64,000 bases of DNA from Chondrosia reniformis. Taxonomy: Eukaryota > Porifera > Demospongiae > Chondrillida > Chondrillidae. Numbering within the stretch: the first letter of the stretch is position 1; each line of letters starts with the position of its first letter. Positions 1 to 64,000 of the stretch are shown here, piece by piece. The position numbers and the translations under genes were made by a program. Where the stretch lies: NCBI GenBank assembly GCA_947172415.1, contig OX359197.1, positions 7,069,673 to 7,133,672 of the forward strand, given 5' to 3'. The notes beneath the pieces were generated by a model, which saw only the letters and a program-made list of their open reading frames with translations, was not told the origin of the DNA and did not search any database.

Positions 1-210
1 TTATGTATTGTCATTATTGAACCACAAGTGTATAGTTAACATCATTATAGTAAGAATACTTTATGTGTGAAGCACCTACTCCATTAGGCTATGGGAGTTA
101 AACAACTTGATTGGCTGCCCCTTTGTATCCTACCACTACCATTCCTACTACACAAGCTAGTTTGGAGTGTGCATGATATTCTTCTTCAGTCTTTGTTTTC
201 TCACATGTAG

Positions 211-363
211 GATCTTGGATTAGCACAGGCAGCCTCCAGTGACGTCAGGGCACTCACTCCCCTTGGATCCATGGCCCACCAGATATACAGCATCCTCTGT
301 TCCCACAACCTCTCCGAAAAGGACTTCTCTGTCATCTTCAAATTTCTTAAAGGAGAAAACTAG
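211..363 (+). CDS. HIBADH: 3-hydroxyisobutyrate dehydrogenase, last exon (partial)
   Basis: This 50-codon exon follows an acceptor (TCACATGTAG) and ends at TAG 361-363. It encodes the C-terminal tail of mitochondrial 3-hydroxyisobutyrate dehydrogenase, the NAD-dependent enzyme of valine breakdown: DLGLAQAAS, then LGSMAHQIY, then KDFSVIFKFL. The blocks KDLGLA, LGS-AHQIY and KKDFSSVFQFL are hallmarks of the animal enzyme. The Rossmann domain and most of the gene lie upstream of the window. Positions 1-210 look like intron and hold nothing else I can identify. The family call is from recognition of the tail only. Confidence 0.85.
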   Translation, partial: DLGLAQAASSDVRALTPLGSMAHQIYSILCSHNLSEKDFSVIFKFLKGEN

Positions 364-619
364 GACTGTATGGACAGATATTGTGTTATTTAGCTAGACA
401 AATTATGAACTAATATAGGTTTTGTAATTCTTTTGTTTTGCAAATTGCATGCATATAGGTATTTATCACATGGAAATAGAGAGAGATCATTCCAAGTTCA
501 CAAAAGCAATTGAGATATACATGTATACATCATGCATGCTTCTATACTGTTCACTGTAATGCCACTTTAATTGTTTCATGAATATTGATTGATTGGTCTT
601 AAGCTTGAATTTCAGAGAG

Positions 620-890
620 AGGAGAGGACATGTCAGGAGTGTCTGGCAGGGAAGGTGGAGGATGTTGCCCATTGGTTGCTTGAGTGTAATGTGTGGTGCA
701 CCAAACGTCAGCCTCTCTTACAGGCAATGAGGCACATAGCCAACGATTTTGACAATCTGTAGGAGGATGATAAGTTAATTAGTTCTAGTTCTGCACAAGG
801 AATGCCATGCAGCATTTGTCTACTGAAGAGTATTATGAAGATGTGGACTGCTCGCAATTGCCTCCTTTGTTGTTATTGCAGAACTGCATG
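620..890 (+). mobile_element. LINE ORF2 C-terminal relic (copy 1)
   Basis: The plus frame reads RTCQEC...DVAHWLLEC...RQPLLQAM, a CxxC...HxxxxC zinc-knuckle-like tail typical of the end of non-LTR retrotransposon reverse transcriptases. An in-frame TAG follows at about 760, and the frame stays open beyond it to a TGA near 888. The 5' part of the element is absent. The same block recurs at about 3190-3500 because the whole segment was duplicated together with the NAT gene. Confidence 0.55.
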
Positions 891-1120
891 ACTATTGTGT
901 TTATAGGTATTATATCACTATAACATATGTTTAATTTGTTATTGTTGTTGTAATTTGTGTCTCATATAGGGCAGTCTGGTGGTGAGCATGCATGTGGCAA
1001 ATTATTATAGAATTAAATTTTAGCAGTTTTTCAGTATACAGTGATCACGTAAAGAACGAATAATAGTTCTAATGCAACTTCCATGGACTTTCCGCATAAC
1101 ATGCAGGCAGCCATATAACG

Positions 1121-1415
1121 CAGTGGCGGATCATATTTTGGGTGGTGCACAGGCACAGGAAGCAATTAGATTGCGCAAGACGTCAAAGAAAGATGGCGTT
1201 CAGCAAGAAGGAAGAGAGTAATAGAACGTTTAGACTACTGCATAGTCTAAGTACATCGTATGAAGCTGAAACTGGCTAGTTACCGTTTCTAATGTATGAT
1301 TAGTTAAAATCGTTTTTGTGCTAGTAATAATGGTAATTCTTAAGAAAAAAGTAGAAGCTTGTCTGGGCTAAGGATGGTGCCTGGGCACCCCAGGCACCAT
1401 CCTAGATCCGCCACT
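1121..1415. mobile_element. MITE-like element with GGCGGATC-type terminal inverted repeats
   Basis: The left end AGTGGCGGATC (1122-1132) is the inverse of the right end GATCCGCCACT (1405-1415). The homologous site in copy 2 (about 3720) lacks the insert, giving a natural empty site. The interior holds a perfect 14-bp inverted repeat with a 3-nt loop (1372-1402). No transposase ORF is present, so this is a non-autonomous element. The superfamily is not decided, because the flanking target duplication is imperfect (ATAACG/TAAACG). Confidence 0.75.
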
Positions 1416-1477
1416 AGCTGTTAAACGGAAACAATTATAAGGGCAGCCGCAGGCCCCTATAAATTCTCTAATTTCAA

Positions 1478-2374
1478 ATGGCGCTCATATCCCAGGACGA
1501 AGCTGAAGTGTTTGTTAAAAGAAATTTGGGTTTACGGGATTATGAAAATCGTCCTTCGGATCGTCAGGTCTTCTTAAATAAAGTTATTCGAGCGTTTTCT
1601 GCTGAAATTCCCTTCCAAAATGTCACATTACTCGCTACGGAACCTGCAAATAGGAAACGACCTTCGCTAACAGAAGTCAAGGAGGCCGTGTTTAGCGGGG
1701 TGGGAGGACTGTGCTATACAACTGTGGTGTTCTTGAAGTATCTACTGGAAGCGCTGGGCTTTAATGTACACTTCATAGCCGGGTCAGTATTGTCGCACCC
1801 AGACAATCATTTGGGTATTTTGTTGAAGGATCTCACGCATCAAGGAAGTACTCATCTGGCGGATGCGAATGGATACCCTACATTTCAGGCAATACCTTTA
1901 GATTTTGAGGAGAAATCGCCAATATACAACGAATCATTTTTTGAATACAAATTCATGAGAAAAATAAACGAAAAGGGACAGAAAGTTATTTTACGACTGC
2001 ATCGAAGAGGTGACTATTATGGTCCTGAGGGAGAATTGTTTAAAGATGGATGGCGAACCTTTTGTGAGTTTAATCTAACTCCTAGAGAGCTGTCCCACTT
2101 TGATGCTGCGATGGAGAAGATATACACGATACCTTATGAAGGGTCTCCATTCCTCGTCGGCTTAAGGGTAGTTCAGTTTAGTATGCAAAGCAGAATGGTT
2201 GCTATAAAGGATAAGAAACTGCTCTTGGAAAACGAGGATCATGCAGTGCGGGAATTTCCCTTGAAAACAAAGGAAGAGTATCTATCTACTGTTCAGAAAT
2301 ATTTTCCACAATTAGCTGAAGGAATAGTGGCGGCATTAAGCTATCTAAAGTATTATACTGATGAAGAACATTAG
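1478..2374 (+). CDS. Arylamine N-acetyltransferase-like protein, copy 1
   Basis: Intronless 298-residue protein of the NAT family, cytosolic enzymes that move acetyl from acetyl-CoA to arylamines via a cysteine thioester. The catalytic triad can be placed: Cys79 in GVGGLCYT (family RGG-C), His111 in DNHLGIL and Asp129 in HLADANGYP. The length suits the family (about 280-300). The N-terminal helix with RPSDRQVFLNKV and the IPFQN block also fit. The start is the first ATG in frame, preceded by TATAAA-like sequence at about 1459. It is the first of three tandem copies and nearly identical to its neighbours. Substrate is unknown; sponge NATs could act on xenobiotic or endogenous amines. Confidence 0.85.
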   Translation: MALISQDEAEVFVKRNLGLRDYENRPSDRQVFLNKVIRAFSAEIPFQNVTLLATEPANRKRPSLTEVKEAVFSGVGGLCYTTVVFLKYLLEALGFNVHFIAGSVLSHPDNHLGILLKDLTHQGSTHLADANGYPTFQAIPLDFEEKSPIYNESFFEYKFMRKINEKGQKVILRLHRRGDYYGPEGELFKDGWRTFCEFNLTPRELSHFDAAMEKIYTIPYEGSPFLVGLRVVQFSMQSRMVAIKDKKLLLENEDHAVREFPLKTKEEYLSTVQKYFPQLAEGIVAALSYLKYYTDEEH

Positions 2375-2582
2375 TTCTAATGAGGTTCATTATTATTATA
2401 TTGATATTGTGTTATTTAGCTAGACAAATTATGAACTAATATATAGGTTTTGTAATTTCAATTACACAATTGTATGAATAATTATATTAACTGAATTATA
2501 TAATTAGTTGCAGTATTTCATCATATCTTTCTTTCATTTTTCAATTGGAACCATGAAAAATCTAATACTGTACATGTAACAT

Positions 2583-2665
2583 GTACACCATTTTCCTACA
2601 TGCTGTGCCCATACTCTGTAAAAAACCTAGAGGGGAACTAAACCTGGAGAGAGCGCTTTGAATGA
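2583..2665 (-). repeat. Fragment of dispersed repeat family (minus orientation)
   Basis: Read on the minus strand it matches the 3' part of the repeat at 5206-5450 (a run ending in GGTTTAGTTCCCCT followed by ACAGAGTA and CATGTAGGAAAATGG). It lies in the extra segment present only in duplication copy 2. Confidence 0.55.
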
Positions 2666-3189
2666 AGATGCATGAGTCTTTGCATGCACTCTGGTGTTAA
2701 TTTGTATTTCATAAATTAAGATATATACACAGGATCTCAGGTTTCAGAAGGTATATTATGAAACCTATCCAGAACTCTTTGAACTGCCAGGTTTCAAAAG
2801 ATAATGAAGGTATATGTGATAATTATTTAAGAGGGCTGTGAAAAACCTGAAACCCATGAAATTACTCTATTAGCACATACTTGAGCATGCACCCTTTGAA
2901 ACCTGGTTGTTCAAGAAGTTTCAAATATATAGGTTGCATGCATGAGATTTGATCCTGGATATCTAGTGCATGAAACAGTAAAGAAGGAGAGAATTAAGGA
3001 GAAGGAGAAACTCTTCTGGATTCTAAATTCTCTTGTTTTGCAAATTGCATGTATAGGTATTTATCACATGGAAATAGAGAGAGATGATTCCAAGTTCACA
3101 AAAGCAATTGAGATATACATAATACATCATGCATGCTTCTATACACGTTCACTGTAATGCCACTTTATAATTGTTTCATGAATATTGAT

Positions 3190-3500
3190 TGATTGGTCTT
3201 AAGCTTGAATTTCAGAGAGAGGAGAGGACATGTCAGGAGTGTCAGGGAAGGTGGAGGATGTTACCCATTGGCTGCTTGAGTGTAATGCGTGGTGCACCAA
3301 ACGTCAGCCTCTCTTACAGGCAATGAGGCACATAGCCAATGATTTTGACAATCTGTACGTACGAGGATGATAAGTTAATTAGTTCTAGTTCTGCACAAGG
3401 AATGCCATGCAGCATTTGTCTACTGAAGAGTATTATGAAGATGTGGACTGCTCGCAATTGCCTCCTTTGTTGTTATTGCAGAACTGCATGACTATTGTGT
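3190..3500 (+). mobile_element. LINE ORF2 C-terminal relic (copy 2)
   Basis: Homologous to 620-890 but with a deletion inside the zinc-knuckle block (the CLAG codons are altered) that breaks the frame. A 4-base insertion (ACGT) replaces the in-frame TAG. Both copies are decayed and there is no upstream reverse transcriptase domain. Confidence 0.5.
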
Positions 3501-3772
3501 TTATAGGTATTATATCACTATAGGACATATGTTTAATTTGTTATTGTTGTTGTAATTTATGTCTCATATAGGGCAGTCTGGTGGTGAGTATGTGGCAAAT
3601 TATTATAGAATTAAATTTTAGCAGTTTTTCAGTATACGGAGTGATCCAGTGATCACGTAAAGAACGAATAATAGTTCTGTGCAACTTCCATGGACTTTCC
3701 GCATAACATGCAGGCAGCGATATAACGGAAACAATTATAAGGGCTGCCGCAGGCCCTAAAAATTCTCTAAAA

Positions 3773-4672
3773 ATGGCGCTCATATCCCAGGACGAAGCTG
3801 AAGTGTTTGTTAAAAGAAATTTGGGTTTACGGGATTATGAAAATCGTCCTTCGGATCGTCAAGTCTTCTTAAATAAAGTTATTCGAGCGTTTTCTGCTGA
3901 AATTCCCTTCCAAAATGTCACATTACTCGCTACGGAACCTGCAAATAGGAAACGACCTTCGCTAACAGAAGCCAAGGAGGCCGTGTTAAGCGGGGTGGGA
4001 GGACTGTGCTGTACAACTGTGGCGTTCTTGAAGTATCTACTGGAAGCGCTGGGCTTTAATGTACACTTCATAGCCGGGTCAATATTGTCGCACCCAGACA
4101 ATCATTTGGGTATTTTGTTGAAGGATCTCACTCACCAAGGAAGTACGCATTTGGTGGATGTGAACGGATACCCTACATTTCAGGCAATACCTTTAGATTT
4201 TGAGGAGAAATCGCCAATATACAACGAATCATTTTTTGAATACAAATTTATTAGAAAAATAAACGAAAAGGGACAGAGAGTTATACGACTGCATCGAAGA
4301 GGTGACTATTATAGTCCTGAGGGAGAATTGTTTAAAGATGGATGGCGAACCTTTTGTGAGTTTAATCTTACTCCTGGAGAGCTGTCCCACTTTGATGCTG
4401 CGATGGAGAAGCTATACACGATACCCGGGACGTCTCCTTTCCTCGTCAGCTTAAGAGCAATCCAGTTTAGTGTGCAAAGCAGAATGGTTGCTATAAAGGA
4501 TAAGAAACTGCTCTTGGAAAACGAGGATCATGCAGTGCGGGAATTTCCCTTGAAATCAAAGGAAGAGTATATATCTACTATTCAGAAATATTTTCCACAA
4601 TTAGCTGAAGGAATAGTGGCCGCGTTAAGCTATCTAAAGTATTACACTGATGAAGAATATAAGAATATGTAG
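3773..4672 (+). CDS. Arylamine N-acetyltransferase-like protein, copy 2
   Basis: Intronless 299-residue NAT family protein, closely similar to copy 1. Triad residues are kept: Cys79 (GGLCCTT), His111 (DNHLG) and Asp129 (HLVDVNGYP). Differences include a second Cys after the nucleophile, loss of one Leu before RLHRRGDYY, GTSPF in place of EGSPF near residue 220 and a longer C-terminal end (EEYKNM). These lie near the regions that shape the acceptor pocket in NATs, so substrate preference could differ (inference). Start and upstream sequence match copy 1 without the MITE. Confidence 0.85.
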   Translation: MALISQDEAEVFVKRNLGLRDYENRPSDRQVFLNKVIRAFSAEIPFQNVTLLATEPANRKRPSLTEAKEAVLSGVGGLCCTTVAFLKYLLEALGFNVHFIAGSILSHPDNHLGILLKDLTHQGSTHLVDVNGYPTFQAIPLDFEEKSPIYNESFFEYKFIRKINEKGQRVIRLHRRGDYYSPEGELFKDGWRTFCEFNLTPGELSHFDAAMEKLYTIPGTSPFLVSLRAIQFSVQSRMVAIKDKKLLLENEDHAVREFPLKSKEEYISTIQKYFPQLAEGIVAALSYLKYYTDEEYKNM

Positions 4673-4890
4673 TTCTTTTAAATTTAATGAGGTTGCATGT
4701 GCTACATGTATACACATACATGTTTATTTGTAGTGTTTAGCTAATATAGACTAGAACTGCTATAATTATTCATTGGTCTCGATTTTGTTTCATTTCAGAG
4801 ACAAATGTAAGATGCATATGTACAGCTTCTTTCATGTATACTTTTCAGTTTTCTCTCTGACCGATCCCTCAGGGTGATATGGTCACATGA

Positions 4891-4940
4891 TCGTTCTTGA
4901 AGTATCTACTGGAAGCACTATAGGCTTTAATGTATAATTA
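4891..4940 (+). pseudogene. Short NAT gene fragment
   Basis: About 45 bases match the NAT coding sequence around codons 84-98 (FLKYLLEALGFNV), with a few changes and an insertion. There is no flanking NAT sequence. It shows that NAT copies have been moved or lost here beyond the three visible genes. Confidence 0.7.
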
Positions 4941-5205
4941 AAATTGAATTTATAATTTTATCAAATGGATGAATTTTAGAAAAAAGGGAACTTTAAGATC
5001 TAAAGCCAATCTTAAAGCATTGCATATCATTAGTCATCCAGAGTTTAATGATGACGATATATATGGATGAATTATAATTTGTAAAAAATATTGCTTATAC
5101 TAGGGGAAACATACAGAGCTTTAATTTAATGCCAATCTTTATTCCTTATTCAACTGGGTAATGTATATACCACCCGTGTATGTGGGATGAAGTGGGTTTC
5201 ATGAA

Positions 5206-5460
5206 TATGGCTGGCCAAGGATTCACACAGAAGATCAAGATAAAGAAAAAGACAAAGACTCCCAGGATCACTGATGAAGTGTGGAATTCCCAGAAACGGC
5301 TGTCTGACCCAGTGGAGAAGATGAAAGAAGGAAGAAAAGACTTCTATATCTTCATCCAAAGCTCTCTTCAGGTTTAGTTCCCCTATCTCTTTTACAGAAT
5401 AGGCATAGCATGTAGGAAAATGGTATCTTAGATTTTTCATGTTACATGCAGTCTGCATGC
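5206..5460 (+). repeat. Dispersed repeat, copy 1
   Basis: A run of about 245 bases beginning GCCAAGGATTCACA, passing through CTGTCTGACCCAGTGGAGAAG and ending near CATGTAGGAAAATGG recurs at 12929-13105 and 62577-62825 on the same strand, with fragments at 2583-2665, 42350-42372, 58280-58365 and about 59015-59100. There is no protein motif; it behaves like an interspersed SINE-like or non-autonomous element. Confidence 0.75.
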
Positions 5461-5764
5461 ATGGTGTTGATTTGCATAAAGCAAGAGGCTATACTGCATG
5501 TATATAGAACATACAAACAGTGACTGAGCTCTATAGAACATATTTCAGTGTAGAATAGCTATATAGTTTATCAATGCAAAGAATCTGGGAGTATATTACA
5601 GATGAGAGCACAAACACATTCTCTAAATTCTCATGTGTTTTGTATATGATGATGAGACATGCATGTTGTTTTGCTCTGAAGTCTTTCACTCTATAAAGAG
5701 ATCCTTTTTTAAGATACACAATACATCTGATCATGCATGCTTCTATACTCTTCACTGTAATGTA

Positions 5765-6220
5765 TACCACTCCAGGGTCTGCAAGCTGTGCAACCTTGGA
5801 GAGATTGAGGATCCACTCATTTTTTGATCATTTCCCCTATTTTTCATGATCTTAGGTGTAAGTTATTCAAAGAATATTCCAAAATCATCCCTCATTTCCA
5901 CTCGCTGACTATCCTACAAAAACTACATTCATAATGTCATATCCCAAAAAGCAAATTACTGATCTCATATATTTCATGTATTCATACCATAAGTTGTTAA
6001 GTTTTGTATAATGTATGTAAGAACATCCATTTTTATAAAGCACACACACAAACACCCCCACTCACCCCACTCAAGATGCAGCTGTATATGACGATCCTAC
6101 TCTATGTGACTTGTAAACCAAACCTGGTTGGGCCATCTTTTTTCTGATTTCAGTTCTTTGTATGGCATGTCACAATAATAAACAATTATTATTATAATTA
6201 TTATTATTTTTATTATAGAA
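5765..6220 (+). mobile_element. Decayed LINE 3' end (second family)
   Basis: The plus strand encodes VCKLCNLGEIEDP, then after frame changes matches to HFL..CPLF, KLFKEYSKIIPHFHSL and LIYFMYSYHKLL. This CxxC-GEIED-HFL-CP pattern is the usual C-terminus of sponge and cnidarian LINE ORF2. Stops and frameshifts interrupt it. It ends in an A/T-rich ATTATTATT tract at about 6180-6215. It is unrelated to the LINE relics at 0.6 and 3.2 kb. Confidence 0.6.
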
Positions 6221-6340
6221 CTGCTATACTCATGGACCTTGATTTTGTTTAACTTCAGAAATTTTTTTCTTATATTGTTTTCATTTGCCGATTACATTGT
6301 ATACGGCTTCATGTTACGGAAAGATATATATATATATATA

Positions 6341-6450
6341 TAATACGGGTTCATACGCTACTATTATAACACTTATTTTATACGTCGATATATATATAAT
6401 ACGAGTTCATACGCAACTATTGTAACACTTAATTTATACGTCAATACATC
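6341..6450. repeat. Two-unit tandem repeat, about 56-bp period
   Basis: Two imperfect copies of a unit running from TAATACG-GTTCATACGC to TTATACGTC, preceded by a TA microsatellite. No coding potential. Confidence 0.6.
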
Positions 6451-6569
6451 GTTTTTGCAAATGGCGGCGTTCAGCTTTAGTTAACGAAGCTTTTCCATCG
6501 CTATTTATAAAATTCAGGACACTTAAGCGTCCTCAATCGTTAGGACTACGAATATATATCTGTCTGGGA

Positions 6570-6705
6570 AGTGCGGCCTGGTAGCCTTAAGTGGCGATGG
6601 CTTAATGCGCCCAGGCAGTCGGGCTATGTACCTGGGCGGACGGCCTCGTAGCCTTAAGTGGCGATGGTTTATACGTGTCCAGGTATAGCCCTGTGCCCCT
6701 TAACC
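6570..6705. repeat. CpG-rich two-unit repeat, 67-bp period
   Basis: GTAGCCTTAAGTGGCGATGG occurs at 6581 and again at 6648 with related flanks (GCGGCCTG/ACGGCCTC, then CCAGG). It is notably richer in CpG than the surroundings and lies about 100 bp upstream of NAT copy 3, in the place of the normal 5' flank. Confidence 0.6.
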
Positions 6706-6793
6706 ACCTTTGGTTTGCATTTTATACATCTGTTGTATGCATGGGCACTATAATAATACTCTTAACTGGATAAAAGTCCCAAACAGATTGCAA

Positions 6794-7613
6794 ATGGCGC
6801 TCATATCCCAGGACGAAGCTAAAGTGTTTGTTAAAAGAAATTTAGGTTTACGGGATTATGAAAATCGTCGCTACCGAACCTGCAAATAGGAAACGACCTT
6901 CGCTAACAGAAGTCAAGGAGGCCGTGTTTAGCGGGGTGGGAGGACTGTGCTATACAACTGTGGTGTTCTTGAAGTATCTACTGGAAGCGCTGGGCTTTAA
7001 TGTACACTTCATAGCCGGGTCAGTATTGTCGCACCCAGACAATCATTTGGGTATTTTGTTGAAGGATCTCACTCATCAAGGAAGTACTCATCTGGTGGAT
7101 GCGAACGGATACCCTACATTTCAAGCAATACCTTTAGATTTTGAGGAGAAATCGCCAATATACAACGAATCATTTTTTGAATACAAATTCATGAGAAAAG
7201 TAAACGAAAAGGGACAGAAAGTTATTTTACGACTGCATCGAAGAGGTGACTATTATGGTCCTGAGGGATCAGAATTGTTCAAAGATGGATGGCGAACCTT
7301 TTGTGAGTTTAATCTAACTCCTAGAGAGCTGTCCCACTTTGATGCTGCGATGGAGAAGATATACACGATACCTTATGAAGGGTCTCCATTCCTCGTCAGC
7401 TTAAGAGCAATCCAGTTTAGTATGCAAAGCAGAATGGTTGCTATAAAGGATAAGAAGCTGCTCTTGGAAAACGAGGATCATGCAGTGCGGGAATTTCCCT
7501 TGAAATCAAAGGAAGAGTATCTATCTACTGTTCAGAAATATTTTCCACAATTAGCTGAAGGAATAGTGGCGGCATTAAGCTATCTAAAGTATTACACTGA
7601 TGAAGAACATTAG
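6794..7613 (+). pseudogene. NAT copy 3, 80-bp deletion; possible N-truncated 251-residue protein
   Basis: The normal NAT start is present at 6794, but an 80-bp deletion relative to copy 1 (after codon 25) shifts the frame and stops it at TAG 6887 after 31 codons. An ATG formed in another frame (6858) re-enters the NAT frame upstream of the catalytic core, giving an open 251-codon frame to 7613 that keeps Cys31, His63 and Asp81 (family numbers 79, 111, 129) but lacks about 48 N-terminal residues. Its 3' two thirds are almost identical to copy 1, with one inserted Ser. It may be a pseudogene or a short NAT; the missing helices normally pack on the active site, so full activity is doubtful. Confidence 0.8.
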
Positions 7614-7625
7614 TTCTAATGAGGT

Positions 7626-7669
<44 letters not shown>

Positions 7670-8157
7670 TTAGTAGTAAATAGTAATATTATATTCAATT
7701 CAATTCAATTCAATGATTAAGGTGCACCATGCCCAAGGGCATTAGGACCGATACTGGTCCAATGTAGCACCAACACATGTGATTGTACATAATTATAAGC
7801 AAAAAGATATATAACAACACATAAATAGCTATGTCAAGTCAACATACATAGTAGAAAGCACCATGCTTATAATAAAACGTCAATTAAATCTTGCATGCCA
7901 CATATCAGAGATTATAGATAAAACTTTATAATTTATATTTTATTTTTATTTATAATTTATATATTATATTTTTGGTTTCCAGTCTCTTATGCTTGTTGTG
8001 ACTTAACAATCACAGTACTTTCTAACTGATGATCTAGCGTTACTTCCGGTCAATTTTGGGAAGGAAGTGAGTCCATAGGTCGTGGGAAGCCATGTGTTCA
8101 AGTCTTTTTTAAGTCTACGCAAACTTAGTGGAGTGTTTTAAGTGAAGTGTAGCAGAT
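7614..8157. other. Intergenic: (TTA)n microsatellite and AT-rich sequence
   Basis: A TTA/ATT microsatellite at about 7629-7670 is followed by an ATTCA pentamer run (7694-7714) and AT-rich text. The last 100 bases should hold the promoter of the GPCR gene; no clear TATA box is seen. Confidence 0.6.
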
Positions 8158-9534
8158 ATGACAAGAGTGGTTTTACCTCCAGTGCCTAACGTCACTACAT
8201 CGAATCAGTTACGATGCCCTTACCAGAACGAAACGTTCACGCCCATCTTGTGGCAATTCACGTTCGCAACAGCCTTTCCAGAAGTGTTGACTATAGAACT
8301 TCTTATCTACTTGACCGCATTGGTCTGGAACCTCTACATCATTCTCTTTTTGATCATTAGAAGTAAGAACCTTCGTGAACCGCCAAATATATTTCTCTTT
8401 ACGATTGGTTTGATTGACTTGGCTGCAACTCTAATAACTGCTCCTTTTTATATCAGCACAGTCATACGAGGTGAATGGTTCTTTGGAACTACAGACTGCG
8501 AACGACAGTCCTCTTGCAAAGCTGTTGGGTTCTTCTTATCTCTGCTACTCCTCGCGCAAGTTAATGTTCTAGCTGCAATGGCCATTGATCGCTTTCTTGC
8601 CATAGCAAAGCCTTTACGCTACAAGGTACTGATGACAGCTAAAAGAGCAGTAATTATATCAATTTCGGCTTTCTCTGCCGCTGTAATTCCGTCCATGACG
8701 CCGTTGTTCGGGTTTGGTGTCTTCTTCTTTGAGGCGCGCCTGGGAGCTTGCTTATTTCGCTGGACCGGCCAATCCACGTATGTTGTCTTCTTTGTCGTAC
8801 TCCTTCTAATACCCATTACAATGATAACGGTCTTCACTTTGATAACTTACTGGAAAATAAGAAGCTTCCTCAAGGACAGGTTTCACCATCACACCAGACG
8901 ATATACGGTTCGCAGCGAACTACCTCAACAAGAGAGACAGTATTCGGCGCGTCAAAGAAATCTCTTGTGGCTCTTCACAACGCTTCTTATGATTCTAGGT
9001 ATCTGCTGGTTTCCTGGGATATCCACAGCATTAATCAGTGCGATCATAGGAACGGAAAAGATTCCAGGTGGACTGTTTCTTACCTGTTTGATGTTTGTTC
9101 TCCTAAACATTGCTGCTAATCCAATCACTCATGCCATATTTATCAAGGAGATTAGGTCCCCCCTGGTAAAACTTGTCATGTTGGTGTTTTGTTGTAGAAG
9201 GAGTAAGAGGGAGGAGCAGTCATCAAATGTTACCAGAATGACCACGCCCACTAGATTCATCCCTCGAGGTCAGGCAGATGGAGCAAGTGTTATAGGGGAG
9301 AATGGAAAGATATCCCCGTTAACTGAATCACAGAAAGTTACTGTCATACAAAGTGACCAATTTTCTGATGTAACTGAAGAGCTGAATCATACTGAAACCA
9401 CATTACCACCAGACATAGTCATAGAGACGGCTGTTGTCAGTTTTGAGGATAAAGAGGTTAAGATTATGCAAGAATGCTCTGTTAATGTAAATGAAGGATT
9501 TGATGATAAGTCAAATATTCAAAATGAAGTGTGA
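8158..9534 (+). CDS. Rhodopsin-family (class A) GPCR, intronless
   Basis: 458-residue seven-helix receptor. Landmarks: Asn58 of TM1 (VWNLY); Asp87 in TM2 (LIDLAATLITAPF); Cys120 at the start of TM3, which should pair with Cys198 in loop 2; D144-R145-F146 (a DRY variant) after TM3; CWFP 283-286 in TM6; NPITH 321-325 in TM7 (NPxxY variant ending in His); Cys345-346 likely palmitoylated. There is no Lys in TM7, so it is not an opsin. Asn-linked sites occur near the N-terminus (NVT, NET). The C-tail is long (about 110 residues) and Ser/Thr-rich. A close paralogue sits at 40991-42091 on the other strand. Ligand unknown. AATAAA-like signals follow from 9541. Confidence 0.93.
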   Translation: MTRVVLPPVPNVTTSNQLRCPYQNETFTPILWQFTFATAFPEVLTIELLIYLTALVWNLYIILFLIIRSKNLREPPNIFLFTIGLIDLAATLITAPFYISTVIRGEWFFGTTDCERQSSCKAVGFFLSLLLLAQVNVLAAMAIDRFLAIAKPLRYKVLMTAKRAVIISISAFSAAVIPSMTPLFGFGVFFFEARLGACLFRWTGQSTYVVFFVVLLLIPITMITVFTLITYWKIRSFLKDRFHHHTRRYTVRSELPQQERQYSARQRNLLWLFTTLLMILGICWFPGISTALISAIIGTEKIPGGLFLTCLMFVLLNIAANPITHAIFIKEIRSPLVKLVMLVFCCRRSKREEQSSNVTRMTTPTRFIPRGQADGASVIGENGKISPLTESQKVTVIQSDQFSDVTEELNHTETTLPPDIVIETAVVSFEDKEVKIMQECSVNVNEGFDDKSNIQNEV

Positions 9535-9928
9535 AGTGGTTTGGAGAATAAAGACTTTAAGTGTTAACTTGACCAAAAATTACTTGTGCCACTCCGTTAT
9601 ACACTGTATTGTATACTGTACATTTGTATATTTATCAAATCACAGGAGACAACTTAAGATACTTATGTGTTTAAATTTTTATTGTATTTGTTTCAACTGG
9701 TACATTTTACTATATTAAATACCTATTCTTAATGGACATGCATTTTGTTCAGATATCAGAAATAAATCAAATTGCTTTTACATACAAAGTATTGATGTAA
9801 TAAGACTATTCAGTATAGGATAACATTTTCAGTGTGATTAGTATGTTTATTGAAAAACATACATAATTGGATTAATGTTCATTTAATTTGTGAAGGTTGT
9901 AAGCCACGCATGACGTCATACTCTCAAA

Positions 9929-12900
9929 ATGGCTGCCGCAACACGCCCTCCTACATCCAGCAGGACGCAAAGACCAATTTCCATTGAAAAGTCGAGCCAC
10001 ATTCCAGGGTGAGTAGACAGGAAATTCCTCGTCCTTGGTGTCTAGAATCGCTAATCTTGCGAGGATTAGCTGGACGCGAATGGCTCTCTTGGTATTTTCT
10101 GGGCGTGTCCTCGACATGCAGCTAGTTACAATAAATACAAGGCGATATGCCGTACGGGTATTATTTGGAGCTGTAAAGCCCTGTTCACGGGAACATTATA
10201 TGTGTTGAAAGTTTCCAGGGTCACCTGAAGGATGCGTGATGGGATTTGCCTACTGCACTTGCGACTTGCTGCACAGTCGTCCTTTGATTGGTCCAGTGAT
10301 TATTAGAGTGACAATCAGTAATCTGACCAGCTAAATAGACTTACTAGTACAAAAATTGGTGGAGGTGATTACATTAGTTAAGTTGTGAATAAAAGGGAAT
10401 GCCTAAGTTTATACATCTTAAACAAAAAGTGGATAAGTCTATTATTGGGACATGGACATGAATTTACAGTTGATTTGATTACAATAAGCAAACAAGTCAG
10501 ATCTGATAGAGTTCAGTTTAGTACAATAGAAAATGAGCTTGGTCCTCTACTGTACCTCTACACCATACTTGCATAGCAGAGTCTCATTTTACATCACACA
10601 TTCCCAATACAATTTTGTGTTCCACTGATTTCCTGATATTTTTCCTTTTCCCTCGCCTTTTACATTCTGGAGAAAGGTATAACCAATCAGTGGACAGCTA
10701 AGATATAATATCACAATTATTAGATTAGATTGTAGTAATGTGATTGGTTCAATATCTTATTTCTTATTACAGTATTAAACATGTAATGGTTGCTAGGCAA
10801 CCATTGACCTCTACTATTCCATTAAAGCAATTTTGCAGTCAGTGACTTAATTTCATGGTCAATCAAAATGCTAATTTTCAAGCACATTTTTGCACAGAAA
10901 ATAGTACTATATATAGATTGACCTGGGTCCTTTGAAGTGTTAATACACTGTGTGTTAAAATATCTTATGTGATGTGTTAATTTGTAATTGTGAATGGTTC
11001 AAGTTTATTCTAGGCATGCGCCAATTATTCCTGCACAATTTCCAGAATAATCATTCTTAGCAAGAATATAGGAATAATTGGACAGTTTTACGGGAATAAT
11101 GAAAGTCGTGTAACATGCTATGTGCGGTTTGGAAAATGATAAGAGATAAAAGATTTTATGAGTTTTTTAATTATTAATTTAATTGACTAAGTATACAGTG
11201 TGAGCTTAATAGGTGCATTTCTGAAGCATAATGGGATGAATCAGAGTGAGCAGTGCGCATTGGAAAATCTGCAAGCATAATAGGACCATGCCTAGTTAAT
11301 TCATCTGAATCCTCCTAAATAGATGTTTCTACACTACACTTCTGTAGAGTTGGTTAGTATAACAATTTGTTAATAAAGATGTGTGTACACACACACATCT
11401 TTATTGTACAGCTATACAATAGACAATGAAATGGGAGAAATGTTATTAGTTGTGAGTGCATTAGTAGTGTTTTGGCTGAGGATAACTTTGTGGCTTTCAG
11501 TGCCTGAGAGTTGATTTAATCTACACTGTAATGTCTGCCAAACCAATTAAGCTGATAACAGTCCCCTCTCCCTTCACAGCCCTCTCTCCCTTCACAGTCC
11601 CTCTCTCCCTTCACAGCCCTCTCTCCCTTCACAGTCCCTCTCTCCCTTCACAGCCCTCTCTCCCTTTACAAGTCCCTCTCTCCCTTCACAGTCCCTCTCT
11701 CCCTTCACAGTCCCCCTCTCCCTTTACAGTCCCTCTCTCCCTTCACAGTCCCTCTCTCCCTTCACAAGTCCCTCTCCCTTCACAATCCCTCTCCCTTCAC
11801 AATCCCTCTCCCTTCACAATCCCTCTCCCTTCACAGTCCCTCTCTCCTTTCACAAGTCCCTCTCTCCCTTCACAAGTCCCTCTCTCCCTTCACAAGTCCC
11901 TCTCTCCCTTCACAGTCCCCCTCTCCCTTCACAGTCCCTCTCTCCCTTCACAGTCCCTCTCTCCCTTCACAGCCCTCTCTCCCTTCACAGTCCCTCTCTC
12001 CCTTCACAAGTCCCTCTCTCCCTTCACAAGTCCCTCTCTCCCTTCACAGTCCCTCTCTCCCTTCACAAGTCCCTCTCTCCCTTCACAGCCCTCTCTCCCT
12101 TCACAGTCCCTCTCTCCCTTCACAGCCCTCTCACCTGTCACAGTCCCTCTCTCCCTTCACAAGTCCCTCTCTCCCTTCACAAGTCCCTCTCTCCCTTCAC
12201 AAGTCCCTCTCTCCCTTCACAGCCCTCTCTCCCTTCACAGTCCCTCTCTCCCTTCACAGTCCCTCTCTCCCTTCACAGTCCCCCTCTCCCTTCACAGTCC
12301 CTCTCTCCCTTCACAGTCCTTCCATTGAGGTATAAAGTGTGTGAAGGAATTCTTTCCCAGGTTGCCACTTCTCTTTGTACGTACGTATATGATGTTGAGC
12401 CTACAATACTTGTATACCGAGCATATGCCAATATACAGTATACAATGCTATTCCTGTGCTTACACTTATTGATAAGATTAAGTACTTGAGTTACAAGTAC
12501 TTGTAAACTGCTTACATATATACTTTTTCCGTATGAACACAAGTTTCTACTTTAGGAAACTCAATTAAACTTTCCTCACAGCCTGCTGACTACTATATTT
12601 TCTTAATTGTACTTCCAAATCCTAATTATGGATATAATGAATAATATATAATTATGAATATTTCATAATGAATGAGTATCAAAGGTTTAATATGGTGCCA
12701 TCTCTACAGTCTAGTTATACTCTCTAGACTCATCCTTGTCCAAAGATATATATCATTTTAATATATTTTGTTTCTCCGTCTTGTGGTTACAAGTTGTACT
12801 TTCAACTTGACAGCCAATTCCTCAAACTAGTTAGTTTTGGAGAAAATTTCATATGATATGAATTCTTTTTGACCAGTTATCTAAGGGAACAGCAGGAAGT

Positions 12901-15900
12901 GACTAATTAAAGAATGAAGTAAGACATGTCTGTCTGACCCAGTGGAGAAGAAGATGAAAGAAGATGAAGGAAGGAAAAGAAGAAAGAAAAGACTCCTGTA
13001 TCCTCATCCAAAAGCTCTCTTCAGGTTTAGTTCCCCTATAGGCTTTATTACAGAGTAGGCATAGCATGTAGGGAAATGGTATATTAGATTTTTCATGTCT
13101 GATATTTCACCATGCTGTTTAATTTTCAATTAGAAAAATTACACTTTACAGATGTAATTGTTTGTATGTACTTACATGCAAAGGTACATAGGGAAAAGAA
13201 TGTTTCTTAAAATTCCTTTCTCCTAATGCGGTAGCTTTTAAAAAGTAACAGTGCATTCCTGCCTCTTTATCAAAGCTGTTGTCTCATGCTTTACAAGTGA
13301 CCTTTAGCACCACCCATGACCTTCCTACCACTCTATTCAGCTACTGCACGTTGATAACATGTCTATCACTAGCATGTTTAAGAGGCTACAGAAATCCATC
13401 ACTAAATTACACAAGATACAGTTTTCCTAGAAATAGGATATTGAGCAAATCTACAGATCTATATATACGTTAGTACAGTGTATGTACGTACATGTATACT
13501 TACATATACAGTATATATATATCTATTTTGAATGAGGCCAGGAAAATGAGCTAATGTACAACTTCCTTTCCTCCTCAACTACCCCCATCATGGAAGCTAA
13601 CCTGTAGCTGTCATTTCACATATCCTTTATTATTTGGGTGTGTGATAATATGTTAGCTAATGTCCCCGTGAGGTCAACTGTTAGGTCAGGTGATCAGTGA
13701 TCTGTGATCTCAGTGGGCAGGCTAATTTCCTCTTTTACAGTAATGTGTCAAACTTTCAGAGCTTTATATGCACTTGACTGTGGAGCACAATATATATTAT
13801 GTAGATTAGAGGTCTAGAGCTATGCATAATCATATGTATTTCCTACTGTACCATGTACATATATACTACAACGTATGAACGTATATGCTACAACGTATGA
13901 ACGTATATGCTACAACGTATGAACGTATATGCTACAACGTATGAACGTATATGCTACAACGTATGAACGTATATGCTACAACGTATGAACGTATATGCTA
14001 CAACGTATATACGTATATGCTACATATGTAGACATAGGCCGTACATAATTGAGTATGTGTGTAAGTGACTAATCACTGGAAGATACTACCCTAACCAAGT
14101 GACCAAAGACTTGTCTTGGCCGGGGACTGAGGTCATATTAAAAGTGGCAATCAGTAATTGCCTCTTATATAATCATCCTAGATGAAAACATGTATACATA
14201 CATATGTGATATAATAGTTCATAAGTAGCACTCATACCTATCCTAGTTTTATTGAATCTCAGCAGTAATTGTATTCACAACTTGAATGTCATTATGCTGA
14301 TCTGGTCAAAACATTCAATTTGATAATTCAATTTGTTGCTGACTCAATAAAAGGCTATTTGTATAATACATGAGACTCAATCAATAATCATAGTACTCTA
14401 GAGCTGTTTAGTCTCAGAGTTGTCCTTCTCTCTCAGGTACGGAGGCTTCTGTCCTACGATCAAGTATGCCTCTGGGTCCACTTATAGCAAAGCTACCGCG
14501 AGATACTTTGATGTGGCACGGAGTGATAGCCTCAACACGACCACTATTCCTCCAAAGAGGAGAAGCAGTATCAGTGGAGATGGAACAAGGGAGGGGTTCA
14601 TTCACACAATGAACATTCCCACATCTCCACAAAGTAGACCTAGTAAGCTATCTGTATTGCATACCTACGTATGACATCACATACATAGTAGTCATGGTAA
14701 TATAGGAAGGCTCTTTGAAACAATAGTTGCCTGATCCTTTTATTGACATTAGTCTTCACACATTCAACTTTCAGCTCCTCCAGTACCTTAGGGCAATGAA
14801 TAGCACACATCTGAGCAGTGTGTAAGGTTGTCGTGTCTGTCTGTCTGATCTCCATGTCATGTTCATCCTCACTTGCTACGTACGTATGTATATGCATTTA
14901 GCTTTTCCTAACAAAAACAGTGAAGACCACTTCAGCGCTGAACATTGAAGGGAGTAGAATAGTCTGACCTGCAACTCTGAGCTTCAATCCTTTCAAGTTC
15001 CTAAGGCTGCTATGTTAAAAGAATTGAAACCATAGCCTCTCCTTGCTGCAGTGAGCTTCTGTGCATTTCTTTGCTTCATCTGAACTTGCCTTGCCATCTC
15101 AAGTTATTCTTATTATTATGTTAAGCTGCTCTTGTGCCAATGGCTCTCAAATTATAACCATTTCTTGAACGGTCTGCCTATCCAAGTAAATACTAGTACT
15201 TCCTAATCAAAATGTGGGAGGGGTCTAGGGACCATGTGCGACTTCATTCTACTATCTTACAATGACTGAACTGTACTTTTACATAAAACATCAAAATATG
15301 TACGTATGAGAATGAGAATTTAGAGATTTCAGTATTACTGAGTACTTGGAATATACTAAGAAAGCCCCATAACATTGATAGTGTTTTATTTGACTCACTG
15401 AAGAAGTCTAATCCATCAATTGTGTCCAGCTATTTGATCTCAAATGTATAGTACATATCTTGAAGCCATTTATCCTTAATATGTCTTCTTGCTATTCAGT
15501 TGTACATAATGCCTAGGGCTTCCTCAGTTGAGAAGAGGAGGACTTTGTGTTGAATGTATGACTTTCCTGTAGCCCCTTCTCTGTATTATTCATCTCCATC
15601 TGTAGTTCCCTCTCTCTTGCATTCAGTGTATAGTTTGATGTCATGCCTCTCCTGAGGTTAAGTTTTTGAAGTACCCTACCACATTCCAATCTAGGTCATC
15701 TGTGGTTGTACAGTACAATTGTTGGTATATAGTGGTTCCTGTATTAAAGAACAGTTGTCTGGTATCTGATGAACTGGGTGCTTGATATGAAGTGTTTCAC
15801 GATTGATATATATAAATATACAATGGAATATTGTAAATTCACATCCTTTAAATTTAAATGTTATTCCTTATGAATGCTTACAAATTTCCCACTCTTATGT

Positions 15901-18454
15901 TCACATACATTAGTGAATGGTTAATTCAAGTATTTTGGCTATAGTTTAGGCATTTTAATATGTCATAAAACAACAGTTTAAGGAATATACCCTATTGGCT
16001 TTTATGCGTTCGTGATGACTGTATAAAGTAACCCTACCCATCAGGTCTGAAGTAACCCTACCCATCGGGCCCGAGGTAACCCTACCCATCAGGCCCGAGG
16101 TAACCCTACCCATCGGGCCCGAGGTAACCCTACCCATCAGGCCCGAGGTAACCCTACCCATCAGGCCCGAGGTAACCCTACCCATCAGGCCCGAGGTAAC
16201 CCTACCCACAAGGTGTGGTCTTAGCTGGTTGACTGATTGACTATTTAATCAAAAAGTCTGGTGCGAAGTATTGGAATCTTGAGATCACAACAGTTAGCCA
16301 TTTTTCTACCCACTTATTATTCTATTAAACAGATATATATATATAGAAGCCATTTTTAGAGAAACTTCAAGAGTCTACAATATCCTCATTCTCTGATGCA
16401 TTGGAACTGAATCATTCTGAATGTCTGTGGCAGTATTAGGAAAACCACAGTGAATTCTCAATAACATGATACATCCTATTGTGTTTCTAGCCTCTGCAGC
16501 TGTTGTCACTGGCAAATGGTCCTCAAGTCTTCCATATTCCCTCTCTCATACTGGAGCTAGAAGAGATGAGATTATGGGATTTGAAAAGGCAAGTCCAACA
16601 CAAACCTGTAGGAATCTAAGAATTTCTATGGTTTTTGATTGTATTCCCGGCTTGTATTATGCCCGTTTGGTATCACATACTTATGCAGTCAGTTACTGCC
16701 ATTTTGTGATTGTATTGCACAATGGTTAACTTACAGTATCCTGGAAACAAGTGATATGACAGCTTTGTTACAGGAGTGAATAAGTGTGACTAGTACAGTC
16801 TTGGTGAATTCTTGACATCTAGATTATCCATATTTGTATATGTCACTGTGTGATAATATCTCACTGGCATGGTTGATGAGCTGAACAATGCATATCTTAT
16901 TCTTATCCATTCCAACTGGTAGACATGGAGTGATTGTGATTCCCCTTAAAGTGAACCTTTATAAATTCCCTAGGCAAATTAGGCTTCCTTAGACTGCCAG
17001 TCTTGTGTGTGTGTATACTGTATCAATGGTATGTACATAAACTATAAAAATTTTAAGTCCAAAAAATAATCCCTCTTTCTGGATATATAATGCAGTACGT
17101 ATGACATAGGATAAGTACACATGTGAAGTAGATCCTACATATATAGAACATACAGACCATATATCTATTGCAGTGAACAGGAAAATCATTTAAATTGATC
17201 TGTTAAATGTGTATCAAGGCCTATGAACATTGACAACTGAATAGTCTGTGGAATTTAGAGGCAGTCTGGCAGTTTTTAGTCACAATTCAAATAATTTGCC
17301 ACAAGCAGTGTTAATGTGTCTCTATTCACCTAACAAATAGCAGGTTCTATCTGAATGATTATTTCCTTCTGAGTGGTTATCATGACCATAAGGAGTGAGT
17401 GCTAATTGAGAACTTCCTGAGCACTGCATACCTTGCTTGGCAAATACAATGGGAGTTACCTCTTTAACATTTTTGACTCAAGATATAGTTACACATCTAA
17501 TATATAGGAAAGGTAACCTTTTTGGTTATGGGGCAATGCAAGCTATAAATAATTCCAAGAAATGACCTAGAAACAGAATGGGCACATTAGCATAAAGTTT
17601 CAGGTATAAAATTTTCTCATTTTAAAATATGGGATTTTTTATTTAGGCCTCCATTTGGTAGAATACAGAGGACAAAGTCTGCCTATAAAAGGTCATAAGA
17701 CCATAGAAAACCTATAGGAAATTTATATTGAAACAATATACATACATATATATATATATAGTATGTATTATCTATTACCTATACCGTATTTATACAACCC
17801 TCAAATAGTAACCATACTTGATGTGTGCTGAATAATTAATAGTTTCTACGGTTTCTATTCAATTAAATATGGTATACAGCACGTTTCCTGTCTGTAGAGT
17901 ATTCAAGAACATCGAGTTCATTATAAGGATCATACAGGGCTGATTCCACGAGTGCATCAGTTTAGTCATGTCAGACGACATTCTGAGCCAGCCATAAGTG
18001 TGGCTAGAAACTACAAGTAAATATACACACAAGCTCTCATGTTTACCTCCTCGTAAACAGTTATGGTCAAACTTTTGAAATACAATAAAATCTTATGTAA
18101 TTCTTTTTAATTACTTATTTATGCAATATATACGTACATCTTACATAATAACTTGTATTGCAAACATCTATAGGTTTTTTTAAACCTAGGGGGAAACATT
18201 ACCATAATCTCATGAATAAGTCAATCATCTTCCATAGGAAAATTTAGTTTTAGATTATTCAAAGATTCAGTTTTAAAGTTTTGTTTATTTGTAGATTCAA
18301 TTCAGAGGGAATTAAAAAGGTGATGACATTCACACTACCAAATTCAAATCCAAGCAAAGACTTGTCAACAAAATGGCAGCTCCATCGGCCCTTGACAAGG
18401 AGAACATCAACTCGAGAGAGAGCCACTAGAGATCAGCATTTTGAAAGACGATAA
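9929..18454 (+). CDS. CIMIP2C: Ciliary microtubule inner protein 2C-like (FAM166C), five exons
   Basis: Exons 9929-10008, 14437-14642, 16491-16588, 17898-18016 and 18295-18454 join in phase to 220 codons. This family lies inside axonemal doublet microtubules. Seen: HIPGYGGFCP-IKY-SGSTY-KAT-RYF at the exon 1/2 join (family PGY-G-VP-----G--Y---T-KYF), then QEHRVHYKDHTGLIPRV, then a basic tail with KWQLHRPL and RATRDQHFERR; all three blocks align in order with vertebrate FAM166C (about 200 residues). Intron 3 uses a GC donor (AAG|GCAAGT). Intron 1 is 4.4 kb and carries two minisatellites, far longer than neighbouring introns. The start ATG is chosen because an earlier ATG (9910) soon stops. Confidence 0.85.
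11561..12320 (+). repeat. Pyrimidine-rich minisatellite, about 19-bp unit, about 40 copies
   Basis: Units of CCCTCTCTCCCTTCACAGT (17-20 bp variants, some CACAAGT or CACAGCC) run for about 760 bp within intron 1 of CIMIP2C. One frame is open for 265 codons only because the unit lacks stops. Each unit reads pyrimidine tract plus CACAG, an excellent 3' splice-site consensus on the sense strand. Confidence 0.95.
12929..13105 (+). repeat. Dispersed repeat, copy 2 (truncated)
   Basis: Matches 5296-5450 from CTGTCTGACCCAGTGGAGAAG to GTATATTAGATTTTTCATG. The 5' part is missing. Lies in intron 1 of CIMIP2C. Confidence 0.7.
13862..14030 (+). repeat. 22-bp minisatellite, about 7 copies
   Basis: Unit ATGCTACAACGTATGAACGTAT repeated almost perfectly in intron 1 of CIMIP2C. 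Each unit holds an ACGTAT/ATACGT-like palindromic core, so the array is rich in short palindromes. Confidence 0.9.
16025..16212. repeat. 24-bp minisatellite, about 8 copies, CCCTAACC-like core
   Basis: Unit GTAACCCTACCCATCAGGCCCGAG repeats in intron 2 of CIMIP2C. Units alternate CATCAGG and CATCGGG. The GTAACCCTACCC core resembles telomeric CCCTAA but is not a telomere repeat. A minus-strand frame stays open only because 24 is divisible by three. Confidence 0.9.
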
Positions 18455-19420
18455 CAATACCACACCACACTCCCATCTGATATATATATACCCTCTTATA
18501 CTAGGACATATGATGCAGATATAACTGCATTCATCAACCTAAATATTATTTGTGTGTCCGACTTGATTTACATTTTTTCTTTTTTTTCTTTTTTTCTTTT
18601 TTTTCTTTTTTACTATCTCTGGTATTTGTTATTTTTTCTCTCATTTAGTATTATGCAGTGATTATAGTAATGAAATGCTTCATACTGCTCCTAAGAGGGT
18701 CATGTGAACCAATGTCATCATTTTAAAGGAATTATAAAATATTGATTCTACTAAATGTACAATCTATAGGTATATTGATGAAATATGGCATGCATATATA
18801 AATTGTATAAAAGTTATATAAACAAAACCTTTGTCAATGAACATCAATGTGCATATATATTTTGAAGAGAGTTAGCTAAGGTGATGATTGAAGGGACTTA
18901 CTCTTTAGCCATGCAGCAGGCCCAGTAGTATATACCAATCCATTTTTATGATTATTATATTAGCTATAGAATAATATTATATGATCGGTCTAAAATTCCA
19001 TGACACTTGATATACATTAAAAACCATTGATCAATCAAATATAATTTTTGTACAAAAGTTTATAATGTACAAGTTCTAGTTCAGAATTCAAAAAGAACAT
19101 TTTACTGTTATAATGGACTAGTAAACTCTTGAGTATTTTACTATATATAATCATATCCTTTCAGTTGTTAACTGTACTTCTTTTTCACATCTGCATGACA
19201 GATGGACCCAGGTTATGCAATAATTTACAAGAGTATACTGAATGTGTTTGTGGATGATATGTATACTTTATATACCAATCTCATCATTCATCGATTTTCA
19301 CCAAACTGGGATAAATGATAATTTTGAAATAGTTGTACATGTAAACTTTATAAAATTAAAAAATGTTCAAACTGAAGTTCTTAAATCAGTTCTTCTGGTT
19401 CCATGTTCTTAGCTTTGTTC
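18455..19420. other. Intergenic, AT-rich, with T/C tract
   Basis: Holds the 3' flank of CIMIP2C, a T-rich TTTTTTCT tract at about 18573-18612 and AT-rich sequence. No supported gene. Confidence 0.5.
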
Positions 19421-19429
19421 CTTCTTTTG

Positions 19430-19860
19430 AGTGGTTACTGAATTGCCGCTAGTACTTCGTTTTGCATCACTTTACAGGAGTGTAGTAAAGCGGACCACAA
19501 ACTCCCACCAATGAGAATCATCATGTGCACACAACGTAGCTTGGGAACACTGCACACAGACTTTAGCTCATTGGGATCGGCCAGGTTGCTTTAGAGTAGG
19601 GACCCATCGATGAACTATAAGAAAACAATTAGAGAATACAATGTGAAATTGCAATTGTAATACAAATTTTAAATGTCTTCAAAACCAACCTGATGCGGCA
19701 GCCTACAATAGCTTCCTGACCGACTACGTAGTGGCACTGGACCCACGCTCCTCCAGGTACGGGTCGTATAGTAAGAATCCGCAAGTGCCAATTTAAACAC
19801 ACAAGCAGTCATCTTCTTAAAACACTGTATCACAATGTATTTTTGTTTTATCACATTCTG
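19430..19860 (-). pseudogene. Unknown gene-like segment, copy 1 of a duplicated pair
   Basis: Two blocks, 19430-19610 and 19680-19800, match 20620-21005 and 21110-21235 at high identity. On the minus strand they carry shared reading text such as NELKSVCSVPKLRCVHMMI and an exon-like block ending CAG|GTTGGT. The family is unrecognised. Relative to copy 2, this copy lacks about 200 bp inside the downstream block, and small indels put stops in most frames, so one or both copies are probably decayed. Confidence 0.4.
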
Positions 19861-20156
19861 AACTATGCCAAGTTACTTTGTCACTTACTGTTTAAACCCA
19901 ATGACTTCATTTCTTCATTATGTAAATATATCTTGGCAAATTATTCTTAATTGTCAATCACTTGAGCTAGGCACATGTGTTGGTTTAGGTTTTTAGAGCT
20001 AATTGAGTCAAGAGGCTCAGTTGACTCCAATGGAATCAATTTTATGTAGAGCTATATATTTCCTTTGATAGAGTATCAGCATTGTGTACTTTTTGATATA
20101 AAGCATTTAAATATTTAATTACACCCATAGAGGTTTATAAAGTAACTACTGCATGA

Positions 20157-20345
20157 GTGGCTAGGTCAAGGGAGGCACAGCAATTTGATTATGTGTATCA
20201 TCTTTTTCTTATTTTCTTCAGTTTTTCCTTTTTTTCTTTTCCTTTAACTTTCTTCAATTTTTTTCCTTTTTTCTTTTTCGTTATATATACGTATTTTTTC
20301 TTCAAAGTTTTTCCCTTTTTTTATTTTTGTGTATTTTTCTTATAT
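20157..20345. repeat. T/C-rich low-complexity tract
   Basis: Runs of TTTTTC and TTTTTTCTT over about 140 bp (20205-20343). The 73-codon frame over it is compositional and not a gene. Confidence 0.7.
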
Positions 20346-20445
20346 AACGGGCCGGACGGCCTTTGTGTTATGCAATAATTTACAGGAGTATACTGAATGC
20401 TTACATTTGCGATGAGCTTCAATTTATACCAAGCTCATTATGAAA

Positions 20446-21542
20446 TTAGTATCGCCAATTGGGATTGTATAATAATTTTAACCACTGCACAATGATCATT
20501 TTTACTTGACAATTCTGAAATATACATGTACATGGTTTCAAATTAAAAAAATGTTCAAACAATGTAGTTCTTAAAAAATAAACAAGTTCTTCATGGTTGC
20601 CATGCTGTTTCTTCTCCTTTTGAGTGTTACTGGAACGGTGCTGCAGTACTTCGTTTCGCATCACTTTACTGAGTGTAGTAAAGGTGACCCCAGGGCACAC
20701 CACGAGGAGGTAGAAGTACTTCGTGCCCCAAATGGCCTCCGGTTTCTCAACTCTGTTTGACACTTCCACTACTTGCGTCGTAAGAGAAGTTGCACGGGAG
20801 CGATCCGGCGTACCTGACCGACCTATGACCAGTTACTAGTCTTGCTCTGCCACGCTACGAACAGAACAAGCCCGACCCTGGCGGACCACAAACTCCCACC
20901 AATGAGAATCATCATGTGCACACAACGTAGCTTGGGAACACTGCACACAGACTTTAGCTCATTGGGATCGGCCAGGCGCTTTAGAGTAGGGACCCATCAG
21001 TTCAATGAACTATAAGAAAAGAATTGAAAATACATGATGTACAATGAAATACTACATTGATGCATGGATACGAAACTGAATACAAATTAAAATGCAAATG
21101 CCTTCCAAACCAACCTGAAGCTGCAGCCTACAACAGGGGTTCCTGACCGACTACGTAGTGGCACTGGACCCACGCTCCTCCAGGTACGGGTCGTATAGCA
21201 AGAATCCGCAAGTGCCAATTTAAACACACAAGCAGGATTAATAGTGAGATACATCTCCAGGCACTAACCCATGATAGAGAGACCACCCCACTATACGAAC
21301 ACCGATGACCCTTTGTCGCATGGTACCATGGTCGTGCTCCTACCACGGTTTTCGCATCGATCCACACCAAAGTAGACCTCCAGAGTTGATAGCCCGGAGG
21401 CCAAAGACTGCAAAGTTTCTCGACTATTTATTAGAAATGGTAGGCGGGAAACATCGTGAACTTGGCGGAAAATCGTGGAAGCAAAATTCTGTTTATTGTT
21501 TTCGAGGTCATGTTCGAGAACAATAGACAACATGTAGTACAT
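20446..21542 (-). other. Unknown gene-like segment, copy 2 of a duplicated pair
   Basis: Minus-strand text includes a first block from ATG 21542 (MYYMLSIVLEHD...), a middle block (21235-21110) ending at a possible donor TTCAG|GTTGGT, and a third block after TTCTTATAG with VPTLKRLADPNELKSV. I could not join them in one frame, so no protein is proposed. Higher CpG than the surroundings and conservation with copy 1 suggest a real but unrecognised or decaying gene. Between 21551 and 21610 the run CTATTCAGCGAAAACATGC is repeated imperfectly. Confidence 0.35.
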
Positions 21543-21883
21543 GCCCCGACCTATTCAGCGAAAACATGCAAAGCTATTCAGCAAGTTGACTCGAAAACAT
21601 GCTATTCAGCGAAGCAAATCAATTGTCCATAATTAATTAATACAAGAGCCACCAATACTTCAATGAATCTCTAATTGTTTCAGCAGCAATAATCATTTAT
21701 TTATGCACAAGCGTATGACTTGACATGTCAAGCGGCATGTTTCATGTAACTCAATAACTTATATACTTATTTAAAAATAAAATTGTTTTTAACTGTTACG
21801 CACTTCTTATAAATCGTGGCTTATAACTCTAATGACTCTCTTTTGGTTTGTGGCTATATTGTTCTATTGCTCAATCGATTAAT

Positions 21884-22370
21884 GAATCCAAAATGGCCGT
21901 TGCTATACTCTGTTGAGGAAGGTTTGGTCCCGGAAGGTTGGCGGTGTTCATGCCCTTAACTACACCGATTGGTAGGTCATCTTTTTTAAAGAATCAGACA
22001 AATTATATAGCCGCTTTAAAGGAACTCTATGATTCCTTTTCTTTTAAGTTAAATAATCAGTATTTTAAGATTACTTACTTGTGAGACTGTTCAATTTTGT
22101 AATTTGTACATCAAGTACAACTAACATTTGATTACACGAGTGTATATATATATATATATGGTTTATTGTGCAGCCAATACTTTATTTGCTATATATGGAA
22201 GTTGTCATGGAAATTTTAATGTCAGTTACCTAGCAACATGTCTAATTAAGAAAGAAGAAGGACTGAGTGGTAGAGAATCATTAAAGTTATTGGCTTAACC
22301 CATTCAGGTGGGAAAGATAGTGCAAGAAAGTATTGGATCAAGGGAAGAATTTGCATGGAATCATCAGTGA
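21884..22370 (+). other. Candidate exons of an unrecognised plus-strand gene
   Basis: ATG 21884 opens MNPKWPLLYSVEEGLVPEG to a possible phase-1 donor (GGAAG|GTTGGC). The block at about 22309-22367, between acceptor CATTCAG and donor GTGAGT, continues in phase (GKDSARKYWIKGR...). The donor is weak and no third exon is convincing, so this is only a hint of a small gene. Confidence 0.2.
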
Positions 22371-23345
22371 GTATAACAACTGTAATCTGGACTACAAAAA
22401 GATACTACCAGATTTAGCATGACTATATACCAGTCCCTAGTAACTAGTAAATCCAAGCTACCACAATTAAGTTGGGGGAGGTGTAATACATGCTTTCCAG
22501 GTACTCTGCATATCCTAATAGATAAGTTTGCCTTGCTACTTGTACATCTTGTTTACTTCTGTATGGCCTACCTTTATTTTATATAGAAAAGTCTCCATAG
22601 CAACCAGGTGCAATTCCAAGGTAGCCATTCAATTGGTAATAAAGTAATCAGTTATTCATGTGGCTCTAACTTGTAGAACAAACTTCTCACATGTAAGTCA
22701 AATGGTATCTTCACCTAGTCAGCTGATCCTGATTGAGATCAGGTAGTTTTCAAAAGCATCATTAAATGAAGAAACAAACATTAATTTGTTGTATGAAAAG
22801 GTGATGTGTGCTATACTTTATGTGCATGTCCTTTTAACAGGACCTACGTATCTGTAACTGCTATAGGTAGAGATACAAGATTATTAAAATTATCATTGAA
22901 ACTTTTCTGTCCAACTGTTTCACTGTAACAGCACATGACAGTGGTTGATGCAATAACATGTTTTGGCAGGATTTGTGTTTGAGCAAGCACTAGGCTAATT
23001 ATAAAGTTTGATGTATGCAATCATAAATAATATGAACTATATCCATTGAATTTTATGAAATTTTAATATCTCCATTTGTAGTGTGTAATAAGAAGACAAT
23101 GTAAACAACTTATCCCTTTTGTTTGAAGCATTTTTAGATATTATAAGGTTTCAAACTGTTCAAATTTGTAATTTGTACATCAAGTACAATTTATATGAAC
23201 TAACATTTGATTATATACACGAGTATATATATGGCTTATTGTGCAACCAATACTTTATTTGCTTTGTACGTATATAGAAGTTGTCATGGAATTAATTATA
23301 TTGTCATGGAAATTAAATATCAGTTACCTAGCAACATGCATAAGA
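22085..23345. repeat. Direct repeat pair (about 170-190 bp) flanking about 0.9 kb
   Basis: 22085-22255 and 23155-23345 share GTAATTTGTACATCAAGTAC, ACTAACATTTGATTA, AATACTTTATTTGCT and CAGTTACCTAGCAACATG in the same order. The unit could be two insertions of one element or LTR-like ends. The middle shows no reverse transcriptase or other protein motif. Confidence 0.7.
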
Positions 23346-23425
23346 AAGGTTTCAATTAAAAACAAAAGAATAAACAAAAAGGACAAAATTGAAAAAAGGT
23401 CTACTTGATCACACATCAACTCAAT

Positions 23426-26400
23426 CTAGATTAATTTAGTGAAGTCACCAACTAACACTCTTATTTTTATAGAGTCCCCTTCAACACAATGCTTATTGAC
23501 CATCCTGCTCCTATCAGATTGCCAGAATGCTTCAAAATCATCACCAAATACATTGTAGAGCAGAAGCCTTCTAGTTACCTTTTCTTTCACCTTGCTTCCA
23601 TCTTCAGCTGTCAGGTAACGAATAGCCGAATGAAACACACCTCCATCCTTCTTCAACAAGTGGCATTTTATGGTTGCAAGAAAAGGCCATTTTAGTTGAT
23701 TATCATACTCCCCAGGGTGCAGATATACGGTAAGGTAGTTGAAATAGTCATTTGCAAAGTTCATACCAACTGTGAGCTTGTAACCATGGTGACAGGAATA
23801 AAAATGGCGGCTCTGCCAATTGGTTTGCATTGACTCCTTCTTTGATACATTTGTGATTATGAAATCGAAAGGTACCACCTGTCCACTTGTGTACGAGATG
23901 AGGTCATGTACCTGATCTGATACTGGTGTTCCTGGAGATAGCTTGGACTCTACAAAAGAATCCTCATGGCGATTGTGAATATTTTCACATTCATGGGTTG
24001 TCCTTCTGCGACTGCTTATATTCCTAAGCTTACTTTTCATATTTTCAAGACTTAACTTTTGCTTTCTATCAGTGAGGTCACCGGCAGAATCAGACTGCAG
24101 CAGGGCCTGAAATTTACAGAGGTGATGTGAGACATCTCTTAGAGCCATGGAATGTTTGTAAGGGCACCCTTTACCAGCGTTGGGGCAGAAGAGCCTTATG
24201 TCCAAGATCCTCTTTTCCAGTTGTATGTCTGACTGGGGCTCCACTCTGCAGCTGCAATGTTGGCATATTGGATTATCCTTGGCACAGCTCCTGCATATTA
24301 CCCTTTTACAGCACTTCTGTGCAAATGGCTCATGGGGGAGATCGTGACAGACATTGCAGAGGTAACCTTGGTATAGGGATGAGGCTGATATGTAAGGTCT
24401 GCCCAGGTAACGCAAGATAACAATACCTGCATTTAAACAAGAAGAATTAACTCTAAACCTTCATGACTAAATTATTAGTACATACTAATATGAATACTGT
24501 AGATATGCACTGACTGAGAAATGCAATTCAATGATAAACCAGTATGACCTACGTATATAATCTACATGAGAGTACAATTAACACATGTATCCATTTGTAA
24601 GCATCAGGAAGTAAAGAGGGAAAAGGGAAATTGCTGGGAATTGAAACCAGACTGAGCTGAAATTGCCACAACAATGCTCCATTCATGTTTTCCTCTTATA
24701 CTAGCTACAAAGAAAGTAATTTTAGCCATTTACACTAATTATTGATTTCATTTATCAGAACAATTGATAATAATGTGCAATAATTAGAATTTTTAGAGAT
24801 TTGAATGTTTTTCAAACAACTCGCGATTGTAGGTTTTCTTCAGCAATGAAATACCCTTATACTTCATTCATACATATACATGAAGTCAGGGCTTCTCCGC
24901 TGGCGCAGTCATCAAAAAAGGGTTAGGTTCTCTAATACCAGCGTTAAAAAGACAAAAAAAGAACAAGTTTGTCTTGCCGACGTTTCGGTCAGGGTACTCT
25001 GACCTTCTTCAGGGCGAAGATGAAGCTAGTGCGAGTATTTGTCATTATATAGCCTTGCATCCCATCAAGTGCTGTCACTGGGATTGTCAGTTGGTGCCCC
25101 AGATCTTTGGTTGGATCCACAGCTTGTGTTCTTCAATGCGGCCATCCAGCATCTAGGCAGCTCCAGACCTCCTTCCCTGTTGAGGGATGGGTGATTCAGT
25201 CCAATGTGGATGGCCTCCTTTATTAGTAGCTCCTTGGCGGTCCTGGCCCGGTCAACCACGGAGACTTCCTCCCACTTGATTGGATGGTGGTTCTTCCATG
25301 CGTGCTCCGCCAGTGCTGACCTCTCCAGTGCTGCCTTCTGACATGCATCTCTGTGCTCCTTCACTCTGGTCTCCAGTCTTCTCACTGTCTCTCCGAAGAA
25401 CCACCATCCAATCAAGTGGGAGGAAGTCTCCGTGGTTGACCGGGCCAGGACCGCCAAGGAGCTACTAATAAAGGAGGCCATCCACATTGGACTGAATCAC
25501 CCATCCCTCAACAGGGAAGGAGGTCTGGAGCTGCCTAGATGCTGGATGGCCGCATTGAAGAACACAAGCTGTGGATCCAACCAAAGATCTGGGGCACCAA
25601 CTGACAATCCCAGTGACAGCACTTGATGGGATGCAAGGCTATATAATGACAAATACTCGCACTAGCTTCATCTTCGCCCTGAAGAAGGTCAGAGTACCCT
25701 GACCGAAACGTCGGCAAGACAAACTTGTTCTTTTTTTGTCTTTTTAACGCTGGTATTAGAGAACCTAACCCTTTTTTGATACATATACATGTATGTATGT
25801 ATGTGTGTATGTATGTATGTATGTATGTATGTATGTATGTATATATGTAGACATATACCACCAAGACATTATATTATAGGCTGTTTTTCTTCAACTATTT
25901 TCTTTATGATTGGAATATTGAAAAACTGAAAGCTTAAGTGAATGTGTTTGTTATCATCAATGTGAATCTAAAAGTAAATTCTCTAAGCCTCTTTTGGAAT
26001 ATGTGCTATATAACACTTAGATCAATGCTTTGTACATTGTGTTTTTATCTATAACAATTTCATAGACATGTTAATCATAAATCTTTTGAAATATGGTGTT
26101 CTAGATTGTTCACATACACACTAACCAGTTGTGAATCTGGATGATACTGATGTCACTCTTGTATCGATGTTAACCCAACCCCACTGCAACTTGTTTAATG
26201 GCAGATTAAGGTTGAGTGAACAGATGTCTTTGTTCTTCACACGAATAACCAAACAACCTGTGGAACTGACTCTACATCCAAATGTGTCTCCTGTCTCCAG
26301 CTGCAACAAGCTCTCTCCCACCCCCAAAGGCAGGGGGAGCTCCTTTCCTTCCCAGCAAAACCTACTTCTCACTATGTACCAAAACTCTCTACTGTCCTCA

Positions 26401-27975
26401 AGGGACTTCCAGCTGTCTATTTTCCTCACTTCCATGGGAGACAGTGTTGTGAAACCAAATGTCTGCAAGCAATGAACAGTATATAACTCTGCGTCATATT
26501 TCAATTATAATTTTTCACATAAATGTTTTCAATACAATTACTCATTCAAATAATTCATATGCATCTACATATATATACACATGAATTTGGCACCTATACA
26601 TTCTAAATAGTACACAAATATTTTACAACATATATACAGCTAATACCTGGAGAGAGCACTTAAAATAACAGTTAATGGGGACAAATTGATGGTATTACTG
26701 TTTAAATACCTTTTAAGGATTAGTGTGACCATTGGTGGCTTCCATGTTTTAGCACATACAGTGAAACCTCTGAATAACCAACATCGTTGGGCTTTTTCCT
26801 TTATTTATAGGAGGTTTTCTTTAATTAAAGGGAGGTTTTGTGCAATTCTCGTTTTTACACAGAAATAATATAGTTTTTATAAATTATATATATATATACA
26901 CTAGTTTATAGTATATGCTCATTATGTTTATATAAATTATACACATAATGTGGGTTTTGTTTTGCCAACAAACCCATCTTATTGAAGGCACTATATATAC
27001 TAATGCACTTTCACTGACCACATAGAGGGTATTGTTACCTTCATTCACAGGAGTACAGGAAACACTCATTCACTTGAGTAACTTTAAAAGGTATATAGCT
27101 ATTTTAGTGACCATATTTAACATACAGAATGGAGCTTAAAGTTCACTCAGCCAAAGTACAACTTTATTATGAAGTAAATCAACCATATACTGCTTATTAC
27201 TGAAACACACCATACTACGTATTTCTTAAATAATATATACAATTCATCATTAATGTACGTACATACTAACTATATATGTTTGTAACAACTACATTTGAAG
27301 CTATAATACATGATCATGAGTTATATTAGAGAGTTTAATGGATTCTTTCATTTATCCTAGCTAATACGTAATATACCCAAACTGATAAAGTAACTTTTAT
27401 ATCTTAATTGAGAAAGGTCTCCCACATTTTTATGAGATTTCATAAATCATGTTAAATATTATGAATGTAGAATTGCATGTTGGAAATAAGGATTTTGCAT
27501 CTTCGCTTAACCATGTAGCTATCAGTAGTCTTAAACTTACTAGATTATAATATTTGGCATTATACCAGATTGTCGAAAAAGAGAAGAAATCAGTAATGAT
27601 TTATATTACTTGCCAAAATCCCAGCATATAGGAAGAATAATACTTTATAGCTAGCATATATGAGTCAATGCAACTTGCATTTAATGTCGCAAGGCGAATG
27701 TATCTACAGATCCATAATAGAAAAGGCAATCTATTGTATTCAGGGCTTACCAATGGATTCCCAAAAACTCTCATCTCTGTGACAACCACATCAAAGGAGG
27801 AACCCGCCGAAATTGGTTGATCTGTGATTACAAGTCCATCCAAGTCATTTATACCACCTAGAGTAAAGTCGTTGAACGTAGCTGCTGTTCCCCCATCGCT
27901 GAGTGATACTAAACCTTGTAGCCTGTCGCTGAATTTGTCAAACTTTTCGACTTTCTTTCCCGTTTTTGTCGTCAT
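23426..27975 (-). CDS. Predicted NHR-RING-TRAF/MATH protein, three exons
   Basis: Exons 27975-27751, 26462-26126 and 24426-23426 join in phase (0, then 1) to 520 codons. Exons 1-2 encode a Neuralized homology repeat (SLSDGGTAA..., ISAGSSFDVVV, then LETGDTFGCRVS, LQWGWVNID). Exon 3 opens with a RING-like Cys cluster (C211xxC214, C227, C232xxC235, C242xxC245), then a TRAF-type zinc finger (CPNAGKGCPYKH...HHLCKF) and a C-terminal MATH domain (HGYKLTVGMNF, LHPGEYDNQLKWPF). Likely an E3-type ubiquitin ligase or signalling adaptor. The join at intron 2 (donor ACTG|GTTAGT, acceptor AAATGCAG) is predicted; otherwise exon 2 would end at TAG 26121 and the TRAF exon would lack a start. If separate, there is an NHR-only gene plus a TRAF gene with a missing first exon. 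Confidence 0.7.
24805..24850 (-). mobile_element. Degenerate Penelope-like tail with hammerhead-like core
   Basis: The minus strand reads ATTG-CTGAAGA, a variable arm, then GAAA and AACATTCAA. It resembles the clearer copy at 28978-29005 (same ATTTCATTGCTGA start and ACATTCAA end). Too short to assign alone. Confidence 0.35.
24979..25012 (-). ncRNA. Hammerhead-ribozyme-like core in PLE arm (minus)
   Basis: Minus order: GCC, CTGAAGA, A, stem GGTCAG/CTGACC (6 bp, 6-nt loop), GAAAC, GTC, GGC. This matches a type I hammerhead: helix I (GCC/GGC), core, helix II, GAAA, cleavage triplet GUC. The core has A in place of U (CUGAAGA for CUGAUGA), which should weaken or abolish cleavage. Helix III is minimal, as in dimer-acting PLE hammerheads. 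Confidence 0.5.
25679..25712 (+). ncRNA. Hammerhead-ribozyme-like core in PLE arm (plus)
   Basis: Exact mirror of the 24979-25012 motif on the plus strand, with the same CTGAAGA change, 6-bp helix II and GAAACGTC followed by GGC. Confidence 0.5.
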
Positions 27976-29513
27976 AGCCCCTTTCACTGTAAACTATCGT
28001 CCGTAAAATCTTTTATATACCTGTTAGCCTTATATACTGTTTCATCGATAATTTTAAGTGAGTCGAAAGGGGAAAGGGAAATAACACACTTATTCTGAAG
28101 TGAAAACCGCATGCTTATACACATTTCAATACGTACGGATGTATAGCCTTAATGCCTGCGTATTTATTCCATGTAGGCGATGTGTCTATTATAAAGTCTC
28201 ATACGAGAATAAAACATTATTTCATGTACTTACTGTCCAGTCACCTACTTTATTATATGCTGTACCTATTACTATATGTAGGTTTTCCTTATGACTTGTA
28301 TATAATTGCCTTGTCAAGTACATGTTTCTTCACTCTTTAGAAAACATTTCCCCCTGTGTCCTAGGCATGATTTTTGTAGCACTCATACCGATAATGATGT
28401 GTTTTCCCCCAATTCTGCATACCATGCATGCAATGCAATGGTCAATGGCATAATTATATGCCCCTATATATAGTTCTAGCACATAATACATAAAACAAGT
28501 TCTATATTCACCATTCACTTTAATTTCTTTCAGTCAATCTTGGTTCCATTCTTTCCACCAACTAATTTTGAAGTGCTCACATAAATCACTAACTATTCCT
28601 GGACCAGTATAAGTGTACATTAAATCCAATATAACATTAATATTAGACATTTAGGAATACAGTGTCATATAAAATGGATGTTGCTTATGCATGTGATTAG
28701 CAACGTATATATATGTACATTTTAAGTGCATCCATTCCTATCTGAAAGTAAAGCATGGTGAAGTGTATATAAAATAGTTTCAAAATGACTTAGTCTACTT
28801 TATAAGCTAAAATATTATGCGAGGTCTTCATATATACAACAATGACCATGGTTCAAGTTTCAAGTTCAATTACTGTATAAATGTTGTAACAATATGTCTT
28901 CAATATACATATGTAGGTATTAATATATAATGAGGTTTGTTGAGCCCTTCAGCACCAATGCAATTTTTCAAATTGAATGTTTCAACCTGGAGGTTTTTTC
29001 ATCAGCAATGAAATGAGGAGAGGAATACAGCTGGATTTAAATAGAAAGGGGGATGATGAGGAATGAGAGATGACATATTGTTATGCGTGCCATGTAATCA
29101 TTTAACATGGACTCGGGCATATGCACATCTAGATCCTATTTGGAATGACATTTCATAATTAATTTCATTATGATTGCATCTTTAAGGAATGGGAAGTTCC
29201 TACACATAGTACTAATTACATTATTGTGGAAAGGTATTACCTTCTAGATGTGAATATTGCATATTGTATTAAAAGTTGCTGCTATTTGATATACAATTAA
29301 CTTTCATGCATGATGACGACGACGATGATGCATGATGACGATGGTGATGAGTTAGTCATTGTTGTAAGCACTGCCATCCCAACTTTTTAACATGAGTATT
29401 AAAATAAATTTAAATTTTGCTCTATATAGGCCATCCCTACTGAATTTTGTCACGTGACTTTGGAAAAAATGGAGTTACCGAGAGTTTGCAGCGAGATGGG
29501 AAAATAATTGGAA
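27976..29513. other. Intergenic between divergent NHR-RING-TRAF and CCDC13 genes
   Basis: AT-rich sequence with a PLE tail relic near 28.98-29.1 kb and a short (GATGAC)-type repeat at 29310-29352. No supported gene. The ends must hold both promoters, since the flanking genes point away from each other. Confidence 0.55.
28978..29110 (-). mobile_element. Penelope-like tail relic with hammerhead-like core
   Basis: At 28978-29005 the minus strand reads ATTG, CTGATGA, AA-rich joint, stem AACC/GGTT (4 bp, loop TCCA), GAAAC, ATT, CAAT. Helix I would be ATTG/CAAT and the cleavage triplet AUU. The core is the canonical CUGAUGA. Upstream minus-strand text resembles a PLE 3' end but has no readable protein. 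Confidence 0.45.
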
Positions 29514-32500
29514 ATGGAGTTATTTGATGTCACTGAAGATCTTCAGCTTCATAATGAGGTATGATTTGCTGTTTTATACAGACTTTCGATAATTTCAATC
29601 AATTGACAGTTAACACTTCAAAGCGACCGGAACGTCGACTTTGCAGCGGCACATGTACCGGGACAGCAGCAAGAAGTTCAAAAGATGGAATCTCAATTAA
29701 CTTTAAAGGTATAGAATTCTCGTTTTATAAAGGCGACCTACGCGATGCACAAATCTTTGAACAATTATCTTTAATACTATAGGAAGTACAAACTGAAAAT
29801 TCCACTCTAAAGGAAGATGTGCACAAACTGGAAAGAGATCTCCGCAAAGCGAGAAATGCACTGAAGGAACAGCAGGAAGCTTTTGCTGGTATATTCTTTG
29901 ATATCCAGAACTGTTATTTATGTAAAATTTAAAATTTGAAATTCTGAATCCAGAATACGTATATATGTCTAAAGTAGGGATGTTATAGTGTGTATGTATG
30001 GTGCAGAGTGCAGAGTGCAGAGTGCAGATTATCTGTGATATAATATGTTATACGTGTTGTTATGCTAGCTCTTGTTAATAGGCTCGGATTTTGGGAGTGA
30101 TAAAATTGCTAGAAGGGTTGTGGAGCTTTCTAAAAGGAATAGAGACCTAGTGGCGCAATCATCAAAACAACAGAGTACAATTCAACAACTTCAAGAAAAG
30201 CTAAACAAGTTATCAGTAAGTAGAGGATTCTCCATATAGTAGCCCAGTCAGTAGAGTTCTCCATATAGTAGCCCAGTCAGTAGAGGGTCTACATATAGTA
30301 GCCCAGTCAGCATATAGTAGCCCAGTCAGTAGAGTTCTCCATATAGTAGCCCAGTCAGTAGAGTTCTACATATAGTAGCCCAGTCAGTAGAGGGTCTACA
30401 TATAGTAGCCCAGTCAGCATATAGTAGCCCAGTCAGTAGAGTTCTCCATATAGTAGCCCAGTCAGTAGAGTTCTACATATAGTAGCCCAGTCAGTAGAGG
30501 GTCTACATATAGTAGCCCAGTCAGTAGAGGGTCTACATATAGTAGCCCAGTCAGTAGAGGGTCTACATATAGTAGCCCAGTCAGTAGAGGGTCTACATAT
30601 AGTAGCCCAGTCAGTAGAGGGTCTACATATAGTAGCCCAGTCAGTAGAGTTCTCCATATAGTACCCCAGTCAGTATATAAGGTATTTGATTTGATGTGGT
30701 AATATTTATTTTGTGTCCATGTATCACCAAGTAACAGTTAATAGAGACAGATCTCTAACACACTTCCTCTTTGCAGAGAACTGAAAATGAAGGCAAAATC
30801 TATAGCTCTGCAAGCAAAAACACAGAAGTTGAAGAATTAAAGAGAAAGGTTATTCTTAAATTGTTGAGTTGCTCTTAGTAAGCAGATGATAGTAAATACA
30901 AGAGCCTGTGTTTTATTGGAAAAGACAGTCATATTATACGCGTAAAGGGGCAATATGTCATGAATATACTAATGTTCAGTCCCATGTGAAATCCCTTGGT
31001 TCATTTAGTTTGTTACAGGACAGAGTTGGCTTCCAATGAATATGTTTATGACTTATAAAAGTCTGATTACTGTATGGCTGGAAATGTTGGCAGGAAGACT
31101 AGTTGGTGGATTGCTCAAATTATGGCATTTGGCGGACAAGAGTTGTTTTCCTATATTCGGTGTAGTTTGGCAGTTGAAATATCGGCAGATTACTCTCAAA
31201 CTGCCAATCCACTAAAATAAATTCCCTGCCAAACTTTCCGTCTATACTGTACGTACGGTATATAATATGACCAGAGCATGCATACTGTATATCTCAATAA
31301 TTGTGTGGAATATGCCAATATACTATACTACCATATACTAATGAAAATGAAATTGTAACTCGTGGAGCAGTTTAGTTATTTATTTGATAAATTCTACATA
31401 TTTTGCATTTATTTGGGACATCTTCACACCGCTCAACAGTTACACAAATCATATAATCTCCTGATGTCATGAGAGATTGGCCAATAAAGAATGCTTTAGA
31501 ATGCGATTTAAGGAGAAATAGCCTTTCAAATGAGGTCGGCATACGTGTATAACGTATACTTTCTGACTGGCAGCCATTTTGATCCCACTGTACCAGTATA
31601 CCAATGTGAGGGTATCCGGTAAGACTTAGTTCCTTGCTTGGACAAACTGGAGATTCATCTACAGAGATGTGTGTACAGTAACACATGTAAATGTATATAT
31701 ATATCTCTATATATACTCATTACTAGAACTCAGCCCTACAAGCTAGCTCTTTCTAACGGTATATACACTTATACTTTTATAGTTGACCTGTGGTATATAT
31801 ATAGGTGTTACACCCACCTTGTGGTAGGTGTGTATATGTTAGATATTGACTTGGAGTCACTCCTGCACTATTAGCAGCTAAAACTCTCATAAAGTATGTC
31901 TTTCCTTTAGTTAACCCAGTCACATTCTGATAGGTCAATTGGTTGCCAGCTGCAATATCCCAAGAATGGTCGTCCCTTCCTTCATGGAGTCTGATAATGT
32001 ATTGGATGTCGCCATTTCTCTCTAATGGCCTGACCAGATTGAGTTCAACTCCTTCCTCAAACGTTCTTGTTACACTGAGAGCTCTGGGAGGTGTTGATAC
32101 TGCAGCAAAAGATACTAAATATCACAACTGAGACTTATCAATGTATTATCCTTCATATTGCACAATATCTAATGGCTAGTCCATTAATTTGTTTTACACT
32201 TTCAAGGGGGAAAACCTTAAGTATTTACGGTGTACATGATTGTGCTTGTATTCCTAAAGATGAATGCCTGTGGTATATATGGAATGGTGCAGATAGACAA
32301 CTGTTTCCTAATACTCTTACAAGTCTCTTCCACTGTGTACTCTACTTCATCTGATGGACCGCTGAGAACTCCTCCATGCACAGCCCAGACCTTGACCCTA
32401 TATTGTCCCCCTGGGACAGCTATTTGCCTCTTTTCAAGGGTATTTCCCTCACTGTTGTATCTTTGGTACCTAGCTTTGATTGGCCTCCCATTATGCAGTC

Positions 32501-35500
32501 TGTCATAGTCTACAACAAAACTGGAGATTGGTGAGGAAACTTCGGGGAAAGTGAAATTCCTCAACTTCACATCCATCCTCATGTCCTCCAGAACGCTTAT
32601 GGTGTCAATCTGAGGAGTGTCTAGTTCCTCACTCGTTACATCTAAAGGAAAGTCAATACTCACAACTTTTGTAGTATCCTGTGTGCTAACAAGTCCTTCA
32701 ACTCACTGCTAATTTGGTTCAAAAAGAGATATACGTACAGAAAATCAGTAGATTCCTGATCATTTGAACTCCTGCAGTGGTATTGTCCATTAGGAAAGTC
32801 TTGTTTACTTTTGATGATCAGGGATGCTAAACTACCAAGTTGTTTTTGGTAAACATTCATCAGTTCATCTGTTGTTATGGCAACATAGCCCTCAGTGTCC
32901 AAATAGTAGAAGCCAGCCTCCCCACTCTCCACTCTACAGTGGACCTCAGCCTGAGACTGGCCAGGTGCTGTAATATCTTCGCTCTCCATAATTATGGAAC
33001 TAGCTAGAATCAGCTTACTGTTGCTGAAAAGCACCTTTCCACCTAATGGTTTTGTATGGGTTACCCCGGGTAATGCATTAGTAAAAAATCTAATTGTATT
33101 AGTGTAGAAATCGTGCAAGTGTGTAGTGAATGATTTCCTTATGTGTGCAATTTTGTATTTTACGAGCACCTTAATGTAATACCTGCTAAAGAATGTGTTG
33201 TTTTTGTGGAGGTATATGAATTGTATACACATCTCATATGCACGTACCTTTCACAAGAAGCTCGTAATGAAGAGTTATTTTGTTGCTCATGTCCTGATCA
33301 CTAACTTCACACGTATAAGTTCCCGCATCATTCACTGATATGGTGTTTATGATAAGAGTGTTGGGAGCTGCTCTGAACCTGTTTGCTGCTCCCCCACGTC
33401 CAATGCTGCAGGGACCGTTGGGGCAGGTCCAGTTGTATCTTATGTCCTCGCCATACCCAGCTACGCCACTTGCCCTGCAAGCCATTAGCACCAAGGTGCC
33501 TAAGCTCACTTCACTGCCAGATTGAAGAACTATTTCAGCAGTGTAGGCATCAATATAGCCTTCAACATCCGCTTCACCTGTGAAAGATAATTGTATTTGA
33601 GCAATAAAATATCTTATCTGTATTTTACTGTAATATTTCATATACTACAATCAAGGAACCACCATGCCTTAGTTTGAGCTTACCTGCTGCTACAGTTGTG
33701 ATTAGTGTAAAGAGGAGTTTAACTGCTAAAAATCCACTCATTTTGCTCCAGCAATGGACTCCTAGTGTTCCAGTCACTGAGTCTCTACTCTATAACAAAA
33801 TAAGGACTTCTTCTAACTAAATATAAAAGCTGTATTCTTATTTTAGTACTCCTATAAGACTTAACAAACTTGGACTATTACTGTAGGAATGTGAAGCCTG
33901 TATAAGACTGAGTTGTTGTTCAGTTTTCTAGGAGTTCCTTTATCAGTGGTCAACAACATTAACCTCTAGTGCTGAGAAGGCATGCTTGTAGTAATAAGCA
34001 GATTGGTTATGTATTTGTTAATTCTCTGCACCATATATAATATAATATATATCACAGACACATCAAGCATCTTATGACAAGTGTTTCATTTTCTCATGAA
34101 TTTTTGCATCTTTCTACTTCTAATTGTAGACTGTTGAAATGGAGGAAGAACTGTCATCACTAAAGGCTAAACTGGCGACCAGTCGTAACCAAATACAATC
34201 CCTCAAGCAAGAACTCTCTATTTCTCACAAAGTAAATTAATTTACATTACCAGCTGGGAGTAATTTAACTGAGAAGTGTCATGAATAGTCCCAATCTCCA
34301 TTTTCCTACATGATAATAATGCTGAGCAACATGCCAAAGGAAACATATGCAATACAAACATAAGACTGCCTATAAAGCTTTACTTTGCTACAGGTTTTGT
34401 CCAAGGAGGTAGGAGAAGGATTCTCCATCAGTGAACTGCTCTCAGGCGCCTCATCAGGTTGGAGAGGAAGAGCTCAACAGATAACATCACTCCAAACTAA
34501 GGTGCACTGAACAGACTATACTCTCAAGTTACAGAGCTACTTGGGTACAATACATAAATGTACAGTATTATCTAATATCAGCATTATGTAATAATGTTCA
34601 GCGCAGTATTTGTTACAGCTTTATAGGCACACTCCGTTTAATAGGTTGCTGATTTGAAGCGTCAGATTAAGACTGCAAGCAGGGGAAGACCTGAAGGAGG
34701 TACTTATGATGATGAAGACAAGGAGATTAACAGGTTAAGGCATTTGGAGCTGCAAAAGAAAACTAAATTAGAGGTCGGCAAATCTGACTATAGAGCGCGA
34801 TACCATATTAATGTTTAGGGTATTTATAGACCATACGTAAGGGAATAGGTAAGGGATTTTTTTAAATGATAAGTTGTCGATGGAGATAATTCCGGAAAGA
34901 GCAAAGAACGAATTGAGTCGCTTTGGGTGGTTCTCTAACCATCAATACGGCTTTATAGAAACGAAGTATAATGGTTTGGAAGGTTTTTTCCTGTGGGATT
35001 CTGGACCTGGCGAGTTCTTTCATAGAATTTGTTTCTATGCTTACGACTCTGAATACTGGGTGTACATCAGGAGAAGGTTAAGTAAAGGAGAAGCGCAAAA
35101 GGAGTTTGCCCTTTTGAAGCAAAGGTACGGAAGAAGAGTCATTCGCGTAGAGGGTTGGGAATGGAAGAAGATCTGTTCTGTTGACAACTCTAAATCGCAG
35201 CAATCAAAGCGTCATAGCGAAACCATTTCCAAAAAGGTCGAAAAAGAGCTATACCGTGCGGAACAGACCTACTTTGAAGTGTCCAGTACAATTAAAGGTA
35301 AAATTCCTTACTTGGACCCCTTTGTGAACGCGCATGGAACCGTGAGCGAAGTTTACAAATGGGAAGTTAAAGAGACACTTAAGAAGAAGATAACAGAAGG
35401 ATATGAGATTAAAGTCGAAGCTACTATAGACCCGGGCAAGAGTGTATCTTGTTGGATGTTGGTGTTTAAGTGTAAGGATGATACAGAGGAGGGTTTGGAA

Positions 35501-37831
35501 GTGTTGTCAGGTCACTACGTATGGTTGGATGATGCTAAATATAGCCCAGATGCTCCATCCCAAGCAATCTTCAAAAACTACATAGACTGGAGATCTTAAA
35601 TGTATAGCATTGCTGATTATTCTTAATCACAAGCAATTTGGTAATTCTATAGTGCCCAAAACAGCCACTATAATGTACGCAAATATAACACTTTGTATTC
35701 TTATGCATTAAAAACATTAAAAATTTATATTCATGTAATTAATCTGGTATATTTTGATCTTGAATGAGAATAAACTGATCAGTATTTCCCTAATGTAATC
35801 ATATCTAAGGCATTGCTATTATGTACGTATATGGTATTGATAACATGCAACAAATTGATACTATATTTCCCACATATGCAAATTGATCTTCCAGAGAGTA
35901 TATGTTTCCATTACAGTTTCATCGTCCAATGCTTTACTGTTCCAGATTTTATACCGTTCTCCATTCCATCTGCTGCAGTCTTCTCCTTGATCACTTAATA
36001 CATCAAAATGATAACATAATAACCTGTCTGCATACACCATTCCTAAATCAACCAGTACATAGGTTATACAAATAGTCTTGTATAGGTGTATTATTAGTGT
36101 AACATTAGGCTGTTGTAGGCATTGGTATGAGTTAGTTTTATAACGTAATATTCTGTTGGGCTAAAATAATGTTATTGATGTCTCTTATCTTGTGTTCTTT
36201 TTGACAGGTTAAGGTAGCTGAGTTGGACAAGTTGAAGCCAAAATATGAAGAAATGAAACAGCAGATTTTGGCACTGAAAGCCAGAAATCAAACACTCTCC
36301 TCCAAATTGAAGGAAGCTTGTAAGTCATTGCCAGCCACACCATTAAGCCAAGAGAGTGTATTAGCACCTCATTCTGTGAAGAGTGCTCCCTTGACAGAAA
36401 GGAGACCAACACTGTTGACACCAATCTGTCCTCACTGTAAGAGTAGTAAGGCTATATTTGATAGGGAACTGGCACGCAAGGAGAAGAACATTCAGGAGCT
36501 TCGGGAGCAGTTAAAGTAATTTATATATTTTTCGAAATCTTTTCATACCACACTAGCCGGGCTAAATAGAACAAATGAATCTTTTCAATAAACCAAACGT
36601 TTCGACCCCAATCCAGGGGTCTTCATCAGTGGTAAATGATGTGTACAAGGCAAGCACATTTTTATACATGTTGAAGGTGGAGATAATTGAATGTACAATA
36701 ATGATTTAGTTCAAAGTCTTAGAATGTGGAGGGGGGGTTCAAGAGGATAAGGAATGAATGAGAGGGTTATAGGTGGATGGTAATGGGCCTACATCTCTAT
36801 TTAAATTGTTCCTCTCCGACCTGATATGCCATGCCTCCAGTGTGCATCACTGTGTGTTATATGGGTGGCTGTCCACAACCTGCGCCTCCTCCCAGTCTAT
36901 CACGTGCATCGAAAAATGTTAGTACCTAGCCACACAGAAATCTTCTGAGATAATTTATATATGTTATTCACTTGTTATGGCAATCATCATTTTTGTGTGT
37001 TGCAGGGCTTTGAAAGACAAAGAGAAGAGGTGTAATACCTCACAGGCCTCATCTTCTGCTTCTGGGGTGATGGGTCAGAAAAATAGCTTACTTCAGCTCT
37101 CTGCAGCAATTTCCTCATCTAAGAGGTAGACTGAATTGTGTTTTGTTACAGGAGTGATAGCTATAGTCACAGCTGTACTTCAACTTGTGCATGAATGTGA
37201 AGTTATCCTTTTTGTGTCTTGTCTTGTCTTCAGTGATGATTGTGTTGGTGCTGTGGAGTGGAGGACAAGAGGACAAGTTGCTGAAGTGGAAAATGACAAA
37301 TTAATGCAAATGGTTACATTATTGCACCAAAGGTTAGAAGCTTATCTTGTTCATAGTTAGCTTTGTGATCACCTACTAAATGTTATACTCGTGGACATGT
37401 GTTGACATATGCAGGTTGGATGAAGCAGTGAAGAGAATTGCACAATTGCAAAATAAAGCTAACAAGAAAAGCTCTCTAGTAGAAGCAGATCTTTTGAAAG
37501 AGACAAAAGAAGAGTTATTAGAAAGGTGCATTTAGAGTAGATGCTGGAGTAGGCTGTATGAGGTACCCAGGGGGAGGGGGAGGAGGAGGGGGTGGTACTG
37601 TGTGACCCTTCACCAATTTAATAATATTGTACTGTTCTGGTTTGTTGTGCATAATGTTACAGGTTACTTGTCCAAGCTGATGAATCTGCTGCCCTGAAGG
37701 ACATTATCACTAACTATCAATCAACTAAAGCCCAGGACATCAAGTTACTCACAGAATTACTGAAACAGGCAAAGCTGACATTTTCAAAAGAACTTAAAGC
37801 TATAATCAGTGTCCCTACAATTTCGACTTAA
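29514..37831 (+). CDS. CCDC13: Coiled-coil domain-containing protein 13, 13 exons
   Basis: Exons 29514-29558, 29610-29708, 29783-29888, 30082-30215, 30777-30848, 34130-34231, 34394-34501, 34645-34773, 36208-36515, 37006-37125, 37234-37332, 37415-37525 and 37663-37831 keep phase throughout and give 533 residues, nearly all charged heptad-rich coiled coil. Family landmarks: KIARRVVELSKRNRDL, RNQIQSLKQEL, then VLSKEVGEGFSISELL with GWRGRAQQI. CCDC13 is a centriolar-satellite protein needed for ciliogenesis in vertebrates (about 715 residues, so exons may be missing here). Introns 5 and 8 have weaker donors (GTTATT, GTCGGC) and are the ones that host other genes. A CxxC pair (ICPHC) sits in exon 9. 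Confidence 0.88.
30216..30680 (+). repeat. 30-bp minisatellite, about 15 copies
   Basis: Unit of 30 bp containing CTACATATAGTAGCCCAGTC, alternating TTCTCC and GGGTCTA variants. It fills intron 4 of CCDC13 and begins within a few bases of the splice donor, so the donor text (GTAAGTAGAGG) is itself close to the repeat unit. The minus-strand STDWATICRP frame is an artefact of the period. Confidence 0.93.
31372..33741 (-). CDS. Secreted Ig/FN3 protein nested antisense in CCDC13 intron 5
   Basis: Exons 33741-33684, 33577-33248, 33003-32707, 32641-32321, 32099-31818 and 31658-31372 join in phase 1 throughout to 524 residues. Exon 1 is a signal peptide (FLAVKLLFTLITTVAA). Exon 2 is an Ig domain (CRASG..., RYNWTCPNGPC, NDAGTYTCEV). 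Exon 3 is a second Ig-like unit (EVHCRV...GQYHCRSS). Exons 4 and 5 are FN3 domains (GQYRVKVWAVHGG; NVTGLTKGKTYFMRVLAANSAG). Exon 6 is a Cys-containing tail with no membrane segment. One domain per exon with phase-1 borders is the classic shuffling pattern. Probably a secreted adhesion or recognition protein. The exon 3 acceptor and exon 5 donor are chosen by phase and are the least sure. Confidence 0.82.
34880..35599 (+). CDS. Unrecognised 239-residue intronless ORF in CCDC13 intron 8
   Basis: ATG 34880 to TAA 35599, same strand as the host gene, with no internal intron. I do not recognise the family. The N-terminal half is aromatic-rich (RFGWFSNHQYGFIE, FFLWDSGPGEFFHR, YDSEYWVYIRRRL), the middle is a basic, Gln/Ser-rich linker, and the C-terminal half alternates strands (YKWEVKETLKKK, YEIKVEATIDPGKS, SCWMLVFKCKD). 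There is no signal peptide or membrane helix. CpG is higher than in the surrounding intron. A single long exon within an intron suggests retroposition or late insertion. A trailing AT-rich stretch has AATAAAC at about 35768. Confidence 0.65.
   Translation: MEIIPERAKNELSRFGWFSNHQYGFIETKYNGLEGFFLWDSGPGEFFHRICFYAYDSEYWVYIRRRLSKGEAQKEFALLKQRYGRRVIRVEGWEWKKICSVDNSKSQQSKRHSETISKKVEKELYRAEQTYFEVSSTIKGKIPYLDPFVNAHGTVSEVYKWEVKETLKKKITEGYEIKVEATIDPGKSVSCWMLVFKCKDDTEEGLEVLSGHYVWLDDAKYSPDAPSQAIFKNYIDWRS
36541..36930 (-). mobile_element. Penelope-like element 3' relic in CCDC13 intron 9
   Basis: Minus-strand text reads HVIDWEEAQVVDSHPYN, then LEAWHIRSERNNLNRDVG, the usual C-terminus of PLE GIY-YIG proteins, with stops before and after. 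It ends with a hammerhead-like core at 36598-36629. The family differs from the 25-kb PLE. Confidence 0.8.
36594..36633 (-). ncRNA. Hammerhead-ribozyme-like core in PLE relic
   Basis: Minus order: ACCA, CTGATGA (canonical core), A, helix II GACCCC/GGGGTC (6 bp, loop TGGATT), GAAAC, GTT, TGGT. Helix I would be ACCA/TGGT and the cleavage triplet GUU. Helix III is minimal with a palindromic AACGTT, which fits a dimer-acting hammerhead. Transcription from the minus strand would be antisense to CCDC13. Confidence 0.55.
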
Positions 37832-38253
37832 TAGTCTGTCTTGGTGATGTCAATAATTTATTGTAACATGTTATTTAATCACTCTATCAAAAACTGAAAA
37901 CTTATTTTCTTCTCCACTATTACATAGTAATATAGTATTTGTGGTTCATATCGAAACAGCTAAAATCCTATACGTATATATGTGTCTTGATATAGGTAGA
38001 GGATAACTTATAGAAAGATTTTAGCTAAATATTATTAATGTTAATTATCGGTTATTATGTACAATTGATATCATTTCTATTACTTATTTTTAATTCTAAT
38101 AATTCTTTAAATATGTTTGTGAGTCCCAATTTTGAAATTTGTACACTCAGCTATTATGTTACCAAGACAGCGCGAGTATAAATGTTACGCACGCGCAGCA
38201 ACACTTTTCTTATAGAATCTATATAAGCCAGCAGCAGACACTCAAACGAAGGA
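37832..38253. promoter_or_regulatory. CCDC13-CPEB intergenic region
   Basis: 422 bp between two plus-strand genes. It ends with a CpG-containing stretch (ACGCACGCGCAG, about 38188) and a TATATAA-like run 30 bases upstream of the CPEB start, the best promoter candidate. Confidence 0.4.
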
Positions 38254-40478
38254 ATGGAAAATTCGAAGGAGAATTCGTCATTAAATTTACCCGAGCCTCA
38301 ATTTGTCAGTCTAAAGCAAAGTTTGGAAGATTCGTTGGCAAAATTTTATTCTGCTCCGGCCTGTGAGTTTTCTATACCTATGCAAATATGTATTAAATTC
38401 AATGTTTTTATATTTCTTAAAAAAGGTTACACTGGAATGGTGCCAGATGACAGCAGCCAAAAAGATAAGGAGAATAAGGAGAATTGTGTCATCAAAAATG
38501 AGACTACAAAACCCATGTGTGCAGTTCCCTGTTAGTTAAGTCATTTATTACTATACATATATAGACACATATTAGCATATTCATATCATATATATCTGAA
38601 TATTCAGCTTTGCCTAAAAATAAGATATAATGAAATGAAAGTACTGTATACTGCCATTCATTATGATTCATATACTATTTTACTGTCCTTATGTAGTCCG
38701 TGTATTACCCAGTGCAAGATACAAATTAAACACTTACTCAAAGAAAGTATTTGTTGGAGGTCTCCCACCAGATATTAGTGCAGGTGTATATTTAACTATA
38801 TGAACATGTTACTGTGCATGTGTTGTATACATGTGATTTTATGCGCATCTCTGTAACATATTCCTGTGTATACACTAAATGACGCGTACTCTTCATCTTT
38901 TTTGGCTATTTCAGATGAGATTTCCACTCAGTTTTCTAGTTTCGGGAACCACAAAGTGGACTGGCCGCACAAGACTCAACTGGATTTGTTTCCCCCTAAA
39001 GGTATACTGTATCCAAGATTATAATGCAACGGTAGTTAATTACCACACCTAGCAACTAATGGGATAACCATTTATTTAGATCCCAGTGTTTGTTTTACAT
39101 ATCCTTATAAATATATAATATGAAAATTGATTATGTGTGCATTTTCAATAAGTACATATATATTCATAATTGTGCAATGCCAAAGCTATAAGATTTAGTA
39201 TGGTTATTCATTTTACTTAATCGCTAATATACATACTAATAATAATCAGATTTCCAATGTTGTATAGGGTATGCATTCCTCTTGTTTGCACATGAAGAAT
39301 CCATTCACCGTCTCTTGGAAGCTTGTGAGGAAGATGACAAAAAGTACTTCTTTCAAGTATCTAGTGTATCAATCAAAAATAAAAAAGTAACTGCAGAATA
39401 TGAATGTGTATACATCAGCACACTATTATATTATACAAGTTAGTATATGCATGTATTATACATATTATGTATATATTATATAGGTTTGTATACGACTGTT
39501 ATATATATATATATATACGTATAATACATTCTGGTCTGTTTCTGACGTGTGCATATTTTCTGTGTATATATATGTTTCTCTGCAGGTTCAGGTGAGGCCC
39601 TGGTTGTTAGACTATTGTGACTGCTTCTTGAAGCCATCCGAACCTTTGGATCCAAGAAAAACTGTTTTTGTGGGCGGAGTTCCAAGACTATTAAAAGCTC
39701 AGGAATTGGCCAAAATTATGAATGTAAACTTTGATTTTGTGTGTTATGCCGGCATTGATGTAGATCCTTGGTTGAAATATCCAAAAGGTTAGATGTGCAG
39801 TATATATAATACATGCAGTATTTATGTATATACATATGTGTAATGATGTATATCTGTGTTTATCAAACAGCTGTAATATATTCACTTCTATAGATATATT
39901 ACATATCGCTACTTATTTATTTACTTATTTAGGTTCAGCTCGAGTTTGTTTCTGTAATCAAGAAAGTTATATAAAAGCCTTACAAACAAGATTTGTTCTC
40001 CTTAAAACAACAGAAATTAATAAGCAAGTACGTATACTCACTCGTATGCATGAAATAGTAATGTATATAGCTCTCTATGTATATTGATATGAAATATACT
40101 ATATATGCCGCTTTGTTAACAATTGGAATAAGTTTCATCAGCAATTAACAAATTGAATGAAGACCTGCATGTCTTAAAACCTCGTAATAAGCAGTGTTAC
40201 TAGCTAGGTCTTTATATATTCTCTTGTAGGTGGAGCTCAAGCCATTTGTCCTCTGTAATCAGTCATGTGATATGTGTTGTATCAATTTTGATTCAAAGGC
40301 TCCAATTAAAGAGTCTATCTATTTCTGCTCCAATGTGTCTTGCTTAAAGTACTTTTGTGTTAATTGCTGGAGTATATCCCATGCTGTTACTAAGCATCGT
40401 CCCATTGTAATCAACCAAAGTACTACAGTAACTCAGCAGGTTGAAAGAGTGCCTCCATTTCAAGTCAGAAATTACTAA
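38254..40478 (+). CDS. CPEB: CPEB RNA-binding protein, CPEB2-4/Orb2 class, short form
   Basis: Eight exons (38254-38362, 38426-38530, 38697-38783, 38915-39001, 39268-39386, 39586-39787, 39933-40027, 40230-40478) give 350 residues. CPEBs bind 3'UTR elements and control poly(A) length and translation. RRM1 has KVFVGGLPPDIS and VDWPHK...PPKGYAFLLF; the linker has VQVRPW and DPRKTVFVGGVP opening RRM2, with YAGIDVDPWLKYPKG; the C-terminal ZZ-type zinc finger has CDMC...FCSN..CLKYFCVNCW...H..H. The VDWPHK and PPKGYAFLLF blocks favour the CPEB2-4 class over CPEB1. The N-terminus is only about 75 residues, without the long Gln-rich region of Orb2, so a prion-like domain is absent in this model. Confidence 0.92.
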
Positions 40479-40990
40479 AGAACAGTCCTTAATTTCTTAT
40501 TATTTTACTTGACATCATATTGTCTTATTTACAAAGTCTTACAAAGGACCTAACTGTACAGTGTGTTTGTATATACACTTTTACAGACACAGCTTTATAC
40601 TCGATTTTGAGTTTAAACTTTTAAACTTTTGAAATGAAGAACTTATTAAAAATTGTATGATTATTATTGTAATTTTCCCCACTGAATACTGTAACAGCAT
40701 GATATATAAACAAATGCATCATCCTGCACTCACAGTGAGCACTGTTTACTGCATATCCCATGTCCTTATATTCAATTTGTGAACTTTCAGTTAATAAATA
40801 TGTATACACCATATAAATTTATATAGCATGTACAGATAGTGGAAAATGCATAATCATAATATGAAACCCATACAGATTTTCAAATGGTTTTGTGGTCCAG
40901 AAGTTTCAATAATAATTAAAATTAAAAGTGTATACGTAATGATATTCCATGCAATAATACACTATACAACAAATTAAGAGCCCTAGGCCT
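40479..40990. other. Convergent intergenic region (CPEB / GPCR 2)
   Basis: 512 bp of AT-rich 3' flank shared by two converging genes. No gene seen. Confidence 0.6.
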
Positions 40991-42091
40991 CTATATTGCT
41001 GACATTATAACATCTACAGTATTGCCCTTAGAATGAGACCCTTTCTTCATGTTAGAAAGTTTGCAACAAATAACTCTGTATAAAAGCTTTCGAATGTCTT
41101 TAGTGAAAGCCGTCTGAACAATAGGGTTGATTGCAAAGTTTCCGATGGCAATCATCAAGTCAATCATGTAAATGGCTGGAGGAATGGCACCAGGTGTAAC
41201 TACTGCGCTTGCAATACCAGTACTCACTACAGGTAGCCAACACATCGTAAGAATAATTAGCAGGGTAGTGAATAGCAACAAAAGATGACTCTGCTGGGCA
41301 TTGTAGAGTTTTTCTTGCTCAGGAATATCTTTTTTGAAGGCATATTTTTTCGTGTGGAATTGAAACCTATTCTTGAGGAATTTCCGGATCTTCCAATAGG
41401 TCAATACTGTGAAAACTACTGTAATAGTAGCAATTACAGCTACGAGACCCAAAAAGAAAGCCACATAAGGAGCTTGCCCTGTCCATCGGAATAGGCAAGC
41501 TCCGAGCCTTGGCTCATAGAAGAACACGCCGAACCCGAATAATGGCGTCATGCACGGGAAAATGGAAATCACTAGCACTCCTAAAGTTATTATAACGGCT
41601 TTCCGCCAGGTCATGAAGGTACTGTAGCGAATCGGCTTTTCTAATGCCAAGTATCGGTCAAACGACATTGCGGATAAAATACTCAACTGACTAAGAAGAG
41701 ACAATGAAAAGAAGAACCCAACAGCTTTGCAAGAAGACTGTCGATCGCAGTCTGTAGTACCAAAGAACCATTCACCTCTTATGACTGTGCTGACGAAAAA
41801 GGGAGCAGTTATCACAGTTGCGGTCAAGTTGGTTAAACTTAAAGAAACGAGAAAGATGTTATGTGGTTCTTTCAGGTTTTTTCGTTTAATAATCATAAAC
41901 ATAACGATGAAGATATTCCACAGTAATGCAATAGTATAGATGATTATCTCTATAGCTGCAACGAATGGAGTGACAATTGGAGAGAGTGAGGTTTTCCAAA
42001 GGGCAGATGTAATAGTAGCGTTATCATAAGGACACTGTAACTGATCCGAAGTGAATACCATAACAGTTGTATTATTATCCAAACCTTGCAT
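40991..42091 (-). CDS. Rhodopsin-family GPCR 2, intronless paralogue
   Basis: 366-residue receptor closely related to the one at 8158-9534; the segment from STVIRGEWFFGTTDC to SSCKAVGFF is almost identical. It keeps Cys121 (TM3), DRY 145-147 (here with Tyr), CWLP in TM6 and a Cys pair after TM7. Two usual class A residues differ: TM2 reads LSLTNLTA, so Asp2.50 is Asn (sodium-site residue lost), and TM7 is NPIVQ instead of NPxxY. The C-tail is short. Ligand unknown. The pair probably arose by retroposition or dispersed duplication, since both lack introns and lie 31 kb apart on opposite strands. Confidence 0.93.
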   Translation of the reverse strand: MQGLDNNTTVMVFTSDQLQCPYDNATITSALWKTSLSPIVTPFVAAIEIIIYTIALLWNIFIVMFMIIKRKNLKEPHNIFLVSLSLTNLTATVITAPFFVSTVIRGEWFFGTTDCDRQSSCKAVGFFFSLSLLSQLSILSAMSFDRYLALEKPIRYSTFMTWRKAVIITLGVLVISIFPCMTPLFGFGVFFYEPRLGACLFRWTGQAPYVAFFLGLVAVIATITVVFTVLTYWKIRKFLKNRFQFHTKKYAFKKDIPEQEKLYNAQQSHLLLLFTTLLIILTMCWLPVVSTGIASAVVTPGAIPPAIYMIDLMIAIGNFAINPIVQTAFTKDIRKLLYRVICCKLSNMKKGSHSKGNTVDVIMSAI

Positions 42092-42521
42092 TCTTTATTC
42101 GAACCATTCAAACTGTAACTCGTGATAATGACCAGCTAATTATAAGGTTTGAAAATTACAATTGTCATCTGGGAACGGAAACGGTTTTACGTGCAACTTC
42201 AATTTCAGTTAGTATAATAGCTATATAGATGAAATTGGTGTGGTCTTGATTAATTGTTCTTCAAAGTTGAATGTAGTCGTATATGGAAGTACCTTCAAGA
42301 TCTACACTACAAATTTAATTAGTTCATATACATAAGCATTTTAATTTATTACAGAGTAGGCATAGCATGTATTATAGTGTATTGTGTTCCAAAAAGCCAT
42401 ATAGAAACAACATACATAAGCGAGGTTCCGTATAACATCGCCAAACGTTAGGGGCGTGTCCAAAAGCGGAAGTTGTCCACATGATATAAGATAGTACCTA
42501 CAGATAGTACCTACAAGCACC
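42092..42521. promoter_or_regulatory. Divergent promoter region, GPCR 2 / glycine-rich gene
   Basis: 430 bp between two divergent starts, with a fragment of the dispersed repeat at 42350-42372 (ACAGAGTAGGCATAGCATGT). Confidence 0.45.
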
Positions 42522-45500
42522 ATGGCAGAGCTCCCTCCAGCGGCCGAACAAGAGGTAGCTGTAGCTACTGAAGGCCCGCAGATAAGACTACACGAAGGTC
42601 GCGTACAGAACTGCATGCTCCACATTGATCGGAGGACTACGATTCTAAAGCGCTGGAAAAGGAAGTGGATCAGCACTATACCGGGTACGTATGCGCTATT
42701 ACATCACACAAATTAATTCCGTAGGAATAATCAGATTATCAATTCGAGTTTAAAGATTATCGTCTGTATTACATGTACAAGCTGCCTTCTTATGTCGCAA
42801 GATCGATCAAAAAAGGTTTTCTTTTCACACGTTTCAGGCGTCTGTACGGAAGGGGGTCAGTCGTGGCTGATGACTCTTCTCGACTATCATATGTCTACAT
42901 TTGGGTATAGATTACATTCCTATCTCTTTCACCAGTTGTATAATTCAACCAGACTGATTTTCGATCTATTTGATTCATTATGAATCAGCCCCTGAATTGA
43001 GTGAACCTTCGTGATGTACTAGGAATGATTTCCTTATCCCAAAGATTTTGCTATGCACTGCTAGTGGAATCCAATGGAAATGTTGTACATATGGTGGATT
43101 TCCTCAAATTTGGATTAACAATTATTGTATGAAGGAATTGATGTATAAAGTTTCCATACTATGACTATAGTTAGTAATTAGTCATAGTTAAAAGGAAACT
43201 GTACACAAGTGTCTGTATATATACTCGGTCAAATTGATAGTTTACATTATTGCAACAGTGTGACTTTTACTTTCCTTTTTCACATTACAGTAGTTTTAAT
43301 TTTTTGTTTTGTTTATTTATATTTTACTTTACTGGTATGTAGGTCCTAACACTTACGACATTGTCAAGCATGGAAGCAGAAACACAGTAGTCAATAGTTT
43401 CCCAGCAGGAAATCCTAATTATAGGATTGTACCCCTCAGTAATGATCCTGGGAATAAGGAATTTCTGATTCTTAGCCTTACTGCTGCAGATACTGGACAA
43501 GAGATGGGAAGGTTTAGGGTTGATAACATTGTGCAGATGCGACAGTTTATGGCATCTCTTGGAGTAGGTGGAAAAGGGCTTTTCACAAAGAGAACAGAGG
43601 GTAATCAAGTGCCTGTTGAAGCAACCCATGGCTTGTGGGATGTTATTCATCCATCAGAGGACGAGCTCTCTCAACGGCAGCAAGTATTTGATGATCACAA
43701 GAAGGCGGATGAAAGTGATAAGACTGCCCAACACACAGATGCCCCACCCACTTATGAAGACACAATGCACCAGCTGCCATTGGGGTTTTACTTCCCTGAA
43801 GGGGCGGACACAAACCAAGGAGTGGGCACCAGCCAACCACCTGGCTATCCAGGTAGCACTGTACCACAATATGACCCGTCAGCCACTCTGCCTAAAGCTA
43901 ACAGGCGTGCATTTCATGACACATTCAATCCTCCACATGGTCCCCCTACCTTCTATCCAGTAAGCATTGGGTATGGACCTGAAATAGGTCTTGGCCCTAA
44001 CCAGCAAGCCCTATGGGACCCAATTCACAAAACCTACTTCTTCTTGGATCATGCCCAGAAAATCACCTTTTATCAGGATCCCCGCCCTGCTATCGAGCCA
44101 AAGCCTGTGGTAGCCAAGCAAGAGTTAGCTTATGGTGATTGTCAGAGGATACCTAACCTTACCAATGTGTATCGAGACCCTGAAGTGGTGCACACTACAG
44201 CTGCTAGAGCGCTCAGCAAACCTCACAGCTTTGTGCTACATGCTTGTGGAGTGAATGGAAAACATGGATTTTCTGGTCACCATGGTAGTTCTGGGTTTGA
44301 TGGAAGCTCTGGATTTTCTGGAGGTTTTAGTGGTGGCCATGGTGGGCGAGGGGGAGATGGTGGGCCAGGAGGAGATGGAAGTGAAGGAGCAAGGGGGGAG
44401 AATGGGACTGAAGCCAGTGATGTAGTCCTTGACCTAGCAGGATCACCAGGGGAGCTGGCCGTTGGGGGTACAGTTAGCTTGGTTGCTAATTTGGGAGGCG
44501 AGAAGGCTGAAGAAGTATTATTTGTTAATTGCCGGGGAGGAAATGGTGGTCATGGTGGGCGTGGTGGGGATGGTGGGCGTGGAGGACATGGGGGTAGTGG
44601 TGGGCATGGGGGAAGTGGAAGAAATGGTATGAGTTCATCTTCCGGTCCGGGAGGCAACGGTGGACCAGGGGGTAATGGAGGGGATGGAGGCAATGGGGGA
44701 CCAGGAGGGAAAGCTGGGCGTGGCGGGGATGGTGGGCATGCCGGATTTGGGGGTGCATGTGTCATTCGTTCACCTGACCCACGATTGCTTATTCTGATTG
44801 AGGCTGACTGCACTGCTGGGAATACTGGGAAGGGTGGCAGTGGGGGACATGGTGGAAGTGGTGGAGGAGGGGGTTCCGGTGGATCTGGAGGACATGGAGG
44901 GAGTGGAGGAAGTGGGGGATCTCGGACTGATGCCAATGGACATACTCATAGTTACCCATCTGGTTCGCATGGATCATCGGGACACTCGGGTCACCGTGGG
45001 CTGGATGGACCAGGAGGTGCTAGTGCCCCATCAGGAGTGAATGGGAACAGTGCTAGTGATGGTGGTATAGCTTGGGTGGTCACTTCACCAACTGGTGGTG
45101 TTGTGATGCAGGCAGCTACGAGATATGATTCGCATGTGACTGGTTTCACTGTCCAGTCGGCTGTTGATGATGGCATTTTTGAGCCAAATGAACAGATTAT
45201 CCTCACTGCCCTGACGACAGTCAATGATGGGGGATTGCCTCTTCCATCTGGTGCTAAGGCATTATTTGAATCTACCAAGACAGTCAAGTTTCCACCTGCT
45301 ATATTTGAGATGCCTGAAGTTCCATGCAGTAGCCAGTTTGTCATTCCGATGACTTTCTACGGAAGAATCTTTGATCAACCACCTCCTAATGTTCCTGGTC
45401 CATTTGTCTCTAAAGCAAATTTCAAATCAAGGATTGAACTCCTTGGTAGGCCATTTGAAAGATCATTCCTGGAGCAGACACTGACCGTACAGTATCCAAT

Positions 45501-47530
45501 CAAGTTGGCTTACCTCAAGTGCAGCGAGAATCTCGGCCGAGGAGAAGTCTCAGTCTTGGAAATAGGAGTACAGAACATCTCGTCCATGCCTTATGGCAGC
45601 TGTCCTGGCTCTGGCGGACTAGTGACCTTGAAACTCCATCTGGATGCTCGCATTATTCCTGTTGGATCTGCTAACATTGGCATTTCCACTGTTCCTTACA
45701 CCATCACATATGATCCCAACACCAGAGACAGCATGCACATTCAGATTAATGAGATACCTCCCGGGGAAACCATCAATGTGCAAGTGACTATTCAGATGGA
45801 AAGCAGGGCTGAACTCTTTGATCGGTGTCTGTGGCAGGCGGATCTTCTGCTCCGAGGAAAGATGATTGAGTATAACTTCCAAACCATCAGAACATCTCCA
45901 TTCTTCACACCAACAGACCCTCCCCAGGACATTCTGATGGTGACCAGCCAACACATTACCAGGAAGGAGTTTGTCTTTTGGCAGCGGATTCTTGAGATCT
46001 TGAATCTCACTGTTGCCTTTTGGGATGTTCAGCGGTACAATGGCTTTTCAGTAGATTGGAATAAAATGGCTCGCCATCCAAATAGCTGGGTTGACAAGTT
46101 CACTGGGAAGACCATCATCTTTCCTTATAGTGATTTGAATGCCATGTATGCTTCTGACATAGTTCAGCATTTCCAAGGAGCAAGCATTTCTGAAGGGAAA
46201 CCAGAGGATTTGAATTCAGGCATTCTGCTGTTTCTACCTGCATCCCAAGCCCACAGTCCCAATTATGGCAAGTTCTGTGATCACGGAGACCTTGAGCTAT
46301 TGCGTCATCTCTCAACAGTGGGTGCTCCCATTGACCTGGCTGAGGGTACATACTCTGGAATGCACCTCATGAGGCCGGGAACATGCTTCATTACAGCTAC
46401 CCCATACCACAAGAAGGAAAAGAAGGAGCTGAAGAGATTGGAGAAAGAAGAGCCTTCTCGCAACGTTGTCTGTTACACAAGAACTGTGAACATTCAGTCT
46501 GCCGGTTTTCTCAAATATTCCTATGGTACAGTAGAACTGCGTCGCTTTCCACTTCTGAGATCGTGCAAATTGCTAGCAGTGGATGGTGCAGGGGGAAGCT
46601 ACTCAGAAATGAGCCTTGATGATGGTGGTCTTTCTCCGTCTTCTACTGAAGTGCCTCTTGCCAGTAACTTTGGACAAGTGACCCTAGTGGTCATATTTAC
46701 AATGCCACTTAGCTGTAAATTTCAATTGCTAAAGCTTCAAGCAGACGATCCATCTGTATATGACTTCACCCTCCCCCACGGACCAGCCCTCAAGAAGCCA
46801 GACCTTGCTATGATCTGCATCGTTGAGGAGGTCACCACGGAAGTTTTTAACTGCTCAAGGAAGACTACAAGGATGGATCAGTTTGTCCAGGAGGTAACTG
46901 GGAATATGGCAGCCTATCAACAGTGTGGAACTACAGTGCTGAAAGGCCTCAAGTTGATGCTTGCAGAGATCAGCAGAATGAAGACAAAGTACAAGTTTCC
47001 AGAGGTACGTATGTTTACCGAGCAACAAACTTGGTGGTCCATTTTATACATACCATGCATTGCCCCCATCTAGAGTAAGAGTACGGTGGTACACTCTAAG
47101 TAGGGATGACAGCATAAAAAATCCCTATGGAATGTACTACAAATTATCACCTTAAAATTGACAAAAATGGCTCCCCAAACAGCTTTTAATGTTCAGAACC
47201 TACTTTTGGTTTTTCTTATCTCTTTCTTCTTCTTCTTCCTCTTCTGTTGCCTTTATTTCATGCTAGTATATACAGTAGTGGAATGGGGGTTGACCAGTAT
47301 ACGTATATTATTATTATTATTATAACCCTTTTTATTTACAGATGATTGCAGCAATGAACACTATTGTGCAACAGGCAGAACAAGTAAAGCGTGCCTTCAT
47401 TGAAGCCAACATCAGCTCAAACAACCTGGAAGATTTTCCTTCCTTCTCTGTGCTCCATGACGCTGACAGGGTGCATCGTCCCAACCAACACTGGGTGGAG
47501 GACGGACGTTGGAACTTACCCAACTGCTAG
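42522..47530 (+). CDS. Glycine-rich 1337-residue protein of unknown function
   Basis: Exons 42522-42684, 43343-47004 and 47342-47530 join in phase. Residues 1-160 hold a basic block (RWKRKW) then strand-rich text ([28 protein letters not shown]) that may be a PH-like fold (inference). PPTYED near residue 187 is a WW-binding PY motif. Residues about 355-620 are GGx[10 protein letters not shown] repeats with His and Asp, interrupted by a hydrophobic segment near 500. Then follow several hundred residues with beta-sandwich-like text and a C-terminal helical part ending in the small third exon. No signal peptide or membrane helix, so probably intracellular. The large central exon (3.66 kb) is unusual here. 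I cannot name the family. Confidence 0.85.
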
Positions 47531-47918
47531 ACATACTAAATAGATCTTCAGTAGTTGAACAATCGATTAGAACTGTCGTCTTTTCTAGGTAGCATAGTTA
47601 CAAGAGCTGTTAGAATGTCAAATTGTAGTAATTTTGTAGTAATTTAGTGAAGTTTTTGACATGTGTGTCATGAACACAACGTACGTATGTATTTACATAT
47701 CACACAATTTGAATTTTGATAACTGTCAAATAGTTACATTTACACTGCATTGCTTATAAATTGATCAATATAGCCAGGTATATATTATATATAATCTGCT
47801 TGATTGAACACAACAATAATGCAAAGCTCTCATTGTCACAAAAACATTTGGGAAAATGAGTATATAGTCAGGGGATAGCCATATATATCAAACATATATG
47901 GTACAAAACCATATTATT
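47531..47918. other. Convergent intergenic region
   Basis: 388 bp of AT-rich 3' flank between the glycine-rich gene and the NIDO gene. Nothing else is visible. Confidence 0.6.
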
Positions 47919-50550
47919 CTATTCATTGACTGTATACTTCTCACTCCTTTTTGTTTTACGTATGTACATCCCCAGAATGACCACAGCGACTATAAGGACA
48001 ACCAGAAGCACTGCTGATCCGACCACAATGCCAATGAAGATTGCCTTTTCTGCCGTTATATCATCTTCTGGACTCTCACTCTGCTGGTCATCAAAAGGCA
48101 CCAGTGAAGTAGTAGTCTCCATCGGACTACTTGAGGGAGTATCAGCTGAAGGAGGCTTAGTAAACCTGCTAGATTGCAGTGTGAATGAGAGCAAGGGTTG
48201 TGTGGTGACCTCAATGAATTTTGTAGGAGAAATATGTTCGGATGATGTTAGTGCTACACTAGACACTGCGCTAGCCTCTGATGGGATGACTAAAAATGAT
48301 GGTAATGGTGATGGATTTTCTGTTGTTAAGTCTGTATATATAGATTGAAACAAAAGCCAGTATAACTAGTATGGTACAGTACGTTGTATATGCATGCATA
48401 TTGAAATATTGAGGGGTATTTATTGCATTCATAATGAATACAAGAGGCTTATTGCTGAAGAAAACCTGCTGGTCAAAGTGTCCGAATTTCTGTTTGAATT
48501 TCACATATTATGTACATACATATATACATATGTATAGTGTTAATTATATATATACGTATATATGTGAAGTTGCATTTCTTTCATATAATACAACACTTTT
48601 GAGAATTATTATACCTGGTCTTAGAGGCAGGCTAGCATTTGGGAAAAGACACTGAGTATTTGAGGTGATTGTGTAATTCAAGGCAACCACTCTCTTCCAA
48701 AGGTTGCAGCAGTACTGTTCTTCAAAATAAGAATCAATGTCCAGTAGAAAGCGTTTGTGTTCAGTAGTCAACAGTTTCATCATGCTATCAGGATGGAGCG
48801 TTTCATCTCTGACCACACTGTCATCAGCCACACATGTGATGCCATAATCAATACGGTAATACAAGTAGTTCTCCATGTACAGTAGTTCTCTGAACGATAC
48901 CATCATTTTATGATCTGGCATGTTTCTTAGGGTGTGGTCCAATGGTTCTCCTGGGAAATTGTTATATATATATATATATTATTTAAGGTATAGCTTCACC
49001 ATATGGCCCTTCATATGTGTATATATAAGTATATATGGCAAATGTGTATATAATTGAGACTAATTGAATAATTTAACATTACCTAGTATATATTATTTAT
49101 ATCCACATTGCATGTGATATTATTTGAAAGGCAATTGTAGCTCAGTCAACAGAGCATTCAAGAGTAACTAACTATTATAAACTTAATAATTTGGCTTCAA
49201 GAAATTCACATATACTCTAACAATTGTGTCTCTGTAGCTGTTACAGAATTATTAATGACAAAATATATAAGAATTTTGATGTTATGTAGTGTGACATAGC
49301 CAAAGTATATATAATATGCATGTATCTAACCTTTAATACAATAGAAGCGGTTATCAGTGTTACACATTATCTCGCTGCTTAGGAAGGAAAAGAATTCGAT
49401 TATATGATGATTAAATGTTGTAATTGTCCTTCTGGTACTCAATATAATTGGTTTTCCACCATAAATCACAGCCACTGTAGGAGCCACGTTAGTGCTAGCA
49501 TTAGGAAGGAGATGGTAGTTGAACATCACAAATGTGTTGTTTCCATCGCTCAGCATGATCACTTGGAATACTGAATCAGATTCTGTCTATGAGAAACAAT
49601 GCAAATTGTAAAACATTAAGAAGTCATAGCAAATGGAAAGGCAAAGCAGGCTGCACTGGCAGATCTAGACAGATACATAGGTAGGTGAATAGATATAGGT
49701 ATGGCTATATATATAGATTTGCATGTAAGCAAGTATATATAAGGTAATTGAGCTATATATATACGTATATATACACACTGCATATACATATAGATATATA
49801 TACGTAGATAGTTAGGGAAGAGTGCTTATATATGGAGGTATATGTCTTACTCCTATGATATCCCTTGTCCATGTCCATACAGCAGCGTAAGTGGCAGAAA
49901 AACTTATTCCTCTGTCCTGCTTTAATCTCTTTGCACTGTCAGAGTATCCAATCAAAGTGTCTAGGTATGGTAAAGTTGTACTGTCACCTGACTGTGAGTG
50001 AACGATCTCTTGGAAGTGGATTCTTAATTGGGTCGTATTGGGTTGAGAGATGCTGAGCTCTCCAATTACCTCATACTCATCAATAAACGGGTGCCAGATT
50101 AGGCGAATGGTTCCATTTTCCAATTGCTATGCAAGCATATATAATACAGAAATTATATACAGTATATGTGTATATATACGTACACAGATATATGCGGCCA
50201 GTATATGCAGAGAGTACAGTAGTGATGGCCCAAAAAACATACTATATAGGGTTATATCAATCCAATCTCTATCTTATAATCTTTCTTACCCAAACACCAT
50301 ATGATATTTGCAGAAGGAAGTATATATATGCAATGAGATCAATAATTCAGGTCAAATACATACATACCTCAAAGAGATTAGCAATACTCCCATAAAATGG
50401 TAGCTCTCTTGAAAGCAATGTTGTATGACCTGTTTCAGGGCCATAACTCCTAACGAGTTGCCCATCCACTGGAATAAGTAGGAATGGTATTGTACAGAGA
50501 ATAGCTGTACTTAACAAGAAATGTCTATAACAAACTAATTTTTGGATCAT
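47919..50550 (-). CDS. NIDO-domain type I membrane protein, five exons
   Basis: Exons 50550-50368, 50126-49851, 49586-49331, 48950-48615 and 48331-47919 join in phase to 487 residues. Exon 1 has a signal peptide (FLLSTAILCTIPFLLIPVDG) and starts the NIDO domain found in nidogen, alpha-tectorin and mucin-4: NGTIRLIWHPF, AAVWTWTRDI, SVFQVIMLSDGNNTFVMFNY. Exon 4 holds a region with Cys and a CC pair but no domain I know. Exon 5 is a Ser/Thr/Pro mucin-like stalk, one membrane helix (IFIGIVVGSAVLLVVLIVAV) and a 16-residue basic cytoplasmic tail ending YTVNE. Likely a cell-surface adhesion protein. Exon 3 uses a GTTAGA donor, the weakest of the set. Confidence 0.85.
49132..49206 (+). other. tRNA-like fragment
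   Basis: TAGCTCAGTCAACAGAGC has a tRNA A-box and a GCTC/GAGC D-stem, and GGCTTCAAGAA about 45 bases on is a weak B-box. No anticodon stem forms, so it is not a tRNA gene; a tRNA-derived SINE remnant is possible. Lies in intron 3 of the NIDO gene. Confidence 0.25.
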
Positions 50551-51719
50551 TCTGCTTATATAGACAGTTGTATTAAGCGTTAGAGGTCTAACAAGTTGAT
50601 AGCAGTATATACACTTGAGTAGGAGGGTCCTGATACTCCTGGAGTAGCTGCAAGCTGTATATCCACCAAATGAAAGGCTACCTCTCTGTAGTCAATATAT
50701 TAGTTCAGAGTCCTCACCTTGCTATATACCATTCAAATCGGGTGGTTAGGTTGTAGGCTATACTGTAAATGCATGGTTGATCAATTGGTGGTGTATTTAT
50801 ATGGCTTACTAAATTGATTAAAAAGTGCATTATGTTTTGTAAGATGGCTTCTAATGGTTGATCTTATATGTATACTTTGTATAAATTTTAAGGTGCATGT
50901 AATTATATAATTGAGTTGCAAAATTACAATTAGGACCATATACGTACGTATAGTTTAATTAGATTAGTTATACAGTCTAGCAGCTTATACCATATTATAT
51001 AATATAAGCCCAGGTCTCTGATACAAGCTCATTACCAATAGAAGCCCACCTTTACGAGCAGCATGTGTATATACATGTACATGACACTTTACAATAAATA
51101 TGACAACAAAACATGTTGTAGGGGCCGGGGTAGGGTAAGGTTAGCATTGATAAGACCAAAGTATCAAACTGCACATTACTACTGTTACTGCACATACATA
51201 TAGACTATAGGCTGTGACTGGATTAAGAGCAGTTTGTTTCACTTATGACGTATTACATTACATAATGGAAGAATTGGATCATGGTAATTGTACATGAATA
51301 ATAATAAGTGTGAACTACGAAATACATGCTGTTACTGATATGAAAGGTATAGTTTACTAATATTTCTGTTCCATCACTTTAGATGCTTTCCTAATATTGG
51401 TATCAGCTTCTTATATTTAGGAAGATATAACTATATAGGAATTCAGGTATCATTCCGTACCAGCATCTCCATATATATATAGTGTGGTTCTTCAAAAGAA
51501 TTTCAATTGTAAATAGTGCATTGAAACTAGAATATTATACACTGTATATGTCTCAGCAACCTATATAAAAGATTTTGCTTGTATATACGTATATATGTTC
51601 ATATTCATATATATAGCAGAATTATCCATTGCATGCAATAATATTGCGTGGTTGAAATCAGACTACAAATAGCAGTTACCATTGTTATCAATATAATCTA
51701 TACAATCCAGCTATAGAAG
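50551..51719. promoter_or_regulatory. Divergent intergenic region, NIDO / sushi-like genes
   Basis: 1.17 kb of AT-rich sequence with many ATATAT runs and no ORF of interest. It must hold the promoters of two divergently transcribed secretory genes, which might share control (inference). Confidence 0.45.
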
Positions 51720-54126
51720 ATGATATTCTCCTTTCTGATCTCCATATTAATGGCAGCAGTCTCTCCTGTGTCTGCTGTTTGTGAGTTTCATGTTATTACA
51801 CCTTCTGCACACTATACCCTCACCCACCTATATACCCTCACCCACCTATATACCCTCACCCACCTATATACCCTCACCCACCTATATACCCTCACCCACC
51901 TATATACCCTCACCCACCTATATACCCTCACCCACCTATATACCCTCACCCACCTATATACCCTCATCCACCTATATACCCTATACCACTGCCTATACAT
52001 TTTTACTATATTCAGGTGATAGGGGGACTAAAGAGACATTTAACTGTCCAGGAGTACCTGCTCCGGCTTGTGAAGCACCTGGCCTATTCATGTGTGGATT
52101 TAACTGTCCCACAGACAGCATTCCTTTTGCTGTTGCAACATTCTCTTGTGATTTTAGCTGTTACAGTTCTGTTGGAACTCCTCAAATGTTTTATGATGTT
52201 GCAAAGGGGGAATGGACGGGAACTTGTCTCACTTGTGAAAGTGTGTAACTTATCATCTGTTGCAAAGTCCTTGCACACGTGCAACAACAGCACTTGAAAA
52301 CACTTTACAAAAACACTGTATCTTCTATATATAATATATATATCTTAGCTAGCCAATGCTAATTCTATATACATTTGACTGTAACATATGTATTTCTTCT
52401 CTTCTCACAGAGGCATCATTTGACTGTAGCATATGTATTTCTTCTCTTCTCACAGAGGCATCATTTGTCTGTAGTCAACCCAAAGTTCCCGAAGGAGCTA
52501 CAGTTTCACTGAGCAATAATCCACCAGATTGTGGATCCATTGCCTTCCTCACTTGCCCCTCTGATGCTTTGCCATCATTCTCTCCTGATCAGTGCATACA
52601 CAAGCCTGGAACACTAGATGGTACAGTATATTTAATAACTAATACAATGAATACATGCATACATATATGATATATATCAGACAGCAGTATGATTTATCAC
52701 ACATGTATATACATTGTATATATACTTATACTCTAAAGAAATGCAACAGTATCCATTCTATTTGTTTGTTCAGAGGGGACCTGGCTTAGTGATCAGAGTG
52801 GAATAGGAATCACCTGTCACAAGAAGATGGTCGGTTGTCCGCTGGATGGCATGGAAGCGCAGTGTGGATCCACTACAAAGCCGCTTGGTGCAACAGCTGC
52901 GACAGGAGCCAAAATTAATTGGAAACCTCAGGAAGGCTGTCAGTTTTTGGGAGAAGTGACCTCTGAGTGTCAGGAGGATGGCACGTGGAGCCATCCTGTT
53001 CCATGCTGTGAGTCAGGGCAGGCAAAGATGTGGAAATACTACATGGTCGAACCTTTAACATTTTAGATATATAGGCAGCATCATGCATGTGTATATATTT
53101 ATAAAACCCTTGGATCGTTGGATCACTTCAACAAAGCTTCATAGGTACAACAACAGTCATTGTTTAGTGGCCTGTTAATATATAGTCAATCTAAATGTAT
53201 CACAACCATATCACAGTGATATATGCCTACATATATATATAAGTGTTAATCCTAAAAAAGAAAGTACAGGTTAATTGCTGTGGGGTTGTATACTGTGTAA
53301 CAGTAATATATACAGGTTACTGTGGGGTTGTATATCTACAGTAATTATATACATACAGGTTACTGTGGGGCTGTACCGGAGGGAGTACACTTGAATGTGA
53401 AGGAGGAGCCTGTCAGTTCTGGTGGTTCTCTCATCATTGTGGTCACATTGGAGATAGACAAGGGAACTCTATTATTAGGACCACTGGGGAAGACTAGACA
53501 TGAATGCATCAATGGAAAATTTGTTGATGAACTGAGCATTCGAGCATGTGCAGGCACTGTTGATCCAGATGAATGTGAGTAATCTAAACTACATATCCAT
53601 TCTACAGTAAAAGACCTATATATAGGGAACTAAACCTATATATATAGCTATAATAGTGCGAGGGCTTTAGTACACTTGGATGGACTAGATATATGTGCTG
53701 CTCCACTGGTCTGACAGCAGTTACTGGGAATACCACCCTTCATCAATGACCCTGTGCATACATGCATGAACGTCTTTCTGGAAGTCTATTGATCCACATA
53801 TATATATATGTATACATATAGCTACATCACCCATACAATATAATTGTAAGTAAAGTGTTAGTGTATATTTTGAATTATGATAATTGTACTCTTTTATTTC
53901 CAATTCTTTGAAAGGTGATTGTTTGGATTATGTCAGCACAATCCCTCTAGGATCAGACATTGTTACCTGTGCAGCTGGGAAGATACCTCGAATAGCAGAT
54001 AAATGCTATATAAATGTATCTTATCGTTGCCAAGGAGACGAGGGGACAAAGAGTGCTAGTTGTAGGCAGAAGATCAAAAAGGGAGAAGTGATAGTGATTA
54101 CTGAACCAGAAGAGCCAATGTGCTGA
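51720..54126 (+). CDS. Secreted cysteine-rich sushi-like protein, six exons
   Basis: Exons 51720-51780, 52016-52240, 52456-52620, 52774-53007, 53359-53574 and 53915-54126, all with phase-1 borders, give 370 residues. Exon 1 is a signal peptide (FSFLISILMAAVSPVSA). The rest has about 25 Cys in modules resembling CCP/sushi repeats: conserved GxW...C ends (GEWTGTCLTC; DGTWSHPVPC) and CGAVPEGV, CSQPKVPEGA starts. No membrane segment. Family membership is by pattern only; spacing is irregular for true CCP. Phase-1 exons fit shuffled extracellular domains. The exon 3 acceptor is tandemly duplicated 45 bp apart. Perhaps complement-like or matrix function (inference). Confidence 0.8.
51812..51995 (+). 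repeat. 18-bp minisatellite, about 10 copies
   Basis: Unit CTATATACCCTCACCCAC fills intron 1 of the sushi-like gene. Open in all three plus frames because the unit has no stop. Confidence 0.92.
52396..52470 (+). repeat. 45-bp tandem duplication of a 3' splice site
   Basis: TTCTTCTCTTCTCACAG|AGGCATCATTTG occurs with AG at 52410 and again at 52455. Both acceptors keep the frame; use of the first would add 15 residues with two extra Cys to exon 3 of the sushi-like gene. Confidence 0.8.
53265..53370 (+). repeat. Triplicated acceptor region before exon 5
   Basis: TACAGGTTA(AT)CTGTGGGG-type sequence occurs with AG at 53269, 53315 and 53358. Only the last keeps the reading frame; the second runs into TAA. 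Confidence 0.75.
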
Positions 54127-54694
54127 AACATCTTATCATTGCCAAACTATATAGTTATCATTGTGACTATTAATATAGTATATATGACTTTCATACATTC
54201 AATTCAATTCTATTCTGTGATTGGTATATCAAGGTGAACTGTGATTGGTATATCAAAGTGAACTCTGATAGATATAACAGAGACAAAATGGTGCTCATAT
54301 GTATGTTATGGAAACAATGCAAATTTGACTACTTTTCAGCTGTATTTCCCATCATGCACTGGTATATAACCTCATCTCAAATGCAGCATTAAAACTACAA
54401 CATTATACAGCATTATCACTACAGCATTATCACTACAGCATTAAAACTACAACATTATAACTACGTACAGCATTATAACTACAGCATTAAAACTACAACA
54501 TTATAACTACAGCATTATCACTACAGCATTATCACTACAGCATTAAAACTACAACATTATAACTACAGCATTATAACTACAGCATTATAACTACAGCATT
54601 ATAACTATAGCATTAAAACTACAACATTATAACTACAGCATTATAACTACAGCATCTACAAATATTCAAAGCAGTTAAGTAACTCATGTAAGCT
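54127..54694. other. Convergent intergenic region with about 15-bp minisatellite
   Basis: From about 54385 to 54660, units of ACTACAGCATTATAA / ACTACAACATTAAAA type repeat about 18 times. No gene seen. Confidence 0.8.
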
Positions 54695-56524
54695 TCACTG
54701 AGGGAAAATGGCAAAACTGGAAATTCCACACATGTTGCCTTTGTTACGAGCAATATAGATGTATCCTTTCATACCCCAATTTTCACCTGTGCAGAGCAAG
54801 TGGAGAGGTAGGGAGGAAGTGGAAAGGCAGTAAGGAAGTGGAGAGGTAGGGAGGAAGTGGAGAGGCAGGGAGGAAGTGGAGAGGCAGGGAGGTAGGGAGG
54901 AAGTGGAGAAGTTTAAGAAATTTAAATGAATAAGTAAGCAAATGTATGTGAAAGTTATTGCTATACATGCATGGTCATATACACCGTTTACATGAACAGT
55001 GACTAGGTACGTATACATGCATGTGCACTGCATGTAATGTATGATTGATATACAGTAGATGCAGTTTAATGTACCCCAAGTGTTCTGGCACTTCCAGTAC
55101 TCCAGTCCGCTGTCTGTTACTCCATAGCCAACCACCAGCACAGTGTGGTCCAACTGATGAGAGCTGCAATCAGGGTCCGAATACACTCCACCTGTAAGAA
55201 CAGAACACACTAAAAGTAGCATTAACACTTAAGTGGCATTTTCATGGGATGACATTGAGTGTAGTATGTGAAGTGCAGGATGGAATTATTAGTTAACCAT
55301 GGCCAGGAGTCCCAAGCAATGGGCTGCTTCGCTGGCAGGTTCACCAGCATTTCAACTTACTAACATATTCTTGGAATGAAATGTGACTTGCATCTATGGA
55401 AGCCACAACTGGTGTCTTCAGAACAGAGACTTGAAGATTAGTCTCATTGCCAGTCAGCACAAAATCAAATGTCTTGATAGTAACTCCAATATCACAGGAC
55501 TGCGGTTCACACTTTCCTTCAAATAAGAGTAATAAGTCATTAATTAATGCCATATACCTAAAGTGTATTGTATTATTCAACACAGGGTAGGAAACACTTG
55601 GTTAATACACTGATTATAATACTTATACTTATGTAAGTATAATTATACAAATTGATCACCTTGTGATTTGAAATGTAAACACATCCTAACCACTAAAGTT
55701 TGCCATGTCATGTGTACATTATATTGTTTGAAATGTATGCTAGGCCATATGGGTGAAGGATTAAAATCCTCACATATAAAATATGTGGTATTTCAGGAGA
55801 ACAGCCATATTTATTGATAGAGTTGGTACCTCTGGGAGCAGGGTAGGATGCCGCAGTGCAGACTGTCCCTTTCATTTTCTCAAGAATACATTTCAAGAGA
55901 GCCAAGAGGTCTTCTCCCTCATCGAATGGTCCACAGCAGTCCACCAGCTCATACCAGCTCAATGGGACATACTTTCCAGACTGTACGGCCTAACAGGATA
56001 TCATGAGAATCAACATCAAAGATTGAGGCATTTATGTAGGCAATAATATACACATATTCCGTGTCAGCGTTAGGGTTGGCCGTTCCATTTGTTAGCTGCG
56101 TTCTAATTTAACGATAAAAATCGAATTAAGCTAATTCGATTTTTCGAAAAGATCATCTTTCGTAGTTAGCTAGAAGGAATCCTTATTCAGGCTCATTCGA
56201 ATTGTAATGTTAGTCTTATACGGTAACGGGTCGATATTTGATCGTAAACCTTTGATATTTTAAAATAACAATAAAATTGCGCCTGCATATTTATTTAAAA
56301 TTAGACATATATACCTGATAGCCTTCCAAAGCACAGAGCACGTCCAACGGCACGGCACCATGCTCTCCTTGGTTCTGCACGGGACAGACGACTCCTTTTT
56401 CTTCCCAATCCCAAGACTTTGGGAGTGCCTTGAACTTTATATTCCTCGCTTCTTCCCTACCGTGAGAAGCGAAAGGGAGCAACAACAGGACGAACGAGAC
56501 GGCTAAGATCATGTTAAGTGGCAT
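54695..56524 (-). CDS. Papain-like cysteine protease homologue lacking the catalytic Cys
   Basis: Exons 56524-56315, 55989-55830, 55516-55361, 55191-55075 and 54786-54695 give 244 residues. A signal peptide ([17 protein letters not shown]) runs almost directly into the mature domain ([20 protein letters not shown]), so the usual I29 propeptide is absent. The family NQGxCGSCWAFS is [12 protein letters not shown] here: the oxyanion Gln stays but nucleophile Cys25 is Val57, Cys22 is His and Trp26 is Pro. The other triad members remain: His191 ([11 protein letters not shown]) and Asn212 (CQNTWG). The C-terminal WG-KGYI-IARN block is intact. Probably a secreted pseudoprotease, perhaps a binding protein or inhibitor. 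The reading frame and splice sites are intact, so decay is unlikely. Confidence 0.88.
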
Positions 56525-56844
56525 ACTACGAATGTTGTCCCGAGATAGTCATGTGAGTCGATAATAAATCGATTTTCCCAAAACACCAGCGTATCGATTC
56601 AAGCAAACAAAAATCACGTAAAAAGCTGTTATTTGAAGATACAAAGCAGATCAGGCTCAAACTGAAATGGTGAATTAAATGTTACAAAAGATTATTATAA
56701 TATATACGTTTGGTAGTTTATTATACATACATACATACAATGGTGCTGCTGAGAGTTCAAATTCTGAAACTGAATGTCCTGTGTGAAGAAATGGAATGAG
56801 CAGCATTAGTCAACATTGGTCAATATTGTCAACAGATAGTTTAA

Positions 56845-59237
56845 TTACAATAACCTTGAAAAATCTGGTGATCTGTTGATAGCCACCCTGAAGTCCTGGA
56901 GATGGAGACCAGCCTTTGAGTTTTTACTTTTATTCAACTCGGTAAACACCTAATGTCAGGTAATATGTACTGCACATAAAGTGTGAGATACAGTTTAACT
57001 TGATCATGATGTCACTATAATCTTTAAGATGGTACATCTTTACTATGGTAAACGCTTCAAGTTGGTTTACTTCTTCTATCAGCTTTTCTTTGTGTTCATC
57101 CGAGAGTTTCTGTTCCTCTTCCTTCCCAGTGTAGTGGTCCAACATGTTCTTTAAGTCATCAATACCAATGTGTCCATCTTGATCAAAGTCTAAAGAAGGA
57201 AGAAGGAAGGTGAATGAATCTTGTGTGTTTACCCGGAGAAGAGTTTCAGAACAGAAGAGACGCACCAAATATGAGAAAAGCATAAATTATTCTCGTGTTG
57301 AGAGGATTCTACAAGAAAACAATTGACAAGATTTAAAAAAAACAATCTTACAGTCAGCTAATGATTATTAATATTATAAAAGTAGCTATTTATGAATGAA
57401 GAGATGTGAACTTATATATATACTATGTACGTACCTATAATGTTATGTAGCTATATACCTATAATACATGTGTGTATATATTATATATGTACCTATACCT
57501 ATGTGTGTGTATTTATACACATGCCATATGTGTGTATACCTTTGGGCTTAAACCAGACACCATATCCAGAAAGTCAACAAATGACATGGTATCTTGTTCC
57601 TGGTCAGAAGAAAATATTTCACAAATTCTTCTTCTAAAAGGATTTACCTGGATGAAATTGAAAGCATTCTAGCTGAACAAGTTTGCTTGTATCAAATATC
57701 AAATGTTTAGAGGATCATTGCTTGTGCAAGAGCTTGCGTGTTACATGAATGAACAGGTACCTTGATTTCGTCAAAGTTGTCCATGAAGTACTGAATAGGC
57801 AGACGAACTTGTTCTACCTTGGCGTGTCCATTGGAGTCATACAAGGCAAGAAATTCCTCTCCATTGCTAATGTTTTTGAATTCTTCAGCATATCCATTAT
57901 ACAGCTTTTCAAATCTCTTCCATGCACTGTGAATAAGAGAAAGAGGGCTTTTTGTGAATAAGTGACTTAAATGGTCCCGTGACTGGTCGAGTGGCAGTTT
58001 TCATTGCAATTCTATGTGTCCAGTAAGTAGTTTTGTATTTCAATAGGAGATGGAGTTTATTCATTCTTATAGTAGCAATAAATATAATTTAGTAACTATA
58101 CTAAGGGTTATACCCATGTATGTAAGCTGAGATTCCAGTATGGTAGAAATGAAATGAAATATAACACTTACTTTGTGATTTCTGCTCTAGTCCACCAGCC
58201 AATCTCCTTCTACAGTGACAAAGTGAATCAGTAGCTGAAAGGTTACGTGATAAACAAGAACAAGACAGGAGCAATGATAAAGGGTCAGATGTCAGGACCA
58301 GTGGAGAAGTGGAGAAAAGAAAGTTAGTCTAAATGCATCCTCATCCAAGCTCTAACGGTTTGCCCGTAGTCTCATGTGTTTTAGTCTGTTATATTATATA
58401 TGTTTCCTTAGCCCCTTATGCATGATATAACTGTGTAGGAAAGTGGTGATTTGGACTATTAGTGCTTTATATAGTTTGGTTGCTAATCTCATTTTGAGGC
58501 ATACCAAAGACCTATATATAGAGCAATGTACATTGACACCTATCAAAGGGTATTACCCAGATTTTTAAGTTGCTATAAATAGCTGTGATGGAATGTATCC
58601 ATAGAAATTAGAGACCAAATATGTGCCTTTGTATATACAATTACTTCCTGTAGTGAAGGCATTCAGCAACAGCCAGGAAATCCCTTTGAATGCCTCAAAA
58701 AACACAAGTTATCAACTGAATAGCTTCTCTTTGATGCTGTCTTCTTTGGAGCAACACAATTAGTATAGTGTGTGACTCATTTGAGTGTATGTAATAGATG
58801 TATCAGAAGTATATTATATTAACACAGATTTACAGTTCCCACACAGATGATCTAGAGTGCTGTTGATTGAGGAGGAGAGGGAGTGCAATAGGTGTACCAT
58901 CTAACATCAATACCAACCCATCTAACATTACCAAAGGAACACACTCCCAGGATACACCTGTTAGTGTATTCACATAATAAATGAGTATCTAAAACACCAT
59001 TTCCTACATACTACATCTATTCTACAGTAAAGGACCATGGGGAACTAAATTTATAATTTATATTAGTGAGCTTTTGAATGAGAATACAAGAGTCTTCTCT
59101 TTATTCTTCGGCTCCACCGCCTGACATATTGGCTAGGGACACTTGGGATCAGACCGATACACTTATAACATACTCACCTCAAATTCCAACATGGTCTCCT
59201 CTGCGATAGCTCGTCCTACCCCACACGCGTTACCCAT
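56845..59237 (-). CDS. CIB-family EF-hand calcium sensor, seven exons
   Basis: Exons 59237-59178, 58209-58172, 57926-57761, 57647-57540, 57308-57266, 57189-57071 and 56949-56845 join in phase to 212 residues. The N-terminus MGNACG is an N-myristoylation signal. NPFRRRICEIFSS and MSFVDFLDMVSGLSP, then YAFLIFDFDQDGHIGIDDL, are calcium and integrin-binding protein landmarks. EF-hand 3 is canonical with Asp at position 12, as in CIB1. EF-hand 4 (about SKNSKAGLHLQD) has lost the first and third ligands, unlike typical CIBs. The tail DFRVAINRSPDF fits the family end. CIBs bind integrin tails and TMC channels in other animals. A one-base change in the terminal T run would extend the C-terminus. Confidence 0.85.
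58270..58380 (+). repeat. Dispersed repeat fragment
   Basis: Degenerate match to the family at 5206-5460 (GACCAGTGGAGAAG..., CATCCTCATCCAAGCTCT), in intron 1 of the CIB gene. A further piece in the opposite direction lies near 59015-59100. Confidence 0.5.
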
Positions 59238-59287
59238 CCTCTTCTGGTCGTCGTGTGCAGTAACGTTCTGATCCAACTTTTAAACAA

Positions 59288-59512
59288 ATGTTTCGTCTAA
59301 TTGGGCGTGTTTGTAAGCTTCATTCGGAAAGTATTCGGAAGTTTCTATTGCACAATACTCAAGAGTCACCGCACGTACAAAGTATAACTTTTAAGAAATC
59401 TCTCCTTGTTAACACTCAACAGTTTTCCACCTTCTGTAAATCGACGCATGCAATTAAACCTCACAGAGTTGTGTGTGAGTGCAAAATGAACATTTCTTTA
59501 AATCTTAAATAA
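59288..59512 (+). CDS. Small basic ORF, 74 residues, possible mitochondrial protein
   Basis: ATG 59288 to TAA 59512, beginning 51 bp from and divergent to the CIB start. It begins MFRLIGRVCKLHSESIRKFLL, rich in Arg, Lys and Ser with few acidic residues, as in mitochondrial presequences. AAATAAATG right after the stop could be a polyadenylation signal. Family unknown. It is short, so it may be chance. Confidence 0.3.
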   Translation: MFRLIGRVCKLHSESIRKFLLHNTQESPHVQSITFKKSLLVNTQQFSTFCKSTHAIKPHRVVCECKMNISLNLK

Positions 59513-59554
59513 ATGTTTCAAGGAATGAAACTACATGCAGATGTCACGAAAATA

Positions 59555-61458
59555 TTACTCTTGAACTAAAAGTGCCGTATGTTGTCCTCCTGATGCAATA
59601 GAGATAACCTTCTTGTTTTCAATCTTCTTCCCCTTCATCAGTACTGGCACCAGCTGGTCATCTTCCTCACAGCCGCTGGAGAGCTGCAGATTGGTGCCCA
59701 TCCCCCAGCCACAGGCCTGCCCTGTGTCCTGCACTGCAAAGGAGACACAGGCTCCGGCCGTTATACTAACTACATTGGACAGGCTATCTATCACAACAGG
59801 AGTATGTGGTTCCTCAGGGTTTTCCCCTAATCCCAGCCGGCCATATTCAGTTCTCCCAATGGCATAGACCTTGCCCTTTTTGGTACTCAAAATTGTGTGG
59901 TGCTGTCCGCCAGAAATATCTGACAACTCCTCCTTCATCAATACCTGCCAAGAAGGTGGTAATATCTCTGGCATGAACCTATTGTTCACATCTCCTGTGC
60001 CAAGCTGGCCATAATTGTTTAGTCCCCATGCGTAGACCTGCTGGGTCTCCATGGCAACTGCAAATGTGTGATAGGAGCCACAGAAGATGTCTGCAAATTT
60101 TGGTTTGACTCCTCTAGTTCGCTTGACCTTGACTACGCTTGGAATGAGTAGGGCAGTGATCCCCTTTCTCCCTCCTCTAAAGGCAAAACGCTCTGCAATC
60201 CTGCCCAGTTGTCCCTGTTCTCCGCAGCCAAGAGACATCACTTCACCAGAGATGGTCAGAAAGATAAGATGGTCACTGCCTGAAGCTATCTTCACAACAG
60301 GATCACTCGGGGACTTGTAGATCAGCTGAGGTGAGGAGGATGGACTACTGGTAATCAGACCAAATGGACCATTGGAATCCTAAAGAGTGGAAGAAAAGAG
60401 TAATTGCAACCTTGAAAAGAAAATGGCTACCCATACATAGGTACTTAGAATCTAAACCTGGATCACTGTCCTTAGCATTCAGTGACAGATAGCTCTGTAA
60501 TTACAGGGTTTTACTCACTCTAAACACTCCACAGACATACACCTCTCCATTGGCTGTGAGGGCAGCCGTATGACTGTCCCCTGCTGACACTTGAACTATT
60601 CTGACCTTATCCAAGTCTGTCACCAGACCCGGAAGGAACTCCCCTCCCTCATCCACCTTCCTCCCGAGGGCACCCTCATCATTACACCCCCATGTATATA
60701 TCTACACGGAGATACGTACAGAACCATAATTTGGACAAGCATTCAATCACAGAAACATGTAATTGAAAGTCTTCAATACACAGGGTTAAGGCATTCAAAT
60801 CGTAGGAAACAATCAATTATATATCATTTACATGGTTCGCATGTGTAGATAGGGTTAAGTGTGTATACATCCACACTGACCAAGTCACTGGATATATTGG
60901 ATGGAGTATTCAGAGTTGTGCCAAGCTAGACTCACTTTTCCGTCCGCTGTGAGGCATACTGTATGCATTCCTCCGCACACCACCTTTACCACCTCCTTCC
61001 CTTCCAACTCTCCTCCCACTGGCTGAGGAAACTTCTTCTCCAAGACATCTTCTCCCAACCCCAGCTGACCCACGTCCCCTTGCCCAACCGTCAGCACGCG
61101 CCCAGGAGCAGTTATCTTCCTCAATGCCTTGTAGTAATCAGTAGAGAGATCAACCCCCTTGACATCACTAGATTCACTTCGGCTCTCTAGGAGACGCAGT
61201 TAGGAGAAAGCAGCATTACATAACTCGCTTGTTTAGTTACAGTTGGTTGCAGAGTGAGGATGCGTGCACCATTAGCTCACTTTTCTGATTCCCTCCATTT
61301 TCAGTTTTCGATCGTTTGCTCGGAGGAATTCCCTCCTCTGATTGGCTACCTGATCTGGTGCTCCTCGACGCATCCGATTTGACGCTCACGTTATCAGAAT
61401 TATCTAGCTTAGTAGCTATTAATTGTTTAGTACTCTTTCTACCTTTTCTTGGAGGCAT
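59555..61458 (-). CDS. RCC1: Regulator of chromosome condensation 1 (RCC1)
   Basis: Exons 61458-61281, 61186-60936, 60701-60519 and 60379-59555 give 478 residues. RCC1 is the chromatin-bound guanine exchange factor for Ran. The N-terminus is basic ([18 protein letters not shown]), as needed for nuclear import and DNA contact. Seven blades follow: [111 protein letters not shown] and [10 protein letters not shown]. Length is slightly above the human 421, owing to the longer N-terminal tail. No missing key residues seen. Confidence 0.95.
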
Positions 61459-61737
61459 CCCTAATAATCTTACCTTCGACAGAAATCAACTAAGGGAGTC
61501 ACGTGACTAGCAAATAAAAATGACACCTTAGGCGATAAAGGCAAATATGCATATGAAATGCCAGTATTTTTTAGAAATGAGGACAAATACAATATTTGAT
61601 TTAGAGAGTTTTGTTGTAAAAATTTTCATTTTCTTCAAGGGACTAAATTAATTTCAAGGCAAATACCCCCTCTCTAAATAATATCTTCAATTGATTTATA
61701 CACTTAGCATGTAATAACAATGAATATAAATTGATGA

Positions 61738-63368
61738 TTATTGCACAAAGTTGCTTGAAGGATTGTGTTCCTCAGTCTTGTGGTCAGCTGGGTTGGGTCT
61801 GGCCTCGTACGAGCAGATGGTTACTCCATGTCTGTGGCCCTGGAAGTGCATCAGATGGAGGAGATATCAGTCAGTTTCAAATAGTAGATATACATGAACA
61901 ACTGAATACTTCTGTGATGTACACACTTTAGTGAACTCTCCTCGCAGTCCAATGTAATATATTTCAGTGTTCTCTCCTCCAAAATTCTTTGAAAAATGAA
62001 GCAAAAGACTTTGGCAGGAGGCAAACTTGGTAGGTCTGAGTGAGAGGAGAGAGATATGCTACCTTACCAAAGTGAGAGGAGAGAGATATACTACCTTACC
62101 AAAGTGAGAGGAGAGATATACTACCTTACCACAATCATCACTTCATAAACCAGAATGGTAATTATTGTACTAGTTTTATGAAAATACAGCTCAAAAACTT
62201 ACCACATAACTCTTTTGAATGTACCAAATACACTACAGCTTGTTACCATGGTTACTCACTTGACTGTATATTCCACTTGTGCCGTTTCATCATGTGTTAG
62301 TTCAATGACTTGGTCCGGAGGTCCACGTACTTCATCAAATCCCAAAAGTGGTCGGTTCTTAAATCTACAGCACATCCAACTATGAATGTACATATCTACA
62401 ACAGTACTGATTGATAGCCTACATTCTCAGCTCCGAGGGATGAGTGTCTCCGCCTCCTCCGATCACTCTGAGACCTTTCAACTTCACATCACCCGTGAAA
62501 CTGCAACACAAAGTTGCAAAGACTTAAGAATAACATTATGATAAGTGTAATTGATGAGTGTAATTGATGAATGCATGCGAGCCAAGGATTCACAGAAGAT
62601 CAAGATAAAGAAAAGACAAAGACTCCCAGGATCACTGATAAAGGGTGGAATTCCCAGAAACGGCTGTCTGACCCAGTGGAGAAGATGAAAGAAGGGAAAG
62701 AAGGAAGAAAAGATTCCTGTATCCTCATCCAAAAGCTCTCTTCAGGTTTAGTTCCCCTATAGGCTCTTTTACAGAATAGGCATTTAGCATGTAGGAAAAT
62801 GGTATCTTAGATTTTTCATATAATTCTTATGACCTGATTTTGATTATCTTACTTACGGAACATAAAAGAGCAGTTCTTCATCCAAATCACTGACAACAAA
62901 CTGCAGAAGGCAAAGATTACCAAACATTACAAATCTCAAAACACACTAGAAGTCTACGAATGGACACGAAGCACTATCAGACACTCCAAAACAGCTGCTG
63001 GTAGAGGAGATATATTTAGGAGAAGTTACATTTTCAGTGTCCATTCGTTCCTCCCAAGATTTGAATACAGTCTTTCCAGAACCTTCACTCTCCTCATTCA
63101 AACACTGAACTTTGTCCAGATCGATCTAAAAAACAAAATAATATGCAAAAGCTATATAGACGAGCTGTCCCTTCATTAGGTCATAGGTTGCTGCCAATAA
63201 CAGATTTGAGCAGACTAGTTAAGAAGGTACTGCAGCTCGCGCCATTTTTCTGCTAGAAAGAGAGATGTTTTTACTTGCCTTTTGATACAGGCTATAAAGT
63301 ATAGCAACATCTTCCGATGAGGAATCGTGATCGTGGTCATGTGAGCAATGGCCGTGTCCGTGCGCCAT
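61738..63368 (-). CDS. PITHD1: PITH domain-containing protein 1
   Basis: Exons 63368-63279, 63125-63030, 62900-62857, 62500-62423, 62364-62260, 62035-61927 and 61839-61738 give 207 residues (human 211). The N-terminus is His/Asp-rich (MAHGHGHCSHDHDHD), then IDLDKVQCLNEE, VFKSWEER, FTGDVKLKG, HPSELR, FSKNFGGENTEIYYIGLRGE and a last exon HGVTICSYEARPNPADHK. The PITH domain resembles the proteasome-interacting part of TXNL1. Intron 1 is GC-AG (AAG|GCAAGT). Without the last exon the frame would stop at 61867, but the conserved C-terminus supports splicing there. The gene shares a very short promoter with the next gene. Confidence 0.93.
62036..62135. repeat. 32-bp minisatellite, 3 copies
   Basis: Unit GTGAGAGGAGAGAGATATGC + TACCTTACCAAA repeated three times in intron 5 of PITHD1, abutting the exon 6 acceptor. 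Confidence 0.85.
62577..62825 (+). repeat. Dispersed repeat, copy 3 (near full length)
   Basis: Best match to 5206-5460, from GCCAAGGATTCACAGAAGAT to GGTATCTTAGATTTTTCAT. It fills intron 3 of PITHD1. Low divergence between copies suggests recent spread. Confidence 0.8.
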
Positions 63369-63426
63369 TTTGGCTTTTGATCAGCTAACCACGCCCCCAT
63401 TTGATGGGTGTGTCCGGAGGCGAAGC
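63369..63426. promoter_or_regulatory. Bidirectional promoter between PITHD1 and small membrane protein
   Basis: Only 58 bp separate the two start codons, which point outwards. Both starts sit in GGCG-rich context (GCGCCAT / CATGGCGG), so the transcripts must overlap or have near-zero 5' leaders. Confidence 0.6.
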
Positions 63427-63889
63427 ATGGCGGATAGGAGGTGGGCAGTGGTAATTCTTTTCACTTTACCGCACAACTGCGCTGCCCAGTTTGGTAAGCC
63501 ATGTCAATGATATTAAATAAAGAGACAAAAATGTCTTATATAGTGCCTGCAGAGTTTCAATTTTATGATGTCCACATAGTATCATCATATCACTTTAAAG
63601 TTAGACCATATGGTTAGGGGAAGGTCCCTCTAACTCACAGGCTAGTCTACTTTGGGAGTTTACTATTTAAATCTGTGTCTTATAAATTGCCAAAATCTCA
63701 ATGAGATTGTTGACATCTATATTGTATCTCACAATGGTAGATGATACCTCACGTACTGTGGCTATTGTGGTAGCTGTGGCTCTGGTGTTGGTTGCCATGG
63801 CAGCAGCTGTCATAATAATAGGCATTCTTGTTCAGTGGTGCAGGCAGCGAAAGAGGAGTACATTTGGTCAGTTAAACAATGTAATGTGA
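63427..63889 (+). CDS. Small single-pass membrane protein (possibly partial)
   Basis: Exons 63427-63493 and 63741-63889 join in phase 1 to 71 residues: a signal peptide (RRWAVVILFTLPHNCAAQF), a very short outer part (DDTSRTV), a membrane helix (AIVVAVALVLVAMAAAVIIIGILV) and a short basic tail (QWCRQRKRSTFGQ). A possible donor (TTTG|GTCAGT, 63867) could replace the TGA end and lead to exons beyond the window. Family not recognised. Confidence 0.5.
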
Positions 63890-64000
63890 TAGTGACATTT
63901 CATCCTCACAGATTCTGAGGAGTAATTAGTATACCCCATATTTGAATAGTTGATATTCCAACTAACAATGTCACATGTATGATACTACGGACTTGTATGT

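Follow-up and report, generated by a model that had tools for sequence, protein, structure and literature searches.

Several described protein families approach the gene described here from different sides. The RING-zinc finger unit of TRAF6 brings in an E2, for example Ubc13, and its MATH domain binds receptor or adaptor peptides. Neuralized proteins carry a small C-terminal RING, a layout that sets them apart from this gene, and TRIM proteins with PRY-SPRY pair a RING ligase with a PRY-SPRY recognition domain, in an order of the two parts that also differs from the one found here. Neuralized repeats (NHR) are described as SPRY-like domains prominent in immunity (PMC8195603); in centipede and oyster they are found together with TIR (PMC5094078), Neuralized copies are recorded in a coral (PMC3750612), and one study deals with NEURL3 and IRF7 (PMC12166272), all according to the portions of these sources consulted. 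PMC2770060, in the portion consulted, reports no complete Neuralized for Amphimedon, and the parts examined of PMC8195603, the one paper found to mention neuralized, MATH domain and TRAF, do not describe an NHR-TRAF fusion. Both modules, NHR and TRAF, are familiar on their own; by title and start of the abstract, their joining in one protein is not reported among the literature matches listed.

The window, namely the whole stretch of 64,000 nucleotides analysed (C9:7069673-7133672), contains three minus-strand exons that, judging from reading frames and splice borders in the window DNA, join in frame to encode 520 amino acids; all three are open and have GT-AG borders. We favor, with a probability of about 0.8, a single predicted three-exon gene whose 520-residue product would comprise (i) an NHR, (ii) a TRAF6-like RING with one zinc finger, (iii) an unstructured linker, and (iv) a MATH domain. 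The main features are the following:

27751..27975, minus strand: exon 1, with the start codon and the first part of the NHR; 75 codons, ending in phase 0 at TTG/GTAAGC
26126..26462, minus strand: exon 2, with the second part of the NHR, ending in phase 1 at ACTG/GTTAGT
24427..26125, minus strand: intron 2, 1699 bases, phase 1
24911..25780, no strand assigned: foldback element, whose inverted arms (24911-25296 and 25395-25780), 386 bases each, match perfectly and enclose 98 bases
23426..24426, minus strand: exon 3, the TRAF exon, encoding the RING, zinc finger, linker and MATH and closing with the stop codon at 23426-23428
24110..24424, minus strand: RING and first TRAF-type zinc finger (exon 3 residues 1-105; mean pLDDT 90.1)
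23435..23887, minus strand: MATH domain (exon 3 residues 180-330)
23254..23259, minus strand: AATAAA, 167 bases past the exon 3 stop, likely to serve the joined gene as its poly(A) signal

The first-pass annotation had proposed that the phases of exon 2 and the TRAF exon are compatible, one base of a codon being completed by two, and this is confirmed by the 520-residue joined frame. The gene is probably spliced in this three-exon way. The exon 2 donor, GTTAGT, deviates from GTRAGT and is directly followed by an in-frame stop (TAG at 26121). Exon 1 has a counterpart in the related copies described below and in the NHR gene L041. Elsewhere in the window, a short tandem repeat at 30433-30737 and a fibronectin type III-like exon at 31777-32121 on the minus strand were recognized by eye.

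The predicted protein contains one NHR stretch according to Pfam (PF07177, 36.0 bits over the joined exons 1 and 2, cut-off 23.3), which passes the cut-off only when the two exons are joined. A profile built from second NHR exons retrieves the NHR of NEURL4/KIAA1787 (2e63, E 4.8e-8) and, weakly, Neuralized NHRs (4kg0, 2yue) and SPSB SPRY domains. Exon 3 displays both features expected of a TRAF, a RING with the first TRAF-type zinc finger and a MATH (TRAF-C) domain. In the predicted structure search, the RING-ZnF1 unit matches TRAF6, TRAF5/6, TRAF2, LNX and RAG1, with TRAF6 among the top fold matches for both this unit and the MATH domain, and the latter resembles TRAFs by sequence too. Beyond the RING, the model of the whole of exon 3 is of low quality (mean pLDDT 57.5), so the MATH fold matches are taken together with the sequence matches. 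Exon 3 residues 104-183, at the position of a would-be TRAF-N coiled coil, are modeled with pLDDT below 50 and no helix. Pfam reports no zf-TRAF in the window protein and no B-box either there (E up to 10) or, at E up to 0.01, in four further NHR-RING copies, and the NCBIfam scan returns no matches.

Sequence alignments show that the eight RING cysteines of the window protein are invariant with five NHR-linked copies, and seven of them remain so in a wider set. The usual RING histidine is an arginine in the window and a lysine or asparagine in the aligned NHR-linked copies, a replacement that would leave the E3 activity of the window protein not assured. A CC-x4-C variant, in which the histidine gives way to lysine, asparagine, serine or arginine, is common to the NHR-linked, SH3-linked and window RINGs, unlike the RING-MATH array rows seen, which keep CGHxFC.

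The genome searched comprises 117,379,552 bases on 15 contigs, and all search counts are lower bounds. It contains at least 18 NHR places, the window included, and 13 of them are followed closely, on their own strand, by a RING-TRAF exon. Contig C7 has four of the five copies of an array at C7:6361-6374k, a single copy at C7:6581k and five more at C7:6951-6964k; C8 and C1 contribute one copy apiece, and the window is the last. Places lacking the RING-TRAF exon are two at C3:8455k, one at C4:7927k, one at C5:861k, and array copy a5, which displays NHR exons with no RING-TRAF exon found within 1.8 kb downstream. The NHR-to-RING junction is in phase 1, with GGT or GAT as the split codon, in 11 of the 12 checked (window included; copy b3, which is in fragments, was left out), the sole exception being copy a3, out of frame and with a truncated RING. 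In the 11 checked copies besides the window, the NHR-to-RING introns measure 57 to 429 bases, too short to suggest separate genes. Intron 1, read by eye, is in phase 0 in a1, a2, a4 and the C1 and C8 copies. The window gene shares this layout, with the NHR in two exons separated in phase 0 and followed by a phase-1 junction to the RING-TRAF exon.

The most direct junction is that of copy b1 (L052:963-2246), a single 428-codon open frame running from the second NHR exon into the RING and TRAF finger: the length of its intron, 57 bases, is divisible by three and no stop interrupts it, so that NHR and RING-TRAF would lie in one protein, spliced or unspliced. In this frame Pfam (E up to 0.01) identifies the RING (21.9 bits, cut-off 21), a zf-TRAF under its cut-off, and no NHR; the NHR half was found by a profile of relatives, in two pieces flanking a DPPNPL-type minisatellite that sits inside the second NHR exon and leaves the frame unbroken. 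In the joined C1, b5 and a4 copies, NHR and zf-TRAF are above the Pfam cut-offs in all three, and the RING passes in two, the third being just under (27.1 vs 27.3). The C1 copy contains eight zf-TRAF stretches, and the family copies read end, by eye, in a coiled-coil-like tail. None of the MATH places in the genome lies near these copies. The presence of about a dozen related NHR-RING-TRAF genes in the Chondrosia reniformis genome lends credibility to the predicted fusion and points to a possible ligase family in sponges.

The phase match itself, offered by the first-pass annotation as evidence for the fusion, is real yet weaker than claimed. The NHR gene at C5:861k, judged canonical by eye, has no RING-TRAF place nearby in the genome search and shows the same two phases as the window (donors CTG/GTGAGT and TTTG/GTGAGC, read by eye), so the match is partly a property of NHR modules. 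By the same comparison, the window donor at 26126 sits at a homologous site and is credible as a real splice site; that a RING-TRAF exon follows it is likely, and it is only the family that indicates this.

The combination of NHR and MATH is peculiar to the window gene, and NHR-RING-TRAF is the arrangement of the family. Of 112 MATH places in the genome, only that of the window falls within 100 kb of an NHR, at a distance of 2.7 kb; every other NHR-MATH pair is separated by 115 kb or more, and the nearest other RING-MATH gene (C7:6719k) has no NHR in about 4 kb upstream. The window NHR exons, strongly diverged, were not listed by the Pfam scan of the genome, and as a query the window NHR found no other NHR there. 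Exon 3 as a query gives 62 matches, SH3-linked and MATH-bearing TRAFs first, with a single NHR-linked RING among them (C7:6958311, E 7e-4); for the RING itself, the top matches outside the window are SH3-linked TRAFs. In a RING tree of 25 rows, hand-picked from RING-bearing frames with truncated and near-duplicate frames omitted and with row SH3_L036 labelled SH3 from its array and RING, 10 NHR-linked RINGs group together at 90/96 and the window RING is unplaced, its end branch measuring 3.09 changes per column. The NHR tree (11 rows, 7 from the family, the NHR exon border being approximate in the b rows) has very long branches and does not place the window NHR in the family. Both trees were considered as proof of common descent, and neither settled it. 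In layout, the window gene would be a MATH-bearing, strongly diverged relative of the NHR-RING-zfTRAF family.

Intron 2 deserves separate mention, since at 1.7 kb it is far longer than in the other copies. The foldback element, apparently an insertion, accounts for 870 bases, about half of it, leaving an intron of about 0.83 kb without the element. By eye, the frames of the element resemble a Penelope-like element fragment; the longest of them has no Pfam match.

The distance between the two parts invites a reading as neighbor genes, in which an NHR-only gene would end at TAG 26121 and the first exon of a TRAF gene would fall in the 24.5-26.1 kb interval; the sequence leaves room for a first exon that is short and non-coding, the exon 2 frame stops immediately past the donor, and copy a5 shows that NHR exons may stand without a RING-TRAF exon in the 1.8 kb downstream. 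We consider this improbable: the other measured copies have gaps of only 57 to 429 bases, one copy has no stop between NHR and RING, and in-frame stops soon past the donor also occur in other copies, such as a1 and C8, and are thus no sign of a gene end. Moreover, AATAAA and ATTAAA are absent from the coding strand between exons 2 and 3, except for one AATAAA inside the foldback element, and the 8 of 28 listed intron reading frames that were scanned contain no Pfam domain. Chance adjacency of NHR and TRAF genes was likewise considered and set aside as unlikely, at about 0.001 for one locus, with the pattern recurring at 13 of 18 NHR places.

A real fusion of separate origin, in which a different RING-MATH TRAF received a phase-1 NHR module in a second joining event, is a possibility of some weight, if not the favored one. 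Forcing the window RING among the NHR-linked RINGs is marginally rejected (p-AU 0.044), the highest identity of this RING (35%) is to an SH3-RING-TRAF, MATH stands beside NHR in the window gene alone, and the phase-1 end of the C5:861k NHR means that matching phases need not reflect common descent. However, the tree test is marginal and the branches very long, relative to the RING, exon 3 begins no more than one residue away from the family position, and the SH3-linked TRAFs seen carry SH3 and RING in one open frame. The exons might instead be relics of a decaying NHR-RING-TRAF copy that yields no working protein, as the very long branches, the foldback element in the intron, the missing Pfam zf-TRAF and visible coiled coil, and the broken state of copies a3 and b3 might suggest; nevertheless, the three open exons with GT-AG borders, the high-confidence RING-ZnF model, and the retention of the eight RING cysteines and the MATH fold make this very improbable.

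As to function, the first-pass annotation envisaged a single NHR and RING-zinc finger-MATH protein combining Notch-type ligand regulation with TRAF signaling. The single protein gains support from the phase-1 junction in ten other copies, the homologous donor and the open-frame copy; the Notch part is unsupported, given a single NHR, a TRAF-like ligase half, and nearest genes by layout that are tandemly expanded. More fitting would be an E3 ligase of TRAF-like or TRIM-like character to which a head for recognition has been added. Specifically, (i) the RING-ZnF would recruit a Ubc13-type E2, as that of TRAF6 does; (ii) the NHR, with its SPRY-like fold, would select what is bound or ubiquitinated; and (iii) the MATH domain would dock on a receptor tail or adaptor. 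The whole would amount to a TRAF equipped with a further head for recognizing targets, so that the ligase could dock at both ends, and it would operate much as the paired RING and PRY-SPRY of TRIM proteins do, with the parts in another order.

The substitution pattern of the family, estimated as dN/dS by Nei-Gojobori with few changes per pair, bears on such a head. Among the C7 copies, dN/dS is 0.85-1.2 in exon 1 (4 pairs), 0.24-0.77 in exon 2 (13 pairs, four with the single C7:6581k copy) and 0.30-0.58 in exon 3 (6 pairs). The C1/C8 pair shows 0.20 in exon 1 and 0.21 in exon 2, which counts against a fast-changing NHR as a general trend. The faster change of NHR than of RING exons in the two C7 arrays is as expected of a recognition head, with the proviso that the numbers are small and that relaxed constraint looks alike.

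Compared with the described systems, the window protein shares with the TRAF family, TRAF6 being among the closest by fold, the RING with first zinc finger and the C-terminal MATH, but differs in its N-terminal NHR and in having neither a Pfam zf-TRAF nor a predicted coiled coil. With the Neuralized family (NEURL1, NEURL3, NEURL4 and Drosophila Neuralized) it has one NHR in common, whereas its ligase half is a TRAF-like RING-ZnF-MATH, its C-terminus is MATH, and there are no further NHR repeats. The TRIM PRY-SPRY proteins resemble the NHR-linked genes in combining a RING with a SPRY-like recognition domain and in their tandem copies, with a recognition part changing faster than the RING in two arrays; in contrast, the sponge genes show no B-box reported by Pfam, place the recognition domain N-terminally, use NHR instead of PRY-SPRY, and contain TRAF zinc fingers or MATH. 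The SH3-RING-zfTRAF genes of the same sponge share the RING-zfTRAF unit, the CC RING variant and the presence of another binding module in front, but carry SH3, in the open frame of the RING, where the NHR-linked genes carry NHR.

In L013, L015, L024, L031 and L034, an SH3-like domain and RING-zfTRAF occur in one open frame, the SH3 being above the Pfam cut-off in L013 and L024 and recognized by eye in L015, L031 and L034. Large tandem RING-zfTRAF arrays also occur at C2:9336-9405k and C3:6636-6737k, many of their members with two MATH domains in frames of about 600 codons.

On a tentative view, possible rather than probable, these genes would be a sponge counterpart of the TRIM-SPRY restriction factors, that is, a tandemly duplicating TRAF-type E3 family whose SPRY-like NHR diversifies toward microbial or self targets, with the window member entering receptor signaling via its MATH domain. 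In this sponge, RING-TRAF units have acquired more than one kind of N-terminal domain, NHR in some genes and SH3 in others, and the family would give NHR a use in which Notch need play no part. The predicted protein, together with about a dozen paralogous loci, would provide a test of TRAF ligases with interchangeable recognition heads in an early-branching animal.
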